NCBI RefSeq assembly: GCF_016756745.1
Contig: NZ_JAESIH010000045.1
Coordinates: 1 to 54,171 of the forward strand
DNA: 54,171 nucleotides
Source: Aminivibrio sp.
GTDB lineage: Bacteria > Synergistota > Synergistia > Synergistales > Aminobacteriaceae
Reading direction: 5' to 3'
Shown here: piece after piece, positions 1 through 54,171 of the stretch
Layout: each line of letters opens with the position of its first letter
How positions within the stretch are numbered: the stretch's first letter is position 1
Position numbers and translations under genes: made by a program
The notes under the pieces: generated by a model
Database searches by the model: none
The model's input: only the letters and a program-made list of their open reading frames with translations
Told to the model about the DNA's origin: nothing

Positions 1-18
1 CTTCGCCTTTTCAGTCAT
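1..18 (-). CDS. Start of a gene running off the left edge
   Basis: Only six codons (MTEKAK) lie inside the window, starting at the ATG at 18-16. The start is suggested by a good Shine-Dalgarno-like AGAGAGGTG about nine bases upstream (27-35). No function can be assigned. It would be transcribed in the same direction as the truncated Nramp gene, about 100 bases downstream of that gene's stop. The alternative is that this is chance and the hairpin at 28-98 ends a plus-strand gene to the left. Confidence 0.3.
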
Positions 19-110
19 AATGATTGCACCTCTCTGGTGAAGGGTTGTGCCTTCGTAAACACTACCTTACCACTGTTCTCCGAACAGTCCAGAGAGGTTT
101 TTTATTTTTT
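16..110 (-). promoter_or_regulatory. Structured leader that could hide a ribosome binding site
   Basis: Read on the minus strand, CCTCTCTGG (98-90) pairs perfectly with CCAGAGAGG (36-28), which contains the Shine-Dalgarno of the ORF starting at 18. Between them ACTGTTC/GAACAGT forms a second hairpin and GAAGG/CCTTC a third. The result is a multi-branch junction closed by a stem that masks the ribosome binding site. No known riboswitch class was recognised. On the plus strand the same closing stem is followed by a T-rich run (99-110), so it could instead be a plus-strand terminator. Confidence 0.35.
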
Positions 111-114
111 AGGG

Positions 115-126
115 TGCGGATTTAGG
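115..126. repeat. Solo terminal inverted repeat of the MITE family
   Basis: TGCGGATTTAGG matches exactly the 12-bp end of the two complete MITE copies at 1185-1350 and 6725-6888; with the two preceding Gs it matches 14 bases of copy 1's right end. No other MITE sequence is adjacent, so this looks like the remains of an insertion followed by deletion. The stop codon of the Nramp-like gene lies inside it. Confidence 0.7.
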
Positions 127-1069
127 ACAGCGTCCGGAGGAAGGAAACGGAGGTGTAGGATGCCCCAACCACGGAGGTGATGCCTGCCGCCCAGAGAATC
201 ACTCCGGCGATTCTGTACCCGAGGGGGCCGGCGCCGATCTGGAAGGCCGATGCCACGGGGTTTTTCATGTCGATCTCCTTTCCGAGAAGAACCACGCCGA
301 GAAAGGCAAGGAACAGAAGGTAGCGCATAACGCCGGTGATGGCGATGCCGTTGACGGATCCCCTGCTGATCTGGGTGATGTTCTCCTTGCCGGTGATCCC
401 CGCGTCGATGATCCTGTGGGCGCCGGAAAAGGTGATGTAGCCGCCCACGGTTCCGCCCACGAGGGTCAGCACCACGAGCCACTTGTATTCCTTCAGCAGG
501 TTGATGTCCGTAAAGGGTTTCACCATTTCACGGACCGTCTCCATGACGGGAGGCTTCGTGACGAACACCACGTAAAACACCAGGGCGAGCATGAGGAAGC
601 CGAGAATCTGGGTGAACTTGTCCATGGCCTTGCCGAGGTCCTTCCAGAGGAAGATGGTGATGGCGATGGCCGCACTGATGGACGCCCCGACGACCTGCTC
701 GGAGCCGAAGACCACCTCGAAGCCCAGGGCCGCTCCGCCCACGTTGCCCACGTTGAAGGCCAGTCCGCCGAGGGCGACCGCGAAGGCAAGGAAATACCCC
801 AGCCCCGGAAGGACCTTGTTGGCCACGTCCTGGGCGCGCATGCCCGAGACGGCGAGGATCCGCCAGATGTTCAGCTGCACCACGATATCGATGAGGATGG
901 AGAGGAGAATCGCGAAAGCTAACGTTGCTTTCAGTTCATTGGTGAATGAAATCGTCTGGGTGAGGAACCCCGGCCCGATGGCCGACGTGGCCATGAGGAA
1001 CGCCGCTCCCAGAAGAACGCTGAGAGTTTCGCTTCTGCTTCTTTCCTGCGTCTTACCCAAGTCTGTCAT
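122..1069 (-). CDS. Nramp-like divalent metal transporter, C-terminally truncated
   Basis: The 315-residue polytopic membrane protein begins with SAIGPGFLTQT in its first helix, the position of the DPGN metal-binding motif in classical Nramp/MntH proteins. Here the motif is GPGF, so it belongs to a divergent Nramp-related branch and its metal cannot be named. The start at 1069 is chosen because GGAGGTG lies five bases upstream; a longer frame to 1114 lacks this. Family members are usually about 400 residues. This one stops abruptly after GASYTSVSFLRTLS, and its TAA is inside a solo MITE terminal repeat (115-126), so roughly two C-terminal helices seem to be missing. It may be a pseudogene. 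Confidence 0.75.
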   Translation of the reverse strand: MTDLGKTQERSRSETLSVLLGAAFLMATSAIGPGFLTQTISFTNELKATLAFAILLSILIDIVVQLNIWRILAVSGMRAQDVANKVLPGLGYFLAFAVALGGLAFNVGNVGGAALGFEVVFGSEQVVGASISAAIAITIFLWKDLGKAMDKFTQILGFLMLALVFYVVFVTKPPVMETVREMVKPFTDINLLKEYKWLVVLTLVGGTVGGYITFSGAHRIIDAGITGKENITQISRGSVNGIAITGVMRYLLFLAFLGVVLLGKEIDMKNPVASAFQIGAGPLGYRIAGVILWAAGITSVVGASYTSVSFLRTLS

Positions 1070-1112
1070 AGCGACACCTCCGTATAGGGGGAAAATATGA
1101 TACAGCACGATC

Positions 1113-1118
1113 ATTATA
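1113..1118 (-). promoter_or_regulatory. Possible -10 element for the Nramp-like gene
   Basis: The minus strand reads TATAAT here, about 45 bases upstream of the chosen start. No convincing -35 hexamer at 16-18 bases was seen. A short inverted repeat (ATCA, seven bases, TGAT) overlaps the -10 and could be an operator. Confidence 0.35.
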
Positions 1119-1184
1119 CGTGATTTTCAAATGAAGAAAAGAAGAGAAAATTTTCACTATTCTTACTGACCAAAAAAGGTACTT

Positions 1185-1350
1185 CCTAAATCCGCAGGTT
1201 TTTCAGGCAGAGGGAGTGTCGCCGGGCACAGCGCCCGGGCCGAGAAACCGACACGGATGTCGGTTTCAGGTGCAGTTGTCAAGGACGACAATCTGCACCG
1301 GCGGCCCAAGCGAGCACCGGTGACACTCCCCGCTGAGGTGCGGATTTAGG
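1185..1350 (+). mobile_element. MITE copy 1 (166 bp, 12-bp TIRs, 5-bp target duplication)
   Basis: The element starts CCTAAATCCGCA and ends TGCGGATTTAGG, perfect 12-bp inverted repeats. It is flanked by the direct repeat TACTT (1180-1184 and 1351-1355). There is no coding capacity. Inside, GGGAGTGTC (1212-1220) pairs with GACACTCCC (1322-1330) and encloses further hairpins at 1222-1238, 1244-1267 (perfect 10-bp stem) and 1269-1299, giving a cloverleaf-like fold. A nearly identical inverted copy is at 6725-6888. The parent transposase is not in this window and its IS family was not recognised. Confidence 0.9.
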
Positions 1351-1413
1351 TACTTTTCCAAAATGAGGAACGGGAGGAAATGACGAAACCGTTACGCCGC
1401 CGTTGCATTTCTT

Positions 1414-1422
1414 TGCTACAAT
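1414..1422 (+). promoter_or_regulatory. Possible extended -10 promoter of the ABC operon
   Basis: TGCTACAAT has the TG-n-TATAAT-like form of an extended -10 element, about 37 bases upstream of the first permease gene and 64 bases after MITE copy 1. No good -35 is visible. Similar extended -10 elements precede modA (TGGTATAGT) and the acetamidase (TGCTATACT). Confidence 0.4.
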
Positions 1423-1458
1423 ATCCTTGGAAACAGGTTCGGGAAGGGAGTCCTGACA

Positions 1459-2265
1459 ATGATGCGTCGTGCCCTGTGGCTTTCAGGAGGGGTTTGCTGG
1501 TTCGCCTACGTTCTGGCGCCTCTTGCCCTCATTCTTGTCGGATCTTTCGGCGAGAAGTGGTTCGGCACGTTGCTGCCCACCGGGTTCACCCTCAGGTGGT
1601 ATGCGGATCTTTTCTCCAAAACCATGTACGTCCGGGCCATGGGGATGAGCCTCCTCGTTGCCTGCCTCACCGTCTTCATCAATGCGGCCGTGGGCATTTG
1701 CTCCGTCTATGCAGTGTCCGTCCTCGAAAAAAACCGGCTCCGGCGGGCCTTCGACTTCGTCATCCTGCTTCCCATCGCCATTCCTCCCGTAGTCATGGGA
1801 CTCGGCCTCGTTCAGGGCTTCAACTGGCCCTCCTTTTCCCTTGTAGGCACATGGCAGCTTCTCCTGGGCGCCCACCTCGTGTATACCCTTCCCTTCATGC
1901 TCCGCCCCCTCATGGCCAACATGGACATGCTGAACTGGAACATTCTGGAGGAAGCGGGGACGTCCCTCGGGGCAACACCTTTCTTCCTTGCGACCCGTGT
2001 CCTGGTGCCCAACCTCGTCCCCGGGCTTCTCTCGGGGGCCATCATGACCTTCGCCATGTCCCTGGGAGAGTTCCAGCTCGCCGTCATGGTCACCGGCTCG
2101 GCAAGCCAGACTTACCCGGTGGTTCTCTACCAGGCTTTTTACGTGAGCACGGGTTTCGCCTGCGCGGCCACCACCCTGCTGGTCCTCTTCAGTATTCTGA
2201 GCCTCGGCGCCGTGATTTTCCTGGGGAGGCTGTTCGGCGCCAGGAGCGCCGGAATGGCCGTTTGA
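1459..2265 (+). CDS. ABC transporter permease (PotC/FbpB-like)
   Basis: This 268-residue inner-membrane permease has about six hydrophobic helices and the cytoplasmic EAA loop EEAGTSLGATPFFLATRVL near residue 175, which contacts the ATPase. It is one of two permeases in the operon; the other is at 5009-5845. The order here is permease, SLOG protein, ATPase, binding protein, permease. The Shine-Dalgarno is GGGAG about nine bases before the ATG at 1459, with a second ATG directly after. The family imports polyamines, ferric iron, thiamine or phosphonates; the sequence does not decide the substrate. Confidence 0.9.
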   Translation: MMRRALWLSGGVCWFAYVLAPLALILVGSFGEKWFGTLLPTGFTLRWYADLFSKTMYVRAMGMSLLVACLTVFINAAVGICSVYAVSVLEKNRLRRAFDFVILLPIAIPPVVMGLGLVQGFNWPSFSLVGTWQLLLGAHLVYTLPFMLRPLMANMDMLNWNILEEAGTSLGATPFFLATRVLVPNLVPGLLSGAIMTFAMSLGEFQLAVMVTGSASQTYPVVLYQAFYVSTGFACAATTLLVLFSILSLGAVIFLGRLFGARSAGMAV

Positions 2266-2297
2266 CAATGCACTCCGCGGAAAGGAGCATGTCCGGA

Positions 2298-2792
2298 ATG
2301 GAAAGACCCCCCATTATATCAGTCATCGGAACATCCACCGCGTCTCCCGAGATTTACGAACTGGCCCGGGAAGTGGGACGACTCCTCGCCGGGGCAGGAT
2401 GCACCGTGGTGTGCGGCGGAAGGGGGGGCGTCATGGAAGCAGTCTGCCGCGGAGTCTCCGAAGAAGGGGGGACATCCGTCGGCCTTCTTCCGGGGGACAT
2501 CCGGGAGGCAAACCCCTATGTCACAATTGCCCTCTCCACCGGTCTCGGGGAGGTGCGGAATTTCGCCGTGGCCTCCGCCGGTGACGCGGTCATCTCCATA
2601 GGAGGCGCTTTCGGCACACTGTCGGAGATAGGGTTCGCCCTGAGATCCGGAAGACCCGTGATAGGCCTGAAAACCTGGCAGATCTCCGAGGACGGAGAAT
2701 CACCGTCGCCGATGATCAAGGCGTCCACCGCAGGGGAAGCTGTCCGGCTGGCACTCGAAAAAACGGGGAGGGATTTCCATGGCCGGGGTTGA
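2298..2792 (+). CDS. SLOG/LOG-fold nucleotide-binding protein (TIGR00725-like)
   Basis: A Rossmann-type protein of about 164 residues. It opens with a beta strand and glycine turn (IISVIGTSTAS), followed by CGGRGGVMEAVCRGV and GGAFGTLSEIGFAL, which match the GG-x-GVMEA and PGG-x-GT-xx-E signatures of the LOG/DprA-like (SLOG) superfamily. The nearest family is the small TIGR00725 type, whose function is unknown. I start it at 2298 because AAAGGAG lies ten bases upstream; ATGs at 2268 and 2289 are alternatives, 2268 lying just after the permease stop. It overlaps the ATPase gene by 14 bases, so translation is probably coupled. A nucleotide-binding protein of this type inside a transporter operon is unusual. 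Confidence 0.8.
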   Translation: MERPPIISVIGTSTASPEIYELAREVGRLLAGAGCTVVCGGRGGVMEAVCRGVSEEGGTSVGLLPGDIREANPYVTIALSTGLGEVRNFAVASAGDAVISIGGAFGTLSEIGFALRSGRPVIGLKTWQISEDGESPSPMIKASTAGEAVRLALEKTGRDFHGRG

Positions 2793-3834
2793 ACTGAGAG
2801 CTGTCAGCAAGCGTTTCGGAAAGACCTACGCCGTACGGGACGTCTCCCTCTCCGTGGACAAGGGTGAATTCCTCTCCCTTGTCGGCCCCTCGGGCTGCGG
2901 AAAAACCACCACCCTCAGGCTCGTGGCGGGATTTCTCGCCCCCGACGAGGGGGAAGTGCTGCTGAACGGAGAATCCATGAGCGGGGTGGGTGTCCGGCAG
3001 CGACAGGTCGGCATCGTCTTCCAGAACTACGCCCTTTTCCCCAATCTGACCGTTTTCGAAAACGTGGCCTTCGGGCTCAGGACCAGGAAAACGCCGGAGG
3101 ACATTCTGCGGCCGAAGGTGGAACAGCTTCTTTCCATGGTTGGTCTCGACCGGCGGGCCTCGGCCCGGCCCCGGGAGCTTTCAGGCGGCCAGCAGCAGCG
3201 GGTGGCCCTTGCACGGGCCCTCGCCATCACCCCGAAGGTCCTCCTTCTGGATGAGCCCTTGTCGGCCCTGGACGCAAAAGTCCGGAACTCCCTGCGGTTC
3301 GAGATAAAAAGAATCCAGAGGGAGAGCGGCATCACCGCGATCTACGTGACCCACGACCAGGAAGAGGCCCTGTCCATATCGGACCGGGTGGCCCTGATGA
3401 ACGACGGCCGAATCGAACAGACAGGCTCCCCCAGGGACATTTACCTGCGGCCCGCGAACTCCTTCGTCGCCGATTTCGTCGGGGTCAACAACCTGCTGGA
3501 GGGCGAGTATCTCGGCGACGGCAGGTTCAGGTGGAAGGAAAAAATCCTTTCGGTGGAGAATGTGCCCCTTCCCAAGGGCCCCTGTTCACTCATGATACGG
3601 CCTGAGCGAATTTCCCTCGCCTCCCGGGACGTTCCCCCGGGAGGGGGGAATATCCTTCCGGGGAGAATGGCCGGGAAGGTGTTCCTCGGTCCTCTCCTTC
3701 GTCTTGCCGTGAACGTGGAAGGAGAACAGATCCTTGTTGACATTCTCAACACGGAACTGGACCCCCCTGCCCTTGATGAAGGCGTCGTGCTCCGTTTTTC
3801 CCCCGATGACGGAAGACCTGTGGCAGGAAGGTAA
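2779..3834 (+). CDS. ABC transporter ATP-binding protein (PotA/FbpC-like)
   Basis: A 351-residue ATPase with Walker A GPSGCGKTTT (about residues 37-46), Q-loop region FQNYALFP, signature LSGGQQQR, Walker B LLLDEPLSALD and switch histidine in VTHDQEEA. After about residue 240 it carries a C-terminal TOBE-like regulatory domain, typical of the polyamine/iron/sulfate importer class. The start overlaps the SLOG gene by 14 bases. It powers the permeases at 1459 and 5009 at the cytoplasmic membrane. A 92-base gap separates it from the binding-protein gene. Confidence 0.92.
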   Translation: MAGVELRAVSKRFGKTYAVRDVSLSVDKGEFLSLVGPSGCGKTTTLRLVAGFLAPDEGEVLLNGESMSGVGVRQRQVGIVFQNYALFPNLTVFENVAFGLRTRKTPEDILRPKVEQLLSMVGLDRRASARPRELSGGQQQRVALARALAITPKVLLLDEPLSALDAKVRNSLRFEIKRIQRESGITAIYVTHDQEEALSISDRVALMNDGRIEQTGSPRDIYLRPANSFVADFVGVNNLLEGEYLGDGRFRWKEKILSVENVPLPKGPCSLMIRPERISLASRDVPPGGGNILPGRMAGKVFLGPLLRLAVNVEGEQILVDILNTELDPPALDEGVVLRFSPDDGRPVAGR

Positions 3835-3926
3835 GAAAATTCCGGGGCGGCACCGCTGAAAATCCGGGCTGCTCCGATAAAACGGCAAATAGATAAAGAA
3901 TCTTATTTTCACTGGAGGGAAAAACA

Positions 3927-5003
3927 ATGAGAAAACATGCAGGGAAAGCGTTACTGTCGCTGATTGCGGTCCTCCTTCTCGCGGGAGCCTGCTTCGCGGA
4001 AGAACTCTATCCGGGAGAAAACGCCCTCGCGGAGGCCGCACGGAAGGAAAAGGGGCTCAACAGCTACGACACCGGTCCCACGTGGGCAAACTGGCAGGCC
4101 CTCTTTGACGGCTTCGAAAAGCGATACGGCATCCAGATCACGTGGAACGACCTGGGCAGCGGGGCCACGGTCGTTCGGCTCGACAAGGAGCGGAACAATC
4201 CCCAGGGTGACACGGCGTACTACTTCATGCCGTCAGGAGACGCCGCTCGGGAAAAAGGGGTTACCGAGCCCTTCAAGCCGGTGAACTTCGACCTCATCCC
4301 CGACGAACTGAAGGATCCCGAAGGGAACTGGTTCTGCGTCCACAAGGCCACGGTGGTGTTCGTCATCAACAAGAACCTCGTGAAGGAGACCCCGAAGGGA
4401 TGGCAGGACCTCCTCGACCCGAAATACAGCAAGTCGGTGGTCTACCTCGATCCCCGGACTGCGGGCATCGGATACGCCATCGTCATCGCCACCACGTACG
4501 CCCACGGGGGCGATCTCGACCGTCTCGACAAGGGGATCGACTACCTGGCCGCTCTCCAGAAAGCGGGGAACGTTCGCATGATCGAGAAAACCACCGAGTT
4601 CGACAAGTTCGTCAAGGGCGAGATTCCCATCTGGATCACCTATGACATGAACGCCTACCGGGCCCGGTACATCGCCGGCCTCGGCGACGCCATCGACATC
4701 GTCATCCCCGAAGAGGGCACCATCACCGCACCCTACGCCATGAGCCTCGTCAAGGGCGGCCCCAACCCCAACGCGGGCAAGCTCTGGCTGAACTATATCC
4801 TTTCATCGGAAGGGCAGGGACTCTTTGCGAAAGGGTTCGTCCGGCCCATTCTTCCGGGATTTGAGATGCCGGCGGATGTGGCGGACAAGTTCCTCCCGGC
4901 CTCCGACTACGCCCGGGCAAAGGACGTGGACTGGGTGAAGGCCCAGAAGGTGCAGAAAGAGGCTGCCTCTCTCTGGGGCAGCAAAGTGCTTGGGGAGAAC
5001 TAG
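3927..5003 (+). CDS. Periplasmic solute-binding protein of ABC importer (family 1-like)
   Basis: A 358-residue protein with a signal peptide (MRK...ALLSLIAVLLLAGACFA, about 25 residues; the Cys lies next to the cleavage site but a clear lipobox is not obvious). The mature part resembles the spermidine/iron/thiamine/phosphonate binding-protein group (PotD/AfuA fold), with AYYFMPSGDAAREKG and GWQDLLDPKYSKSVV as typical segments. The paired ferric-binding tyrosines of FbpA are not evident, so iron is not favoured. RBS CTGGAGGG precedes the ATG. The second permease gene follows after five bases. Confidence 0.88.
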   Translation: MRKHAGKALLSLIAVLLLAGACFAEELYPGENALAEAARKEKGLNSYDTGPTWANWQALFDGFEKRYGIQITWNDLGSGATVVRLDKERNNPQGDTAYYFMPSGDAAREKGVTEPFKPVNFDLIPDELKDPEGNWFCVHKATVVFVINKNLVKETPKGWQDLLDPKYSKSVVYLDPRTAGIGYAIVIATTYAHGGDLDRLDKGIDYLAALQKAGNVRMIEKTTEFDKFVKGEIPIWITYDMNAYRARYIAGLGDAIDIVIPEEGTITAPYAMSLVKGGPNPNAGKLWLNYILSSEGQGLFAKGFVRPILPGFEMPADVADKFLPASDYARAKDVDWVKAQKVQKEAASLWGSKVLGEN

Positions 5004-5008
5004 AGACC

Positions 5009-5845
5009 ATGGAGCGCCGGAGCGGAACATGGCTTTTGCTGCTGCCTCTCGCGGCGGTGCTGGGGCTGTTCCTGCTCTGGCCTCTTGCCCTTGTACTGTG
5101 GGAGAGCCTCTTCATCGAGGGGAGGTTCTCCCTTGACAACTATCTCAGCCTTTTCGTGAGGAAGCTGTATCGGGAATCCCTGACCACGAGCCTCGTTCTC
5201 TCGGCGAGCACGGCCGTCCTCGGGACGGCCGTCGGTCTGCCGCTCTCCTACTTTGTCCACAAGACCGGAGGCCGGGCGAAGAACATCCTTCTCGCCCTCA
5301 CGGCGGTTCCTCTGACCCTGAGCGGTCTCGTGGTGGGCTTCGCCTTCATCGTCCTCCTCGGGACCAGCGGTTTCATAACCATCATCCTCAGAGAGCTGTT
5401 CGGCATCAATCCCCTCGAGTTCTCCGCCTTCCTCTTCACATGGAGAGGACTCGTCATCGCCTACCTCTATTTCCTCATACCCAGGATGATCCTCACCATG
5501 ACGGCGGCGTGGAGCAACGCCGACTGGAGCCTCGTGGAGGCCGCCGTGTCCCTCGGGGCCGGGCCCGTCACGGTTCTCCGGAGAGTCCTCTTTCCCATGC
5601 TTGCTCCGGCCATCCTCGCCGGCTCGTCCCTGCTCTTCGCCGTGAGCATGGGAGCCTTCGGCACGGCCTTCGCCCTCACGGGCACGGCCGTAAAAATCCT
5701 ACCTCTCGTCATCTATACCCACGTTTCGGAACTGTCGTCGGACATAGCAAAAGCCGACGCCCTGGCCATCGTCCTGACGCTGGTGACCACCGGCGTTATT
5801 ATCGCCTACGAAAAATTCTTCACGTCCCCGTCGTCGGCCCGGTAA
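5009..5845 (+). CDS. ABC transporter permease (PotB-like)
   Basis: A 278-residue inner-membrane permease with about six helices and EAA loop VEAAVSLGAGPVTVLRRVLF near residue 180. It is the partner of the permease at 1459 and the last gene of the operon. It ends only three bases from the stop of the convergent TauE gene, with no visible terminator between them, so transcripts from the two sides probably overlap. Confidence 0.9.
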   Translation: MERRSGTWLLLLPLAAVLGLFLLWPLALVLWESLFIEGRFSLDNYLSLFVRKLYRESLTTSLVLSASTAVLGTAVGLPLSYFVHKTGGRAKNILLALTAVPLTLSGLVVGFAFIVLLGTSGFITIILRELFGINPLEFSAFLFTWRGLVIAYLYFLIPRMILTMTAAWSNADWSLVEAAVSLGAGPVTVLRRVLFPMLAPAILAGSSLLFAVSMGAFGTAFALTGTAVKILPLVIYTHVSELSSDIAKADALAIVLTLVTTGVIIAYEKFFTSPSSAR

Positions 5846-5848
5846 GGG

Positions 5849-6631
5849 TCAGAACATCAGACGGAGGGCAGCGACAAAGGCCAGGGCGAGGACGATCTGG
5901 TTGAACCTCTCCTGGGAGATGCGCCGAACCACCCAGTAGCCCAGGATGGCCCCTGCGGCAATGGACGGAAGAGCAAGCAGGTTTACCTTCAGGCTCTGGA
6001 CATTGATGAGGCCCAGGTTGATGAAAAGAGGGACCTTCAGCAGGTTCATGGTAAAGAAAAACCAAGCCGTGGTGGCGATGAACGGAAGCTTGGGAAGACC
6101 CACGATGAGCAGGTACAGGCTCATGACGGGGCCGGACGAGTTGGCCATGCCGGTTCCCATGCCTGCGAAGAAGCCGAACAGGACCGTCAGGAACGGGGAT
6201 GTCCGGGATGGAAGGGATTTCCCCGAGGCGATTCTTTTGTTCTTCACAATCCGGGAGATCTGGTGAACCCCCAGCATGAGCAGTACCACGGCACCGATTA
6301 TGGGCTTGAGTTGTTCGTTGGTTACATGCCGCAGAATGAGATACCCGGCTCCGAGGCCCAGGAATGCGAAGGGCAGCAGGGTGAAAAGCTGCCGCCTGTC
6401 CGTATGCTTCCAGTACTTTCCGACGGCGAAAATGTCGCCGAAAATGAGCATGGGAAGCAAAACGCCCACGGACATCCGGGAGGGCAGCGCCATGGCCATG
6501 AGCACCACCACGAGAATGCCGCTTCCGGGGACGGCTGTCTTGGCGATTCCCACTCCCGCCCCGGAGGTAAGAACGACTATCCAGGCCCAGGTCGGCAGAT
6601 CAAGCCCGGTGAACGATGCGAGAAAGTCCAT
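5849..6631 (-). CDS. TauE/SafE-family membrane exporter
   Basis: A 260-residue polytopic membrane protein with the two-fold repeat of the TauE/SafE (formerly DUF81) family. Glycine-rich helix starts GIAKTAVPGSGIL (N-terminal half) and FGFFAGMGTGMANSSGPV (C-terminal half) mark the repeats. Family members move sulfur-containing or small organic anions such as sulfite and sulfoacetate; the substrate here is unknown. The start at 6631 is supported by GGGAGGA six bases upstream; the open frame to 6691 has no such site. It is transcribed towards the ABC operon, and its upstream region abuts MITE copy 2. Confidence 0.85.
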   Translation of the reverse strand: MDFLASFTGLDLPTWAWIVVLTSGAGVGIAKTAVPGSGILVVVLMAMALPSRMSVGVLLPMLIFGDIFAVGKYWKHTDRRQLFTLLPFAFLGLGAGYLILRHVTNEQLKPIIGAVVLLMLGVHQISRIVKNKRIASGKSLPSRTSPFLTVLFGFFAGMGTGMANSSGPVMSLYLLIVGLPKLPFIATTAWFFFTMNLLKVPLFINLGLINVQSLKVNLLALPSIAAGAILGYWVVRRISQERFNQIVLALAFVAALRLMF

Positions 6632-6724
6632 ACTATTCCTCCCGGTGTCGTTGCTTCGGTCAGCATGTTGATTATATCCTACTTTCTGCATCTGCGGAAG
6701 GAAGAACCTCTCTCTTCGGAAAAC

Positions 6725-6888
6725 CCTAAATCCGCAGGCAGCGGGAGTGTCACCGGTGCTCGCTTGGGCCGCCGGTGCAGATTGTCGTCCTTGACAACTG
6801 CACCTGAAACCGACATCCGTGTCGGTTTCTCGGCCCGGGCGCTGTGCCCGGCGACACTCCCTCTGCCTGAAAAACCTGCGGATTTAGG
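6725..6888 (-). mobile_element. MITE copy 2 (164 bp, inverted relative to copy 1)
   Basis: It has perfect 12-bp ends CCTAAATCCGCA and TGCGGATTTAGG, flanked by the direct repeat AAAAC (6720-6724 and 6889-6893). Its sequence is the reverse complement of copy 1 and nearly identical, differing only by a short stretch just inside one end (GCAGGCAGCGGGAG here against GCACCTCAGCGGGGAG). It inserted between the TauE start and the modA promoter; the right target repeat directly touches the first modA operator-like dyad. Confidence 0.9.
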
Positions 6889-6893
6889 AAAAC

Positions 6894-6947
6894 GCAACCT
6901 TGTTGCATTTCTTCTGCATTCTGGTATAGTAAAAGCAACTTGGTTGC
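6894..6947 (+). promoter_or_regulatory. modABC promoter with two matching operator-like dyads
   Basis: A -35 TTGCAT (6903-6908) and extended -10 TGG-TATAGT (-10 hexamer at 6925-6930) are separated by 16 bases. Two copies of the 13-bp dyad GCAAC-nnn-GTTGC lie at 6894-6906 (overlapping the -35) and 6935-6947 (at the expected transcription start). This is the classic arrangement for a repressor with two sites. It does not resemble the E. coli ModE box. Confidence 0.65.
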
Positions 6948-6964
6948 AAAAGGAGACGATTTCT

Positions 6965-7708
6965 GTGAAGACGATTCTCAAGCAATTTAGGGTTTTGCTT
7001 TTCTTTTCTCTCCTCGTCATGCTTCCGTCCCTGCCCGCCCGGGCAGAGATCGTCGCAGCCGCCGCATCCCTCCAGCCTGCCATGCAAAAGGCCATTCCCC
7101 AGTTCAACAGGGAGCACGGAGCGGACCTCCAGGGTGTCTACGGGGCCTCAGGGAACCTGGCGCGGCAGATTGAAAACGGCGCCCCCTTCGGGCTCTTCCT
7201 CAGCGCCGATGAAAAATGGGCCCGGTACGTCCGGGAGAAAGGTTTTCTCGACTGCGATCCCCTGCCCTTCGTGAAGATGCCACTGGTACTCTGGCGCATG
7301 GGGAGCGAAGCTCCCTCCATCGAACTGCTCGGCTCGGAAGGGTTAAAGATCGCCATCGCAAATCCCGAGACGGCGCCCTTCGGGAGGATGGCGAAAGAAT
7401 ATCTTCAGGAGAAAGGTTTTTTCGATAAAATCGAAAAAAGCGGGAGGCTCATCCTCGGAGGTGACGTGCTGAAGACGGCCCTCGCCGCCCAAAGCGGCGG
7501 AGCGGACCTGGCGGTCATTCCCCTCAGCGTCGCCCTCCGGCTTGAGGGAGGCCGGTGGACCGAACTGGACACCCCGCCCCAGGTGCTCTTCGGCGGACTC
7601 GTCAAAGGAAAGAAAACAGTGCAGCTCGAGGCCTTCTGGACCTTTCTCCGCTCTCCCGAGGCGGAACCGGTGATGAAGGAGTTCGGTTTTATACCTGTGG
7701 ACCGCTGA
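6965..7708 (+). CDS. modA: Molybdate/tungstate ABC transporter binding protein
   Basis: A protein of about 247 residues starting at GTG 6965, with AAAGGAGA about nine bases upstream. A hydrophobic signal peptide ends near LPARA. Mature features match ModA: AAAASLQPAM at the start, YGASGNLARQIENGAPFGLFLSAD, and AIANPETAPFGRMAKEYL later. These segments form the oxyanion pocket in the family. It works in the periplasm and delivers molybdate or tungstate to ModB/ModC encoded next. Which oxyanion is bound cannot be read from the sequence. The two-dyad promoter just upstream probably controls the operon. Confidence 0.88.
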   Translation: MKTILKQFRVLLFFSLLVMLPSLPARAEIVAAAASLQPAMQKAIPQFNREHGADLQGVYGASGNLARQIENGAPFGLFLSADEKWARYVREKGFLDCDPLPFVKMPLVLWRMGSEAPSIELLGSEGLKIAIANPETAPFGRMAKEYLQEKGFFDKIEKSGRLILGGDVLKTALAAQSGGADLAVIPLSVALRLEGGRWTELDTPPQVLFGGLVKGKKTVQLEAFWTFLRSPEAEPVMKEFGFIPVDR

Positions 7709-7715
7709 TACCTCC

Positions 7716-8366
7716 ATGCTCCCTCCCTTTCTCCTGAGCCTGAAAGTTCTTTTCTTCACCATCCCGATTCTGATCCTCCTCGGAGGAGGGGTCGGGTGGA
7801 CTCTTGCCCGCAGGGAGTTTTTCGGCAAAGAATGTTGCTCTCTTCTCGTTCAGCTTCCCCTGATACTTCCGCCGTCGGTGATGGGCTTTTATCTTCTTTT
7901 TTTTATCGGAAGATCTCCCCTTCTCAGGGAAATGGACATTCTCTTCTCTTTTCCCGCCCTCGTTCTCGGCGCCTCCGTATCGGCGGCGCCCATCATGATC
8001 CAGTCAGCCCGGGCGGCCTTCGCCTCAGTGGACAGAGAGCTCGAGGATGCCGCCCGGACCCTGGGGAAAAAAGAATCCGCAATTTTTTTCACCGTCACCC
8101 TGCCCCTTGCCCGGCGCACGCTTCTCGTGGGACTCGCCCTTTCCGCGGCGAGAGCGCTGGGGGACTTCGGCGTCTCCATGATGATCGCCGGCAATATTCC
8201 GGGGCGGACCCAGACCCTCCCCCTTTATATCTACAACCAGGTGGAAACCCTCAATTTCGCCCGGGCCCACGGAGCGGCCCTGCTTCTCGTGGGAGCGGGG
8301 CTCGCAAGTCTCTACGCTGTCCGGATGCTGGAGGAAGGAAGGAAGGGACAGCATGCTTCGTGCTGA
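7716..8366 (+). CDS. modB: Molybdate/tungstate ABC transporter permease
   Basis: A 216-residue inner-membrane permease with about five helices. The EAA-type loop DAARTLGKKESAIFFTVTLP lies near residue 115, followed by ALGDFGVSMMIAGNIPGRTQTLPLYIYN, a stretch very typical of ModB. It starts seven bases after modA with only a weak ribosome binding site, which suggests translational coupling, and its end overlaps modC by 14 bases. Confidence 0.88.
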   Translation: MLPPFLLSLKVLFFTIPILILLGGGVGWTLARREFFGKECCSLLVQLPLILPPSVMGFYLLFFIGRSPLLREMDILFSFPALVLGASVSAAPIMIQSARAAFASVDRELEDAARTLGKKESAIFFTVTLPLARRTLLVGLALSAARALGDFGVSMMIAGNIPGRTQTLPLYIYNQVETLNFARAHGAALLLVGAGLASLYAVRMLEEGRKGQHASC

Positions 8367-9480
8367 ATTCCGTGATGCGGCCGGCTCTTTTTTCCTGAAC
8401 ATTTCCATGGAGGTAGGCGCGGAAACGGCGGTGCTCTTCGGACGAAGCGGCTCGGGTAAATCCCTGACCCTCAGGTCGCTGGCAGGCCTGAGGACTCCCG
8501 TGGAAGGGAGGATCATCCTCGGGGAAAGGGTTCTCTTTTCTTCTTCGGAAAGGATAAACCTTCCTCCCCGGGACCGGAAGGTGGGGCTTCTTTTCCAGGA
8601 CCTGGCCCTCTTCCCCCATATGACCGCCCTGGAAAACGTGGCCTACGCCCTGCCCAAGGGGAGGAAGGGACGGATGAAGGCAGAGGAATGGCTCGCCAGG
8701 GTGAAGATGTCGGGCTTTGAGGACCGGCTTCCGGAGAGACTGTCCGGAGGGCAGCGCCAACGGGTCGCCCTTGCCCGGGCACTTGCGGCCGAACCGGATC
8801 TCCTTCTGCTGGACGAACCCTTCAGCGCCCTGGACGGCCCCCTGCGGAGAAGCCTCCGCAAGGAACTCCGGGACATCCGGCTGGAAGCGGGCATCCCCAT
8901 GGTGTACGTCACCCACCAGATCGAGGATCTCTGCTCCCTGGGCGACCGGGTCACCATAATGAAAGACGGGGCCACGACGGAGTCCTTCCCGGTCGGGCGT
9001 CTCTGGGAAAGGGGAGCCCGGGGTGAGGCATGGAACGCCCTGGGATGGGGAAATCTCTTTCGGGGCAGCATCGTCTGCAGGGAAGGCGGCTTCCGTTTCG
9101 AAGGGGAGACAGTCAGCCTTGACCTTGACGGCGGGGGGCTTTTTACTGGAGAGGGACTGGTTTTCGTGGCGCCTGACAGGATCCGGATTCTCTACCCCGA
9201 TCTTCCGGTGGACCAGGACCTGGGGAACAATCTTTTCACCGCGGTTGTGGAGGAGATACTCCCCCTGGGGAGTTCCGTCAGGCTCTACCTGGCGGCCGAA
9301 GACGGAACAGTTTGGCAGACCGAGCATTCTTCCGGTTCTTACGAAGCCCTCAGGCTCCACCCCGGCTCTCCCGTCCGGTTCGCCGTCCCGCCCTCCGCCC
9401 CCGAGGTCTGGATGGGACCGGGAATGGGCGTTCCGGAGTTCAATCGGAATAGAGCAGAAAACCTCCCTCTCCGTTCTTGA
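8353..9480 (+). CDS. modC: Molybdate/tungstate ABC transporter ATPase
   Basis: A 375-residue ATPase with Walker A GRSGSGKS (about residue 34), signature LSGGQRQR, Walker B LLLLDEPFSALD, switch histidine in VTHQIEDL, and a C-terminal TOBE/Mop-like part from about residue 240. It overlaps modB by 14 bases. The last 13 codons (after about 9440) run antisense through a degraded GGDEF coding sequence, so the natural C-terminus may have been altered, or two convergent genes once overlapped by about 40 bases. Confidence 0.87.
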   Translation: MLRAEFRDAAGSFFLNISMEVGAETAVLFGRSGSGKSLTLRSLAGLRTPVEGRIILGERVLFSSSERINLPPRDRKVGLLFQDLALFPHMTALENVAYALPKGRKGRMKAEEWLARVKMSGFEDRLPERLSGGQRQRVALARALAAEPDLLLLDEPFSALDGPLRRSLRKELRDIRLEAGIPMVYVTHQIEDLCSLGDRVTIMKDGATTESFPVGRLWERGARGEAWNALGWGNLFRGSIVCREGGFRFEGETVSLDLDGGGLFTGEGLVFVAPDRIRILYPDLPVDQDLGNNLFTAVVEEILPLGSSVRLYLAAEDGTVWQTEHSSGSYEALRLHPGSPVRFAVPPSAPEVWMGPGMGVPEFNRNRAENLPLRS

Positions 9481-9605
9481 CCCTGTACATGGCATCGTCG
9501 GCGCACCGGAGCAGACTGTCCGCCGTGCGGCCGTGCCGGGGGAAGAGAGCCACGCCGATGCTCGCCGTGGTAGTGAATTTCCGGTCATGAACTGACCTGG
9601 AAAGG
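9440..9605 (-). pseudogene. Remnant of a GGDEF (diguanylate cyclase) gene, C-terminal end only
   Basis: The minus-strand frame ending at the TGA at 9442-9440 reads RSVHDRKFTTTASIGVALF, then FPRHGRTADSLLRCADDAMY and YRVKNGEGGFLLYSD. This is the characteristic C-terminal end of GGDEF domains (ASIGVA...A-xx-AMY-x-K). The GGDEF catalytic motif and everything upstream are absent, and an in-frame TAA lies a few codons before the homology starts, in AT-rich DNA. The fragment is non-functional and marks a deletion or rearrangement next to modC. Confidence 0.75.
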
Positions 9606-9785
9606 CATACCGCCGGAATATGGGGAGCTCCTTATATCTTAAGTATTTGATCTGATTTACCAATCAAAACATTCTTTATGCAGTTAAATTATAGCGTTCT
9701 CGTTATGCAACCGCAAGTTTTCAGCTTTTCTTTCCCGCTTCGTTTCGCCCGTCCGCTTTACGGGAAACTCTTTTCTGCGAAAAAC

Positions 9786-9794
9786 TGCTATACT
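9786..9794 (+). promoter_or_regulatory. Extended -10 promoter of the acetamidase gene
   Basis: TGCTATACT is a good extended -10 element 38 bases before the start codon. No strong -35 is seen. The DNA upstream (9625-9780) is AT-rich compared with its surroundings and otherwise holds nothing recognisable. Confidence 0.45.
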
Positions 9795-9831
9795 CGCACC
9801 GGATCGAATTCTTTTTCGGAGGTGTACCCCC

Positions 9832-10836
9832 ATGTTTTTCGCACTGCTGTTTTTTTCCGCCCTCGCCCTTCTTCTGTTTGCCCCTTCCGCAGGAAGCGCC
9901 CGGACCAGGACGTTCTTCATCACGAAGGAGCAGGCTTACAACGGCATGCTCAGGTCCGACATCCCCCCCGCCCTCGTAATCGACGACGGTGACACCGTGG
10001 TGTTCAACACGGTCATGCTCCTGGGCGGGAATCTTTCTCCGGACTTGACCTTTGACGACATGCTCGCTCTCCGCACGGAGATGAAGGAAAAGGGCATCGG
10101 CGTCTACGCCTTTACAGGACCCTTCCACATCAACGGGGCCGAACCCGGCGATACCCTGGAGGTACGGATCAGGCGGCTCGTCCCCGGCAAATACGCCGTA
10201 ACCCACATCTATCCCGACCATATGAACATCGGAGGCCTGCCCGAAGGATTCAGCAAGGGCTTCCTGAAACCTCTCTACCTGTCGGAGGACAGAAAGACCA
10301 TTGAATTCGCCCCCGGCGTGACCCTGCAAACCCGGCCGTTCCTGGGCACCATGGCCGTAGCGCCCAGGAACGGCGAAGAGCTGCCCCCGGCGGTCCCGGG
10401 TTACTTTGCCGGAAACATGGACAACAAGGAACTTGTAGAGGGAACAACCCTTTACATCCCCGTGAACGTTCCCGGGGCTCTCTTCATGGCCGCGGACGCC
10501 CACGCCCTCCAGGGGGACGGGGAGGTGAGCATCGCCGCCGCCGAGACCTATTTTGAGGAAGCGGAGCTTCAGTTCGTGGTCCGGAAGGATATGAAACTCC
10601 ACTACCCTCTGGCCGAGTCGCCGACCCACTGGATCGTCATGGGATTCCACCGCGACCTGAACGAGGCCATGAAGACGGCCATCCGTGAAGCAGTCTCGTT
10701 CCTCATGAGGGAAAAGGGGCTCTCCCGGGAGGAAGCCTACTCCCTGTGCAGCCTCGCAGTTGATTTCCGCGTCACCCAGGTGGTGGACGGCGACAAGGGC
10801 ATCCACGGCATGATCCCCAAGTCGGTCTTCAGTTGA
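9832..10836 (+). CDS. Secreted acetamidase/formamidase-family protein
   Basis: A 334-residue protein of the acetamidase/formamidase family, which hydrolyses short-chain amides to acid and ammonia. Diagnostic segments are GPFHINGAEPGDTLEVRI, AGNMDNKELVEGTTLYIP and VPGALFMAADAHALQGDGEV, with the AHALQGDGE metal/active-site region near residue 225. Unlike most cytosolic members it begins with a signal peptide (about 22 residues ending GSA), so it probably acts in the periplasm. GGAGGTG seven bases upstream fixes the start at 9832. It is a single-gene unit with its own extended -10 promoter and a hairpin after the stop. Confidence 0.85.
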   Translation: MFFALLFFSALALLLFAPSAGSARTRTFFITKEQAYNGMLRSDIPPALVIDDGDTVVFNTVMLLGGNLSPDLTFDDMLALRTEMKEKGIGVYAFTGPFHINGAEPGDTLEVRIRRLVPGKYAVTHIYPDHMNIGGLPEGFSKGFLKPLYLSEDRKTIEFAPGVTLQTRPFLGTMAVAPRNGEELPPAVPGYFAGNMDNKELVEGTTLYIPVNVPGALFMAADAHALQGDGEVSIAAAETYFEEAELQFVVRKDMKLHYPLAESPTHWIVMGFHRDLNEAMKTAIREAVSFLMREKGLSREEAYSLCSLAVDFRVTQVVDGDKGIHGMIPKSVFS

Positions 10837-10844
10837 CCTTCCGC

Positions 10845-10869
10845 TCCCAGGTGAAAAATGCCCCTGGGA
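10845..10869 (+). terminator. Hairpin after the acetamidase gene
   Basis: TCCCAGG pairs with CCTGGGA across an 11-base loop, directly after the stop. There is no T-run, so this is only a possible terminator. It lies between the acetamidase and the convergent RND gene. Confidence 0.35.
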
Positions 10870-10942
10870 ATCTCGGTCACTTCCTCAAGAAGGAGCAAGC
10901 ATTTCAAAATACGTCCCGTCCGGGGGAGGGGTAAAAAAACTG

Positions 10943-13900
10943 CTATTCCGGTTCGGGCGAGGCAGCCTGGTTCTTCCTGGCGGCTCTCCGCTCGCGGAAT
11001 CCCCAGTAGAGTTTGTAAACCGCGGGCACGACCAGCAGTGCGATGATGCCTCCGGCGACAAGACCGCCGATGGCAACGAAGGCGATGGGCTGCCGGAGGG
11101 CTCCGCCCTGTCCCGTTCCCAGGGCAAGGGGCACCATGGAGATAACGGCGGCGGAGATGGCCATGAAGAGCATTCTGAGACGGATGGCGCAGGCCTTCTC
11201 GATGGCGACGGCGGCCGGCTCACCTTCATCTTTCCTTCGGGTCTCTGCGTAGTCGATGACCACGATGGCGTTGTTCACCACCAGCCCCACCAGCATGATC
11301 AGGCCGATAAGGGCGAAAATGGAGATGGCGACCCCCGACAGCAGCATGGAGGGAATGACTCCCAGGGCGGAAAGGGGCACCGTGAGGATGATCACGAAAG
11401 CGAAGAACCATGACTCGAGGATGGCCGCGATGATGATAAACGTCAGCCCTATGGCGAGGAAGAGCGCCCGGCCGAGCTCACCGAAGGTCTCCTCCATGAA
11501 TTCGGCGTCTCCTCCGTAGTCGATGGAGTACCCCTCGGGAAGATCAAGGTCCGCTATGGCCTGACGGGCATTGGCCGTGGCCTCGCCGACACTGATGTAG
11601 CGGGCGTCGGCCTCGACGGTGACCGCCTTCTGCCTGTCCTCCCGGACGACTTCCGTCGGTCCGTCCCTCCACTGCACATCGGCAAATTCCTTCAGGGGCA
11701 TGAGGCCGTACGTTGTCATGATCGGCAGGTCCTGGACCTTGAAGATATCCTTCGCCTTGTCCGGACTGATCCTGGCCTTGATGTCGTATTCGAAGCCGCC
11801 CTGGCGGAATTTCCCCGCGTCCATGCCGACAAGGTAGCCGTAAATCACGTGGGACAGGGTGGTCATGTCGATGCCGAACTGGGAGAGGCGCCACCTCACC
11901 GGCAGGACCTGCAGCTCGGGCTTGCCCATTTCCACGTCGATACCGGCATCCACGATTCCGGGGACATGACGGATCCGGTCCCGTATGGTCTCAGCGATCC
12001 GGTAGAGGGTTTCAAGCTCTTCCCCCTTGACCACAATCTGGATGGGCTTTCCGCCTCCCATGTTCTTCCGGAATCCGCTGACCGACCCGTCCACGCCGGG
12101 CATGGCGTTTACGAAGGGACGGATGCGGTCCGCCATCTCCATGGTGGAGGGACGGTCCGGATCTTCGGCGAAATAGGCTTCTACGGTCGCCTTGTGGGTC
12201 CCCTGGTTTCTTCCGGAGGCGCCTACTGTTGAGACAACGTATTCCAGCGACGGAAGGGTCTGCCGGATGTGATTCTCGATCTCCTTCACCCGGTCCTGGG
12301 TGACGAATACCGGGGTGTTGCTGGGCAGGGTGATGTCGACCGTCATGACGCCGCTGTCGGTGCGGGGCATCATCTCTGACCCGATAAGCCCTCCCATACT
12401 GAAGGCGCCGTAGGTGAGCCCGAGGAAGATCACGACGGTGATCACCGGATGGGCAAGGCACCGCCTCAGAAAGAAGAGGAACAGCTCCTCGAACCCCGAG
12501 TAGAACCAGTCCCACCATCCGCAGAGAATGCGCCCCATTCTGGGAACACCTTTGTCAGGCTTGATTCTCGCCGCCATAGAGGGCGTAAGCGTCAGGGAAA
12601 CCCAAAGGGAGAAGAGGGTGGCGTAGACGATGGTCATGGCGTACTGGACGAGGAACTGACCGGCGATTCCCCTCATGATGGCCACGGGAAGGAACACCCC
12701 GAGGTTCGTGGCTGTGCCGGCGATAACCGACAGGGATATTTCCACCGTTCCCTTTTCCGCCGCCTCCTCGGGGGAATACCCCATGTCCCGGAAGCGGTAG
12801 ATGTTCTCGATGATGAGGATAGAGTTGTTCACCAGGACGCCCATGGAGATGGCAAGCCCCAGGGAACTCATTATGTTCAGGGAATAGTCGTGCATGACCA
12901 GGGGCATGAAGGTTGCGAAGAGCGCCACGGGCATGGCCACGGAGACGATGAATGTGGCCGAAAAACGCTTGAGGAACAGGTACAGCACCACCACGGTGAG
13001 GAGAATGCCGAATCCCATGTCCCGGAGCACGTTCTTGACCGACGACTCGATAAACTTCGTATCATCGAAGGGAATTTCCACCGTGAAGTCCGGCATGGTC
13101 TTCATGAGAGCGCCGAGCTCCTTCTTCACCAGCTCTCCCGCCCTCACCACGTCGGAATTGGGGCGGGCGCTGATCCGGAGCTGCACCACCGGATTTCCGT
13201 TCACCCGGGCGATGGACCGCACGTCCTGCTCGCCATCCACCACCGTTCCCAGGTCCCTCAACCGCACGGGGTTTCCCGATGCGGTGGGGATCATGATGTT
13301 CTCCAGTTCGTCGGCCCTGTTGAATTCGCCGATGAGGCGAAGCCACGTTTCGTCCTTCTCCTGGGTGATGTACCCGGAAGGATTGGTGACGTTGTTTGCC
13401 GCCACCGCCGCCGCCAGGGTCTGGATGCTCACCCGGTATTCGTTGAGGGAGACGGGGTCGAGCAGGATCCTGATCTCCCTGTCCCGGCCGCCGGTCACGT
13501 TGGTCTGGCCGACCCCCTCCACCCGGGAAAGACGGGGGACAATGTTGTCCTCGATGATCTTTTTCGCTTCCTTCTCCGGAAGAGAGCTTGTGAAGGCTAC
13601 GACCATGAAGGGCTGGGCGTTGATGTCCACCTTCCTGAAGATGGGCTCGTCAACGCCGTCGGGAAGCTTGTTCCGGGCTGACTTCACCTTGTTGGACACG
13701 TCCACGAGGGCCTGATCGACGTTCACGTCCACTTCCATTTCGAGGACCACGAAGGAGTTGCTCTCCGCGGAGTAGCTCGTGATCTTGTCCAGTCCCTCGA
13801 GGTCGGCAATGGCGTCCTCCAGGGGCTTCGTCACCAGCTGCTCGATCTCGTTGGGGCTGGCGCCCTCGTAGACGGTCTGGATCACCACGATGGGAATGTC

Positions 13901-14023
13901 CACCTTGGGAAGCAGGGCCACCGCAAGCTGGTTGTAGCTGCTTACCCCGAGGAGGACGAGCACAAACACCATCGCCCAGGTAAAAACAGGGCGTTTTATG
14001 CAGAAACGTACAAGACCGCCCAT
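10943..14023 (-). CDS. RND-family efflux pump, inner-membrane transporter
   Basis: This 1026-residue pump has the AcrB/HAE-1 layout: a helix at the start, a large periplasmic loop, six helices (about residues 335-530), a second large loop, and six more helices (about 850-1010). It is the third gene of the TetR-adaptor-pump operon, two bases after the adaptor gene. Proton relay positions are unusual: helix 4 reads GVLVNNSILIIEN (N399, N400), where AcrB has two aspartates, and helix 10 reads GLVVNNAIVVIDYA (N917, N918). No outer-membrane channel gene is nearby, so it would borrow one. The substrate is unknown; local TetR control suggests a small toxic molecule. Confidence 0.9.
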   Translation of the reverse strand: MGGLVRFCIKRPVFTWAMVFVLVLLGVSSYNQLAVALLPKVDIPIVVIQTVYEGASPNEIEQLVTKPLEDAIADLEGLDKITSYSAESNSFVVLEMEVDVNVDQALVDVSNKVKSARNKLPDGVDEPIFRKVDINAQPFMVVAFTSSLPEKEAKKIIEDNIVPRLSRVEGVGQTNVTGGRDREIRILLDPVSLNEYRVSIQTLAAAVAANNVTNPSGYITQEKDETWLRLIGEFNRADELENIMIPTASGNPVRLRDLGTVVDGEQDVRSIARVNGNPVVQLRISARPNSDVVRAGELVKKELGALMKTMPDFTVEIPFDDTKFIESSVKNVLRDMGFGILLTVVVLYLFLKRFSATFIVSVAMPVALFATFMPLVMHDYSLNIMSSLGLAISMGVLVNNSILIIENIYRFRDMGYSPEEAAEKGTVEISLSVIAGTATNLGVFLPVAIMRGIAGQFLVQYAMTIVYATLFSLWVSLTLTPSMAARIKPDKGVPRMGRILCGWWDWFYSGFEELFLFFLRRCLAHPVITVVIFLGLTYGAFSMGGLIGSEMMPRTDSGVMTVDITLPSNTPVFVTQDRVKEIENHIRQTLPSLEYVVSTVGASGRNQGTHKATVEAYFAEDPDRPSTMEMADRIRPFVNAMPGVDGSVSGFRKNMGGGKPIQIVVKGEELETLYRIAETIRDRIRHVPGIVDAGIDVEMGKPELQVLPVRWRLSQFGIDMTTLSHVIYGYLVGMDAGKFRQGGFEYDIKARISPDKAKDIFKVQDLPIMTTYGLMPLKEFADVQWRDGPTEVVREDRQKAVTVEADARYISVGEATANARQAIADLDLPEGYSIDYGGDAEFMEETFGELGRALFLAIGLTFIIIAAILESWFFAFVIILTVPLSALGVIPSMLLSGVAISIFALIGLIMLVGLVVNNAIVVIDYAETRRKDEGEPAAVAIEKACAIRLRMLFMAISAAVISMVPLALGTGQGGALRQPIAFVAIGGLVAGGIIALLVVPAVYKLYWGFRERRAARKNQAASPEPE

Positions 14024-14025
14024 GG

Positions 14026-15120
14026 CTATTTGCCTTCCGTTCCGGGGGCGGCCTCCCCCGTCACAACGACGAGAGCGTTATCAGACAGCAGGTTATGCCC
14101 CCTGACGACCACGAGGTCTCCTTCCGAAAGGCCGGCTTCTATCGAAACCGAGCCGTTCTGCCCCTCGCCGGGAACGATCTCCCTCAGCTTCGCCCTTTCG
14201 TTCTCGACCACGTAAACATAGGCCTTGTCTCCCCTTCTCTGGATGATTTCCGAGGGGATGACGATCAGGTCCTTCTTTTTCTCCACAAGGAAACGGGCCT
14301 CCACGTGGGTTCCGGGAAGCACGTCGAGACCGTTCAGGCAGACATCCACGGGATACAGTCCCGATCCCTGGACGGCCTCGGGGCTGATCCTCTTTATGGA
14401 GCACCTGGTCTTCTGCCCGTCGCTCAGCACTTCCACGGGAGTCTCCCTGTTCAGGCTCAGGATGTCCTTCCGGGAGACCATGATCTCTGCCTCAAGGTCC
14501 ATAAGGTCGATGATGACCAGCAGGGGCTTCCCGTCGGAGGCCACTTCTCCCGGTTCGACGGACCGGCCGGCCACGATGCCGTCAATGCTGGCCCGGATCT
14601 GTGTGCGGGCGAGGGTGGACTGGGAGGACTGGAGTTTCGCCTCCTCGCTCTTCATCCTCGAAAATGCCTGCTCCACCTGGTCCTTGGAAACACCGCCCGA
14701 CTTGTAGAGTTCGGAAAGTCGTTCATAGTCCCGAACAGCTTTCTCGTAGCTCACCCTGTCGGCGGCGACGGAAGCCAGGTAATCCTGGGAGGAGAGGGTC
14801 AGCAGCACCTGCCCCGCCTTCACTTTGTCGCCTATCTGGACGTGGACCTCCCGAACGATTTCCTTCACGTAGGACGTGACGGTCTGGCTTTTTCCGGCCT
14901 TTACCCGGCCGTAGTAGCTCCTCCATATTTCCCAGTCCTGCCGGGAGAGCCGCATCACATCGACCGGAACGGGCACTTCCTCTTTCTGTTCCATGGCAAT
15001 CGCGTCGGCGGCGGTCTCCTGGAGCTTCGCCTGCACCCTGACCACCATAAAGACGCCCCCTGCACAGAACAGGAGGATCCAGAACACTACATTCAGCCTT
15101 GTAAAAATTGATTTTGGCAT
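14026..15120 (-). CDS. RND periplasmic adaptor (membrane fusion protein)
   Basis: A 364-residue adaptor with one N-terminal membrane helix (about residues 10-28). Then come a biotinyl-lipoyl-like half domain (VREVHVQIGDKVKAGQVLL), an alpha-hairpin coiled coil (about 115-170), the second lipoyl half (IRASIDGIVAGRSVEPGEV), and a beta-barrel and membrane-proximal domain ending near EGDLVVVRGHNLLSD. It links the RND pump to an outer-membrane channel. It overlaps the TetR gene by 28 bases and has GAGGAAGC just before its ATG. Confidence 0.9.
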   Translation of the reverse strand: MPKSIFTRLNVVFWILLFCAGGVFMVVRVQAKLQETAADAIAMEQKEEVPVPVDVMRLSRQDWEIWRSYYGRVKAGKSQTVTSYVKEIVREVHVQIGDKVKAGQVLLTLSSQDYLASVAADRVSYEKAVRDYERLSELYKSGGVSKDQVEQAFSRMKSEEAKLQSSQSTLARTQIRASIDGIVAGRSVEPGEVASDGKPLLVIIDLMDLEAEIMVSRKDILSLNRETPVEVLSDGQKTRCSIKRISPEAVQGSGLYPVDVCLNGLDVLPGTHVEARFLVEKKKDLIVIPSEIIQRRGDKAYVYVVENERAKLREIVPGEGQNGSVSIEAGLSEGDLVVVRGHNLLSDNALVVVTGEAAPGTEGK

Positions 15121-15764
15121 GCTTCCTCTGTCCCTTCCGGTGACAAAATTCTCTCGTACATATCCAGCGCAAAGGCCAAAAATCTCTCAATGCACACGGT
15201 TCCCGGGGCCTTCTCCAGATTTTCGAAAAGCCAGGAATCCATGGTGTGCCCCATGGCCTGGAGGACACTCCGGAGGAGATCCGGAGGCACGTCCTTTCGA
15301 ATCGCTCCCAGCTCCTGGCCCCGCTTCAGAAGGTTGGCGGTCCACCGCTCGACCTTCCTGAAGTTTTCCCGAAATTCGGGGCTCCCCTTCATTCCCGTGC
15401 CGGGTTCGATCAGGTTCCGAACGACCTTGACGATCCCGAGATTTCCGGCTCCGTAGCGTACAGCCTTCTCGTAATACAGCCGGCAGGCTGTCCAGAACTC
15501 TTCCCTGGTTTCGGGCATCTTCAGCTCTCCCACCGAGGAGAGAAACTGCCGCTCCACCTCGTCGAGAACGGTGAGATAGAGGCTATCCTTGTTATCGAAA
15601 TAGTAGTAGACCACACCCTTGCTCAGGCCTGACCGCTCGATAATCCTGTTGTAGGAGGCTCCGTCGATGCCGTTGGCGGCAATTTCCTCCATGGCGGCTT
15701 CGATGAGGGCCGCTCTTTTTTCATCATCAATCTTCCTGGGTCCGTAACGCACGGCGCACCTCAT
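15093..15764 (-). CDS. TetR/AcrR-family repressor of the efflux operon
   Basis: A 223-residue regulator with an N-terminal helix-turn-helix: EKRAALIEAAMEEIAANG followed by IIERSGLSKGVVYYYFDNK (about residues 10-60), the standard TetR DNA-binding pattern. The C-terminal ligand-binding half is unassigned. It is the first gene of the operon, and a palindrome within its promoter (15790-15807) is the obvious autoregulatory operator. ATG 15764 is preferred; a GTG one codon earlier is possible. AGGA lies six bases upstream. Confidence 0.9.
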   Translation of the reverse strand: MRCAVRYGPRKIDDEKRAALIEAAMEEIAANGIDGASYNRIIERSGLSKGVVYYYFDNKDSLYLTVLDEVERQFLSSVGELKMPETREEFWTACRLYYEKAVRYGAGNLGIVKVVRNLIEPGTGMKGSPEFRENFRKVERWTANLLKRGQELGAIRKDVPPDLLRSVLQAMGHTMDSWLFENLEKAPGTVCIERFLAFALDMYERILSPEGTEEACQNQFLQG

Positions 15765-15786
15765 CACCTTTCCTGTTTAGACCGAC

Positions 15787-15815
15787 AGGTTAGACCATCC
15801 GGTCTAATCTGTCAA
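15787..15815 (-). promoter_or_regulatory. Promoter and TetR operator of the RND efflux operon
   Basis: The minus strand shows a perfect -35 TTGACA (15815-15810), a 17-base spacer and -10 TAACCT (15792-15787). Within the spacer and into the -10 sits the palindrome TTAGACC-GGAT-GGTCTAA (15790-15807), with 7-bp perfect arms. A repressor bound there would block RNA polymerase directly. Confidence 0.8.
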
Positions 15816-15931
15816 CGGGGAAATTCAGGAATGTGTTACGAGACAGTGATAATGTCACCACGGAATGGGAGGCAGGCCGCACTATCGGACAGCGAGCCCA
15901 TGGAGTCCGGCCTGGCGGACAGGAAATGACG

Positions 15932-15962
15932 ACAGGGGGCGGCCTTCCCGGCCGCCCCCTGT
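15932..15962 (-). terminator. Strong hairpin downstream of the P-type ATPase gene
   Basis: ACAGGGGGCGGCC and GGCCGCCCCCTGT form a perfect 13-bp GC-rich stem with a five-base loop, 34 bases after the ATPase stop and between it and the divergent TetR promoter. No T-run follows on the minus strand, so termination is likely but not certain. Confidence 0.5.
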
Positions 15963-15995
15963 TTCGGTTGCCTCCTCCCCGTCCGGGAAGGGAAC

Positions 15996-18098
15996 TCAGC
16001 CGTTCCCGGACACTCCGGTCCGGAGGATTCTTGCCGCGTTCAGCGTGGCGAGGAGGGCCACCCCCACGTCGGCGAAAACCGCTTCCCACATGGTGGCGAC
16101 GCCGAAGGCGCCCATGACCAGCACAAGCCCCTTTACCCCCAGGGCGAAGGCGATATTCTGCCGGACAATGCTCCGGGTTCTCCGGGCGATTTCAATGCCC
16201 TCCGCCACCCCCAGGGGATCGTCCCGCAGTAGCACCCCGTCGGCCGCCTCGATGGCGGCGTCCGCCCCCAGACCGCCCATGGCGAAGCCCGCGTCGGCAG
16301 CGGCAAGAAGAGGAGCGTCGTTCATGCCGTCGCCGACGAAGAGGGTTGTTCCCCCTGCCTCCTCCCTGATTCGCCTGAAGGAATCAAGCTTGTCGGCGGG
16401 AAGAAGCCCTCCTTCCCAGAAGTCGAGGCCAAGCTCCCGGGCAAGTTTTCCGGCGTTCTCCGGCCGGTCTCCCGACAGCATGCCCACGATGCTCACCCCA
16501 AGCTTCCGCAGGCGGTCCACCGCTTCCCGTGCCTGTTCCCTGGGGGTGTCCTCCACCACGAGAAAGCCTGCGTACCGCCCATCCCGGGCCACGTGGACCA
16601 CCGCTCCGGGCTTCGTACCGGGATCCCCATCGACCGAAACGCCGTGCCGCTCCAGGAGGGCCGCATTCCCGGCGAGAATCTCGCCCCCATCGAGAACCAG
16701 CCGGACCCCCAGCCCGGGGTACTCCTCCACGGGAAGGGCGGGACCCTCCCCTGCCGCTGCAACCACAGCCCGGGCAACGGGATGGTTCGATCCACGTTCG
16801 GCCGCCGCCGCCGTTTCGAGCAGTTCAGGGCCGGTCATGAAGAAGGACGGATGGACCTCCGTCACCCGGAACACCCCCATGGTGAGGGTGCCGGTCTTGT
16901 CGAAGAGGACGGCCTTCGTACGAGCCAGGGTCTCCAGCACATTGCCTCCCTTCAGCAGGATTCCCCTCCGGGACGCGGCGCCCATGCCGCCGAACAGGGC
17001 GAGGGGAACGGAGATCACGAGGGCGCAGGGGCAGGACACCACAAGGAAGACCAGTGCCCGGTACCCCCAGTCCCGGAATCCTCCAAGACCGGCGAGAGGA
17101 GGCACCAGGGCGAGAAGGGCGGCCAGGACGACCACCGAAGGGGTGTACCACCCGGCAAAGGACGTGATGAACCGCTCTGTGGGGGCCTTTCGCTCCCGGG
17201 CCTCTTCGATCAGACGAAGACCTTTGGAAAGGGTGGTTTCTCCGAAGGGGCGGAGCACTATCACCGTGAGGGTGCCGCCGAGGTTGACGGTCCCGGCGAG
17301 CACTTCGCTCCCCTCCGACACGTCCCGGGGAACCGATTCTCCCGTCAGGGAGGAAGTATCCAGGGAGGATGTCCCCTCAAGCACCTTTCCGTCGAGGGGA
17401 ACCCGCTCCCCCGGCTTCACGAGAAGCATGCTCCCGGCCGCGACGTTCTCCGCCCTGACCGATTTCCACTCCCCCTCTTCGAGCACCGTCGCCCGGTCGG
17501 GACGGATGTCAAGAAGCGACAGGATGGAACGGCGGGACCTCTCCACGGCAAGGGACTGTACCAGCTCTCCCGTTTCGTAAAACAGCATCACCGCCACCGC
17601 TTCCGAGAACTCGCCGATGGCGAAGGCACCGCCGGTAGCGGCGGTCATGAGAAAGAACTCGTCGAAAAAGGCCCCCCGGCGGATGTTTCCCGCCACGGTA
17701 CGGAGGACCTTGATTCCCGCCGTCAGGTAGGCCGCTGTGTACAGAAGGATCCGGACCGTATCTCCGAGGGGCAGGAAGAGGGCGGCCAGCCAGAGCAGGG
17801 CTCCGGCGGAAAGACGGATCACGTCTCCCTTCGGCGGGGAGGACGCCCCTTCCGGAAGGCGTTCTTCCGAGACCACCACCCCCGGCTCGATGGACGACAC
17901 GACGGTCCGGATGCTGGAGATGAGTTCAGCCGAAGGCCGCTGATCTTCGAGAGAAACCCTCATCCTTCCTGTGACGAGGTCGATGGTTGCCGACGAAACC
18001 CCGGGCAGGACAGCCACGGCTTTCTCAATTTTCGCCGAACACTGGGTGCAGCTCAGCCCTTCGAGGGAGAGGCGGATTTCACCGGCACCGTCAGCCAT
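15996..18098 (-). CDS. Zn/Cd/Pb-type P1B heavy-metal ATPase
   Basis: A 700-residue metal efflux ATPase. It has an N-terminal heavy-metal-associated domain with CTQC (residues 17-20), the actuator TGES motif (252-255), the metal-selecting helix motif CPC (356-358), phosphorylation site DKTGT (400-404) and hinge GDGMNDAPLL. CPC with an adjacent ArsR gene of zinc-sensor type points to Zn2+/Cd2+/Pb2+ export (ZntA/CadA group) rather than copper. Its ATG overlaps the end of the arsR gene by eight bases, so the two are translated together. Confidence 0.92.
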   Translation of the reverse strand: MADGAGEIRLSLEGLSCTQCSAKIEKAVAVLPGVSSATIDLVTGRMRVSLEDQRPSAELISSIRTVVSSIEPGVVVSEERLPEGASSPPKGDVIRLSAGALLWLAALFLPLGDTVRILLYTAAYLTAGIKVLRTVAGNIRRGAFFDEFFLMTAATGGAFAIGEFSEAVAVMLFYETGELVQSLAVERSRRSILSLLDIRPDRATVLEEGEWKSVRAENVAAGSMLLVKPGERVPLDGKVLEGTSSLDTSSLTGESVPRDVSEGSEVLAGTVNLGGTLTVIVLRPFGETTLSKGLRLIEEARERKAPTERFITSFAGWYTPSVVVLAALLALVPPLAGLGGFRDWGYRALVFLVVSCPCALVISVPLALFGGMGAASRRGILLKGGNVLETLARTKAVLFDKTGTLTMGVFRVTEVHPSFFMTGPELLETAAAAERGSNHPVARAVVAAAGEGPALPVEEYPGLGVRLVLDGGEILAGNAALLERHGVSVDGDPGTKPGAVVHVARDGRYAGFLVVEDTPREQAREAVDRLRKLGVSIVGMLSGDRPENAGKLARELGLDFWEGGLLPADKLDSFRRIREEAGGTTLFVGDGMNDAPLLAAADAGFAMGGLGADAAIEAADGVLLRDDPLGVAEGIEIARRTRSIVRQNIAFALGVKGLVLVMGAFGVATMWEAVFADVGVALLATLNAARILRTGVSGNG

Positions 18099-18465
18099 GG
18101 ACGTCTTCCTCCCCTGAGGCGCTGTGGCGGACGTGCCGGAAGCCCTGCTCGAAGATGGTTCTCACGTGGTCGTCGTCGAGACCGTAGATGGACGACCGTC
18201 CCTTCCGGGCGACCCGCACCAGGCGGGCCTGCTTGAGCACCCTGAGCTGGTGGGAAATGGCCGACTGGTTCATGGAGAGCAGCGCCGCTATGTCCGCCAC
18301 GCAGAGATCGGAAACGGAAAGAGCACAGAGTATCTTGATCCTCGTGGTGTCGCCGAAGACCCGGAACAGGTCGGCAAGCTCGTAGAGCATCTCGTCGGGA
18401 GGCATCTCCGTCGAGACGCGGGAAAGACCGTTCTGCATGGATTCATCCTGGATCAATTGGTTCAT
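18091..18465 (-). CDS. ArsR/SmtB-family metal-sensing repressor
   Basis: A 124-residue winged-helix protein (HTH around VADIAALLSMNQSAISHQLRV). The C-terminal helix carries D98, H100, H111 and H114, with exactly the spacing of the alpha-5 zinc site of CzrA/SmtB-type sensors. A single cysteine (C55 in SDLCVAD) lies where CadC-type sensors have CVC, so the classical alpha-3 cysteine site is incomplete. It should repress itself and the ATPase and release DNA on binding zinc or a similar metal. The start at 18465 follows AAGGAGAAG; the frame to 18519 runs into the operator. Confidence 0.9.
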   Translation of the reverse strand: MNQLIQDESMQNGLSRVSTEMPPDEMLYELADLFRVFGDTTRIKILCALSVSDLCVADIAALLSMNQSAISHQLRVLKQARLVRVARKGRSSIYGLDDDHVRTIFEQGFRHVRHSASGEEDVHG

Positions 18466-18478
18466 GGCTCTTCTCCTT

Positions 18479-18514
18479 ATATGAATATATGCGCACTTGT
18501 TCATATATTCATAT
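18479..18514 (-). promoter_or_regulatory. ArsR-type operator upstream of the metal efflux operon
   Basis: ATATGAATATATG (18479-18491) and CATATATTCATAT (18502-18514) are perfect 13-bp inverted repeats separated by ten bases. They contain the TGAA/TTCA core typical of SmtB/ZiaR/CadC operators. The site sits immediately upstream of the arsR ribosome binding site, in AT-rich DNA within a GC-rich region. Confidence 0.8.
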
Positions 18515-18568
18515 ACCACCGAAACGCTTTTTTTTCAACCCCCGGGAGAGCGAAACCATACCCTTCCC

Positions 18569-18614
18569 GCACACGGAGGCGGACGCCCCTTCGGGAACGT
18601 CCGCCTCCGTGTGC
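18569..18614. repeat. Long perfect hairpin between the metal operon and the TPR gene
   Basis: GCACACGGAGGCGGACG pairs with CGTCCGCCTCCGTGTGC: a perfect 17-bp stem with a 12-base loop (18586-18597). It lies 34 bases after the stop of the minus-strand gene at 18648, where a terminator is expected, but no T-run follows. Confidence 0.6.
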
Positions 18615-18647
18615 GCATCGATTTCCGTGAAATTTCCGGATCGGCTT

Positions 18648-20888
18648 CTATTTTTTCTGCCGGGCGATGAAGGCCTCCAGTTTTCCGACATGCTCCTCCA
18701 CAACCTTGTTGTGGTAAATGTCAAGCCCTTCCTTGTATTTCTTCAGGGCCTCGCCGTACTTCTTCGCGTTCTGGAGCTGCCCCGCCTGCTTCCAGATTTC
18801 CTCGGCACTGGCCTTCGCCTTGGGCATGAATGCCTCGAGCTTGGCGACATGATCGCTTACCGTTCTGTCAGGGGAGAGCTCCAGCCCCTTGCGGTACAGG
18901 GCCAGGGCCTCCTCGTACTTTTTCGCCTGCTGGAGGTCGCCCGCCTCCTTCCAGAGGGTTTCAGCCTGCCGCCGGGCATCTCTGCCGGTTACGTCTTCGA
19001 AGGGAGCAGTCTCCTTCGGTAGAGCGGAGACAGAGGCTGCGACCATACGTTCGAGCCCCTCGGCGTAGTCTTTCACCTCGGGGTCATCGTGGAAGGCGAG
19101 GCTCTCCCTGTATTTTGCCGCAGCACCGGCCCGGTTCCCCTCCTTTTCGAGGGCCGCCGCCTCCTCGCGCAGCCGGAGAGCTTCCTTCAGACGGGCAAGT
19201 TCGTTTTCAAGGCTTTTTTCATCGGGATCGGTTTGCGAAACTTCAGGAGGAGTCTCCTCCCCCTGAGGAGGAACATCCGAGGGAGGCTGGACGGACGGGG
19301 TTTCCTGTCTCGGCTGTTCAGGAACTCTCGCCGGCCATGCATTTTTCATCCTGTGCACCGACGGCACTCCGGGCGCGTATCCGCTGGGACGGTCCTTGAC
19401 GAGCACATCGCCGTCGGGCAGAACGGCCATACCCTCCATTATGCCGAAAGTCCTCCTGACAGGAAGAACCTGGAGAAACCTGCCGTCCGGCCCATAGATC
19501 CATATTCCTTCCTCGGAATCGTCGTAGGCGTACACCCGTCCTTCCGCGTCCGCCCCAAGGTACTCCACCTGGAAATAGATCTCTTTCTCCCCGGGGAGGG
19601 CCGGCAGGTCGCTCCCCCACAGGGGCCATTCTTTGAGAAGGTTCCCTTCCAGGTCATACACCGAGAATATGTCGGCTCGGTCGTTATCCGCCTGATGTTC
19701 GGCTATAACAAGTTTTTCCCCGGGAAGGAGCGCCATGGGACCTTCGATCTTCATATCCCGGGAGAGAAGCAGCTCCCCTTCAGGTGAAAAAACCAGGAGT
19801 CTCGGCTTTCCGTCCTTGCCTTCTTTCGATCCTGCGGCGACAATTTTTCCCGTTTCCGTAACGGCGAGGAACCATGGTTTATATAGACCCTTCTCCCCGA
19901 GAGTTTTCTTGTCCGCCTTTATCTTTCCCAGGAATTCTCCTTTTCGGGAAAAACGCTGGATATTCGCGTCCACAGAATACCCCTCGTCGGCCACGTAGAG
20001 GGACCCGTCCGGGGCAAAGGCAATGACCGTCGGCCAGGCGAATGTTCCGTCCTCACCCTTTCCCTTCTCTCCCCATTCGTCCAGAAGGGTTCCCGAAGCA
20101 TCGAAAAGGCGGATCCTTTTGCCGAACCTGTCGAGGAGAGCCACCGTTCCGTCGGCTGCAACGAAAGGCCCCTCGGAATGGCGGAAACTCGTATCGGTCG
20201 CACCGAAGAGGAACGAAAGACTCTTCTCCAGCGGGGGGACGCCTTCCCGGGCCGAGGAGAGCATGGTTTTTATCACGTCCCGGTACTTCTCGATGGACGC
20301 CGACTTGCCGGCGATCATCACGAGAATGTGTTTGCCCTCCGCATCGGGCTCCTTGGCGACCACGAGGTTCATCTCCGCTTTCTGCGTCTTCCCCCGCATC
20401 TCGACGTCGGCGGAAAGGGAATAGTATACCGCCGGGCGGGACCCGATGGTGATTTCTTCTTCTTTAGACGTGAAATTTTTCGTTTTATCCTTCCCCAGGC
20501 TTCGTTCCATTTCCTCGAAAAAGGCCCTGTATCCGCCGCCCTTCCGGGCCTTCTGCCGGGTCACGCTGATAGCCACCAGGGGAAGGTCCGCCATGGAGGG
20601 GTCGTCCATGGCATCGGGATGGGCCCCGGTGTAGAAGCCCATATCTTCCCCGTCCATCATGGGCTTCCAGTCCGAAGGAACGGTGATGTAAAAGGGAGGA
20701 ACCCACCGGAGAGCCATTCCCGGGGGGACATCCCCAGGGGAAGGAACTTCGGCTGCCGGCGCCGGAAGAACCCCGGCAAGGAGCGGCACAAGAACAATAG
20801 AGACCATGAGAATTCCCGGGCGGAAGGCCACCCGGCCTTTTTTCATCCTGAAGAGACAGTGAAAAACGGGTGAAAGAAAACAGCTCAT
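18648..20888 (-). CDS. Secreted multi-domain protein: PsbP-like part, NHL propeller, TPR-like repeats
   Basis: A 746-residue protein with an N-terminal signal/anchor region (hydrophobic run LMVSIVLVPLLAGVLPAPAA, around residues 30-50). Next come a PsbP/DcrB-like section (WVPPFYITVPSDWKPM...), a beta-propeller of NHL type (about 215-530, for example FAPDGSLYVADEGYS), a Pro/Glu-rich linker, and at least three 45-residue helical repeats of TPR character ending near AEEIWKQAGQLQNAKKYGEA. The start at 20888 follows AAGGAGG. It is the last gene of a seven-gene minus-strand cluster. No function is known. It probably acts as a periplasmic scaffold; this is inference. Confidence 0.75.
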   Translation of the reverse strand: MSCFLSPVFHCLFRMKKGRVAFRPGILMVSIVLVPLLAGVLPAPAAEVPSPGDVPPGMALRWVPPFYITVPSDWKPMMDGEDMGFYTGAHPDAMDDPSMADLPLVAISVTRQKARKGGGYRAFFEEMERSLGKDKTKNFTSKEEEITIGSRPAVYYSLSADVEMRGKTQKAEMNLVVAKEPDAEGKHILVMIAGKSASIEKYRDVIKTMLSSAREGVPPLEKSLSFLFGATDTSFRHSEGPFVAADGTVALLDRFGKRIRLFDASGTLLDEWGEKGKGEDGTFAWPTVIAFAPDGSLYVADEGYSVDANIQRFSRKGEFLGKIKADKKTLGEKGLYKPWFLAVTETGKIVAAGSKEGKDGKPRLLVFSPEGELLLSRDMKIEGPMALLPGEKLVIAEHQADNDRADIFSVYDLEGNLLKEWPLWGSDLPALPGEKEIYFQVEYLGADAEGRVYAYDDSEEGIWIYGPDGRFLQVLPVRRTFGIMEGMAVLPDGDVLVKDRPSGYAPGVPSVHRMKNAWPARVPEQPRQETPSVQPPSDVPPQGEETPPEVSQTDPDEKSLENELARLKEALRLREEAAALEKEGNRAGAAAKYRESLAFHDDPEVKDYAEGLERMVAASVSALPKETAPFEDVTGRDARRQAETLWKEAGDLQQAKKYEEALALYRKGLELSPDRTVSDHVAKLEAFMPKAKASAEEIWKQAGQLQNAKKYGEALKKYKEGLDIYHNKVVEEHVGKLEAFIARQKK

Positions 20889-20937
20889 CGATAACTTCCT
20901 CCTTCTCAGCTTGATATACATTCCCCGGGCACCTCCG

Positions 20938-23658
20938 TCACTTCACCGGGCAGAAGTACACACCCACAGGGAACGATACGGACATATTCTCGTACCTGAG
21001 GGGAGCGCCGTCGTTGCCCCAGGGTTCACCGGTTCTTTTGAAAAACTCCAGGGAGTAGAACACCACCAGGTCCATCGCGAAGGACTCGGGGGTCTTTCCC
21101 TTTTCCGGCGTCCAGGAAACGGAGGCGGATCCGCCGTTTCCCTGGACAATGGGGCTTGACTGGGCCCCCGTGGTGAAGAACCAGTGCCGGACAGCTATCC
21201 GGGCCTCCACCTGTTCAGGCTGCTCCTTTTCGTCCCGCATGTACAGGCGGATCGGGGGTATGGCGCCGATGGAGACGGCGAGCGACAGGGTTACGGGGCG
21301 GCCTTCATGCTGCCGGCCGCTTCCCAGTACCGGTCGCCTCAGGACCGGTTCGTCCCGGCCGCCAAGTCCCGCCAGGGCAAGGCTCTGCTTCAGTGCCTCG
21401 GCCATCTGGGCGTCGCTCAGACTGATGCCCATTTTCGCCATTTCCTTTGCCATCTGTTCCTTGATGTAGTCCCCGGCATTTGCAACGCCTTCGGTAAGCT
21501 CGGCCAGCCGCTTGCCCTCCGGACTGTCCGGGGGGATCTCGCCGTCGATGCCCGAAATCGACGGTGAAAGGACCAGGGGGACGGTGGGAAGGACAACCGT
21601 CGGGTCATTCCCGAGAGGAGAACCGGTCATCCAGAAGGTGCGGTTCTCGAAGAAGTGCCGTTTTTCCCCCTTGAGCACCTTGACGGAGACGGAGTCCTCC
21701 GCGAGGACCCTGCCTTTTTCGTCCAGAAGCCGTACGGCCGGGCTGAAGGAATCCCCCGGCTTGAGGCCGGTATAACGGTGCCGCATGACGGAATTCTCTC
21801 CCGGCCCTTTCCGGTCCTCCACAACCGGGGTTCCGTCGCCGAAATTCCACTCGAACAGGTGGGGTTTCTTCGGTTCGGCCGCCGCCTCGAATTCGTGCTC
21901 CGTCTCAGAGGCATCGTCGATCAGCTCCAGCACAAGGGTACGGGGAGGAAGGATCGTAACCCCGACTTCTTCCTCTTTCCAGGCATCGCTTTCGAAGACC
22001 CGGCTTCCCGCCTCTATCCTCAAAAAAGCCTCCTGTCCGGGCTTGATCTCGTAGAAAAGTTCCTCCTCGCTGAGAGGCCCTGCGGTTCCCGCTGCAAACA
22101 GCCGGACGGGAGCTTCCTCCATTTTTCCGCCCGCAGTCTCGATCTGCTTCGGCTCGCCCTTCACGAAGAGGATTTTTCTCTCGTAGACCGTTTTGTCCTT
22201 CTCCCGCACCACGAGCAGGGCAGGACCGGAATATTGAATGGTCAGACCTTCGGCTTTCCAGGCGAGATCCTTCTCGACGTGGTGCTTCATGGAAGCCGTC
22301 ACCTCAATGATCCGTACCGGGGTGGCCCGGGGATCGACTCCCTCCATCTCGGACTCCATCTCCTCGAATTCAGCCTTCAGCTCCAGGGTGGGGTAGAAAA
22401 GATTCATTAGGTCGGCGCAGGCATGGATGGCCACGGGCAGGAGAATTCTCCCCTGCTCTGCGGCGAAGGCGTGGGGAATCTGGAAGGGACCGAGCCTTCT
22501 CAATACGGCTGCCGTGGCTCTTCCCGCTTTTTCCTTGGCTCCTTCGAAATCCGACAGGAAGGACTGATTGGGGTCGAACCAGTGGAAACTGAGACGGTCC
22601 TGGATCATGGCCGCCCGCACTCCGTCGAACACGCCGTAGAATCTCCGGACTTCCCTTTCCGTGGAAAATCCCGGGATCTTCTTTTTTTCCACCGCCAGGT
22701 CCCTCAGCTGGGGGGAGGGGTATCCCTTCTGCCGGTTGTTCGGCGGGACATTCGATTTCTTGTCGTAGATAGTGTCCAGAGAATAGAACGTCCTGTTCAC
22801 GAAGGACGCCACCTGGCGGAAAAGTTCCTCCGGGGTCCGGAGCCTTCCTCCCGCGCTTGCGATAAAGGGGCGGATTCTCGAATCGACGAAGGGGGCCGCC
22901 GCCGCCCGCCGGACATGCTCGCTGAAGGTGGCCGCTTCTATGGGCTCGTCGGCCGGGTGGGAGTCGTTTCGGACATGGGCAGGCTGGGTCATGTCCCCGA
23001 GCATGTGCATCGATTCCCCCAGGGCCCGGTATGCCCTGGCGAGCTGCAGGCTCCTGAGGTCGTCATGGTCTTTCGGGGCAAGGCTCAGGGACGTCTTGAA
23101 ATGGAGGGAATTCAAAGCCGGGGGAATGGGGAGGTCGTCCCTGACCTCGAGGGCCGCCTTGTAGGCCGACAGGGCAACGAAAAAGCTGAAGGGGTTGTCG
23201 GGATGACTGAGCCCCCATGTTCTCGCATCGATGGCGGGGCTGTCGTACAGACCGTGAGCTTCGCTCTGGTCTGTCAGGTACGACACCCCGGACAGGGCGA
23301 GGGGGTCGTAGAAATGCCTCACGGAAGAGTACAGGTTAGGCTCGTCCGCCCAGTCTCCTCCGTTGATGATCCACGACTGGGCGGAAAGGTTCGCCTCCGC
23401 GGAAACAAAATCTGACGGAAGCAGGGAAGAGCTGGTCACGGCAAGGCCCCGGAGGGGCTCCGAGAGCCCTTTTCCGGAGAAGGGGCCCATGGTGAATTTT
23501 TCCTTGCCCCCTGCCTGGGAGAGAAAGAGCTTCACCGCTTCCAGGTTGATCTGGCGGTGGGGATGCTGGCTCCAGCCATGGGCAGGCGTACCGCAAAAAA
23601 CGAGGACAGCGGTCAGCGCGAGTATGCTTTTTCTAAAAAAACCTTCGATGGAAATCAT
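20938..23658 (-). CDS. Secreted P1-nuclease/phospholipase-C-like zinc protein with PKD domain
   Basis: A 906-residue protein whose signal peptide ends PAHG, exposing W29-S30. A mature N-terminal Trp is a zinc ligand in zinc-dependent phospholipase C and S1/P1 nucleases. Further ligand motifs of that fold follow: GDWADEPN (about 101-108), HFYDP (115-119) and GESMHMLGDMTQPAHVRNDS (214-233), with the His/Asp/His pattern. A PKD-type domain (HLFEWNFGDGTPV, about residues 570-660) and a long unassigned C-terminal region follow, about three times the length of a simple phospholipase C. GAAGGAGGG precedes the ATG. Whether it cleaves phospholipid or nucleic acid cannot be decided. Confidence 0.75.
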   Translation of the reverse strand: MISIEGFFRKSILALTAVLVFCGTPAHGWSQHPHRQINLEAVKLFLSQAGGKEKFTMGPFSGKGLSEPLRGLAVTSSSLLPSDFVSAEANLSAQSWIINGGDWADEPNLYSSVRHFYDPLALSGVSYLTDQSEAHGLYDSPAIDARTWGLSHPDNPFSFFVALSAYKAALEVRDDLPIPPALNSLHFKTSLSLAPKDHDDLRSLQLARAYRALGESMHMLGDMTQPAHVRNDSHPADEPIEAATFSEHVRRAAAAPFVDSRIRPFIASAGGRLRTPEELFRQVASFVNRTFYSLDTIYDKKSNVPPNNRQKGYPSPQLRDLAVEKKKIPGFSTEREVRRFYGVFDGVRAAMIQDRLSFHWFDPNQSFLSDFEGAKEKAGRATAAVLRRLGPFQIPHAFAAEQGRILLPVAIHACADLMNLFYPTLELKAEFEEMESEMEGVDPRATPVRIIEVTASMKHHVEKDLAWKAEGLTIQYSGPALLVVREKDKTVYERKILFVKGEPKQIETAGGKMEEAPVRLFAAGTAGPLSEEELFYEIKPGQEAFLRIEAGSRVFESDAWKEEEVGVTILPPRTLVLELIDDASETEHEFEAAAEPKKPHLFEWNFGDGTPVVEDRKGPGENSVMRHRYTGLKPGDSFSPAVRLLDEKGRVLAEDSVSVKVLKGEKRHFFENRTFWMTGSPLGNDPTVVLPTVPLVLSPSISGIDGEIPPDSPEGKRLAELTEGVANAGDYIKEQMAKEMAKMGISLSDAQMAEALKQSLALAGLGGRDEPVLRRPVLGSGRQHEGRPVTLSLAVSIGAIPPIRLYMRDEKEQPEQVEARIAVRHWFFTTGAQSSPIVQGNGGSASVSWTPEKGKTPESFAMDLVVFYSLEFFKRTGEPWGNDGAPLRYENMSVSFPVGVYFCPVK

Positions 23659-23682
23659 CTCTCCGTCCCTCCTTCCGCGGGG

Positions 23683-24477
23683 TTAAAAGTCGAAAAGGAC
23701 CCATTGTCCGTCCACCTTGACCCACTGCACGTAGAAGGTGAATCCCCCTACGTCCACAGCGTACTCGGAGGTCCGCATCGTGCTCTTGCTTCGGGGATCG
23801 GCATTCTCCGGCGAGCTCAGAAAGCTCATCTCCGCTCCATCGAGGAGTTCCGCGAATGAGGGCATGGCCTCCGGCTTCTGCCCGAAAAGGGCGGCGAAGA
23901 CCTCCCGGCGGCTTTCGTCGACACACCGGACCGCCCCTTCGACATTTCCTTCCTTCAGGGCCTTCCGAAATCGTCCGAAGGTCTCCTCAATGGCCTTCTT
24001 TTCCTCCCCGAGGTCGGGATAGATTCTCCAGTCGGCCTTGTCCTGCCCGGCGGAATCCCTCCTTGCCGTTGAAACCGCCGGAGGCGGCGAAGCAGCCTCT
24101 TTTCCGGTTTTCCCTGCCGCAAGAAGGCGTTCGAGAGAGGCTATCCGGTCTTTCAGAGGTTTGAGGTCGGGGCGGAAGGAGAGAGCTTGTGCCTCCAGCA
24201 GCGGGTCGGGGTAGAGGACGAAACTTTTCCAGTAGGCCTCCATTGCCCCCGGGACATTACCCTCCGCCTCCATGCGACGGCCCTCGTTCCGGAGGGAAAG
24301 GGCCTGCTCCAGCACGGCTATCCGGCGGTGAAGCTCTTCGTTGGAAGGGGGTCCCACGGCTTCCGATCCTCCCGGCTTCACGGCGGAAAGGCACGCAACC
24401 AGGCCTGCCAGGACAAGGAAACGACAGGCCCGGCGGGCAGATGCTTCCTCAAAAATTCGGCGCAGTACAGTTTTCAT
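23683..24477 (-). CDS. Exported protein with helical repeat and NTF2-like C-terminal domain
   Basis: A 264-residue protein starting at 24477 (AAGGCGGTG five bases upstream) with a signal peptide (FLVLAGLVACLSAVKPGG region; a lipobox Cys is possible at LVAC). A TPR-like pair (ALSLRNEGRRMEAEGNVPGA...) resembles the repeats in the 18648 protein. The C-terminal about 115 residues, from EEKKAIEETFGRFRKALKEG to the end, look like an NTF2/SnoaL-like alpha+beta cone and finish with VQWVKVDGQWVLFDF. Catalytic residues are not evident. It ends 24 bases before the phospholipase-like gene starts. Confidence 0.65.
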   Translation of the reverse strand: MKTVLRRIFEEASARRACRFLVLAGLVACLSAVKPGGSEAVGPPSNEELHRRIAVLEQALSLRNEGRRMEAEGNVPGAMEAYWKSFVLYPDPLLEAQALSFRPDLKPLKDRIASLERLLAAGKTGKEAASPPPAVSTARRDSAGQDKADWRIYPDLGEEKKAIEETFGRFRKALKEGNVEGAVRCVDESRREVFAALFGQKPEAMPSFAELLDGAEMSFLSSPENADPRSKSTMRTSEYAVDVGGFTFYVQWVKVDGQWVLFDF

Positions 24478-24502
24478 TTTTTCACCGCCTTTATAAAAAA
24501 AC

Positions 24503-25717
24503 TCAGATCTCTTCTTCCGGTCCGGGTCCGCCCGTTGTCCCTTCCGCAGCCCGCTGAAGCTCTTCCGACAGGGGCACTTTGTGAAGGCGGAGGGCATCGA
24601 AAAGCCTCCCGGCCCCCGGAATGTTCGAACACAGGAACCGCTCGGATCCGCCGTTTCTGAAAAAGAACTCGATCCCCCAGTCCGTTCTCCCGGACAGCAG
24701 GAGCGCCTGCCCCATCAGGCGCCAGTCGGCGAGGCCCGCGATGAACATGACGGTCCGCAGCCACTTCGGAGGCCTGTAGTCCACGAAACCGGCGGAAGCG
24801 ATGTCGGAGAAGGCGATGCGGCGGTCCTTTCCGAGGACGGTCAGGAACAGTTCACCGGGGGTAATTTGCAGGGCGAAGGAAGCGTACTTCGCCGTCCGGT
24901 ACAGGATAGAGGCGAAGATCAGCCCTAAGGCCCAGAAGACCAGGGTGAACCAGGCGCTGCCGTTCCCGAAATCAAGGAATGCGGCCTGGTCGAAGATATG
25001 AACGCCCAAAACCAGGGGAAGCCCGAAGAAGAACCCCGTCATGGCGAAGGAGAGAACATCGGGAAGGATGACCGCGGACCACCTGGGGTACAGGATAGCG
25101 CCGGCCGGAAATTTTCTCCGGGGGAGGAACAGGTAGAACAGCGTTCCCAGGAGAAGGGGCCACGGGGCGAGGGAACGGTACGGCCGGACCAGTCTCTGGG
25201 GGGCGCCGTTGTCCAGGGCCGTGCCCGGGCCCTCCGCGGTCAGGGCGAGAAACCTGGGGCCGTCGGAGAAAGAGTACTTCAGGTAGGCAAAGGTCTCTCC
25301 CTTTTCGGCCATTCCGGGAAAAAGAGAAGTGATGGGCTCCTCCTCTTCGTGGAAATAGAGGCTTTTCCTGGAGGTCCCCCCGGCTTCCCTCCAGGCCGTC
25401 GGGGGGGACCCGGGCGGCGCTGCGGCCCCGGCAAAAATCCCGGGCCAGAGTTCACCTTCCACGGTCAGGAGGCGTTTGTCCGTTTTTGAATCGATAAAGC
25501 CGGCGATGGTACGGAAGGGCGTGACCGACCGGATAAACCGGCCTCCCGCCGCCTGGGCACCGTACAGCCCCTGGTTCGGGCTGTACTGGGAACGGTACTC
25601 CTTCCCCATGTCCACGGAATACAGGCGCACAAGGACACCGTTCCTCGGGCCAAAAAACATTACGATGGCAAGGAAGAGGAGGCACAGCGTTCCGAGCCTT
25701 CTGTACAGCTCTTTCAT
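24503..25717 (-). CDS. Membrane protein of unknown function with possible PH-like domain
   Basis: A 404-residue protein. An N-terminal helix (about 8-25) leads to an extracytoplasmic part of about 160 residues. Three to four helices follow (about 190-285, for example PLLLGTLFYLFLP and WFTLVFWALGLIFASILY), then a cytoplasmic region (YASFALQITPGELFLTVLGK to LFDALRLHKVPL) shaped like a bacterial PH/DUF304 domain. The assignment is tentative. The gene sits between the exported NTF2-like protein and the BNR propeller protein in one tight cluster. Its ribosome binding site is weak. Confidence 0.6.
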   Translation of the reverse strand: MKELYRRLGTLCLLFLAIVMFFGPRNGVLVRLYSVDMGKEYRSQYSPNQGLYGAQAAGGRFIRSVTPFRTIAGFIDSKTDKRLLTVEGELWPGIFAGAAAPPGSPPTAWREAGGTSRKSLYFHEEEEPITSLFPGMAEKGETFAYLKYSFSDGPRFLALTAEGPGTALDNGAPQRLVRPYRSLAPWPLLLGTLFYLFLPRRKFPAGAILYPRWSAVILPDVLSFAMTGFFFGLPLVLGVHIFDQAAFLDFGNGSAWFTLVFWALGLIFASILYRTAKYASFALQITPGELFLTVLGKDRRIAFSDIASAGFVDYRPPKWLRTVMFIAGLADWRLMGQALLLSGRTDWGIEFFFRNGGSERFLCSNIPGAGRLFDALRLHKVPLSEELQRAAEGTTGGPGPEEEI

Positions 25718-25748
25718 TGGATCCGTCCCTTTTCTTTCCCCGCACCCT

Positions 25749-27614
25749 TCACGGCAGCTCCACTTCCGTCCAAGGGGCCTCGCCGCCTGCCCGCCGGAAA
25801 AACCCTGCGGGGGTTCCGATCAGCGTTCCGCCGCCGGGAATCGGAAGGCAGGCCAGAACACGGGTGTTGGACAGGTTTGTCTCCCGAAGGGAAAAGCGCC
25901 CCGGAGACTCCCCGGGAACAAGCCGCACCACCCTCTCCCGGGCGACGGCGAGAAGCCCCTTCCCTTCGGCGGGGAAAATTTCCGTCAGATATTCGAAAGG
26001 CGACCAGCTGAAACCGTCAATCTTCGCCTCTTCCGTCTCCCCTTCAGGAAGGGAGACATTCCACAGCCCGGTCCTTGACACTCCCCAGAGCTTCCCGTCA
26101 TTGTCGAAGGCCAGGGAGCTGATCCCGCGGATCACGTAAATATTCCTCCAGGTCAGGCCTCCGTCCAGGGAGACGGAAAACCCCCTGTCCGTACCGGCAG
26201 CCATGACCGTCCCGTCGGGTGACTGGAGGGAAAAAACATACTCCCCGTCCACATCCTCCACCTTCTGCCATTCATAGCCGTCCGGAGACCGGTACAGCCC
26301 CTCTCCCGCAGTTCCCGCGAGAAATCCTCCCGCCGACGTCCATGCCAGGGACGTGAAAGCCCTTTCGGCGGGAAGGGGTATTTCCGTCCAGGAAAGGCCT
26401 CCGTCCCGGGAAAGAAGGATGTTTCTGTCAGTCCCTGCGAACAGGTCCCCGCCGGGAACCGCTGCGAGAAAGACCGCCCCGCTTCCCGCGCTTCCCCGGC
26501 GGACCCAGCGGTTTCCTCCGTCAGAAGAGGCGAAAAGCCCTCCGGACCGGGTAAGGGCGAGAAGACGGCCGCCTTCACGGGCCAGTCCCACCACGGGATC
26601 GGAGGGAAGAAGCCCGGTGACCCCGAAACTCTCCCGGTCTGCCAGGAAGAGACTGCCCGCGGAGGTTCCCGCGAGGACACCCTTTTTGAAAGGAACGAGG
26701 ACGGTGACAGACATCTCTTTTTCGTCCCCGACAGGAAAGGAGCTCCAGGTTCTTCCGTCGTCGGAGGAGACGAAAAGCCCCTGCTTGTGGGTCCCGGCCC
26801 AGAGCACGCCCTGTTCGTCAGCGGCAAGGGCCTGGACGGTACACAGGGGCGGAAGACCTTCTCCTCCTGGCTGCCACTCTCCCCCCTCCTCCTTCCGGAA
26901 GACTCCGCCTTCGAGGGTTCCGGTGAAGACCGTCCCGGTGACGGAACTGCGGGCGAGGACGAGTGGGAAGATGTTCGCCGGCCCAGGTTTATCAAGGCTC
27001 CAGGTCCTTCCTCCGTCACCGGAGAAGAGGATACCCCTCCCGAAAACGGCGGCCCGGAGATGGCCCTTTCCTTCGTCTTCAAGGTCCGCCACAAGGAAAG
27101 TACCATCCTCGCCCTCCGCCTTCGCCATCACGAAATTTTCCGCGGCCGTCCAGTGGATGCCCGAGTCCCAGAAAACAGCGACGCAGGTACCCCCTGAGGA
27201 GGGGAGAAATTGTTTGACCCTGCCGCCGCCCTTCATGGATCTCCAGGAATTTCCGCCGTCGGGGGACGTGAGAAGTTCGTCGTAGGCCGCGAGAAAGAGG
27301 GAGCCTTCAGAAGAAACTGCCAGGGAAAAGAAATGGGAAGAAGGAAGACTGCCGCCCAGGTTTTTCCAGCGCCTGCCTCCGTTGTCGGAAACAAAGAGAC
27401 CTCCCTTTTCCGAGGTGAGAATGTAGAGTTTATCCCCAGGACCCCGAACCCCGTCGATGAACGGAGCCCACGACTGTTCGGCGGCCGCGGCGGGCGAAAG
27501 GAACAGGCCGGACAGGGCCAGGAGGGCCGGCAGTAAAAATGCGTTCCGGGATCTCTTCGGGGAAGGTCCATGACCGGTGCCTCCGCTTCGAAAAAGCTGT
27601 CCGCCGCGGATCAT
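25749..27614 (-). CDS. Secreted BNR-repeat beta-propeller protein (sortilin/YCF48-like)
   Basis: A 621-residue protein with a signal peptide (hydrophobic LLPALLALSGLFLSPAAAA near residues 27-46). About eight repeats of the type S-x-DGG-xx-W are spread over the whole mature part, for example SDNGGRRWKNLGG, SGDGGRTWSLDK, SRDGGLSWTEIP and SLDGGLTWRNI. These are BNR/Asp-box repeats of a beta-propeller, as in sortilin-like and photosystem-assembly YCF48-like proteins. Sialidase catalytic residues were not seen, so a binding or scaffold role is more likely. RBS AGGAGG overlaps the end of the preceding DUF1294 gene. Confidence 0.75.
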   Translation of the reverse strand: MIRGGQLFRSGGTGHGPSPKRSRNAFLLPALLALSGLFLSPAAAAEQSWAPFIDGVRGPGDKLYILTSEKGGLFVSDNGGRRWKNLGGSLPSSHFFSLAVSSEGSLFLAAYDELLTSPDGGNSWRSMKGGGRVKQFLPSSGGTCVAVFWDSGIHWTAAENFVMAKAEGEDGTFLVADLEDEGKGHLRAAVFGRGILFSGDGGRTWSLDKPGPANIFPLVLARSSVTGTVFTGTLEGGVFRKEEGGEWQPGGEGLPPLCTVQALAADEQGVLWAGTHKQGLFVSSDDGRTWSSFPVGDEKEMSVTVLVPFKKGVLAGTSAGSLFLADRESFGVTGLLPSDPVVGLAREGGRLLALTRSGGLFASSDGGNRWVRRGSAGSGAVFLAAVPGGDLFAGTDRNILLSRDGGLSWTEIPLPAERAFTSLAWTSAGGFLAGTAGEGLYRSPDGYEWQKVEDVDGEYVFSLQSPDGTVMAAGTDRGFSVSLDGGLTWRNIYVIRGISSLAFDNDGKLWGVSRTGLWNVSLPEGETEEAKIDGFSWSPFEYLTEIFPAEGKGLLAVARERVVRLVPGESPGRFSLRETNLSNTRVLACLPIPGGGTLIGTPAGFFRRAGGEAPWTEVELP

Positions 27615-27621
27615 TCTCCCT

Positions 27622-27834
27622 TCACCTCCTCAAGGAAAACCAGGGGTGCCGCATCTTGTGGCGGAACAGCTTCATTTCCGGGAATGTACCGCCTCTTCCG
27701 CCCATCAGGGCGGCGAGAGGAAGGATGTTCTCAGGTACGCGCCGGACCGACGCTTTTGCCGTCAGCTTGTCCCATCCCATGAGGACAAAGGCGGGCACAT
27801 TCATTCCGAGAAATGCGGTAAAAAATGCCGTCAT
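27622..27834 (-). CDS. DUF1294-family small membrane protein, shortened C-terminus
   Basis: A 70-residue protein with the DUF1294 signature: GWDKLTAKASVRRVPENILP, then MGGRGGTFPEMKLFRHKMRH. Full-length members (about 85-95 residues) have a second membrane helix after the FRHK-x-RH motif. Here the protein stops at WFSLRR, and its last codons double as the Shine-Dalgarno of the next gene, so the tail seems to have been lost. The N-terminal helix is present. RBS AAGGAG lies 11 bases upstream. It may be a decaying gene. Confidence 0.6.
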   Translation of the reverse strand: MTAFFTAFLGMNVPAFVLMGWDKLTAKASVRRVPENILPLAALMGGRGGTFPEMKLFRHKMRHPWFSLRR

Positions 27835-27874
27835 TTTCAGCGGCGCTCCTTCCCGGGAACTGCGGCCACGGAGG

Positions 27875-28390
27875 CTACTCCCCTTCCTTCCGGTGGACCG
27901 ATATGTACTTTACGATCTCGTCAGGGTTGGAAAAGCCCTTGATCTCGATCTCGTAACTGTCGGTTCCGGCAGTTGCGATCTTGATCGTCCCGAGATTGAA
28001 GATCCGCTCGAAAATGTTCTTCGTCAGCTCCGTGGTTTTGATGTCCTGAATGAAAATTTTCTCCATGGAGGTGAACAGGATGCCCTGGGTAAAGACAATA
28101 TAATCAATATGAAGCTTGAGTTTCTTGCTCCTGCGCCGGATTTCCTGGATCCCCACGTTGGCCGCCGTCAGCAGGAGGCCCCACATGAGAAGCGTCCATT
28201 TTCCCACGTTCAGCCCGATCCCGGTGAGCATGTTCGGGAAAATGCTCACAAGGATAAAGGGCGCAAGAAACACCAGGGCCGGAACAACAAGAGGGCAAAG
28301 GAAACCCGCTATCGAGGGGGAAAGAATGTAATCAAACTCCACCGCGTCTCCGCCCTCCGATTTTGTCTCGCTCATGAACGTCTTCGCCAT
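27875..28390 (-). CDS. bPH2 (DUF304/YdbS-like) membrane protein
   Basis: A 171-residue protein with two adjacent membrane helices (about 25-50 and 62-82, for example PLVVPALVFLAPFILVSIF). A bacterial PH domain follows, in which IDYIVFTQGILF and FIQDIKTTELTKNIFERIF, then GTIKIATAG, match the DUF304/bPH2 pattern. It is a membrane-associated protein of unknown role. It is the first gene of the minus-strand cluster 28390-18648. The ATG at 28390 is taken; another start at MSETKS (about five codons in) is possible. Confidence 0.8.
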   Translation of the reverse strand: MAKTFMSETKSEGGDAVEFDYILSPSIAGFLCPLVVPALVFLAPFILVSIFPNMLTGIGLNVGKWTLLMWGLLLTAANVGIQEIRRRSKKLKLHIDYIVFTQGILFTSMEKIFIQDIKTTELTKNIFERIFNLGTIKIATAGTDSYEIEIKGFSNPDEIVKYISVHRKEGE

Positions 28391-28440
28391 TTTTTTGCAT
28401 CGACTCCTTCCTGAGAGATTGCTCCATTACTGCGAATCGA

Positions 28441-28465
28441 GTTTCCCTTTCCGGGAAAGGGGAAC
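28441..28465. promoter_or_regulatory. Near-perfect palindrome in a divergent intergenic region
   Basis: GTTTCCCTTTCC and GGAAAGGGGAAC flank a single central G, with 11 of 12 arm positions matching and a perfect 8-bp core. It lies between the divergent bPH2 gene (start 28390) and the solute-binding-protein gene (start 28631), the expected place for an operator. The rest of the 240-base gap shows no clear promoter. Confidence 0.45.
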
Positions 28466-28630
28466 GTCATAGAACGCCGTCCCTTGCGAACATTCTACCA
28501 TGAGCCCGGTCCTTTTTCCGAAAAAACAGAGCATTCCAGAAGGGAGCCTTTTCCAGGCAGACTGGATATGGAACCCAGCGAAAAAAGATATAGCATTGAT
28601 CTGACAGTAATACAGGGGAGGTTGAAGACC

Positions 28631-29644
28631 ATGACTGCAAAAAAGAGGTTTTCCCGGTTTGTTTCAGTGCTTCTTGCCGCGGCGGCACCGCTGTGTGCAT
28701 CTCCTGCCCCTGCTGCGGAGACACTCAACGTGTACACTATCTGGTCCGAACGGTATGCGACGGAAATCTTCGATGCCTTTACGCGGGAGACGGGCGTGAA
28801 GGTGAATTTCCTCCGTTTTCCTTCCGGCGAGGTGCTGGCACGGCTTATAGCGGAGAAAAACAATCCGCAGGTGGATGTTTTTTTCGGCGGCATAGCCGAT
28901 GCCTTCGTCGCGGGGAAAAAAGAGGGCATATTCGATCCCTACGTGCCCAGGGGAGCCGAGGAAATCCCTTCCAGGTTCCGTGATCCCGAAGGATTCTGGA
29001 CAGGGGTTGCCGTCAATCCGCTGTGCTTCATGTTCAACGGAAACTTTTTGAAGAAGCATGGACTGCAGGCTCCGGCATCATGGGCGGAGCTCCTGAACCC
29101 CGTATTTAAAAACGGGCTCATCATGGCGGATGCCAGGACATCGGGAACGGCCGTCTCCCGCCTTTTCAGCCTCGTGCTGGCCATGGGCGAGGATGAAGCC
29201 TACGCATACCAGAAAAAACTGGATTCCAACGTGCAACAGTACACCAAGAGCGGGGCCGGCGGAGCGTTGCCCATCTCCAGGGAACAGGCCGCAGGCGGCA
29301 TCTTCTTCCTTGTGGATGCCCTCGAAATGCAACAGATGGGCTACGACGTAGTCATCAGCTATCCTGCTGAAGGTGTCGTCTACGGTGTTGAAGCGATGGG
29401 GCTCATAAAGGGCGCAAAAAACCCCGGGCTCGGGAAAAAATTTCTCGACTGGGCTGCTGGCCCTGCAATGCAGCGTATCTACGAGGAAAAGAAAATACAC
29501 CTCATTCCCACCCATCCGAAGGTGAAGCTCCGTAACCCGTCCCTCGACATGATCGGCGTGAAGCTGCTCGATCTTGACATCGAATGGTCAGGGGAACACA
29601 GGATGCGCCTGGTGGACCGCTGGGTGAACGAAATCGTTCGGTAA
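28631..29644 (+). CDS. Orphan periplasmic solute-binding protein (AfuA/2-AEP-like family)
   Basis: A 337-residue protein with a signal peptide ending near SPAPAAETL. The mature protein matches ferric iron/2-aminoethylphosphonate-type binding proteins: LNVYTIWSERYATEIFDAF, PQVDVFFGGIADAFVAGKK, WTGVAVNPLCFMFN, and SGTAVSRLFSLVLAMGEDEA. GGGAGG precedes the ATG at 28631. No permease or ATPase gene is next to it, so it must work with transport partners encoded elsewhere, or act as a sensor. A strong terminator follows at 29741-29782. Confidence 0.85.
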   Translation: MTAKKRFSRFVSVLLAAAAPLCASPAPAAETLNVYTIWSERYATEIFDAFTRETGVKVNFLRFPSGEVLARLIAEKNNPQVDVFFGGIADAFVAGKKEGIFDPYVPRGAEEIPSRFRDPEGFWTGVAVNPLCFMFNGNFLKKHGLQAPASWAELLNPVFKNGLIMADARTSGTAVSRLFSLVLAMGEDEAYAYQKKLDSNVQQYTKSGAGGALPISREQAAGGIFFLVDALEMQQMGYDVVISYPAEGVVYGVEAMGLIKGAKNPGLGKKFLDWAAGPAMQRIYEEKKIHLIPTHPKVKLRNPSLDMIGVKLLDLDIEWSGEHRMRLVDRWVNEIVR

Positions 29645-29740
29645 CCCCCGGTCTCCACGCCGCACAGGACCGTGTCCGCTCTGAAAAAAGAAGGAGCCTG
29701 CGAATCTGCCAAGGCGTTTATTTAACGTGTTGGTAAAAAT

Positions 29741-29782
29741 AAAAAGAAGCCACTGATTGCAGTTCATCAGTGGCTTCTTTTT
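29741..29782. terminator. Bidirectional intrinsic terminator
   Basis: AAAAAGAAGCCACTGAT pairs perfectly with ATCAGTGGCTTCTTTTT (17 bp, eight-base loop), flanked by A-rich and T-rich runs, so it can act in both directions. It separates the convergent solute-binding-protein and creatininase-family genes. Confidence 0.9.
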
Positions 29783-29802
29783 CTTCCTGGATTCCCGCTC
29801 AC

Positions 29803-30454
29803 TCATAACGAGTCTGGAGGTGAGACATCCAGCGCAGCATAGATTTGTTTCTGTTTCTCCAAAACTTCGCCGACCCACAGCATTGACTTTCTTCGGCTCC
29901 GTTCTGATCAGTCTGTCCGTCCTGACAAGATCCGGCCGCAGGTACAGGAACAGGGATGTTCCAGCCTCGCTCGCATGGCCGTGGGACATGATGCCGTCGG
30001 AGTCAAGTATCTTCTCTTCCGAACAGAGGGGCTGAATGAACCTCCACCAGTCAAACAGGCAGCAAAGAGCACCCTGCTCGATTTTGAGCTTCGCGGCTAC
30101 TTGGCTGATAAGGGGCACATTCCCGACATGGGGATTCAAAAAGCAGAATCGTTTCATTCCGTGTTTCACGAGACTCATGCAGATATCCTCAAGATAGTCC
30201 CTGAAACTGTCCGGGCGGGCCGTCACAGCCCCCGGCCCCCAGGAGAAAAGAGAATCCCCCACAGGAACCGTTGGCCCTACCAGCCATCCCATCCTGTCGC
30301 CCAGGCGAAATGCCATTTCTTCGGCGATAATGGTGTCCGCCCCCACCGGAAGGTGAGGGCCCCAGATCTCGTACGCCCCGCTCGGGATGATAACGGCATC
30401 GTTTTTCCCCATGTACTCCTGAAAATCCAGTGTGTTCATTTCGAGCAGCTTCAT
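29803..30454 (-). pseudogene. Creatininase-family amidohydrolase with a probable frameshift
   Basis: From ATG 30454 (GGGAGGA six bases upstream) the frame gives a creatininase-type protein: PSGAYEIWGPHLPVGADTII near residue 23, FLNPHVGNVP, and SHGHASEAGTSLFLYLRPDL near residue 158, covering most of the metal-site region. After VNAVG (about 29865) the frame loses similarity and runs through the terminator into antisense of the next gene. One frame over, the DNA reads GEVLEKQKQIYAALDVSPPD and stops at 29803, a sensible family C-terminus just before the terminator. A single-base frameshift or sequencing error is likely. The first metal-site His of the common HGxHLP motif is Trp here, as in some subfamilies. 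Confidence 0.65.
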
Positions 30455-30623
30455 CGTGATTCCTCCCTTTCACCGCAGCACGCAAACATTCACGGCGCAC
30501 CGGAACTTTTTTACCGCCGGCTCCGTGTATTCCCGACCGTCTCCTGGTTTTCGCCCTTTACTCTTCAGGGGCAAGGCACACATGAAACCCCAGGAAGCAC
30601 AGCCCATTCTACAGGGAAAAAGG

Positions 30624-30661
30624 TATAATGTTCTGCAAAACCAGGGTATTTTTTGCAGGAA
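30624..30661 (+). promoter_or_regulatory. -10 element and inverted repeat upstream of the UxuB-like gene
   Basis: A perfect TATAAT (30624-30629) is followed at once by TTCTGCAAAA (30631-30640) and TTTTGCAGGAA (30651-30661), inverted repeats with one extra G and a ten-base centre. The repeat covers the expected transcription start, so it is either an operator or a 5'-leader hairpin. The broken GntR gene nearby could have been its regulator. The -35 is weak. Confidence 0.45.
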
Positions 30662-30686
30662 TTCCATAAAGAACGGGGGATTATGC

Positions 30687-32303
30687 ATGCTGAAACTGAA
30701 CAGGGAGGGACTCATGGATGCCGAAGCCTGGAAGAAGGCGGGCATTGCCCTTCCGGCCTTCGATATCGACGAAATGGTCCGGGAAACGGAAAAAACACCG
30801 GAATGGGTCCATTTCGGTGCAGGAAACATCTTCCGGGTGTTTCCCGCACTGATGCAGCAGAAACTGCTTGATGCCGGATGGGCGAAAACCGGCATCATCG
30901 CCGTAAAAACCTACGACTGGCAGACCATCGGAACCATGTACGCCCCCTTCGACAACCTGAGCCTGGCGGTCATCATGGAACCGGACGGAAGGCTGGACAT
31001 GACGGTGGTGGCAAGCATCTGCGTCACCCTCGCGGGAGACCCCGCCTGCGAAAAGGACTGGGAACGCCTTCAGGAGATTTTCCGTGCGCCCTCCCTGCAA
31101 ATGGTCAGCTTCACCATCACGGAAAAGGGCTACAGCCTGAGAACCTCTTCGGGAGAACTTTCTCCCGAAATCGCCGCGGACCTGGAAAAGGGGCCTGCAT
31201 CGCCCGGGCATGTTATGTCGAAGACGGCGGCCCTCGCCTATGCCCGCTTCAGGGCCGGCGCATTTCCCCTTGCCTTCGTGAGCATGGACAACTGTGCCCG
31301 CAACGGGGACAAACTGAAAGAATCCCTGGGGGAAATTGCCCGCGGATGGGCCGAGAACGGCCTCGTGGAAGAGACGTTCGTGCGGTGGCTCACGGAATCG
31401 CCGAAGGTGTCCTTCCCCTGGACCATGATCGACAAGATCACCCCCCGTCCTTCGGATAGGGTACGAAACCGGCTCAACGCCCTGGGACTCGGAACCGGGG
31501 ACACCCTCCACACCGAAAAGCATGCCTTCATCGCCCCCTTCGTGAACGCCGAGCGGTCCGAATACCTCGTGATCGAGGACAGCTTCCCGAACGGGAGGCC
31601 GCCCCTGGAGCGTGCGGGAGCCTACTTCACCGACAGACTCACTGTGGACAGGGTGGAGAGAATGAAGGTTGGGACATGCCTGAATCCCCTCCATACAGCC
31701 CTGGCGGTCTTCGGCTGCCTGCTGGGATACACCCTCATCGCCGACGAAATGAAGGATCCCGACCTGAAGCGGCTGGTGGAAAAAATCGGCTATGTCGAGG
31801 GAATTCCCGTGGCGGAAGATCCGGGCATCATCCATCCTCTCGACTTCCTCAGGGAGGTCATCGAGGAGCGGCTCCCCAACCCGAACATCCCCGACACCCC
31901 CCAGAGAATCGCCATGGACACGTCCCAGAAGGTGGGCATCCGGTTCGGCGGCACCATCAGGGCCTACAGGGACAGGGAAGGGCTGGACCCGGCAGACCTG
32001 ACCTTCATTCCCCTGACCCTGGCCGCCTGGTGCCGGTATCTCATGGGGCTGAACGACCGGGGAGAAGAGATGGCCCTGAGCCCCGATCCTCTCCTGGAAA
32101 CCCTCAGACCCCATCTCGCTGCGGTCCGCCTCGGAGAACCGTCATCAGCGAAGGGTGTTCTCCGCCCCATACTCTCCGACCGGGGGATCTTCACCGTGGA
32201 CCTGTACGAGGTCGGACTCGGCGAGAAGATCGAAGGCTATTTCGCCGAGATGATCGCCGGACCGGGCGCTGTGAGGAACACTCTTCGCAAGTATCTCGGA
32301 TAA
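30687..32303 (+). CDS. Mannitol-dehydrogenase-family reductase, probably fructuronate/mannonate (UxuB-like)
   Basis: A 538-residue member of the polyol/hexuronate long-chain dehydrogenase family. The N-terminal Rossmann domain shows VHFGAGNIFRVF, and the catalytic K-x(5)-N-xx-H pattern appears as MKVGTCLNPLHTALAVFG (about residue 335). It is longer than E. coli UxuB (about 486). It should reduce fructuronate to mannonate, or a similar sugar acid, with NAD(P)H. Context supports this: a mannonate dehydratase remnant lies directly downstream on the other strand, with a TRAP transporter beyond it. ATG 30687 follows GGGGGA; the frame extends further upstream without similarity. Confidence 0.8.
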   Translation: MLKLNREGLMDAEAWKKAGIALPAFDIDEMVRETEKTPEWVHFGAGNIFRVFPALMQQKLLDAGWAKTGIIAVKTYDWQTIGTMYAPFDNLSLAVIMEPDGRLDMTVVASICVTLAGDPACEKDWERLQEIFRAPSLQMVSFTITEKGYSLRTSSGELSPEIAADLEKGPASPGHVMSKTAALAYARFRAGAFPLAFVSMDNCARNGDKLKESLGEIARGWAENGLVEETFVRWLTESPKVSFPWTMIDKITPRPSDRVRNRLNALGLGTGDTLHTEKHAFIAPFVNAERSEYLVIEDSFPNGRPPLERAGAYFTDRLTVDRVERMKVGTCLNPLHTALAVFGCLLGYTLIADEMKDPDLKRLVEKIGYVEGIPVAEDPGIIHPLDFLREVIEERLPNPNIPDTPQRIAMDTSQKVGIRFGGTIRAYRDREGLDPADLTFIPLTLAAWCRYLMGLNDRGEEMALSPDPLLETLRPHLAAVRLGEPSSAKGVLRPILSDRGIFTVDLYEVGLGEKIEGYFAEMIAGPGAVRNTLRKYLG

Positions 32304-32338
32304 GAACAGGGGGGAACCGGGCTGGTTCCCCCCTGTTC
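32304..32338 (+). terminator. Hairpin directly after the UxuB-like gene
   Basis: GAACAGGGGGGAACC and GGTTCCCCCCTGTTC form a perfect 15-bp stem with a five-base loop starting right after the stop codon. There is no T-run, but the placement supports a terminator or 3'-end stabiliser. Confidence 0.6.
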
Positions 32339-32369
32339 GTCCGCCCCTTCTCCCCGTTTCCCTTTCAGG

Positions 32370-32567
32370 AAGGGGTGTCTCTATGGCGGAGAGGACAAAA
32401 CCCTTTTTCCCCACCGCCCTGAGGTTCCGCAGTTTCTCCAGGGGGCCGGGTCTCGCCCGGCGGAACATCGTACAGTGCGCTGACGATCCCCAGGACAACA
32501 GGGATCTGCCTGATTTTGTCAATGGTGACGGGGTCGCTTTCCCCTACCGTCGGGAAGACATTATCAT
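32370..32567 (-). pseudogene. uxuA: Degraded 5' fragment of mannonate dehydratase
   Basis: On the minus strand one frame reads [20 protein letters not shown] then [10 protein letters not shown], the hallmark N-terminus of UxuA (DPV-T[19 protein letters not shown]). A neighbouring frame continues with [10 protein letters not shown] and [15 protein letters not shown], matching the next UxuA segment. The likely start is the ATG at 32567, with a stop and frame change in the first dozen codons. At least two frameshifts are present and the rest of the roughly 350-residue enzyme is missing. It lies 56 bases after dctM, the natural place for an operon gene, and is convergent with the UxuB-like gene. 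Confidence 0.65.
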
Positions 32568-32623
32568 GGTTCTATGACGTTTCTCACTTTCCTCTTGATT
32601 TTGCGCCGAAATCCCCTGAACTT

Positions 32624-33901
32624 CTACCTGCTGAACAGCAGGTTGGGAAGCCACGTGGACAGGGCGGGAATGTAAGAAACCAGAAGGAGCACGAAAATGC
32701 TCACCGCGAGGAAGGGCATGTTCGCCCTCGAAATCCTGCTGATGGAAATCTTGCCGATGCTCGAGGCCACGAAGAGGCACACCCCCACGGGAGGCGTGGT
32801 GAGGCCGATCATGAGGTTCAGCACGGCGATCATGGAAAAGTGGATCGGGTCGATCCCCACCTGGAGGGCCACCGCCAGCAGCGTCGGGAAGAGGGTGAGC
32901 AGCGCCGCGATGGTCTCCATGAAGGTCCCCACGAAGAGAAGCAGCAAATTGATCATCAGGATGATAAGGAACTTGTTCTTCGTTATCCCCAGGAGAAAAT
33001 CCGCCACCATCTGGGGAATCTGTTCGCTGGTGAGGATCCACGCAAAAAGGTTGGCGAGCCCCACCAGCACGATGATGGACGCCGTGGTGATCGAGGCCTC
33101 GAGAATCAGCCCGGGAAGCTCCCGGAAAGAGAGGTCCCTGTAGACGAACATGCCGACCACCACCGCATAGAGACAGGCCACCATGGCCGCCTCGGTCGGG
33201 CTGAAAAAGCCGCCGACGATGCCGTAGAGGATGAGCACGGTGAGCATGAGAGCCCAGAAAGCGCCGAAAAACTCCCTGAGGAGCAAACGGCGGGGCACCT
33301 TTTCGCCCTTGGGGTAGTTTCTCTTTTTCGAGATGAAATAGGCCACGATCATGAGCCCGACGCCGAGAAGCAGTCCCGGGACGGCGCCGGCGATGAAGAG
33401 CCTCCCCACCGATAGGCCCGTCAGCGTTCCGGCGATGATCATCGGCATACTGGGAGGGATGATGGGCCCGATGGTGGACGACGCCGCCGTGACCGCGCAG
33501 GAGAAATCGGCGTCGTAGCCTTCCTTTTTCATGGCGGGGATAAGGATGGCGCCGAGGCTTGCCGTGTCCGCCACCGCCGTTCCCGAAATGCCGGCGAAGA
33601 TCATGGAAGCCACGATATTGGCCTGGGCCAGCCCTCCCTGGATGTGCCCCACGAGGGCGTTGCAGAACCGGATGATCCTGTCGGAAATGCCGCCCCGGTT
33701 CATGAGGTTGCCCGCGAGGATGAAGCCGGGAATACACAGCAGGACAAAGACGTCGATGCCCGAATACATTTTCTGCGGTATCACTATGAGCGGGATGCCC
33801 ATCGTCCACAGGTAGACCAGGGATGAAATCCCCAGGCAGAAGGCTATGGGAAGCCCCAGAAAAAGGAGCACCAGGAATACGATAAAGAGTGCGGCCACCA
33901 T
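32624..33901 (-). CDS. dctM: TRAP transporter large membrane subunit
   Basis: A 425-residue polytopic protein of about 11-12 helices with the DctM signature: FVLLCIPGFILAGNLMNRGG, ANIVASMIFAGISGTAVADT, GPIIPPSMPMIIAGTLTGLS and GLTTPPVGVCLFVASSIG. It catalyses Na+-coupled uptake of the solute carried by DctP. ATG 33901 is chosen (GGGGAGGGG upstream, one base after the dctQ stop). In this locus the solute is probably a hexuronate or similar sugar acid, judged from the UxuA/UxuB context. Confidence 0.92.
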   Translation of the reverse strand: MVAALFIVFLVLLFLGLPIAFCLGISSLVYLWTMGIPLIVIPQKMYSGIDVFVLLCIPGFILAGNLMNRGGISDRIIRFCNALVGHIQGGLAQANIVASMIFAGISGTAVADTASLGAILIPAMKKEGYDADFSCAVTAASSTIGPIIPPSMPMIIAGTLTGLSVGRLFIAGAVPGLLLGVGLMIVAYFISKKRNYPKGEKVPRRLLLREFFGAFWALMLTVLILYGIVGGFFSPTEAAMVACLYAVVVGMFVYRDLSFRELPGLILEASITTASIIVLVGLANLFAWILTSEQIPQMVADFLLGITKNKFLIILMINLLLLFVGTFMETIAALLTLFPTLLAVALQVGIDPIHFSMIAVLNLMIGLTTPPVGVCLFVASSIGKISISRISRANMPFLAVSIFVLLLVSYIPALSTWLPNLLFSR

Positions 33902-33902
33902 T

Positions 33903-34382
33903 TCAGTCCCCTCCCCCCGCTGCAAGGCGCACGTCCCGGACGACCGAGGCCAGGGAGTACAGGACCACCGTTCCCGACAGAATCGACATGGACGCGAAAA
34001 TGTAGTGCATGGGAATCCGGAGAGACGCGGATGTCTGCATTCTGCCGATACCCAGGTTCTTCAGCGAATAATAGAACACTACGGCCATGAACCCCGCGAC
34101 AAGAAGGTCGAGCAGGATCTGGAGCCACCTCTGCACAGGCTTCGGCAGCATGTTCGTGAACACGTCCACGTTGACGAAGGCTTTCTCCCGGATGGCGAGT
34201 CCCGATGCGAAACTCACCGTGTAGATGAAGAGGAAGCGTGACGCCTCTTCGGTCCAGTGAGGGGACTTCGGCAGAAAGAGCCGGGCGTACACCTGAAGGA
34301 GCACCACCCCCACCAGGCCGAGGAATGAAAGGATGGAGCCGAGCTCAAGCACGCGACCGAAGAGCGACCAAAGTTTTCTCAT
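33903..34382 (-). CDS. dctQ: TRAP transporter small membrane subunit
   Basis: A 159-residue protein with four helices and the DctQ core: QVYARLFLPKSPHWTEEASR (first loop) and ASLRIPMHYIFASMSILSG (third and fourth helices). It sits next to dctM with a one-base gap and downstream of dctP. It stabilises the large subunit in the inner membrane. Confidence 0.9.
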   Translation of the reverse strand: MRKLWSLFGRVLELGSILSFLGLVGVVLLQVYARLFLPKSPHWTEEASRFLFIYTVSFASGLAIREKAFVNVDVFTNMLPKPVQRWLQILLDLLVAGFMAVVFYYSLKNLGIGRMQTSASLRIPMHYIFASMSILSGTVVLYSLASVVRDVRLAAGGGD

Positions 34383-34416
34383 GTCTGCCTTTCCTCATCT
34401 CCCGCCAGGGATAACG

Positions 34417-34450
34417 GCCCCGGGACCGTTCAGGAAGAAGGCCCCGGGGC
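34417..34450 (-). repeat. Hairpin between dctP and dctQ
   Basis: GCCCCGGG pairs with CCCGGGGC across an 18-base loop in the 79-base gap. Such processing or attenuation hairpins are common after binding-protein genes and could keep dctP expression above that of the membrane subunits. Confidence 0.4.
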
Positions 34451-34461
34451 AGTCCCGGATA

Positions 34462-35445
34462 TTACTGGATGGCAACGATCTTCTTGTACATCTCCTGAAG
34501 TTCAGGAGAAAGAAACTTCAGGACCGCCGGCTCGGCGATCTTCCTGAAGGCGTCCTTGTCAACCTCGACGAAGGTCATTCCCTTGTCCTTGAGGTCCTGA
34601 ACCAGCTGGTCCTGCTCGGCCCTGAACAGCCCGCGCTCGTAGGCCTGAGCCTCCTTGCCCGCCTCGAGAATTGCCGTCTGGATGTCTTTGGGCATGCTCT
34701 GGAACCTGTCCTCGCCGATGACGAGGTAGATCCAGCCGCGGACGTGCTCGGTCTTGTTGACGAACTTCTGGACCTCGAAGAAGCTGGCGCTCTTGATCAG
34801 GTCATAGGGGTTCTCCTGCGCGTCGATGATGCCCTGCTGCAGGGAGGTGAACACCTCGGAGAAGGCCATGGGCGTGGGCTTGGCGCCGAGGGCTTCCCAG
34901 GTGGCCACGAAAAGAGGCACGTTGGGAACTCGGACCTTCAGTCCGTTCAGGTCCTCCGGCTTCCTGATCTCCCTGTTGGACGTGAGGTTCCTGGCTCCCC
35001 GTTCGAACCACGCCACGGGACGGAGACGGACCTTTTCGATGACTTCCTTCTCAATGGCCTGTCCCACTTCGCCCTCGACGATCTTCTCCATGTGGGCCGA
35101 GTCCCTGATCATGTAGGGAACCGCGATGAGGCCGCACAGGGGAGCCCAGTTCATCATGGACTCGCCGGTGATGAGCATGTCGACGATCCCGGACTGGATG
35201 TTGCCGATGACTTCCATTTCCTTGCCGAGCTGTTCGTTGGGGAACACCTGGACCTTGACCCTGCCGTCGGTCTTCTGCTCGACAAGTTCGGCGAACTTCA
35301 ACGATCCCTTGTGCCAGGTGTGCTCCGTATTGGCAAGATGGCCGAGCTTGAGAGTGTATTCAGGCTTCTTCTCGGCAAAAGCGCCGGTCGCGAAAACAAC
35401 AGAAACAAGAAGTGCCGCCGCAACAAGAAGTGCAATTCTTTTCAT
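34462..35445 (-). CDS. dctP: TRAP transporter solute-binding protein
   Basis: A 327-residue periplasmic protein. A signal peptide (VAAALLVSVVFATGAFA) is followed by LKLGHLANTEHTWHKGSLKF. The family's anchor region, FERGARNLTSNREIRKPEDL and LKVRVPNVPLFVATWEALGA, contains the conserved arginine that holds the solute carboxylate. MAFSEVFTSLQQGIIDAQEN is the usual C-terminal family block. RBS AAAGGAGAAAAA precedes the ATG. It is the first gene of the TRAP operon, with the decayed GntR gene upstream. Confidence 0.92.
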   Translation of the reverse strand: MKRIALLVAAALLVSVVFATGAFAEKKPEYTLKLGHLANTEHTWHKGSLKFAELVEQKTDGRVKVQVFPNEQLGKEMEVIGNIQSGIVDMLITGESMMNWAPLCGLIAVPYMIRDSAHMEKIVEGEVGQAIEKEVIEKVRLRPVAWFERGARNLTSNREIRKPEDLNGLKVRVPNVPLFVATWEALGAKPTPMAFSEVFTSLQQGIIDAQENPYDLIKSASFFEVQKFVNKTEHVRGWIYLVIGEDRFQSMPKDIQTAILEAGKEAQAYERGLFRAEQDQLVQDLKDKGMTFVEVDKDAFRKIAEPAVLKFLSPELQEMYKKIVAIQ

Positions 35446-35546
35446 CTGATTTTTCTCCTTTCAGTAACCGATTCCTGCCTTCCCCCGCCGTATTGCCGGG
35501 GTACGTCCGAGCGCGGATGTTGAAGGATACGGAAGGCTTTCGTTCC

Positions 35547-36247
35547 TCACCTCCCCTGAGTGGTCCTGAAGTAGGAAAGATACTCTCTGCGGAGTTTCCC
35601 GAGATCGTAGTTCACTTGGTCAGGTGCTCGTTCACCGCTTCGCGGGCCTTCCAGTGATCCCTTTTCTCTATCACGTCAAGGAGAAAGGAGTGCGGGGAGA
35701 AAACCTTCTCCCCGCAGGTGGCGGAGAGGCTGAGCACCCGCACCCTGTCGAACTGGGAACTCATCTTCGCCGATGGGCTCCCGGATTCTCTCCTTGCCGC
35801 AGGCGGCGAACACGAGCCTGTTGAAATCCTCGTCCAGGGAGAAAAAACGAGTCGCGTCCCTGTCGCCGATGGCAAAGCGCCGGAGCTGGAGGTTTGCCTC
35901 AAGGGCTGCCGGATCTTCGGACGAGCGGACCTCGCAGGCAAGTTCCATGGTATGTGTTTCCAGGCACAACCTCATATCCCCCCCCTTCCTCCACCCTCTG
36001 CTCGTCCACCAGGGAAACGGTAGGTCCCCTTCTGGGGGTACACGTCCAGCAAGCCGTCCTGGACCAGTCGGATGAAGTTTTCCCTCACGGGAGTCCGGCT
36101 GCTGCCAAGCGGGGAAGCCACGTCATTCTCCGACACGGCGGAGCCTGGAGGAAGAACGAGGCTCACCAGGTCGTGAAGAATGGTGCGGAACGCCCAATCC
36201 CGTACCGTCTCGCCGTTTTCTTTCGGCAGAACCTCACGTGCGATCAT
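35547..36247 (-). pseudogene. GntR/FadR-family regulator broken by frameshifts
   Basis: Four consecutive pieces in changing frames reconstruct one GntR-type protein. (a) 36247 to about 35975: helix-turn-helix with LHDLVSLVLPPGSAVSENDV and SSRTPVRENFIRLVQDGLL. (b) To about 35745: CLETHTMELACEVRSSEDPA to FFSLDEDFNRLVFAACGKER, the start of the FCD ligand domain. (c) To about 35615: SSQFDRVRVLSLSATCGEKV then EKRDHWKAREAVNEHL. (d) The end YDLGKLRREYLSYF, stopping at 35547. Each piece fits the FCD family in order, so at least three frameshifts have occurred. It was probably the hexuronate-responsive regulator of the TRAP operon. Confidence 0.8.
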
Positions 36248-36415
36248 GGGGCCTCGCTTCAAATACTAGGCTACAAGTCGTTGCTGCATAGAAAAACCTG
36301 CTTCCGGAAACGAGAAAACTATCTCCCCTGAAAAGGGAAAAGTCAACATCAGCCTCATTTTTCAAGAAGGGAGGATGCGGACAGGGGATCCTTCACCCCT
36401 TACCGCTCCCGAACC

Positions 36416-37951
36416 TCATTTATTCACGTTCTCCTCGAGCATTTTGTCGGAGAACATCACGTATCCCTTCACGGGTCCCCAGGTCCAGTCCGGGTTTTTC
36501 GGGCTGTAGGCTCCCAGGGTCAGCATGAAGACCCCGTCGCTCTTCTTCACTGCCGCCTGAACCGTCACCTGGCGGGTAGCAGTGAGCCGGAGCACCCTGT
36601 CCGCCCCCTCCTGGAAACGCCATTCCTCTTTCCAGGCCGGAGAGACGATGTTCACCCGGAGAACCTCAGCGCCGGGGTGCTCGGACCTGATTGCGGCGGC
36701 AACGGCCTCACGGATTGCCTCACCCTCGGATCCGCCGAATTTTTCCGACAGCAGGCGGGTTTTTTCCACCCGCTTCTCCCGGAGAAGGGTTCCCTCCTCC
36801 TCCAGCCGGGCAAAGCCCGTGCGGGTTTCGACAAGGTCGGGATCGTCCTTCGGAAGGAAGACGGCGGCCTGGTCGAGAGAATTCTGTATCCTCAGCAGAA
36901 CGTCCCGTGAAAGGATATTGAAATCTTCGCCCCGCTCGGCCTTCGGGAGGTTTTCGGCAGTGAACGCCCTGCCCCATTCAAGCTGGGACTTCGCCTCGTC
37001 CAGGGCGGTTCTTCCGAGGCCTTCCAGGCTTGCCGAAAATTCACCGAGCCTCCGCTCAATTTCCTTCGCCGTTTCGGCGAGGAGCTCCAGGGGTTCCTTC
37101 ACTCCAGCATTCCTGTACTCTTCCAGGGCCGCGGCAGCCTCACCGTGAATCCTGTGCCTCCGGGCAAGTTCCTCGGCACTGATGTCGAAGCCGGCATAGG
37201 AAACCATTTCCTTCTCGGGATCCAGGTAAGGAGCGTCATCCATTCTTGACTTCGAGGCGACGAAAGGCCGGAGTTTTTTCAGCCACTCCCCGCTCATCTT
37301 CTCCCGTTCCGCCCGGGCGGCCTCCTCCGCTCCCTTTGAAGCCGATGCAGCGCTTTCCAGGGCATTGAGCTCCTTCCAGGCCGCTTCCAGCCGTTCGACC
37401 TTCGGGGTTACGTCCGGATGGTCGCTGAAGTCCGGGTATTCGGCCAGCAGTTTTCCGAGATTTTCTTCCGCCGGGGCCAGGGCCTCCCGCACCCTTGCGG
37501 GCAGCCGTGCAGGGTCCTGCTTGTCCCGGTCAGGCCCAAGAATGGTTTCAGCCCGCTTCAGGGCCCTGTCAGCCTCCATCAGATACCGTCCTGCCGTCGC
37601 CGGAAGCCGCTTCGGAGCCGCTGCGGGCGAAGCGGGCTTTCCTGCCGGGGCGGCCTGGGACGAGCTTCCCCTCCGCTTTTCTATTTTTACCGCAAGCTGG
37701 TCGATCCGTTTCTCCAGGGATGTCACCTGGCTGTTTGACGGATCGGCCTCCTTCGCCGCCGTTATTGTTTCTTTCGCTTTGGTGACGGATTCCCAGGCGC
37801 TGTCCATTTTTCCTGACATGAAGTCCTTGTCCGCGCTTCTGAACAGGGCGTTCGCCTCGGATAGCAGGGCCTTGACGTCAGCACCGAAAGAAATCCCGGG
37901 CAAGACTGCCAGACTTGCGATAATGATGCAAAGAGCCGCAAAAAGTCTCAT
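36416..37951 (-). CDS. Exported helical protein of unknown function with C-terminal beta domain
   Basis: A 511-residue protein with a signal peptide ending ISFGA. The first part resembles the TPR-like start of its neighbours (LLSEANALFRSADKDFMSGK). An Ala/Pro-rich linker (about 95-115) and long charged helices (likely coiled coil) follow, and the last 110 residues are a probable beta domain (WRFQEGADRVLRLTATRQVT to VKGYVMFSDKMLEENVNK). It is the last gene of the long minus-strand cluster; its ATG overlaps the preceding stop as ATGA. Not assigned to a family. Confidence 0.65.
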   Translation of the reverse strand: MRLFAALCIIIASLAVLPGISFGADVKALLSEANALFRSADKDFMSGKMDSAWESVTKAKETITAAKEADPSNSQVTSLEKRIDQLAVKIEKRRGSSSQAAPAGKPASPAAAPKRLPATAGRYLMEADRALKRAETILGPDRDKQDPARLPARVREALAPAEENLGKLLAEYPDFSDHPDVTPKVERLEAAWKELNALESAASASKGAEEAARAEREKMSGEWLKKLRPFVASKSRMDDAPYLDPEKEMVSYAGFDISAEELARRHRIHGEAAAALEEYRNAGVKEPLELLAETAKEIERRLGEFSASLEGLGRTALDEAKSQLEWGRAFTAENLPKAERGEDFNILSRDVLLRIQNSLDQAAVFLPKDDPDLVETRTGFARLEEEGTLLREKRVEKTRLLSEKFGGSEGEAIREAVAAAIRSEHPGAEVLRVNIVSPAWKEEWRFQEGADRVLRLTATRQVTVQAAVKKSDGVFMLTLGAYSPKNPDWTWGPVKGYVMFSDKMLEENVNK

Positions 37952-38196
37952 GAATCGTTCCTCCTTTCGCTGTTTCGTCCCTTTGTGATCAGGAAACACC
38001 CAGCCGCCGCAAGGGAAAGAGCCGCCGCTCCCGGCAGGGAGAGAAGCGCCCGGCCGAAACCCGCAAGCCAGGCCGAAAGGCCTGCTCCGGGAAGAAGCTT
38101 CCCGGCGAGAAAAACCAGGAAAAAATATTCGAAGACCATCCACGCCAGCAGGGCCGCTCCGGCGGCCAGGCAGGCCATGCCCGTCAGGCGTCTCAT
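37948..38196 (-). CDS. Small two-helix membrane protein
   Basis: An 82-residue hydrophobic protein with two predicted helices (LTGMACLAAGAALLAWMVFE and LSLPGAAALSLAAAGCFLIT) and a charged tail KGRNSERRNDS. It is linked by ATGA stop/start overlaps to both neighbours, which argues strongly for a real, translationally coupled gene. An in-frame ATG six bases earlier (38202) is possible. No family recognised. Confidence 0.6.
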   Translation of the reverse strand: MRRLTGMACLAAGAALLAWMVFEYFFLVFLAGKLLPGAGLSAWLAGFGRALLSLPGAAALSLAAAGCFLITKGRNSERRNDS

Positions 38197-39440
38197 GGAC
38201 ATGTAGTGTAGGGATTGTCGCACTGCTTCTCCGGGTCCAGCCAGCCGATAAACTCATGGCCTTTCGGGTGCCTGTACCGGACGAGGGCCCACTCCCCTTC
38301 GCCTCCGAGAACCGTCACTTCCTCGTCGCCGAAGATGTCGCCCACGGCGGGAGCATTTCCGTCGGGCCGTGTTCTCAGTACGGCCACGGAGCCCGGCGCA
38401 TAGTTGCGGAGACTCATTCCCACCAGTTCGCTGAAAACCCATCCCTTCGCTCCGTCGTGGAGAACCACCGAAAGCCATTTATCCCTGTGCCCCGTGACCT
38501 TCACCATGATGAGGGCGGGGTCATCGGGCTGGTGGGGCAGGACGGCGGTCACTTTTCCGTTCGGGGTCTCCCGCACGTTGGTTCCCTTGGGATCTGGGTC
38601 GATGATATACGCTCCGAAATCGCATGTTCCCTGGGAAGGGCGGTACAGGCTCCGGTCTCCGACAAAGGGTTCCTTTCCTCCTCCGGGTTTCTTTGCGCTC
38701 TCCCCGGACGGAGATTCCTGCAGGCCGCCGGATTTCAGGTCGTCGTAGAGCCCTTCGAGTTTCCTGAGCCGGGCGGTGTTCTTCAGCATCCGGGCGTGAA
38801 GGAGGAAGGCCTTGTCGGCGGTTTTCCCGTAGAACCAGGTCATGAAGGCGGCTTCCTTGTTCCGGAAGTCCTCCCAGGACTGCAGGGCCTCGGCGGCAAT
38901 GACTTCGCCGTTGGAGCCGAAGGCCTGGCCGAGTTTTTTATGGTCGTTCTTGACCTTCATGGCAGCAGCCAGCTGCTCCTCAGTCTGCCCCTTCGGATAC
39001 TCCCCGGGGAAGAAGGGTTTTCCGGCCCTGAGCTCTTCTATGTAGGCGACCAGCTCCAAGGCCCTCCCCCTCACCACGTCCATCTCGGCGATGGCGTTGG
39101 CTACAAGCCACATGGTCCCCCCGTCGAGGTTGTTGTAAATTGTGAGATAAACCCCGCCAAGGAGCTTGTACTCACTCTCTCTCCAGGGGATCCACGCTCT
39201 CTGGGCAGTCCGGAGAAGTGACTGTCCTTCCTTCGGCAGAAGTTTCATGAGTTCGTTATAGGCCCGGTTGAGTTCGCCGTCCCATTTTTTCTTCCCCATA
39301 TTCGCGCACTGAATGGTCCCCTGGGTGCTGGGATCGTCGTTCATGCACTTATCGATCTCCCCGTCCAGCGGATGGACCACTCCCCAGGCCGCGCCGCAGA
39401 AGCAGAGCACCAGAAGGACGCATAGGGCCCCCGTTCTCAT
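38193..39440 (-). CDS. Exported LprI-like (DUF1311) protein with SH3b domains
   Basis: A 415-residue protein starting at 39440 after GGGGAGG, with a signal peptide ending AAWG. Residues about 30-100 match the lysozyme-inhibitor LprI/DUF1311 pattern: spaced cysteines, then KKWDGELNRAYNELMKLL and RTAQRAWIPWRESEYKLL. The second half has two bacterial SH3 segments: TNVRETPNGKVTAVLPHQ followed by KWLSVVLHDGAKGWVFSELV, and AVLRTRPDGNAPAVGDIF followed by WALVRYRHPKGHEFIGWLDP. LprI-type domains inhibit lysozyme and SH3b domains bind cell wall, so a peptidoglycan-related role is plausible. Confidence 0.7.
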   Translation of the reverse strand: MRTGALCVLLVLCFCGAAWGVVHPLDGEIDKCMNDDPSTQGTIQCANMGKKKWDGELNRAYNELMKLLPKEGQSLLRTAQRAWIPWRESEYKLLGGVYLTIYNNLDGGTMWLVANAIAEMDVVRGRALELVAYIEELRAGKPFFPGEYPKGQTEEQLAAAMKVKNDHKKLGQAFGSNGEVIAAEALQSWEDFRNKEAAFMTWFYGKTADKAFLLHARMLKNTARLRKLEGLYDDLKSGGLQESPSGESAKKPGGGKEPFVGDRSLYRPSQGTCDFGAYIIDPDPKGTNVRETPNGKVTAVLPHQPDDPALIMVKVTGHRDKWLSVVLHDGAKGWVFSELVGMSLRNYAPGSVAVLRTRPDGNAPAVGDIFGDEEVTVLGGEGEWALVRYRHPKGHEFIGWLDPEKQCDNPYTTCP

Positions 39441-39457
39441 CGCATTTTCCTCCCCTG

Positions 39458-40192
39458 TCATTCGTAGACGACCCTGCGGTAGTGGAGACCGGTCACCCTG
39501 CCCCCACCCTCCGCCGGGTCCCTGTCGAACCGGATTTCGATTTCATCCCGTTCGTGGATGTAAAAATAACGCACCGGGGACTCCTTTTCCGAGGGTGCCC
39601 CAAGCTGGGAGAGAGCCTCGCCGGCATCCATGCCCATGACGATGTCTCCGAAGCCCATGAAGCCCGCGGGGATATCCACCGACTGGAGGGCGCCGTTCCA
39701 GTATGCGGCGTTGTGGCCGTGGAAGAAAAGGTCCACGATATGAACCGTGGTATTGAAATCGGGAAGCTTCACCTTTCGTTCCTCCCGCTTCATTGGTTCG
39801 CCGTACATTTTCACCGCCAGTGCAGGGGAGATGCCGAAATCATCCCGGATTTTCATGGCGTAGCGCCGGACCGTGCTGTCCGTCTCCTCGACGAAAAGAA
39901 ACTTGCCGTAGATCCACCCTTCGCCGAGCTGGTGGGAGACCACCCGGTACCACGGAAACGCCTCACCCGTTTCCTCTTTTCCGGTCACCACGAGTTCCCC
40001 TGTTTCGTAGTCGTGGCCGAACTGCCCCACGACCTTCGCCGAGGTGGAGGGGCCGCTCCGCAGGTTGACCCTCGATCCGGTGACGAAACCCGCCTTCGGC
40101 CATTCGTAATTTTCAGCCGCGGCGGCGGCGAAGAGGGGAACAGCCGTGAGAACCACAAGGATTGCCGCGGCGAGCCGGGCCCTTCGTTTCAT
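39458..40192 (-). CDS. Exported SH3b-domain protein
   Basis: A 244-residue protein with a signal peptide (AAAILVVLTAVPLFAAAAA). One bacterial SH3 domain follows (SRVNLRSGPSTSAKVVGQFG to PWYRVVSHQLGEGWIYGKFL, about residues 38-102). The rest (about 105-244) is a mostly beta region of unknown fold ending VTGLHYRRVVYE. It may bind the cell wall like its neighbour. It ends 17 bases before the LprI-like gene. Confidence 0.7.
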   Translation of the reverse strand: MKRRARLAAAILVVLTAVPLFAAAAAENYEWPKAGFVTGSRVNLRSGPSTSAKVVGQFGHDYETGELVVTGKEETGEAFPWYRVVSHQLGEGWIYGKFLFVEETDSTVRRYAMKIRDDFGISPALAVKMYGEPMKREERKVKLPDFNTTVHIVDLFFHGHNAAYWNGALQSVDIPAGFMGFGDIVMGMDAGEALSQLGAPSEKESPVRYFYIHERDEIEIRFDRDPAEGGGRVTGLHYRRVVYE

Positions 40193-40243
40193 AATTCCGT
40201 CCTCCTTTCGGCCGGGATGTTCCCGGCGACATTTCTTCCGTTT

Positions 40244-40789
40244 CTATTTCCTCGGCGGGCGGACTTCCACCTTGACAGTGCTTCCGTCGGCGATGAACCA
40301 GAAGCCGTTGATCTCTTTCATGTAAATCACCCGGGGATAGTCCGCACCGCCGCTCCTGAGGTAGAGCTGAAGCCCCTTCGGGTGACCCTCCACGGCCCGT
40401 TCGATCACCAGTTCGTAATTGTCCGGGTCCATGGCGTACCCGTTCTCGGGCACGGCCCCCCTGGCGTAGCTCCTGAAGATATGGGCGGTCTTCGGGCTTT
40501 TCATCCTGTCAGCGAAGAGTTTCATGATGGCCCGTCCGTCCCAGTCGGGCCGTTCGTCCATGGCGAGGGCGAGCATTTTCCGCCCCTCCGCCCGGGTGGA
40601 CCTGTCCATGTAGGCGAAGATGCCGTCGAAAAAGAGCTTCGCCGCCGCTTCGGGAGTTGTCCCCTCCTGCCGGTAGCGCATCTCGAACTCGAGGGCCGTC
40701 CTGGGAAGAGCCCCTTCGCACTGCACTGCCCAGGCCGCGGACAGCAAAAGGACCATCAGGCAGCAGACCCTGCAATGATTTCTTTTCAT
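40244..40789 (-). CDS. Exported NTF2-like small protein
   Basis: A 181-residue protein from ATG 40789 (GGGAGG upstream) with a signal peptide (CCLMVLLLSAAWAVQCEG; a lipobox-type Cys is possible). The body TPEAAAKLFFDGIFAYMDRS, then LQLYLRSGGADYPRVIYMKE and a closing NGFWFIADGSTVKVEVRP, suggests an NTF2/DUF4878-like cone fold, as in the 23683 protein. Active residues are not identifiable. Confidence 0.6.
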   Translation of the reverse strand: MKRNHCRVCCLMVLLLSAAWAVQCEGALPRTALEFEMRYRQEGTTPEAAAKLFFDGIFAYMDRSTRAEGRKMLALAMDERPDWDGRAIMKLFADRMKSPKTAHIFRSYARGAVPENGYAMDPDNYELVIERAVEGHPKGLQLYLRSGGADYPRVIYMKEINGFWFIADGSTVKVEVRPPRK

Positions 40790-40826
40790 TATCAGATTCC
40801 TCCCTTTCGTCATCACCGGCGGGCAG

Positions 40827-42794
40827 CTACCATCCCCGGCCGCCTCCGCCTCCGCCTCCGCCGCCCGATGAGCCACTTCCGCCGCTGCCGGACGACCGTG
40901 TCCCCGAGGAAACGGCACCGGAGAATCCTGACGTGAACGCCGCCACACCGGCGACAGTGGTAAAGGTATTAAGGTCGCCCCTATACCACGAGGGCGTGTA
41001 ATTGGCCGCGGCGAGCACGTTTTGAAAGCGGTTCGCCCATGTTTCCGCGGCGTCCAGGGCAAAGGCGTATGGAAGGAGGGTCTCGAAGAGCTGGGGCGTT
41101 TCCTCCGGCGGGGCCGGCATTTCGAGGCGGTGTTTCTCCGCCGTCGTGATGAACATCCGCAGGCCCTCGATGCTTTCGTTGAGCCTGGCCCCTTCTTCCG
41201 TCCTGACCCTCATAAGGGGCTTGAACACCAGCAGCACTCCCACGCATAGGAAGGGCCCCGGAAGAGACAGGAGATCCACGTCCAGGCCGCTTGACGCTCC
41301 GGCAAGACCGGCACCGGCCACGACAAACAGAAAAATGCCGGGGAAAAAGACCCGGACGAAAAATTTGGCGATGAAGCTCCCCTTGCCCGAAGGAAGAGGA
41401 AGGGCGAGGGGAAGAAGGAGGAAGGGACCGGAAAGGAGTGCAAGAATGGGCTCGAACCGGGGTTCTCCGGAAAGAATCATGAGGATCAGCATGAGCACGG
41501 CGTAGAGTTCGAAAAGAACCACGCCGGCGATCCATTTCCCCAGGTTTGTCTTCAGCAGCGGCCTGCCCCGTTCGCGGAAACCGAGGCCGAGACGGCGGAA
41601 GGCGTCCTGGATGGCCGGCCTGTCGGCGCTCGAAAGATGAATTTCCGTGCGGGTGGAGCCGAAGAGGTCATCGGCGAGCCTTCGTTCGTCTTCCGTCAGT
41701 CGTGCTCCGGCAAGCTTCTCCCGGTTCAGCTTCAGCCGGTAGGACGTCCCCGCAAGCTTTACGAGGAGCTTCAGGGCCGTGCCTGCCCCCGAGGGCAGCG
41801 TCCCGGCCCGTTTCGCCGCTTCCCCGGCGAGGGTGGTTTCCTCTATCGCCAGGATTCCCCTGACGGCCATGCCGAGGATCATGGCGGCAAAAGACTTGTC
41901 GTCGGTCATCATGGTGCGGACATACCGGGCAAAGCCCGCCTCCACTCCGGCAGGAGGGGAAAAGAGAGGAATGACGGGTCTGGGTGCGGGATCCTTTCCC
42001 CACCGGATCCAGAAAAGGAGCATGACTGCCAGGAGAACGACCGGCATGGCAAGATGGACCGCCCGGTAGGGGGAACGGCCCCATCGTTCAAGTATGGGTG
42101 CAGGCTCGGAAGGCTGGACGATGATTCCCTTGGGCCAGGAATAGACGACGGTGAGCCCCTCTCCTGGTGCAAAGGGGACAGCGGATTCCACGGTCCCGTC
42201 GGGAAACGGCCGGGCATCCTGCCCCTTCTCCCCGGTCCTTCCGGTGTAGAATTCCACGGCCGAAAACCCCTCGCCGAATTCCCTTCCGGGCAGTTTCAGC
42301 CGAAAGGACGCCTTTTCAATGACAAAGGACCAGTCGTTCCCTGTGGCATTCCAGTAGAGTTCGTCATGCCCCTCGAAAAATCCGAGCTGCCCGGCGGTCG
42401 TATACGTAATGGTGAAGACGTGCTCGCCGAAGGGCAGCAGAACGTCGGGATCGCCGAGGCGGAACTCCATCCGTTCGCCTGCGCGGCTCACCTGGGCCTG
42501 GGTCGGTTTTCCGTCGAGAAGTGCGGAGACGAGGTCCAGGGGAGCCCGCCGCACCCTTCCTTCGCTGTCGGTGAAATCGGTGAGAATGGACCGGATGATT
42601 CCTCTCCGGATATCCTTCCCCTCCGCCACAACGGCGATGCGCTCCGTGACGGTCAGCGAAGCGTCAGTGCCGATCTCCGCTTCCACGTCGAAACGCACTA
42701 TGCGCTCCTGGGCCGAAAGGGGGGATGCCCCCCACAGGAGTATCCAGGCAAAACATACTGAAAACAGCAGTGAACCAGTCTTTTTCACAGCCAT
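40827..42794 (-). CDS. DUF2207-family membrane protein with Gly/Ser-rich tail
   Basis: A 655-residue protein from ATG 42794 (GGGGGTGAG upstream). A signal peptide is followed by the DUF2207 extracytoplasmic beta domain (IVRFDVEAEIGTDASLTVTE, then GKDIRRGIIRSI and LYWNATGNDWSFVIEKASF). A helix near residue 260, a cytoplasmic region, two or three further helices (about 430-530), and a terminal low-complexity SSGSGG...GGGGGRGW stretch complete it. This is the standard DUF2207 layout including the Gly-rich end. Members often occur near LemA or GIDE-like genes; a GIDE-like gene lies 3.4 kb upstream in the same strand run, but no LemA was seen. Confidence 0.85.
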   Translation of the reverse strand: MAVKKTGSLLFSVCFAWILLWGASPLSAQERIVRFDVEAEIGTDASLTVTERIAVVAEGKDIRRGIIRSILTDFTDSEGRVRRAPLDLVSALLDGKPTQAQVSRAGERMEFRLGDPDVLLPFGEHVFTITYTTAGQLGFFEGHDELYWNATGNDWSFVIEKASFRLKLPGREFGEGFSAVEFYTGRTGEKGQDARPFPDGTVESAVPFAPGEGLTVVYSWPKGIIVQPSEPAPILERWGRSPYRAVHLAMPVVLLAVMLLFWIRWGKDPAPRPVIPLFSPPAGVEAGFARYVRTMMTDDKSFAAMILGMAVRGILAIEETTLAGEAAKRAGTLPSGAGTALKLLVKLAGTSYRLKLNREKLAGARLTEDERRLADDLFGSTRTEIHLSSADRPAIQDAFRRLGLGFRERGRPLLKTNLGKWIAGVVLFELYAVLMLILMILSGEPRFEPILALLSGPFLLLPLALPLPSGKGSFIAKFFVRVFFPGIFLFVVAGAGLAGASSGLDVDLLSLPGPFLCVGVLLVFKPLMRVRTEEGARLNESIEGLRMFITTAEKHRLEMPAPPEETPQLFETLLPYAFALDAAETWANRFQNVLAAANYTPSWYRGDLNTFTTVAGVAAFTSGFSGAVSSGTRSSGSGGSGSSGGGGGGGGGRGW

Positions 42795-42821
42795 CTCACC
42801 CCCTTGGGCTCTTTTTCGTAA

Positions 42822-42855
42822 GAGGGCTCCGGAGGCGTACGCCTCCGGAGCCCTC
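42822..42855. repeat. 34-bp perfect palindrome
   Basis: GAGGGCTCCGGAGGCGT joined directly to its reverse complement: a 17-bp perfect dyad with no spacer, in the 78-base gap between the 42873 gene's stop and the DUF2207 start. It can form a very stable hairpin and may end or attenuate transcription. No T-run follows on either strand. Confidence 0.7.
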
Positions 42856-42872
42856 ACGTCAGCCCCTTTCCG

Positions 42873-44489
42873 TCACGGTTTTTTCTGCTCCTCCGCTCCC
42901 ATGGCACTCCATTTCGCGGCCATGGCGGAGATGGCATCGATGTCTTCCTGTTTCGCCGCTTCAGTCACAATGGTGAAGTCCGCCCGTTCCATGTCGGAGG
43001 CGAGGATGTCCAGCGAACGGAATTCCTGGGCTCCTTTCAGGCCTTCGAGGATGTAGGGGATCCCCTCGACCATGTCCGATTCCTGGGAGATGAAGGCCGC
43101 CCAGGGGCCGTCCGGGTTGAGAAGGGAGAGAATAATGTCCCGGAGCACTTTCGCGTCGAAATGAAGGAACCCCTGGAGCTTGTCGTCACCGTACAGGGCC
43201 TTCATGCGGTCGGAAAGCTCTGGGGCGGCATCGAAAGTCTCGGGGCTGAGGAAACCCGCCAGGAGAATGCCGTCTTTGATGCCCATGACGAAATCCACGG
43301 GGTCTTTCAGTGCATAGAAAGCGGTCCATCCTGCCTTCGTCACGGGCTCGAAGGGCATGCCGCTTTCCCGTGCCGCCATTTCCATCAGAGGCAGCAGCAG
43401 GTGGACTTCCTTCGTTTCACCTGAAAGGTAGAAGTATCCCCCGGGAAGAGGGCTGCCGAAAAGCTTCGTCCGGCCGCCGAAAACCATGCCCACGGTCTTG
43501 AGGATCTTCAGGATGGCATCCTCGTCAAGGCCGAACTGCTGAGCCGCGTCCAGGAACTGGACAGCCTGAGCCGCATAGGCGTCTCCGCCGGCGGCGGCTT
43601 CCCGAAGAATCTGGAAGTGCTTTTTCTCGATGAAGGGCCTGCCCACAAGGGTAAACCAGGGCTTTCCGCCGCCGAGCAGGATGCGGTCGTCCTTCGTCAG
43701 AGGCTGGGACGGCGTGTCGGCCGCGAGGGAAAACACCTTCGCGAAATTGGTGAACACGGAAAAATCGAATCCCTTGTCTGAAGCGTTGATGCCCAGCTCG
43801 GCCAGGAGGTTCCCCACGGGGTCCTTCAGGACCCCGCCCGATTCGGCCTGGAGCTCGGAGGCTACCATGCCGTTGTCGTGGAAAAAGAAGAAGCTTCCCT
43901 GGGGAAGTCTCCTGTCGAGCTTCATCCGCTTGCCGCCGTCGTTCAGTGCTTCCCTGACGGCCGCAATGTCCTCGGGTGTGAACCCCACAAGGATCATGTC
44001 CTGTTCAACCGAGGCGAGAACGAGGGCCATGCCGCCGCTGATCACGGCGTAGGTGGAACCTTCAAAGGGGGCGAGGATCAGCTCTCCGGGGACGGGGCTG
44101 TTGATGAGGGCGTCAACGTCCCCTTCCTCTCCCTTGCCTTCGGCCATCCGGGCGAGAATGTCCTTCTTTGCGTCGGTGAAACGGATCGCCCCCTGCAGGG
44201 AGAATCCCTTCTCGCCGTAACCCACCGCCACGGAAGCGGAGGTGACGGGGAACTGACGGAGCCACTCCTCCGCCATCTTGATTTCCGGGTCGAGTGCCGT
44301 GACTACCTTGAACAGGTAAGAATCCACCAGACGCTGGACGAATTCATTGGGCTTCTCGAGGTTGACCACTCCGTACATGGCCGAGTCCGGCCACTGGGGC
44401 AGAGCGTCGAGGGTGCCCGTCCAACCCGGCGCCGCAATGAACGCCACCAGGACCAGGGAAAGGAATAGAACGGAAAACCTTTTTTTCAT
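42873..44489 (-). CDS. Exported protein of unknown function (DUF3352-like size and style)
   Basis: A 538-residue protein with a signal peptide ending APGWTG. The mature part alternates helices and beta stretches: DALPQWPDSAMYGVVNLEKP, LILAPFEGSTYAVISGGMAL and RLPQGSFFFFHDNG, later YALKDPVDFVMGIKDGILLA. The pattern of residues reporting an ALPADTL-like start and paired alpha/beta repeats recalls DUF3352-type surface proteins, but I cannot confirm this. The start at 44489 follows AAGGAGGAG. It lies just downstream of the small LuxR gene. Confidence 0.6.
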   Translation of the reverse strand: MKKRFSVLFLSLVLVAFIAAPGWTGTLDALPQWPDSAMYGVVNLEKPNEFVQRLVDSYLFKVVTALDPEIKMAEEWLRQFPVTSASVAVGYGEKGFSLQGAIRFTDAKKDILARMAEGKGEEGDVDALINSPVPGELILAPFEGSTYAVISGGMALVLASVEQDMILVGFTPEDIAAVREALNDGGKRMKLDRRLPQGSFFFFHDNGMVASELQAESGGVLKDPVGNLLAELGINASDKGFDFSVFTNFAKVFSLAADTPSQPLTKDDRILLGGGKPWFTLVGRPFIEKKHFQILREAAAGGDAYAAQAVQFLDAAQQFGLDEDAILKILKTVGMVFGGRTKLFGSPLPGGYFYLSGETKEVHLLLPLMEMAARESGMPFEPVTKAGWTAFYALKDPVDFVMGIKDGILLAGFLSPETFDAAPELSDRMKALYGDDKLQGFLHFDAKVLRDIILSLLNPDGPWAAFISQESDMVEGIPYILEGLKGAQEFRSLDILASDMERADFTIVTEAAKQEDIDAISAMAAKWSAMGAEEQKKP

Positions 44490-44545
44490 GGAAATCTCCT
44501 CCTTGGGAGCCCGGAAGACCGTCTGCGGTTCTTCCGGTTCTTTTT

Positions 44546-44562
44546 CCCCGGACAATCCGGGG
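44546..44562. repeat. Short perfect hairpin after the small LuxR gene
   Basis: CCCCGGA-CAA-TCCGGGG, a 7-bp stem with a three-base loop, in the 105-base gap between the LuxR HTH gene and the 44489 start. The five T residues sit on its left on the plus strand, which does not make a minus-strand terminator. Confidence 0.35.
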
Positions 44563-44594
44563 TGGCATTACATTACTCCACCATTGAGCCGCTG

Positions 44595-44885
44595 TCACGC
44601 CAATCCTATTTTTGCCGGTATGTCACCTCTTCCGGTGACGCTGAGCTTCCTGTAGATCTGGCGGATATGGGTCTTGAGCGTATTGTTCGTAATCTCGCAG
44701 TTCTCAAGGATTTCCTCTCTCTTGAGCCCCTCCAGAAGAAGCAGCGTGATCTCCGTCTCCTTTTTCGTCAGGCTGAAGGGAGCGAGCTGCAGCCTGATCC
44801 GCAGTTCCTCCTTCGAAGGGCCTTTCCTTCTCGCGCTTCCCCCGGTGCTCCCCTTCTCCGGATTTGCGGGAAAACGCACTGCCAT
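44595..44885 (-). CDS. Stand-alone LuxR-type helix-turn-helix regulator
   Basis: A 96-residue protein consisting of a charged linker (SARRKGPSKEEL) and a LuxR/GerE helix-turn-helix (FSLTKKETEITLLLLEGLKR, then NNTLKTHIRQIYRKLSVTGR). It has neither receiver nor membrane domain. Its linker and HTH resemble the end of the 473-residue membrane-LuxR protein at 52699-54120, so it may be the surviving C-terminal part of such a gene or a genuine minimal regulator. The start at 44885 has GGGGGA upstream. Confidence 0.75.
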   Translation of the reverse strand: MAVRFPANPEKGSTGGSARRKGPSKEELRIRLQLAPFSLTKKETEITLLLLEGLKREEILENCEITNNTLKTHIRQIYRKLSVTGRGDIPAKIGLA

Positions 44886-44949
44886 GACTATCATTCCCCC
44901 TCACGAAACAGGCAGCCGGGGGAAGAGAGACCCTCTCCCCCCTTCCGGC

Positions 44950-46158
44950 CTATTTCTGGATGATCGCAATCTTTCCGTAGGGTGCGATCTGCTCGTCAGG
45001 GAACTGCCCCTCCTTCGCGTAGATATATTGAAGCTTCGGAAGATCCTTGAAAATGGAGAAATCGGACACACCCTCCGTTTTCTGGAGATCGAGCCTCTGG
45101 AGCCTGGGCAGCGCCGTGATCGCTTCGGGGTTGAGCACCTTGCATCCCTCCACGTCCAGGGCGGTCAGCTTCTTATGGCCGGCGAAGACGGCAAGGTCCA
45201 CGGGACCGGTAATGGACTCCAGGACAACCTCGGTGAGATCCGGGCATTTCGCCAGGGGCGACACGTCGATGATGTCCTCCCGGAGCATCTTCACTATCTT
45301 GAGCTTCGGCATGAACTCCACGTACTCCAGGGTTTCCAGCTTGGAGAGGCCGCCGTGCAGCTCCTCGAGCTTCGTGAGTTTCTTCAGGGGCGAATAGTCC
45401 TCGAACTTCGTGGCGTAAACCCAGATGTAGCGAAGTTCAGTGAGGTTTTCCACGGGGGACATATCCTTGGCGGGAATTGCGTACAGACTCAGTCTCTTCA
45501 GCTTCGTCAGCCCGCCTATGGGCGACAGGTCGTCAGCCTTGATCATGTAGAGGCTAAGGTCTTCGATTTCGGTGAGCTCCGCCAGAACAGAGATATCCGT
45601 CACGGGCGCCGAATAGAGGTGAAGTCTCTTCAGCTTCGCCTTCCCCTTCAGGGGAGAAATGTCTTCGATAGTCTTGGGCTGCATGAAGAAGACCAGGGAC
45701 TCCAGGTCGTTCATGCCGGCCAGGAAATCGAGATCGGGATACTCCACCTGCCGGATTTCCAGCTCCTTCAGCTTCACAAGGGCCCCGAGGGGGGCAAGGG
45801 TCTTGATCCCCTTGAGGCTGTCAAGTTTCAGGTACGTCAGGCCGGAGAGAACCGACAGGGGGGAAAGATCGGTCACCTGGTCTGTTCGCTCCATAAGGAG
45901 TCCTGTCAGGACATCAGCGAGGGAGGCGACTTTTTTCAGGTCGTCGTCGGTGACAGCTCCCCCGAGGCGGAGAGGCTTGCCCTTCTTGATGTCGGGGTCG
46001 TCCCGGACCATCTGAAGGAATTCGACGGTCACCCCGTCGGTGATCTTCGGGCCGAAGGTGGAGCTTTTCACATACTTCGGATCCGCCCCGAACGCAGCCG
46101 CGGAAACCGCGAGAACAAACAGTAGTGCCAAAAGTGCCGGTAACAGTCTTCCCTTCAT
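44950..46158 (-). CDS. Exported leucine-rich-repeat protein
   Basis: A 402-residue protein with a signal peptide ending AAAFGA, followed by about 12-14 leucine-rich repeats of 21-23 residues. Their core is L-xx-L-x-L-(8)-D-(I/M/L)-SPL, for example LKRLHLYSAPVTDISVLAEL, LEDLSLYMIKADDLSPIGGL (approximate) and LKRLSLYAIPAKDMSPVENL. This is the internalin-type bacterial LRR, usually a protein-binding surface. There is no LPXTG or membrane anchor at the C-terminus, so it is secreted or periplasmic. It is the fourth gene after PspA. Confidence 0.85.
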   Translation of the reverse strand: MKGRLLPALLALLFVLAVSAAAFGADPKYVKSSTFGPKITDGVTVEFLQMVRDDPDIKKGKPLRLGGAVTDDDLKKVASLADVLTGLLMERTDQVTDLSPLSVLSGLTYLKLDSLKGIKTLAPLGALVKLKELEIRQVEYPDLDFLAGMNDLESLVFFMQPKTIEDISPLKGKAKLKRLHLYSAPVTDISVLAELTEIEDLSLYMIKADDLSPIGGLTKLKRLSLYAIPAKDMSPVENLTELRYIWVYATKFEDYSPLKKLTKLEELHGGLSKLETLEYVEFMPKLKIVKMLREDIIDVSPLAKCPDLTEVVLESITGPVDLAVFAGHKKLTALDVEGCKVLNPEAITALPRLQRLDLQKTEGVSDFSIFKDLPKLQYIYAKEGQFPDEQIAPYGKIAIIQK

Positions 46159-46180
46159 TTTTTCGTTCCTCCTTCTTTCG

Positions 46181-46969
46181 CTATTTCACGAACAGGGCTA
46201 TGGCCAGGCCGATCACCACAAGAACGATGCCGATGTAAAACTGGGTCTTGGCCTTGCCTTCCACACCCGCAGTCACTTCTTCCTCCGACTTCACCGAGAC
46301 GATGAAGGGCTTTCCTTTTTCCGACGGCTTGCCGATGCGCAGGTTTCCCGCCGACTGCCTGGCCTCCCCCGCCACGTACAGATGGTGACCCAGGGGGATG
46401 ATTTTTTCCCTGTACTTGAAGCCGAGAGTCCGGACTCCGGAGGGGGACGAGAACTGGACCCCGAAGAAGGTGTAGGTTTTGTTGCTTTCATAGGGTTCAA
46501 ACCTGTCGGCGCCGTCCTTGAGGTGGAGGGTGGCCCCGTCCAGGTCTATGCCCACTCTCACGCCGCCGTCGGTGACATAGAGAGGAGAGGGGCTCTTCTG
46601 GGACGAGACAGTCTCCGATCCCCTCGTCCTGTTTGTCCTCACCTTGCCGTCCTTGTCGGTGGTCGTTTCCTGCTTCTCGAATTCCCTCAGGACGGTAGCC
46701 TCGTAGTACGCACAGGGCTGGCCGCTGTAGGGAGCGATGAGCTCTCCGTCAGTGGCGGCGGCTCCGTTGGTCTCGATGAAATCCTGGAAACCGTCCCCCA
46801 TGCCCTCGTCGCACAGGGACTTCCACGTTCCGTGAAGTTCCTGCAGCGGGGTGGCTTTCATGAACTTAAGTTCCGTGAGCACACCCTCGGTTTTTTTCTT
46901 CTGGACGAAGGCGAGATAGGCCCCTCCCGCCGCCAGCAGCCCTCCGGCCGCAAGTGCAAACATGTTCAT
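46181..46969 (-). CDS. GIDE/BAM-domain-like two-helix membrane protein (no RING)
   Basis: A 262-residue protein with a helix at each end (about 4-21 and 243-260). Between them are motifs of the GIDE/MUL1 family 'beside a membrane' domain: HGTWKSLCDEGMGDGFQDFI, then YSGQPCAYYEATVLREFEKQ and YREKIIPLGHHLYVAGEARQ. In eukaryotes the family carries a RING ubiquitin-ligase domain. Here there is none, so no ligase activity is implied. It lies between the LRR gene and the YbjN-like gene, all behind pspA, so an envelope role is likely. Confidence 0.75.
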   Translation of the reverse strand: MNMFALAAGGLLAAGGAYLAFVQKKKTEGVLTELKFMKATPLQELHGTWKSLCDEGMGDGFQDFIETNGAAATDGELIAPYSGQPCAYYEATVLREFEKQETTTDKDGKVRTNRTRGSETVSSQKSPSPLYVTDGGVRVGIDLDGATLHLKDGADRFEPYESNKTYTFFGVQFSSPSGVRTLGFKYREKIIPLGHHLYVAGEARQSAGNLRIGKPSEKGKPFIVSVKSEEEVTAGVEGKAKTQFYIGIVLVVIGLAIALFVK

Positions 46970-46997
46970 TCAGTCCCCTCCTTTGGTCAGATTAGGA

Positions 46998-47432
46998 CTA
47001 CCGGTACATCTCCTTCAGAATGTCGTCATACTGGTCCGCATAGGCCGTCACGGTCTGCAGAGCGCCGAGAAGCTCGTTTTTGTCGAGGCTCGCCCCAGGC
47101 AGGGAACAGGAGAGCATGACCGTGTTGTCGAAGGTCAGGGAGAAGGCACCGAGGGGGAGATCCGAGTTCAGTCTCATGAATTCCGAGGAGACCCTGTCCG
47201 GGTCCACGTTGTCCGCGAGATAGGAAAAGACCTTGACCAGGACGTTCTCTGAATGCCAGGGATTGACGGTCACCTGGATCGTGGCGCTCCCGAAGGAAAT
47301 GGAAACAAGTCCGTCCACCTTCATAAGATCATCCTTGTCGAAAAGCTCCGCCAGGTAGCCGTCCACTTTTTTCCGCACGTCCTCGAGCAGAGGCTCGTTC
47401 ACTCCGTCCCTGAGCACCGGAAACTTATGCAC
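46998..47432 (-). CDS. Small YbjN/type-III-chaperone-like protein
   Basis: A protein of about 144 residues taken from GTG 47432, which overlaps the pspA stop by eight bases; an in-frame ATG at 47450 is the alternative. A helix-beta-helix layout (EPLLEDVRKKVDGYLAEL, VSISFGSATIQVTVNPWH, VLVKVFSYLADNVDP, SFTLTFDNTVMLSCSLPG approximate order) is that of YbjN/CesT-like small chaperone folds. The overlap with pspA suggests it partners or regulates PspA. Confidence 0.6.
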   Translation of the reverse strand: MHKFPVLRDGVNEPLLEDVRKKVDGYLAELFDKDDLMKVDGLVSISFGSATIQVTVNPWHSENVLVKVFSYLADNVDPDRVSSEFMRLNSDLPLGAFSLTFDNTVMLSCSLPGASLDKNELLGALQTVTAYADQYDDILKEMYR

Positions 47433-48105
47433 CCGCCCCACCGCCCGCATTCATTTTTTCCATGAGCTTCGCCATCTCGGCCTCGAGCTGAATGTCTTTT
47501 TCCATGTCCCTGAAGGGGTCATCGGCAGCCGCATCGCAGGAGAGCTCGGAGAAGGCCTGGGCTTCCGCCTCCATTCCCTCGATCTTCTTTTCCATCTTGT
47601 CGAACTTGGCGAAGGCTCCCTGTCCCACGTTCGTCCCCAGCACCGTGGAAAATTCCTTCTGGGTCTTCGCCGCCTGGGCCCGGGCCACCAGGGTGACCTG
47701 CTTCATCCGGGCTTCGTCAAGCTTCGTTTTAAGGCTGTCGAGCTGGCCCCTGAGCTGGGTCGTGGTGCCCGACGCCTGGGCCGCCATGGCGTCATACTGC
47801 TTCGCCTGGCCGTCGTAGATCATCTTCCTGGAGAGGGCCTGCTTCGCCAGGTCCGCATTGCCCGCCTTGAGGGCCATGGCGGCCTTGTCCTCCCACTGCT
47901 TTGACTGGGTCATGGCCAGGCCCTGCTGCTTCCTGAGGCTCTGCTCGTTGGCCATGGCCTTTGCCAGCCCGGAAGTGGCCTTGACGAGGGCCTCTTCCAT
48001 TTCGATGATCATCTGCTTGACCATCTTTTCCGGATCTTCCATCCTGTCCAGCATTTCGTTGACGTTCGCCTTGAAGATATCCGAAACCCGCGCGAAGATG
48101 CTCAT
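47425..48105 (-). CDS. pspA: PspA/IM30-family membrane-stress protein
   Basis: A 226-residue almost wholly helical protein starting MSIFARVSDIFKANVNEMLD and continuing RMEDPEKMVKQMIIEMEEAL, the diagnostic PspA/Vipp1 N-terminus (amphipathic helix, then coiled coil). Long coiled coils cover about residues 25-190; a Gly-rich tail AGGGAGA ends it. The family polymerises on damaged inner membrane. No PspF, PspB or PspC gene accompanies it. The downstream genes (YbjN-like, GIDE-like, LRR) follow within 30 bases each. Confidence 0.92.
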   Translation of the reverse strand: MSIFARVSDIFKANVNEMLDRMEDPEKMVKQMIIEMEEALVKATSGLAKAMANEQSLRKQQGLAMTQSKQWEDKAAMALKAGNADLAKQALSRKMIYDGQAKQYDAMAAQASGTTTQLRGQLDSLKTKLDEARMKQVTLVARAQAAKTQKEFSTVLGTNVGQGAFAKFDKMEKKIEGMEAEAQAFSELSCDAAADDPFRDMEKDIQLEAEMAKLMEKMNAGGGAGA

Positions 48106-48178
48106 GACGTTTTCTCCTCCTTATGTTGGGTTCCTTCCCTGTGCAGGATCCATTTTTTCGGCCGCCCCGGTCGTCCGT

Positions 48179-49540
48179 TCACCATTCGGGAGCCAGTCCA
48201 AGCTTTTTTTTCCGGTTCCGGTGCTCGTTTGTTATTGTTTCTCTTTCCCTTGACACCTTTTCTTTCAGTGCCTCGAACTCGCGGATTTTCCTTTCCACCG
48301 CAAGCTGCTCCGGATGTTTGAAATCCATGATGAGGGCAGATTCTTCCGAAAGTCTCCTGTACTCCGGCGAACCGACCTGGTCCAGGGGGAAACGGCTCAT
48401 GAGAAGCTGAAGTTCCCGGACTCTGTTGATTCCTCCCGCTGCCCTTGAGTGTGCCAGGGAAAGTTCCCGGTATTTCTGCGGAGAAATCGAATCGTCAAGC
48501 TTCCGTATCCGCTCCCGTTCCTTTCTGGTGAGTTCCTCGTCCAGTTCGATCGCCCTGCGGAGCTCCGATTCACTCTTCTCTTTCTGCACTATCGCCGCCA
48601 AGGCCGTTTTCAGATCAATCTCGAGACTGACGGCGGGCCTGGAAAGATCCTTGTACTCGTAGTCCCGGAACACGGGAATATCCTTGAAGATTTTTCCTTC
48701 CAGGAAGGGGCTGTATGCCTTGTCGAAATCCTCCCTGGCCTTCCCGAGGTTCTCCCAGTGTTTTTTTGCAAGAGGGACCCAGTTCAAGGGAGTATCGCTC
48801 AGTTCAGGAGCCACGTCGGGGTGGTGCTCCTTCATTTGAGTCCAGTCCTCAAGAATTTTGGCGATACGCCTGTCCGGTTCCTTTTCCAGGGTGACGTCCT
48901 CCCCAAGATACCCTATGGTGCGTCCGATGCTTCCCGAGACGTTCTCCGCGGTAATCCTTATGGACTGCACCTCTTTCAGGCACTTTTGGATCTCTTCACT
49001 CGAAAGCCGTCCATTCTTCAGATCCCGTGCAATCGCCTCAAGCCTCGGGCCGTCTTCTTTCAGCCTTTCCATATAGCCGGTGAGTCGGTTCGGCGCTTTT
49101 TCGATATCGAATTCCCTCTGAAAAATCTCCCTGTTCACCTGTCTCTGCCATGCCACCACTTCACCCACGGCCTGAAGATCATGGATGAGGAGGATCATGC
49201 TGTGGGACCACTCAGAGGCTTTTTTCGCCGCCGACTCGCTCGTCTCTTTTTTCAGGAGGCTGTCGAACTCGAAATGGCCGATTCTGGAAAACACGGAGAT
49301 GAATCGCTCGTTCAGGTCGTCCCATACCCCTTCCACCTCTGACTTTTCACGCCTGGTGGATTTGAGGAGATTCCCGACACCGTCCATTCCCTGCTTCACG
49401 AGAGAGTCATAGTAGTCCATGATGGTCCCGAGGGACCGCTCCTGTTCCTGTGGTAAGGCGGGAAGAACGGCAGCGCAGACCATGACGGACGCGGCTGTCG
49501 CAAAAAGAAGAGTCCTCATCCCGCTGATCCTGCCTGACAT
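48179..49540 (-). CDS. Exported helical protein, shorter tandem paralogue of the next gene
   Basis: A 453-residue protein with a signal peptide (LFATAASVMVCAAVLPALP), then almost entirely charged helices. It shares ordered blocks with the 49566-51146 protein: AVGEVVAWQRQVNRE against SVGEAVAWTLKVNRH, REFDIEKAPNRLTGY against LEFDIGNAPARVGAY, LTRKERERIRKLD against LTRKEQEEIRKLE, and a final RKKKLGLAPEW against RKKDLGLQPM. The two therefore arose by tandem duplication. I recognise no known family. AAGGAGG precedes the ATG. Confidence 0.7.
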   Translation of the reverse strand: MSGRISGMRTLLFATAASVMVCAAVLPALPQEQERSLGTIMDYYDSLVKQGMDGVGNLLKSTRREKSEVEGVWDDLNERFISVFSRIGHFEFDSLLKKETSESAAKKASEWSHSMILLIHDLQAVGEVVAWQRQVNREIFQREFDIEKAPNRLTGYMERLKEDGPRLEAIARDLKNGRLSSEEIQKCLKEVQSIRITAENVSGSIGRTIGYLGEDVTLEKEPDRRIAKILEDWTQMKEHHPDVAPELSDTPLNWVPLAKKHWENLGKAREDFDKAYSPFLEGKIFKDIPVFRDYEYKDLSRPAVSLEIDLKTALAAIVQKEKSESELRRAIELDEELTRKERERIRKLDDSISPQKYRELSLAHSRAAGGINRVRELQLLMSRFPLDQVGSPEYRRLSEESALIMDFKHPEQLAVERKIREFEALKEKVSRERETITNEHRNRKKKLGLAPEW

Positions 49541-49565
49541 GGCGCTGAACCTCCTTCACTGAGTC

Positions 49566-51146
49566 TCACCACTGGCTTCTCGGCTTGAGCGTGTCGAACT
49601 GTTTTTCTTTGGCCAGCTTCGCTTCTTTCAACATCGGCTGAAGACCGAGGTCCTTCTTCCGTTTTCCGTGGTCCGCTATGATGGCATCCACCCGTCTCTG
49701 GGCTTCCGGGAGCTGCTTGTAGAAGGTCTGCATGGCCGAATCCGCCGCCCTCTGCTCCGGGTGCCTCCGTTTCACAAGAGTGTCCAGCTCCTCCTTCACT
49801 TTTGCATAGGCACCGTCCTTCATGTCAGAGTTCTCGAGAAACCGCTCCAGTTCCACGACCTTGGCATAGCCTCCGGCGGCCTTGTACACGGCATTCTGCA
49901 GGGATTTCTCCCGCTCCGGACCATACGCGGCCTCAAGCTTCCGGATCTCCTCCTGTTCCTTCCTGGTAAGGACATTATCCTGCTCCAGCGCGCTTCGCCT
50001 GATCTCAACATTCTTTTCCTCGCCGGCGATGACGGCAATGACGCTGCGGAGGGTCATTTCCGTATCAAGGACTACACCGGAGAGCTCCGAATATTTCTTC
50101 CCCTCGAAGAGAGGAATCCCCTGGAAGAGATTCCCCTGCAGCAACGGGGCGTAGACCTTGTTGAACTCTTTTTTCGACTCCAGGTAGTTCGCCCACTTCG
50201 CCTTCGGGTGGGGAGCCCACCGGGCGACCCCGTCCGCGATGTCCTGCCGGAGCAGGGGGTAGAGATTCTTTCCGTCCTTCCAGTAATCCGCCAGGACTTC
50301 CATCCGCTTGAGTTCCGTCGCCGGAATGACGTACCCGGTCTCCGGCTCGAGGTACTTCGCTGTGTTCACAAGGCTGACGGCGGCATTCTGGGTCCTGTAC
50401 TTCATGCCCATCGTCAGCATCAGATACCTGGACATCTCTCCCTTCAGCTCCGCAAGGGATCCCCGGGTTTTCGAATAGTCCTCAATAGCCTGGTTTGCCT
50501 TCCTGTGGATGTCCACCAGGGAGACGCTCATGAACTTCATGTCGTCCACGTAGGCGCCGACCCGGGCCGGGGCATTCCCGATGTCGAACTCCAGGGACTC
50601 GATGTGCCGGTTCACCTTCAGCGTCCAGGCTACCGCTTCTCCGACGGACTGGATCTCCTGGGCGAACCCGAGCAGTTCTTCGGCGTCCTTGTGAATATCC
50701 CTGGCAATAGGGAGGGTGATTCCTGACTGCCCGGAAGCAGGGGGTGCCGCAGCAGGAGGAGCACTCTTGCCCACGTTCTCCCTCGCTATCCGTATATCTT
50801 CATTAATCTTCCTGTCGATGGCGAGTTTCAGCAGGGGACGGAGCTGGGCCAGTTCCTTCAGAACGGGAGAGGCAAAGGACTGCTCCCGGATCTCGTTCCA
50901 CTTTCCCGTCATCTGCGCTGCCTCGGTCTTTGAAGACTTCAGAAGCTGCTCCACCGCCGCCACGCCCGCCAGGATTTTCTCCTCCGCATCGGGCAGTCTC
51001 TTTTCCACCTCGGCGGCGACTTCCTCATAGGTGGGCATTCTTGTTTCCTGCTCCTGGGCGGCTGCCTTCATTCCGGGGCAGGCGGCGAAAAATACTGCCA
51101 TGAGGAGCAGTACCGCAATTTTCCTGGGAAACATGCTGCGTTTCAT
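49566..51146 (-). CDS. Exported helical protein, longer tandem paralogue
   Basis: A 526-residue protein from ATG 51146 (AAAGGCGGTG upstream), with a signal peptide ending near PGMKAAAQE. Mostly helical with several likely coiled coils and an Ala/Pro-rich spot (SAPPAAAPPASGQSG, about 130-145). It matches the 48179 protein over nearly its whole length and adds an extended C-terminal tail (KEAKLAKEKQFDTLKPRSQW). Both were probably kept for paired function. No catalytic motif is visible. It could form a periplasmic scaffold; this is inference. Confidence 0.7.
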   Translation of the reverse strand: MKRSMFPRKIAVLLLMAVFFAACPGMKAAAQEQETRMPTYEEVAAEVEKRLPDAEEKILAGVAAVEQLLKSSKTEAAQMTGKWNEIREQSFASPVLKELAQLRPLLKLAIDRKINEDIRIARENVGKSAPPAAAPPASGQSGITLPIARDIHKDAEELLGFAQEIQSVGEAVAWTLKVNRHIESLEFDIGNAPARVGAYVDDMKFMSVSLVDIHRKANQAIEDYSKTRGSLAELKGEMSRYLMLTMGMKYRTQNAAVSLVNTAKYLEPETGYVIPATELKRMEVLADYWKDGKNLYPLLRQDIADGVARWAPHPKAKWANYLESKKEFNKVYAPLLQGNLFQGIPLFEGKKYSELSGVVLDTEMTLRSVIAVIAGEEKNVEIRRSALEQDNVLTRKEQEEIRKLEAAYGPEREKSLQNAVYKAAGGYAKVVELERFLENSDMKDGAYAKVKEELDTLVKRRHPEQRAADSAMQTFYKQLPEAQRRVDAIIADHGKRKKDLGLQPMLKEAKLAKEKQFDTLKPRSQW

Positions 51147-51167
51147 TGATTTCACCGCCTTTACCAG

Positions 51168-52520
51168 CTAGAAAGGCTGCTCGTAGTTGTTGATGTACCA
51201 GCGCCCCTTGTTTTTCCGGATAAGGTAATGGGGCTTGGGCGACCCGTACTGGCGGCCCCTCTCGTCCCACGCCCGGGTGGTTACGAGGGCCTGCTCCACT
51301 ACTTCTCCGGAAATTTCCCGGATCTTCTCCTTCTGCTCTTCGTCAAGGAAGAAGTCCTCCACTCCCGTTCCGGTATCGAATCCCCTGATCACGTCTATTT
51401 TGGCTTCGTCTGTCGTTATGTGGACATAGAAGGTGGCAAACCTTTCGAGATGGAGATCCCAGTGATAGCGGATCAGGGACTGGGCGGTGCGGGTCTTCTT
51501 CCTGTCGGGGTCGATGCAGTCGAGGAAGAGTTCGAAGTTCTTTTCCTTCACGGAAGCGGCGAAGATCTCAACCAGCCGTTCGGGCTCCACATCCCGGGGG
51601 ACATACCGCACGGTGTAGAGGGGGTCCTTGATCTCCTCCATCCGTTCTTCCCCGGCAAAACTGCCGCCCAGCTCATTTGCCGAATCGTAGAAAGCAAAGG
51701 TGACACCGGGGATGTACAGGGCCACAGGTGTGACCACCCACCCCCACTGGGGGGCCACGGTCTTGACCTTCTCCGCCTGGGGAATCACCATCTCGATGCC
51801 GGTGATACGTCCGAGAAGGGTCCACTTCCCCTCTTCCGGGAAGTCCCGGTTGATGAGGCGGCGGTACCGTTTGACAGCCTCGTAAGGGCCGAGCCAGTTC
51901 CTGTTGGAAATCTCAACGAAATAGTACCCTTTGGCTCCGGATCCCACGGAGACGAACTCCCGCCCCAGGTCGATGAATTGGTTCGCCGGGTATTCAAACT
52001 CGTCCAGGATGACATAGCTTTCCTTGATATCCTCTATGGAGACCTGGCTGCGGTCGGGAGCGGGAAAGGCCTTCGGCAGGGCGGTGGGCCCGGCGAGAAT
52101 GTCCTCGGTGAACTGCTTCCATTCCCTGTCCGCTATTTCGCCGAAGAGCTGCTTGAGTTTCTTCTCGTTCTCCCGGAAAACCAGCATCTCCGGCGTGATC
52201 TCCAGAAAATCCCCCTTGCTCTTCATGAGGGCAAGGCGGCCTCTCTGGAACAGATCCTCCACGGCAGGATCGTCGGGATATTTTTCCTTAAGATCCTTGA
52301 TTCTCTTCAGGGCCTCGTTATCCTCGTATCCGAGGCGGAAGGCCTGCCCCCGGAAACGGTTCACCCGGTCCTCGAACTTCTTCAGGAAGAATTCCGCCCG
52401 CGTTACGTCGTTCTTCGGCGCCGGTTCGGCGCATTCCGCTCCCAAAGCAGCCAGGGTGACTACAATAAAAAGAGAAAGAAACAGAAGAGCACCCGCTTTT
52501 TTTCGCGTGAAAAGGGGCAT
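51168..52520 (-). CDS. Exported protein of unknown function, possible NTF2-like end
   Basis: A 450-residue protein with a signal peptide (ALLFLSLFIVVTLAALGAECA; the Cys near the end could be lipidated). A helical repeat-like start (AEFFLKKFEDRVNRF...), a middle beta-rich part with FVSVGSGAKGYYFVEISNRN and WGWVVTPVALYIPGVTFAF, and a C-terminal part (ERLVEIFAASVKEKNFELFL to NKGRWYINNYEQPF) that looks NTF2-like. Not assigned to a family. It is the first structural gene after the membrane-LuxR gene and its terminator. Confidence 0.65.
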   Translation of the reverse strand: MPLFTRKKAGALLFLSLFIVVTLAALGAECAEPAPKNDVTRAEFFLKKFEDRVNRFRGQAFRLGYEDNEALKRIKDLKEKYPDDPAVEDLFQRGRLALMKSKGDFLEITPEMLVFRENEKKLKQLFGEIADREWKQFTEDILAGPTALPKAFPAPDRSQVSIEDIKESYVILDEFEYPANQFIDLGREFVSVGSGAKGYYFVEISNRNWLGPYEAVKRYRRLINRDFPEEGKWTLLGRITGIEMVIPQAEKVKTVAPQWGWVVTPVALYIPGVTFAFYDSANELGGSFAGEERMEEIKDPLYTVRYVPRDVEPERLVEIFAASVKEKNFELFLDCIDPDRKKTRTAQSLIRYHWDLHLERFATFYVHITTDEAKIDVIRGFDTGTGVEDFFLDEEQKEKIREISGEVVEQALVTTRAWDERGRQYGSPKPHYLIRKNKGRWYINNYEQPF

Positions 52521-52604
52521 GGCACATCATCTCCTCCCGGTTCTGGTTCTTCTATCCGGGAAAAGCCTACCTGAAAAGGGAAAGCCCGTCCTCACCCCCG
52601 GGAT

Positions 52605-52629
52605 AAAAAAAGGGTGGGTTTTCCCACCC
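52605..52629 (-). terminator. Intrinsic terminator of the membrane-LuxR gene
   Basis: On the minus strand GGGTGGG-AAAA-CCCACCC is followed by seven Ts (52611-52605). This is a strong terminator for the LuxR gene, so the downstream cluster needs its own promoter. The plus strand also ends in Ts, so it may work both ways. Confidence 0.85.
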
Positions 52630-52636
52630 CTTTTTC

Positions 52637-52690
52637 GGGGTGAGATTTCCCACCTTTTTTCTGAACCCTTGGGGTGAAGAGTCTCACCCC
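52637..52690. repeat. Tandem related hairpins next to the terminator
   Basis: GGGGTGA-AGAGTC-TCACCCC (52671-52690) is a perfect 7-bp stem just after the LuxR stop. GGGGTGAGATTTCCCACC (52637-52654) is a weaker version. With the terminator these give three GGGGTG-type dyads in 90 bases. They may be repeated protein sites or a series of RNA hairpins. Confidence 0.5.
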
Positions 52691-52698
52691 GTTTGCAC

Positions 52699-54120
52699 TC
52701 AATCGAGGATGTTTTTGAGCTCTCTTCGATTGCTTGAGCCTGTTTTCCTGTAGATATTCCTGAGGTGGTATTTCAGTGTATTCTGGGAAATATAGAGAAG
52801 GGAACAAATATTGAGGTCCTTGGCGCCCTTGAGGAGAAGGAGGGCAATTTCCGTTTCCTGCCGGGTGAGATTGAACTCCATGAGCTTCATTCGCCGCCCC
52901 ATCTCCTCTTCTTTATCCTTCACTTCAGGGTCCGCGTCCCCCATATCCCCGCCGTCGTCACCCCCCGCAAAACCGCCTTCTTCCTCTCTTTTTCTGCGGG
53001 CAGCGCTCCCCATCTGGAGGGGAAGATCCCTTCCGTCCCACAGGGAGAGCATGAGGAGCAGCAGAAATATCCCCAGGAGGGCAAAGGAGACCTGGTAGTA
53101 CTGGCCGGGAAGAAGAGCGGCGCTGTTCCGGAAAAGAAGGTGGTAATGTGCCACTGTGCCTGCAAGGACGATGATGGAAATGCCCAGGTTGATTACCGCT
53201 CCCCTCCTGAGGCCCGTACGGGAGGCAAAATAGATCAGGAGCAGCCAGGCGTAGAGGTCGAGAAAGGACAATCCTCCCTCGAGGAAAAACCTCGCGGGTG
53301 TCCGATAGGGCGAGAAGGTCAGAAAGAAAAGGGCGGCGGCGATGAACGGGAAGGCTCCCCTGTAGAAGTTCCTCAGGTCCGACCTGGGGTAAAACCGGAA
53401 AACGAGGGCCGCACCGAGGGAGGAAAAGGCCCTGATCCAGTCGGTCACCGGATCGGTGCGGGCAAAAACGATGGGAATGAGGCTGATGAGAAAGCCGTTG
53501 GCGGTATAAAAGCAAAAGAGAAACACGGCCAGTCTCCAGATGGGAAAATCAGGCAGGGGGGTGAGCTGCTCCGTTTCTTCGGCCCGCACTCCACCGGCGC
53601 CCCAGAGCAGCGCAAGGCTCAGCAGGGGTGCGGCAAAAACCAGAAGGGAGACATCCAGCACCGAAAAAAACCTGATAATGAATAAAGAGATCATGGGCGA
53701 CAGGCCAAACACCACCGCCACGTCGTCGGGAACAAAGGTGCTGAGAAACACACCCCAACGGCCGATGAGCATGGCCCCTCCGGCCGCCGACAAAAGCATC
53801 CCTGCCAGGGCGAGAGCCGCGGCGGGAGGAGAGGGAACGAACCCGGAAAGGAAAAGGAGCCCCGGGAGGGAGAGCATGAACAGGCAGCCTGCAAAGGGCA
53901 CCGCCTCCCTGTGCCGGTCGAAAAAGGACTTCATGGAGAGGAGCCCCATGACAAGATAGGTAAGGCAGTGAACGGCAAGGAAAAGGGCCACGGTGCTTTC
54001 CCCGGTATATCCCCTGGCTGCAAGACGGGCCGGGAGGCCATAGTACAGGAAGATGGATTCCATCCACGAGAAGAGCAGACCAAGACCGCCGGCGGTCCCC
54101 AGGATTTTTGCCGCCCTCAT
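52699..54120 (-). CDS. Membrane-bound LuxR-family regulator (12-helix sensor plus HTH)
   Basis: A 473-residue protein with about 10-12 helices over residues 1-355 (MFS-like sensor part, for example LLFSWMESIFLYYGLPARLA and YLVMGLLSMKSFF), an acidic Glu/Asp-rich linker (about 370-405) and a C-terminal LuxR/GerE helix-turn-helix (FNLTRQETEIALLLLKGAKD, then ISQNTLKYHLRNIYRKTGSS). It is a one-component membrane regulator that would bind DNA while held in the inner membrane. It heads the 18-kb co-directional run of exported-protein genes and is the prime candidate to control it. GGGGGTGAT is upstream of the ATG. Confidence 0.85.
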   Translation of the reverse strand: MRAAKILGTAGGLGLLFSWMESIFLYYGLPARLAARGYTGESTVALFLAVHCLTYLVMGLLSMKSFFDRHREAVPFAGCLFMLSLPGLLFLSGFVPSPPAAALALAGMLLSAAGGAMLIGRWGVFLSTFVPDDVAVVFGLSPMISLFIIRFFSVLDVSLLVFAAPLLSLALLWGAGGVRAEETEQLTPLPDFPIWRLAVFLFCFYTANGFLISLIPIVFARTDPVTDWIRAFSSLGAALVFRFYPRSDLRNFYRGAFPFIAAALFFLTFSPYRTPARFFLEGGLSFLDLYAWLLLIYFASRTGLRRGAVINLGISIIVLAGTVAHYHLLFRNSAALLPGQYYQVSFALLGIFLLLLMLSLWDGRDLPLQMGSAARRKREEEGGFAGGDDGGDMGDADPEVKDKEEEMGRRMKLMEFNLTRQETEIALLLLKGAKDLNICSLLYISQNTLKYHLRNIYRKTGSSNRRELKNILD

Positions 54121-54139
54121 TCGCGGATCACCCCCTGTA

Positions 54140-54161
54140 GTTTCAGTATTCCATTCTGAAC
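54140..54161 (-). promoter_or_regulatory. Possible operator/promoter of the membrane-LuxR gene
   Basis: GTTTCAG and CTGAAC form an imperfect inverted repeat across nine bases, containing AATACT on the minus strand (54150-54145) as a possible -10. The -35 would fall at or beyond the window edge, so this is weak. Confidence 0.25.
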
Positions 54162-54171
54162 TATGATTTTG

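Follow-up and report, generated by a model that had tools for sequence, protein, structure and literature searches.

Our main result is a subfamily of RND permeases that lacks D407 (AcrB numbering), the aspartate of transmembrane helix 4 (TM4) that is taken to be protonated in every AcrB-like pump, and that extends beyond the single pump encoded in the window. By window we mean the whole stretch of 54,171 nt analysed here, which represents Aminivibrio sp. (Synergistota; Aminobacteriaceae) contig NZ_JAESIH010000045.1. As judged from alignments and trees, the loss of D407 is not private to the window gene but marks a whole multi-phylum subfamily, and a large natural clade without this residue is now known. 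No earlier description of D407-less RND pumps was found in the literature searched, which was covered in part; likewise, the accessible portions of PMC8277102, PMC3807786, PMC2279261, PMC4359379, PMC8749003, PMC13139501, PMC8300642, PMC5719797 and PMC5465479 do not describe them.

The permease of the window (1026 aa, positions 10943 to 14023, minus strand) was delimited from the list of open reading frames and a Pfam ACR_tran match (760.7 bits, cut-off 28) that spans residues 5-1005. Open reading frames and profile matches place it last in an operon that runs tetR, adaptor, permease along the minus strand. The first gene encodes a TetR-family regulator of 224 aa (15093 to 15767, minus strand; Pfam TetR_N, 46.7 bits), followed by an RND periplasmic adaptor, or membrane fusion protein, of 364 aa (14026 to 15120, minus strand; TIGR01730, 185.4 bits, cut-off 94.9). 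A palindrome of 30 bases (15784 to 15813, no strand assigned), read by eye from the sequence, is located 16 bases upstream of the tetR start. It has 13-base arms, matched at 12 of 13 positions around a 4-base spacer, and is a likely operator of the pump operon. No outer-membrane factor gene was seen adjoining the operon; several open frames elsewhere in the host genome match OEP (PF02321) above the cut-off, and in all four clade relatives tested (L042, L050, L124, L125) an outer-membrane factor is encoded beside the adaptor. The permease gene is flanked by the adaptor gene and by a formamidase/acetamidase-like gene (9832 to 10836; Pfam FmdA_AmdA), which is convergent with the pump operon and also found beside it in L007 and L008. 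Positions 15996 to 18519 encode a P-type ATPase that has an HMA domain and a CPC motif, and, overlapping it, a regulator of the ArsR type.

The permease is predicted to have the AcrB fold, with its transmembrane helices and periplasmic porter domain. An AlphaFold2 model (pLDDT 84.3, pTM 0.78) was matched by Foldseek to AcrD, CmeB and AcrB chains with a TM-score of 0.92, and it superimposes on MdtF (9qpr_A) with Z 51.5 and an rmsd of 2.7 over 993 residues. Many of its best structural matches are chains which we take to be O-state protomers. A preference of the model for this state was considered and dropped: a control model of the D407-bearing permease L003 matched the same kind of chains, and such matches are thus uninformative. 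With respect to the HAE-1 class, the window permease carries the TM11 arginine (R948, corresponding to R971) and is encoded together with an adaptor scoring above the TIGR01730 cut-off. It departs from the hallmark TM4 motif GX3DX6E, which includes D407 (PMC5719797, in the part available), since it reads G395 x3 N399 x6 E406. It also stays below the NCBIfam RND permease cut-offs (best 699.3, with 1250 needed), and four further clade members likewise reach none of them.

The earlier note had proposed that N399 and N400 replace the two relay aspartates of AcrB, and this was borne out. The segment VLVNNSILIIEN, translated in the frame running from 14023 to 10943, begins at residue 396 and includes both asparagines (12824 to 12829, on the minus strand like all codons given below). 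A MAFFT alignment with AcrB, MdtB, MdtC and CusA of E. coli equates N399 with D407, N400 with D408, N917 with K940, E406 with E414, R948 with R971 and A955 with T978; in phmmer alignments to MdtB, CmeB and MexB/MexY-type chains the NN pair is likewise placed under DD. The helix 10 pair N917/N918 (11270 to 11275; AcrB K940 and N941) is also present as proposed. We looked for an aspartate displaced by one helix turn within the same site and found none: TM4 residues 384-405 contain neither Asp nor Glu, and E406 (12806 to 12808) is the usual E414 of such pumps rather than a shifted relay acid.

Not every part of this altered relay is unusual. In the 84 aligned rows outside the clade described below, position 408 is Asn in 34 and position 940 is Asn in 46, while position 407 is Asp in 83. 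By these counts N400 and N917 are not unusual, and many RND pumps keep D407 alone, with Asn at 408 and 940. This is in good agreement with the available parts of two studies, in which D407 is invariant across 135 pumps (PMC8300642) and D408 is less conserved than D407, with many members carrying a single acid (PMC5719797). The relay loss claimed in the earlier note must consequently be narrowed: N408 and the helix 10 asparagines are normal in one-Asp pumps, and the exceptional part is the loss of D407, a residue near-universal outside the clade.

The loss recurs in the closest relatives. Of the nearest homologues, 29 were retrieved from further genomes within the same family (L007-L035; 55-95% identical); among them, eight carry NN, 21 carry MN and none has Asp; 15 of the 21 MN proteins have also exchanged E414 for Gln. 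Since independent genomes show NN or MN and never Asp, neither sequencing error nor chance accounts for the exchange. Whether the NN pair is lineage-wide, as the earlier note had wondered, has a divided answer: the absence of D407 spans a multi-phylum subfamily, and the pair itself varies among orthologues. An RND match was found in 58 of 59 genomes of the family, and the host encodes a second D-less permease (C77, L002; 44% identical). The D-less motif occurs in 90 of 185 Synergistota genomes versus three of 99 from Bacteroidota, the phylum of Arcicella, where the hits are motif matches unconfirmed as RND. A scan of contigs for the TM4 motif without Asp at 407 returned at least 118 stretches (L039-L156); as it excludes this Asp by design, its residue tallies are biased. 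In 65 of the first 80 scan loci (L039-L118) the motif lies in a frame matched to the permease by phmmer. These 65 come from Synergistota, Fibrobacterota, Lentisphaerota, Planctomycetota, Riflebacteria, Krumholzibacteriota, Latescibacterota, Cloacimonadota, Nitrospirota, Muiribacteriota and others.

The window gene is under strong purifying selection, with dN/dS values of 0.066, 0.084, 0.110, 0.134 and 0.229 against L007, L008, L009, L011 and L013, respectively. A decaying or mis-sequenced gene, which the loss of residues deemed essential might bring to mind, has a negligible probability in view of this selection, the intact frame, the same residues in independent genomes and the spread of the motif over Synergistota; this candidate was rejected.

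For tree construction, D407-bearing RND proteins were drawn from the same genomes as the D407-less ones, and the partial sequence L178 was omitted. A FastTree phylogeny computed without the motif columns places 50 of 51 D407-less rows in one clade of 51 rows with support 100; the exceptions are L056, which lacks D407 outside the clade, and L232, which carries Asp at 407 inside it. When the signature columns introduced below were omitted as well (140 rows), the D407 label again required three changes. A short IQ-TREE search over 56 rows, with motif and signature columns omitted, gave the clade an SH-aLRT value of 99. Across the trees, shuffling the label raised the mean number of changes to about 18 to 44. 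These trees indicate that D407 loss clusters in one clade, and that the window permease belongs to this well-supported group of D407-less proteins from Synergistota, Fibrobacterota, Lentisphaerota, Planctomycetota, Krumholzibacteriota and other phyla.

Some individual sequences deserve mention. L056 and L105 represent an independent D407 loss outside the clade (SN in TM4), without the polar signature and with K971. L209 and L212 are RND permeases inside the clade which lack the signature, look degenerate and are possible pseudo-pumps; L212 has lost nearly all relay residues (A407, C408, R414, T971), with its frame still open. Both were kept in the FastTree and 140-row trees and omitted from the residue counts of 54 clade rows versus 84 others. 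A further D407-less type, L239 (A407, F971), occurs in a genome of the window's family and groups with Nitrospirota and Muiribacteriota, which suggests acquisition by transfer.

Next to 407 itself, the columns that separate D407-less rows from the others include N449 in TM5, T478 in TM6, T351 in TM2 and S401 in TM4, polar uncharged residues at positions which in canonical pumps are mostly hydrophobic, or Thr in case of 449. In this comparison L056 was left out of the D407-less group and L232 was in neither group; in the residue counts L056 is one of the 84 others. The window permease carries all four residues: N440 (AcrB 449; 12704 to 12706), T469 (478; 12617 to 12619), T343 (351; 12995 to 12997) and S393 (401; 12845 to 12847). 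Asn at 449 is found in 54 of 54 clade rows versus one of 84 others (L202), and position 478 is Thr in 52 and Asn in two clade rows versus Thr in two of 84 (L168, L181), but the 54 rows were picked by N449 with Thr or Asn at 478, and these two clade counts are not independent. The three outside cases all have D407. The corresponding values are 52 of 54 versus 12 of 84 for T351, and 46 of 54 versus six of 84 for S401. N408, N940 and S481 are each kept in all 54 clade rows, which makes a simply decayed core unlikely; N941 (N918 of the window permease) also belongs to the near-invariant uncharged set.

Evidence free of this picking comes from the column comparison, which was split by residue 407 alone, and from a motif-blind sample, taken because the first protein set had partly been chosen by motif. 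The latter comprises 58 new proteins from two other phyla, selected by homology only as the best-scoring match per genome to the window permease; it is a part of all matches listed and is enriched for the clade of the window permease. All 15 D407-less proteins of this sample carry N449 and T478 together with T351 and S401. None of the 43 proteins with D407 has N449 or T478, and T351 occurs in 11 and S401 in five of them. For the sequences sampled, these counts show a near all-or-none link between the loss of D407 and the new polar set.

The spatial clustering of these residues rests on work on AcrB. According to the available parts of PMC8749003 and PMC13139501, L449 of AcrB lines the pocket around D407, D408 and K940, and S481 bonds to the relay; by analogy, N399/N400 of the window permease should be faced by N440 and S472 at least.

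The TM11 arginine behaves differently within the clade and outside it. It is kept in the window permease as R948 (11180 to 11182), and the 54 clade rows have Arg in 29, Lys in 21, Glu in three and Phe in one. Outside the clade Arg is found in 82 of 84 rows, the exceptions being the D407-less L056 (Lys) and L202 (gap), and all 82 D407-bearing rows there with a residue at 971 have Arg. A test of D407/R971 co-variation by independent pairs had three pairs only, with which significance is unreachable. In L054, L060, L182 and L310, Glu stands in place of R971, which reverses the charge where TM11 begins.

The best reading of purifying selection, adaptor linkage and invariant new residues is that the window permease is the inner-membrane part of a working tripartite efflux pump. 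In each of the 29 orthologue loci (L007-L035) the gene immediately upstream of the permease encodes an adaptor homologue, and a TetR homologue is found upstream in 16 of them (flanks up to 1.5 kb). In AcrB, either single exchange, D407N or D408N, abolishes proton translocation as well as efflux (PMC4359379, in the part available), and a pump with both changes must therefore be driven otherwise. The same variants could be taken to mean that energy coupling has been lost altogether, leaving an uncoupled or substrate-gradient-driven permease, i.e., a passive conduit across the envelope. We consider this improbable, as the transmembrane core of the clade is more constrained at these positions and has gained near-invariant residues, and the full porter domain is kept; for the three closest of the orthologues compared, dN/dS is 0.066 to 0.110.

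Still less probable is a mixed trimer in which the window permease is a non-driving subunit and a D407-bearing partner does the proton work. MdtBC is reportedly such a case, a mixed trimer for which a non-driving subunit was proposed, and the host does encode D407-bearing RND permeases (C5, C43, C19, C38). Heteromeric permeases of the MdtBC type, however, need two adjacent RND genes. Neither the window nor the 29 orthologue loci (flanks up to 1.5 kb) show a second permease next to the permease and its adaptor, and a phmmer search over L001-L186, many with short flanks, gave one RND frame per locus except for L046, whose two overlapping frames are read as one broken gene.

What, then, drives the pump? 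The earlier note had left a choice between other acidic residues and a different mode of operation, and this choice holds; the acid option suits the Synergistota paralogues and fails for the group of the window permease. Within hand-set TM ranges, the acids of the window permease are D335 (TM2), E406 (TM4), E428 (TM5), E849 (TM8), and D924 and E927 (TM10). In group I, i.e., the window permease and 28 orthologues, no compensating acid was found in the TM core beyond E406 and D924, and the other conserved acids (E326, D335, E428, E845, E849, E870, E927, E942) are located at or beyond helix ends. Position 979 in TM11 (I956 of the window permease; 11156 to 11158) is Ile or Val in all 29 group I rows and Asp in all 36 rows of group II, the Synergistota paralogues (27 distinct at 99.5% identity, L232-L236 left out). 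A further subgroup of Synergistota paralogues (L232-L235, L256) has D407 on the same polar background, with Thr at 979. As trees place this subgroup inside the D407-less clade, a regain of D407 is suggested. L236, which groups with L232, has neither D407 nor D979, and Asp at both positions was found in none of the proteins read. Synergistota show two solutions, Asp at 979 in group II and Ile or Val there in the group of the window permease, which does without Asp at 407 as well.

These acids are the basis of a reading which we rate as nearly equal to, and close behind, the Na+ reading given below, though itself well short of even: the pump would still be a proton/drug antiporter that uses D924 (TM10; AcrB E947; 11252 to 11254) and E406 near the cytoplasmic ends of their helices, helped by D979 in paralogues, with the polar set acting as a water wire. 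D924 could be a proton carrier, since Asp or Glu is kept at 947 in all 54 clade rows; it is also present in most D407-bearing pumps (Asp or Glu in 73 of the 84 other rows), and the AcrB variant E947A is wild-type-like in susceptibility (PMC8749003, in the part available). An acid at TM2 position 339 or 343 is found in 43 of 54 clade rows versus 42 of 84 others, in favour of a proton route. The exchange of D979 in group II for T979 in the D407 subgroup looks as if one interface acid suffices, and both D979 and the D407 subgroup indicate that a titratable acid is compatible with the polar core; L236, lacking both D407 and D979, speaks against the proton reading. In group I, E406 is replaced by Gln in 15 of 29 rows and position 979 is Ile or Val throughout, so that D924 would be the sole acid in mid-core.

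Our preferred reading, held tentatively and at somewhat less than even probability, is a functional tripartite pump, probably driven by Na+, in which a polar core free of carboxylates has taken the place of the relay. An ancient RND subfamily would have lost the protonatable TM4 aspartate and rebuilt its core from uncharged residues, namely N399/N400 and S393 in TM4, T343 in TM2, N440 in TM5, T469 in TM6 and N917/N918 in TM10. The porter domain would still move substrate by the L-T-O rotation common to such pumps, and the membrane switch would be something other than protonation of a TM4 carboxylate; most likely, a dehydrated Na+ would bind to and leave a site formed by Asn, Thr and Ser side chains and backbone carbonyls near G395. 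The window permease retains this arginine as R948; other clade members may tolerate exchanges of R971 because it has lost the relay anion with which it would pair. Na+ is favoured as the core residues are similar to those of known Na+ sites that lack carboxylates, e.g., the site of vcCNT, which according to the available part of PMC5465479 consists of an Asn side chain and carbonyl, a Ser side chain, and Val and Ile carbonyls.

The Na+ reading has points on both sides. The host encodes a beta subunit of a decarboxylase Na+ pump (PF03977, 502.1 bits), which counts for it; the lack of any Rnf/Nqr match in the host genome counts against it, as do the possible proton carrier D924 and the occurrence of N449 together with D407 in L202, outside the clade. 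Some clade members have Met, Ile or Ala at position 407, which is thus not an ion ligand in them. To our knowledge, the acids are retained in RND proteins linked to Na+, e.g., Patched and Dispatched. Extended to the subfamily, the proposal becomes that RND pumps of many phyla do without TM4 Asp protonation and use a carboxylate-free Asn/Thr/Ser cation site, which would make them the first HAE-type tripartite pumps without core acids that are driven by Na+ or otherwise not by protons; we put this forward more cautiously still, a shade below the proton reading.

A D407-less clade that is under selection and has matching new core residues makes the driving force of RND pumps directly testable, and its members offer natural contrasts on one background, as some have Asp at 407, some have it at 979 and some lack it at both positions.

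Among known systems, the Borrelia pump with BesB was considered as a precedent for an aberrant relay and dropped: this atypical tripartite pump differs in that the BesB adaptor lacks the hairpin, and the available parts of the texts on BesB treat this hairpin and not relay residues. CusA, a metal RND permease, has a single TM4 Asp and an overall architecture like that of the window permease; it differs in keeping this Asp at 407 (D-A), and the window permease reaches 383 bits with the CusA/CzcA profile, well below the cut-off of 701.45. Closer are the HAE-1 proton/drug antiporters MdtB/MdtC and AcrB, which share the whole fold with its 12 TM helices and its porter and docking domains, an adaptor partner, and the residues R971, E414 and S481; among solved chains, MdtB scores highest (830.3 bits with the A1 profile). 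Compared with AcrB, D407, D408 and K940 are all Asn in the window permease, T978 is Ala, and V351, A401, L449 and M478 are Thr, Ser, Asn and Thr, respectively. Likeness in the relay itself extends to the one-Asp RND pumps with VDN in TM4 and VVNN in TM10, among them L172 and, from the host genome itself, L003, which share N408, N940, N941 and R971 with the window permease; they differ by keeping D407 without the N449/T478 pair, and L003 in addition has Asp at 414.

Follow-up and report, generated by a model that had tools for sequence, protein, structure and literature searches.

The window analysed here is a stretch of 54,171 nucleotides from Aminivibrio sp. (contig NZ_JAESIH010000045.1). Its minus strand carries, between positions 18648 and 28390, seven consecutive open reading frames, g01 to g07, which are separated by gaps of 40, 7, 31, 25, 24 and 16 bases; RBS-like purine-rich stretches precede most of the starts. 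An ArsR-type metalloregulator lies 128 bases downstream of g07 and is followed by a heavy-metal P-type ATPase. A consensus scan of the region detected no promoter-like sites and no excess of terminator-like sites. Tight spacing of co-directional genes is, by itself, ordinary. The genes are listed below, together with the parts of g06, which runs from a signal peptide through a catalytic head and two Ig-like domains to a C-terminal module.

28390-27875, minus strand: g01, bPH_2 membrane protein, 171 aa (bPH_2, E 5e-11)
27834-27622, minus strand: g02, small DUF1294 membrane protein, 70 aa (DUF1294, E 3.5e-16)
27614-25749, minus strand: g03, exported BNR/Asp-box propeller, 621 aa (BNR/Sortilin-type, E 2.6e-9)
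25717-24503, minus strand: g04, weakly PH-like membrane protein, 404 aa (bPH_10, E 0.061, below cut-off)
24477-23683, minus strand: g05, exported TPR-like and weakly NTF2-like protein, 264 aa, internal ATG start (profile matches)
23658-20938, minus strand: g06, predicted exported P1/PLC-like zinc protein, 906 aa (motif)
22390..23574, minus strand: predicted catalytic head of g06, mature residues 1-395, Trp1 being residue 29 (motif, alignment)
21667..22392, minus strand: two predicted Ig-like beta-sandwich domains of g06, the second PKD-like, residues ~423-664 (model)
20941..21672, minus strand: C-terminal module of g06, 244 aa, predicted Ig-like sandwich with a helical insertion (model, alignment)
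20921-18648, minus strand: g07, exported NHL-TPR protein, 757 aa (profile matches)

The same-strand arrangement had been noticed in a sequence-only reading of this DNA, and it is real. That reading had also called the products mostly exported, which is a fair description: signal-peptide-like N-termini are found on g03, g05, g06 and g07, and g01, g02 and g04 have the appearance of membrane proteins. Its domain labels fared unevenly. The bPH_2, DUF1294 and BNR/Sortilin-type labels are solid and the NHL and TPR/MIT-like ones are supported, whereas the PH label of g04 and the NTF2 label of g05 are weak, the latter resting on a DUF4878 match below the cut-off (E 0.085 for the whole protein, 0.013 for the domain alone), and the P1/PLC-like g06 has no Pfam enzyme match. 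In g07, an N-terminal domain (~aa 66-225) that has no significant match in Pfam is followed by an NHL-type propeller (~230-530; Pfam 7e-5, NCBIfam ScyF-like NHL 4.9e-9), a proline-rich linker and TPR-like repeats (~571-757).

Gene order in relatives divides the run into separate modules. The whole run, together with its non-cluster flanks, is confined to the genus, where it occurs in four of five genomes, being complete in G001 and G002 and spread over two contig ends in G004. The flanking SBP, arsR and heavy-metal ATPase genes are also conserved within the genus, so that gene order at this level is uninformative on function. In G003, of the same genus, the sole g03-g04 copy found adjoins other genes, and g01 and g07 lie at the ends of other contigs, which are short. 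The g03-g04 pair is also found at another locus in G015, G016, G018 and G019; in the last two, of the next genus (g8), the two genes are mutually adjacent on other contigs than g05-g06-g07, and G016 has them in the presence of neither g05 nor g06. Strong orthologues of g01 are restricted to the genus and only weak relatives exist outside it. By comparison, g05-g06-g07 stay together in G018 and G019, with flanks that differ from those of the window, and are kept in G079, where g06 is split over two contig ends. The conserved core across genera is therefore g05-g06-g07, g03-g04 is a separate pair, and the run as a whole is a genus-level concatenation of such modules rather than a seven-part machine. 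Neighbourhood conservation thus holds across genera for the core and fails outside the genus for g01 and g03-g04; with the genes scattered in relatives, a seven-gene functional unit was rejected on synteny. Searches of plasmids, phages and viral contigs returned no relatives.

Copies of the g02-type DUF1294 gene are also present downstream of g07 in G018 and G019. The gene follows g07 directly in G019 (L013:15403-15606), and in G018 it is found near g07 together with a relative of the window's gene at 29588-30454 (L014:15539-16294 and L014:20017-20223), hinting at a shared wider neighbourhood. In both genomes, the contig that carries g03-g04 holds a second locus (G018:C45, ~16.6-27.3 kb, L111; G019:C44, L113), which encodes a small TPR protein, another that combines a g07-like N-terminus with TPRs, and an exported protein of ~2834 aa.

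The TPR-like modules shared by two of the proteins had been taken as a sign of joint assembly in the envelope. This argument was rejected because such repeats are common throughout the family. Matches to g07 occur in 72 of 83 family genomes; most of them involve nothing but the TPR stretch, and they lie largely within large, unrelated proteins. The window's own genome encodes, elsewhere (G000:C72, L140:2338-10950), an exported protein of 2870 residues with the same repeats.

A better indication of joint action comes from the tail of g06. The two Ig-like domains before it were taken from the full-length AlphaFold model, which was used for residues 423-664 only. The module itself was modelled separately from 12 sequences (pLDDT 79.9, pTM 0.72) and is predicted to form an Ig-like sandwich with a helical insertion. 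Nothing stands out in a fold search against the PDB: the best Foldseek E of 0.014 and the best Z of 7.6 are within the range of unrelated models, and for this reason the module is called only Ig-like here. Proteins in G013, G099, G100, G101 and G102 have C-terminal parts that are 38-52% identical to the last 244 residues of g06. The available part of the G102 protein (from residue 453) is of the P1/PLC type, its head lying beyond the contig start. The other four, from three other genera, carry the same module on a different head, which has the motif HExxH-x17-E in all four. Besides the module, the G099, G100 and G101 proteins consist of a stretch of TPRs, a region that looks beta-rich and the HExxH head; the G013 protein is a fragment, open at the contig end, with the same head. 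The likeness of this head to the gluzincin metallopeptidases (HExxH...E) lies in the motif alone, and no Pfam peptidase match was obtained for it.

The distribution of g07 follows that of the tail. A g07 profile built mostly without the TPRs was used to survey 188 Synergistota genomes, of which 12 have a strong tail module, 13 a strong g07 and 11 both. Fisher tests of this co-occurrence gave 5e-15 by genome and 1e-7 by genus, and pairwise identities of g07 and the module correlate at 0.94, all three values being uncorrected for relatedness. The sample amounts to 12-13 draft genomes from ~7 genera, and several of the cases depend on where contigs end. Ten genomes have a contig that runs past the tail, and in each of them g07 comes next, with either type of head. 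There are three exceptions to the joint occurrence: the contig ends in the tail in G101 and in g07 in G003, and in G016 a shorter g07-like gene without TPRs occurs without any module, beside a gene for a beta-gamma-crystallin-like protein. Both the module gene and g07 stop near contig ends in G100. At L115:6077-13140, the G016 gene is flanked on one side by the gene of the beta-gamma-crystallin-like repeat protein and on the other by two genes whose N-terminal domains look like PsbP/DcrB. Taken together, adjacency and co-occurrence of the module and g07 under two different heads are better evidence for joint action than the TPRs.

The same pattern might arise if g05, g06 and g07 were a transcription unit that is co-inherited without physical contact, made up of an exported hydrolase and two independent envelope proteins. 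One co-inherited operon would also produce matching g07 and tail distances, and in the trees of both g07 and the module G013 and G099 group apart from the window's genus, which is consistent with joint inheritance. The G016 gene likewise suits this explanation, as a g07-like protein retained without the module means that g07 is not exclusive to it. What speaks against it is that g07 stays with the tail when the enzyme head differs, which points to the tail, and not the enzyme, as the thing that g07 serves. We regard co-inheritance without contact as a rather unlikely account, although it is the strongest of the alternatives.

The partner of the head appears to be g05. In every case where the contig extends far enough, a g05-like gene immediately precedes that of the P1/PLC-type head; this also holds for a Desulfobacteraceae MAG, in which the head has a MORN-like tail in place of the module (L016:11914-12466). 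No g07 was found in the Desulfobacteraceae genome or in a small MAG labelled Nealsonbacteria. The latter has a P1/PLC-type gene split over two frames (L017:4887-7141); this gene resembles the Desulfobacteraceae one, so the contig may be misbinned. We read these observations as g05 going with the head and g07 with the tail.

The enzymatic assignment of g06 relies on a motif in the head. In an alignment of eight homologues, the others being 57-89% identical to the head in the window, residues W1, H6, D77, H87, H190, D194 and H200 are invariant, with D77 in GDWADEP, H87 in RHFYD and the last three in HMLxDMTQPAH. A signal-peptidase site following the (-3,-1) rule (A/V-x-A/G) is predicted immediately before the Trp in all eight. 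Such a mature N-terminal Trp, freed by signal cleavage, is shared with the zinc-dependent phospholipase C and S1-P1 nuclease superfamily (PF00882, PF02265), as are a His five residues on and then an Asp, a His and the pattern HxxxDxxxxxH; we take the remaining His/Asp motif of g06 to resemble that of these trinuclear-zinc enzymes. In S1 nuclease, the main chain of the N-terminal Trp is a zinc ligand (PMC5201275), and an extra residue before W1 abolishes the activity of the Listeria PC-PLC (PMC10576769). H206, E210 and H220 are invariant as well, and either H206/E210 or H220 are candidates for binding the remaining zinc. The family profiles miss g06, with no match to PF00882 or PF02265 at E<=1, and sequence profiles from Pfam, NCBIfam and the PDB all fail to recognise the head. 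A PF02265 search found nothing in the window's own genome and, over the 188 genomes, only sub-threshold fragments with internal stop codons in three other genomes. The superfamily has an all-alpha fold; the full-length AlphaFold model of g06 is poor (pLDDT 46), with the head mostly at 25-50. Because of this model and the failed profiles, g06 is likened to the superfamily in its working and is not filed as a proven member. Zinc binding and catalysis in the manner of a trinuclear-zinc phosphodiesterase thus remain predictions from sequence.

It is conceivable, but improbable, that the head has the P1/PLC motif and is nevertheless a catalytically different protein, or an inactive one that binds zinc or serves in adhesion. 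Its divergence from all curated families, the ambiguity of the remaining zinc ligands and the fusion to Ig-like domains, of a kind also present in adhesins, are all compatible with this; the core ligands and the site that would expose Trp1 are, however, invariant from Synergistota to the Desulfobacteraceae MAG. Least probable is the original proposal that all seven products form one envelope complex, which is already largely refuted: the single strand, the gaps of 7-40 bases and the order kept in most of the genus would suit it, but that order is shared with the non-cluster flanks, g01 and g03-g04 are unlinked from the core outside the genus, and G003 has g03-g04 beside other genes within it.

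On balance, we lean towards g05-g06-g07 as an exported zinc phosphodiesterase system within a composite run, in which the tail of g06 is docked to g07. The g06 protein would be exported by Sec and cut by signal peptidase I directly before Trp1, and the free N-terminal Trp would build a trinuclear zinc site with the conserved His and Asp residues. The enzyme, periplasmic or exposed on the cell surface, might then hydrolyse phosphodiesters in either nucleic acids or the head groups of phospholipids. The two Ig-like domains would act as a stalk, and the C-terminal Ig-like module may dock the enzyme to the exported propeller/TPR protein g07, by which it would be localised or organised. A role as a head-specific accessory, such as a chaperone, an inhibitor or a ligand-binding subunit, is suggested for g05 by the pairing of its weakly NTF2-like domain with the head even in genomes that have no docking module. 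In other Synergistota, the module and g07 would serve the gluzincin-like head, which has its own N-terminal TPRs.

Compared with the known phospholipases C and S1-P1 nucleases, g06 is much larger and carries, in addition to the Ig-like pair, a C-terminal module that is undescribed; it is also encoded together with g05 and g07. Unrelated heads that end in a common C-terminal module, for which there is a dedicated partner, recall the C-terminal domain (CTD) of T9SS cargo and the cellulosomal dockerin. The likeness is one of logic only: here the module has 244 residues and a predicted Ig-like fold with a helical insertion, and the partner is of the NHL/TPR type. g06 matches neither a T9SS CTD nor a dockerin profile, and an NCBIfam scan of it gives no family. 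A literature search returned nothing on this g05-g06-g07 system, and exported enzymes of Synergistota have, to our knowledge, been little studied. We put forward only tentatively, and with less confidence than the system itself, that Synergistota possess an undescribed docking scheme for exoenzymes in which an Ig-like module is placed on interchangeable heads, either a zinc phosphodiesterase or a gluzincin-like peptidase, and a dedicated NHL-propeller/TPR partner is encoded next to it. An unexplained cluster of seven genes has in this way become a testable unit of three, and the shared tail module and its partner could serve to recognise other exported enzymes of this phylum.
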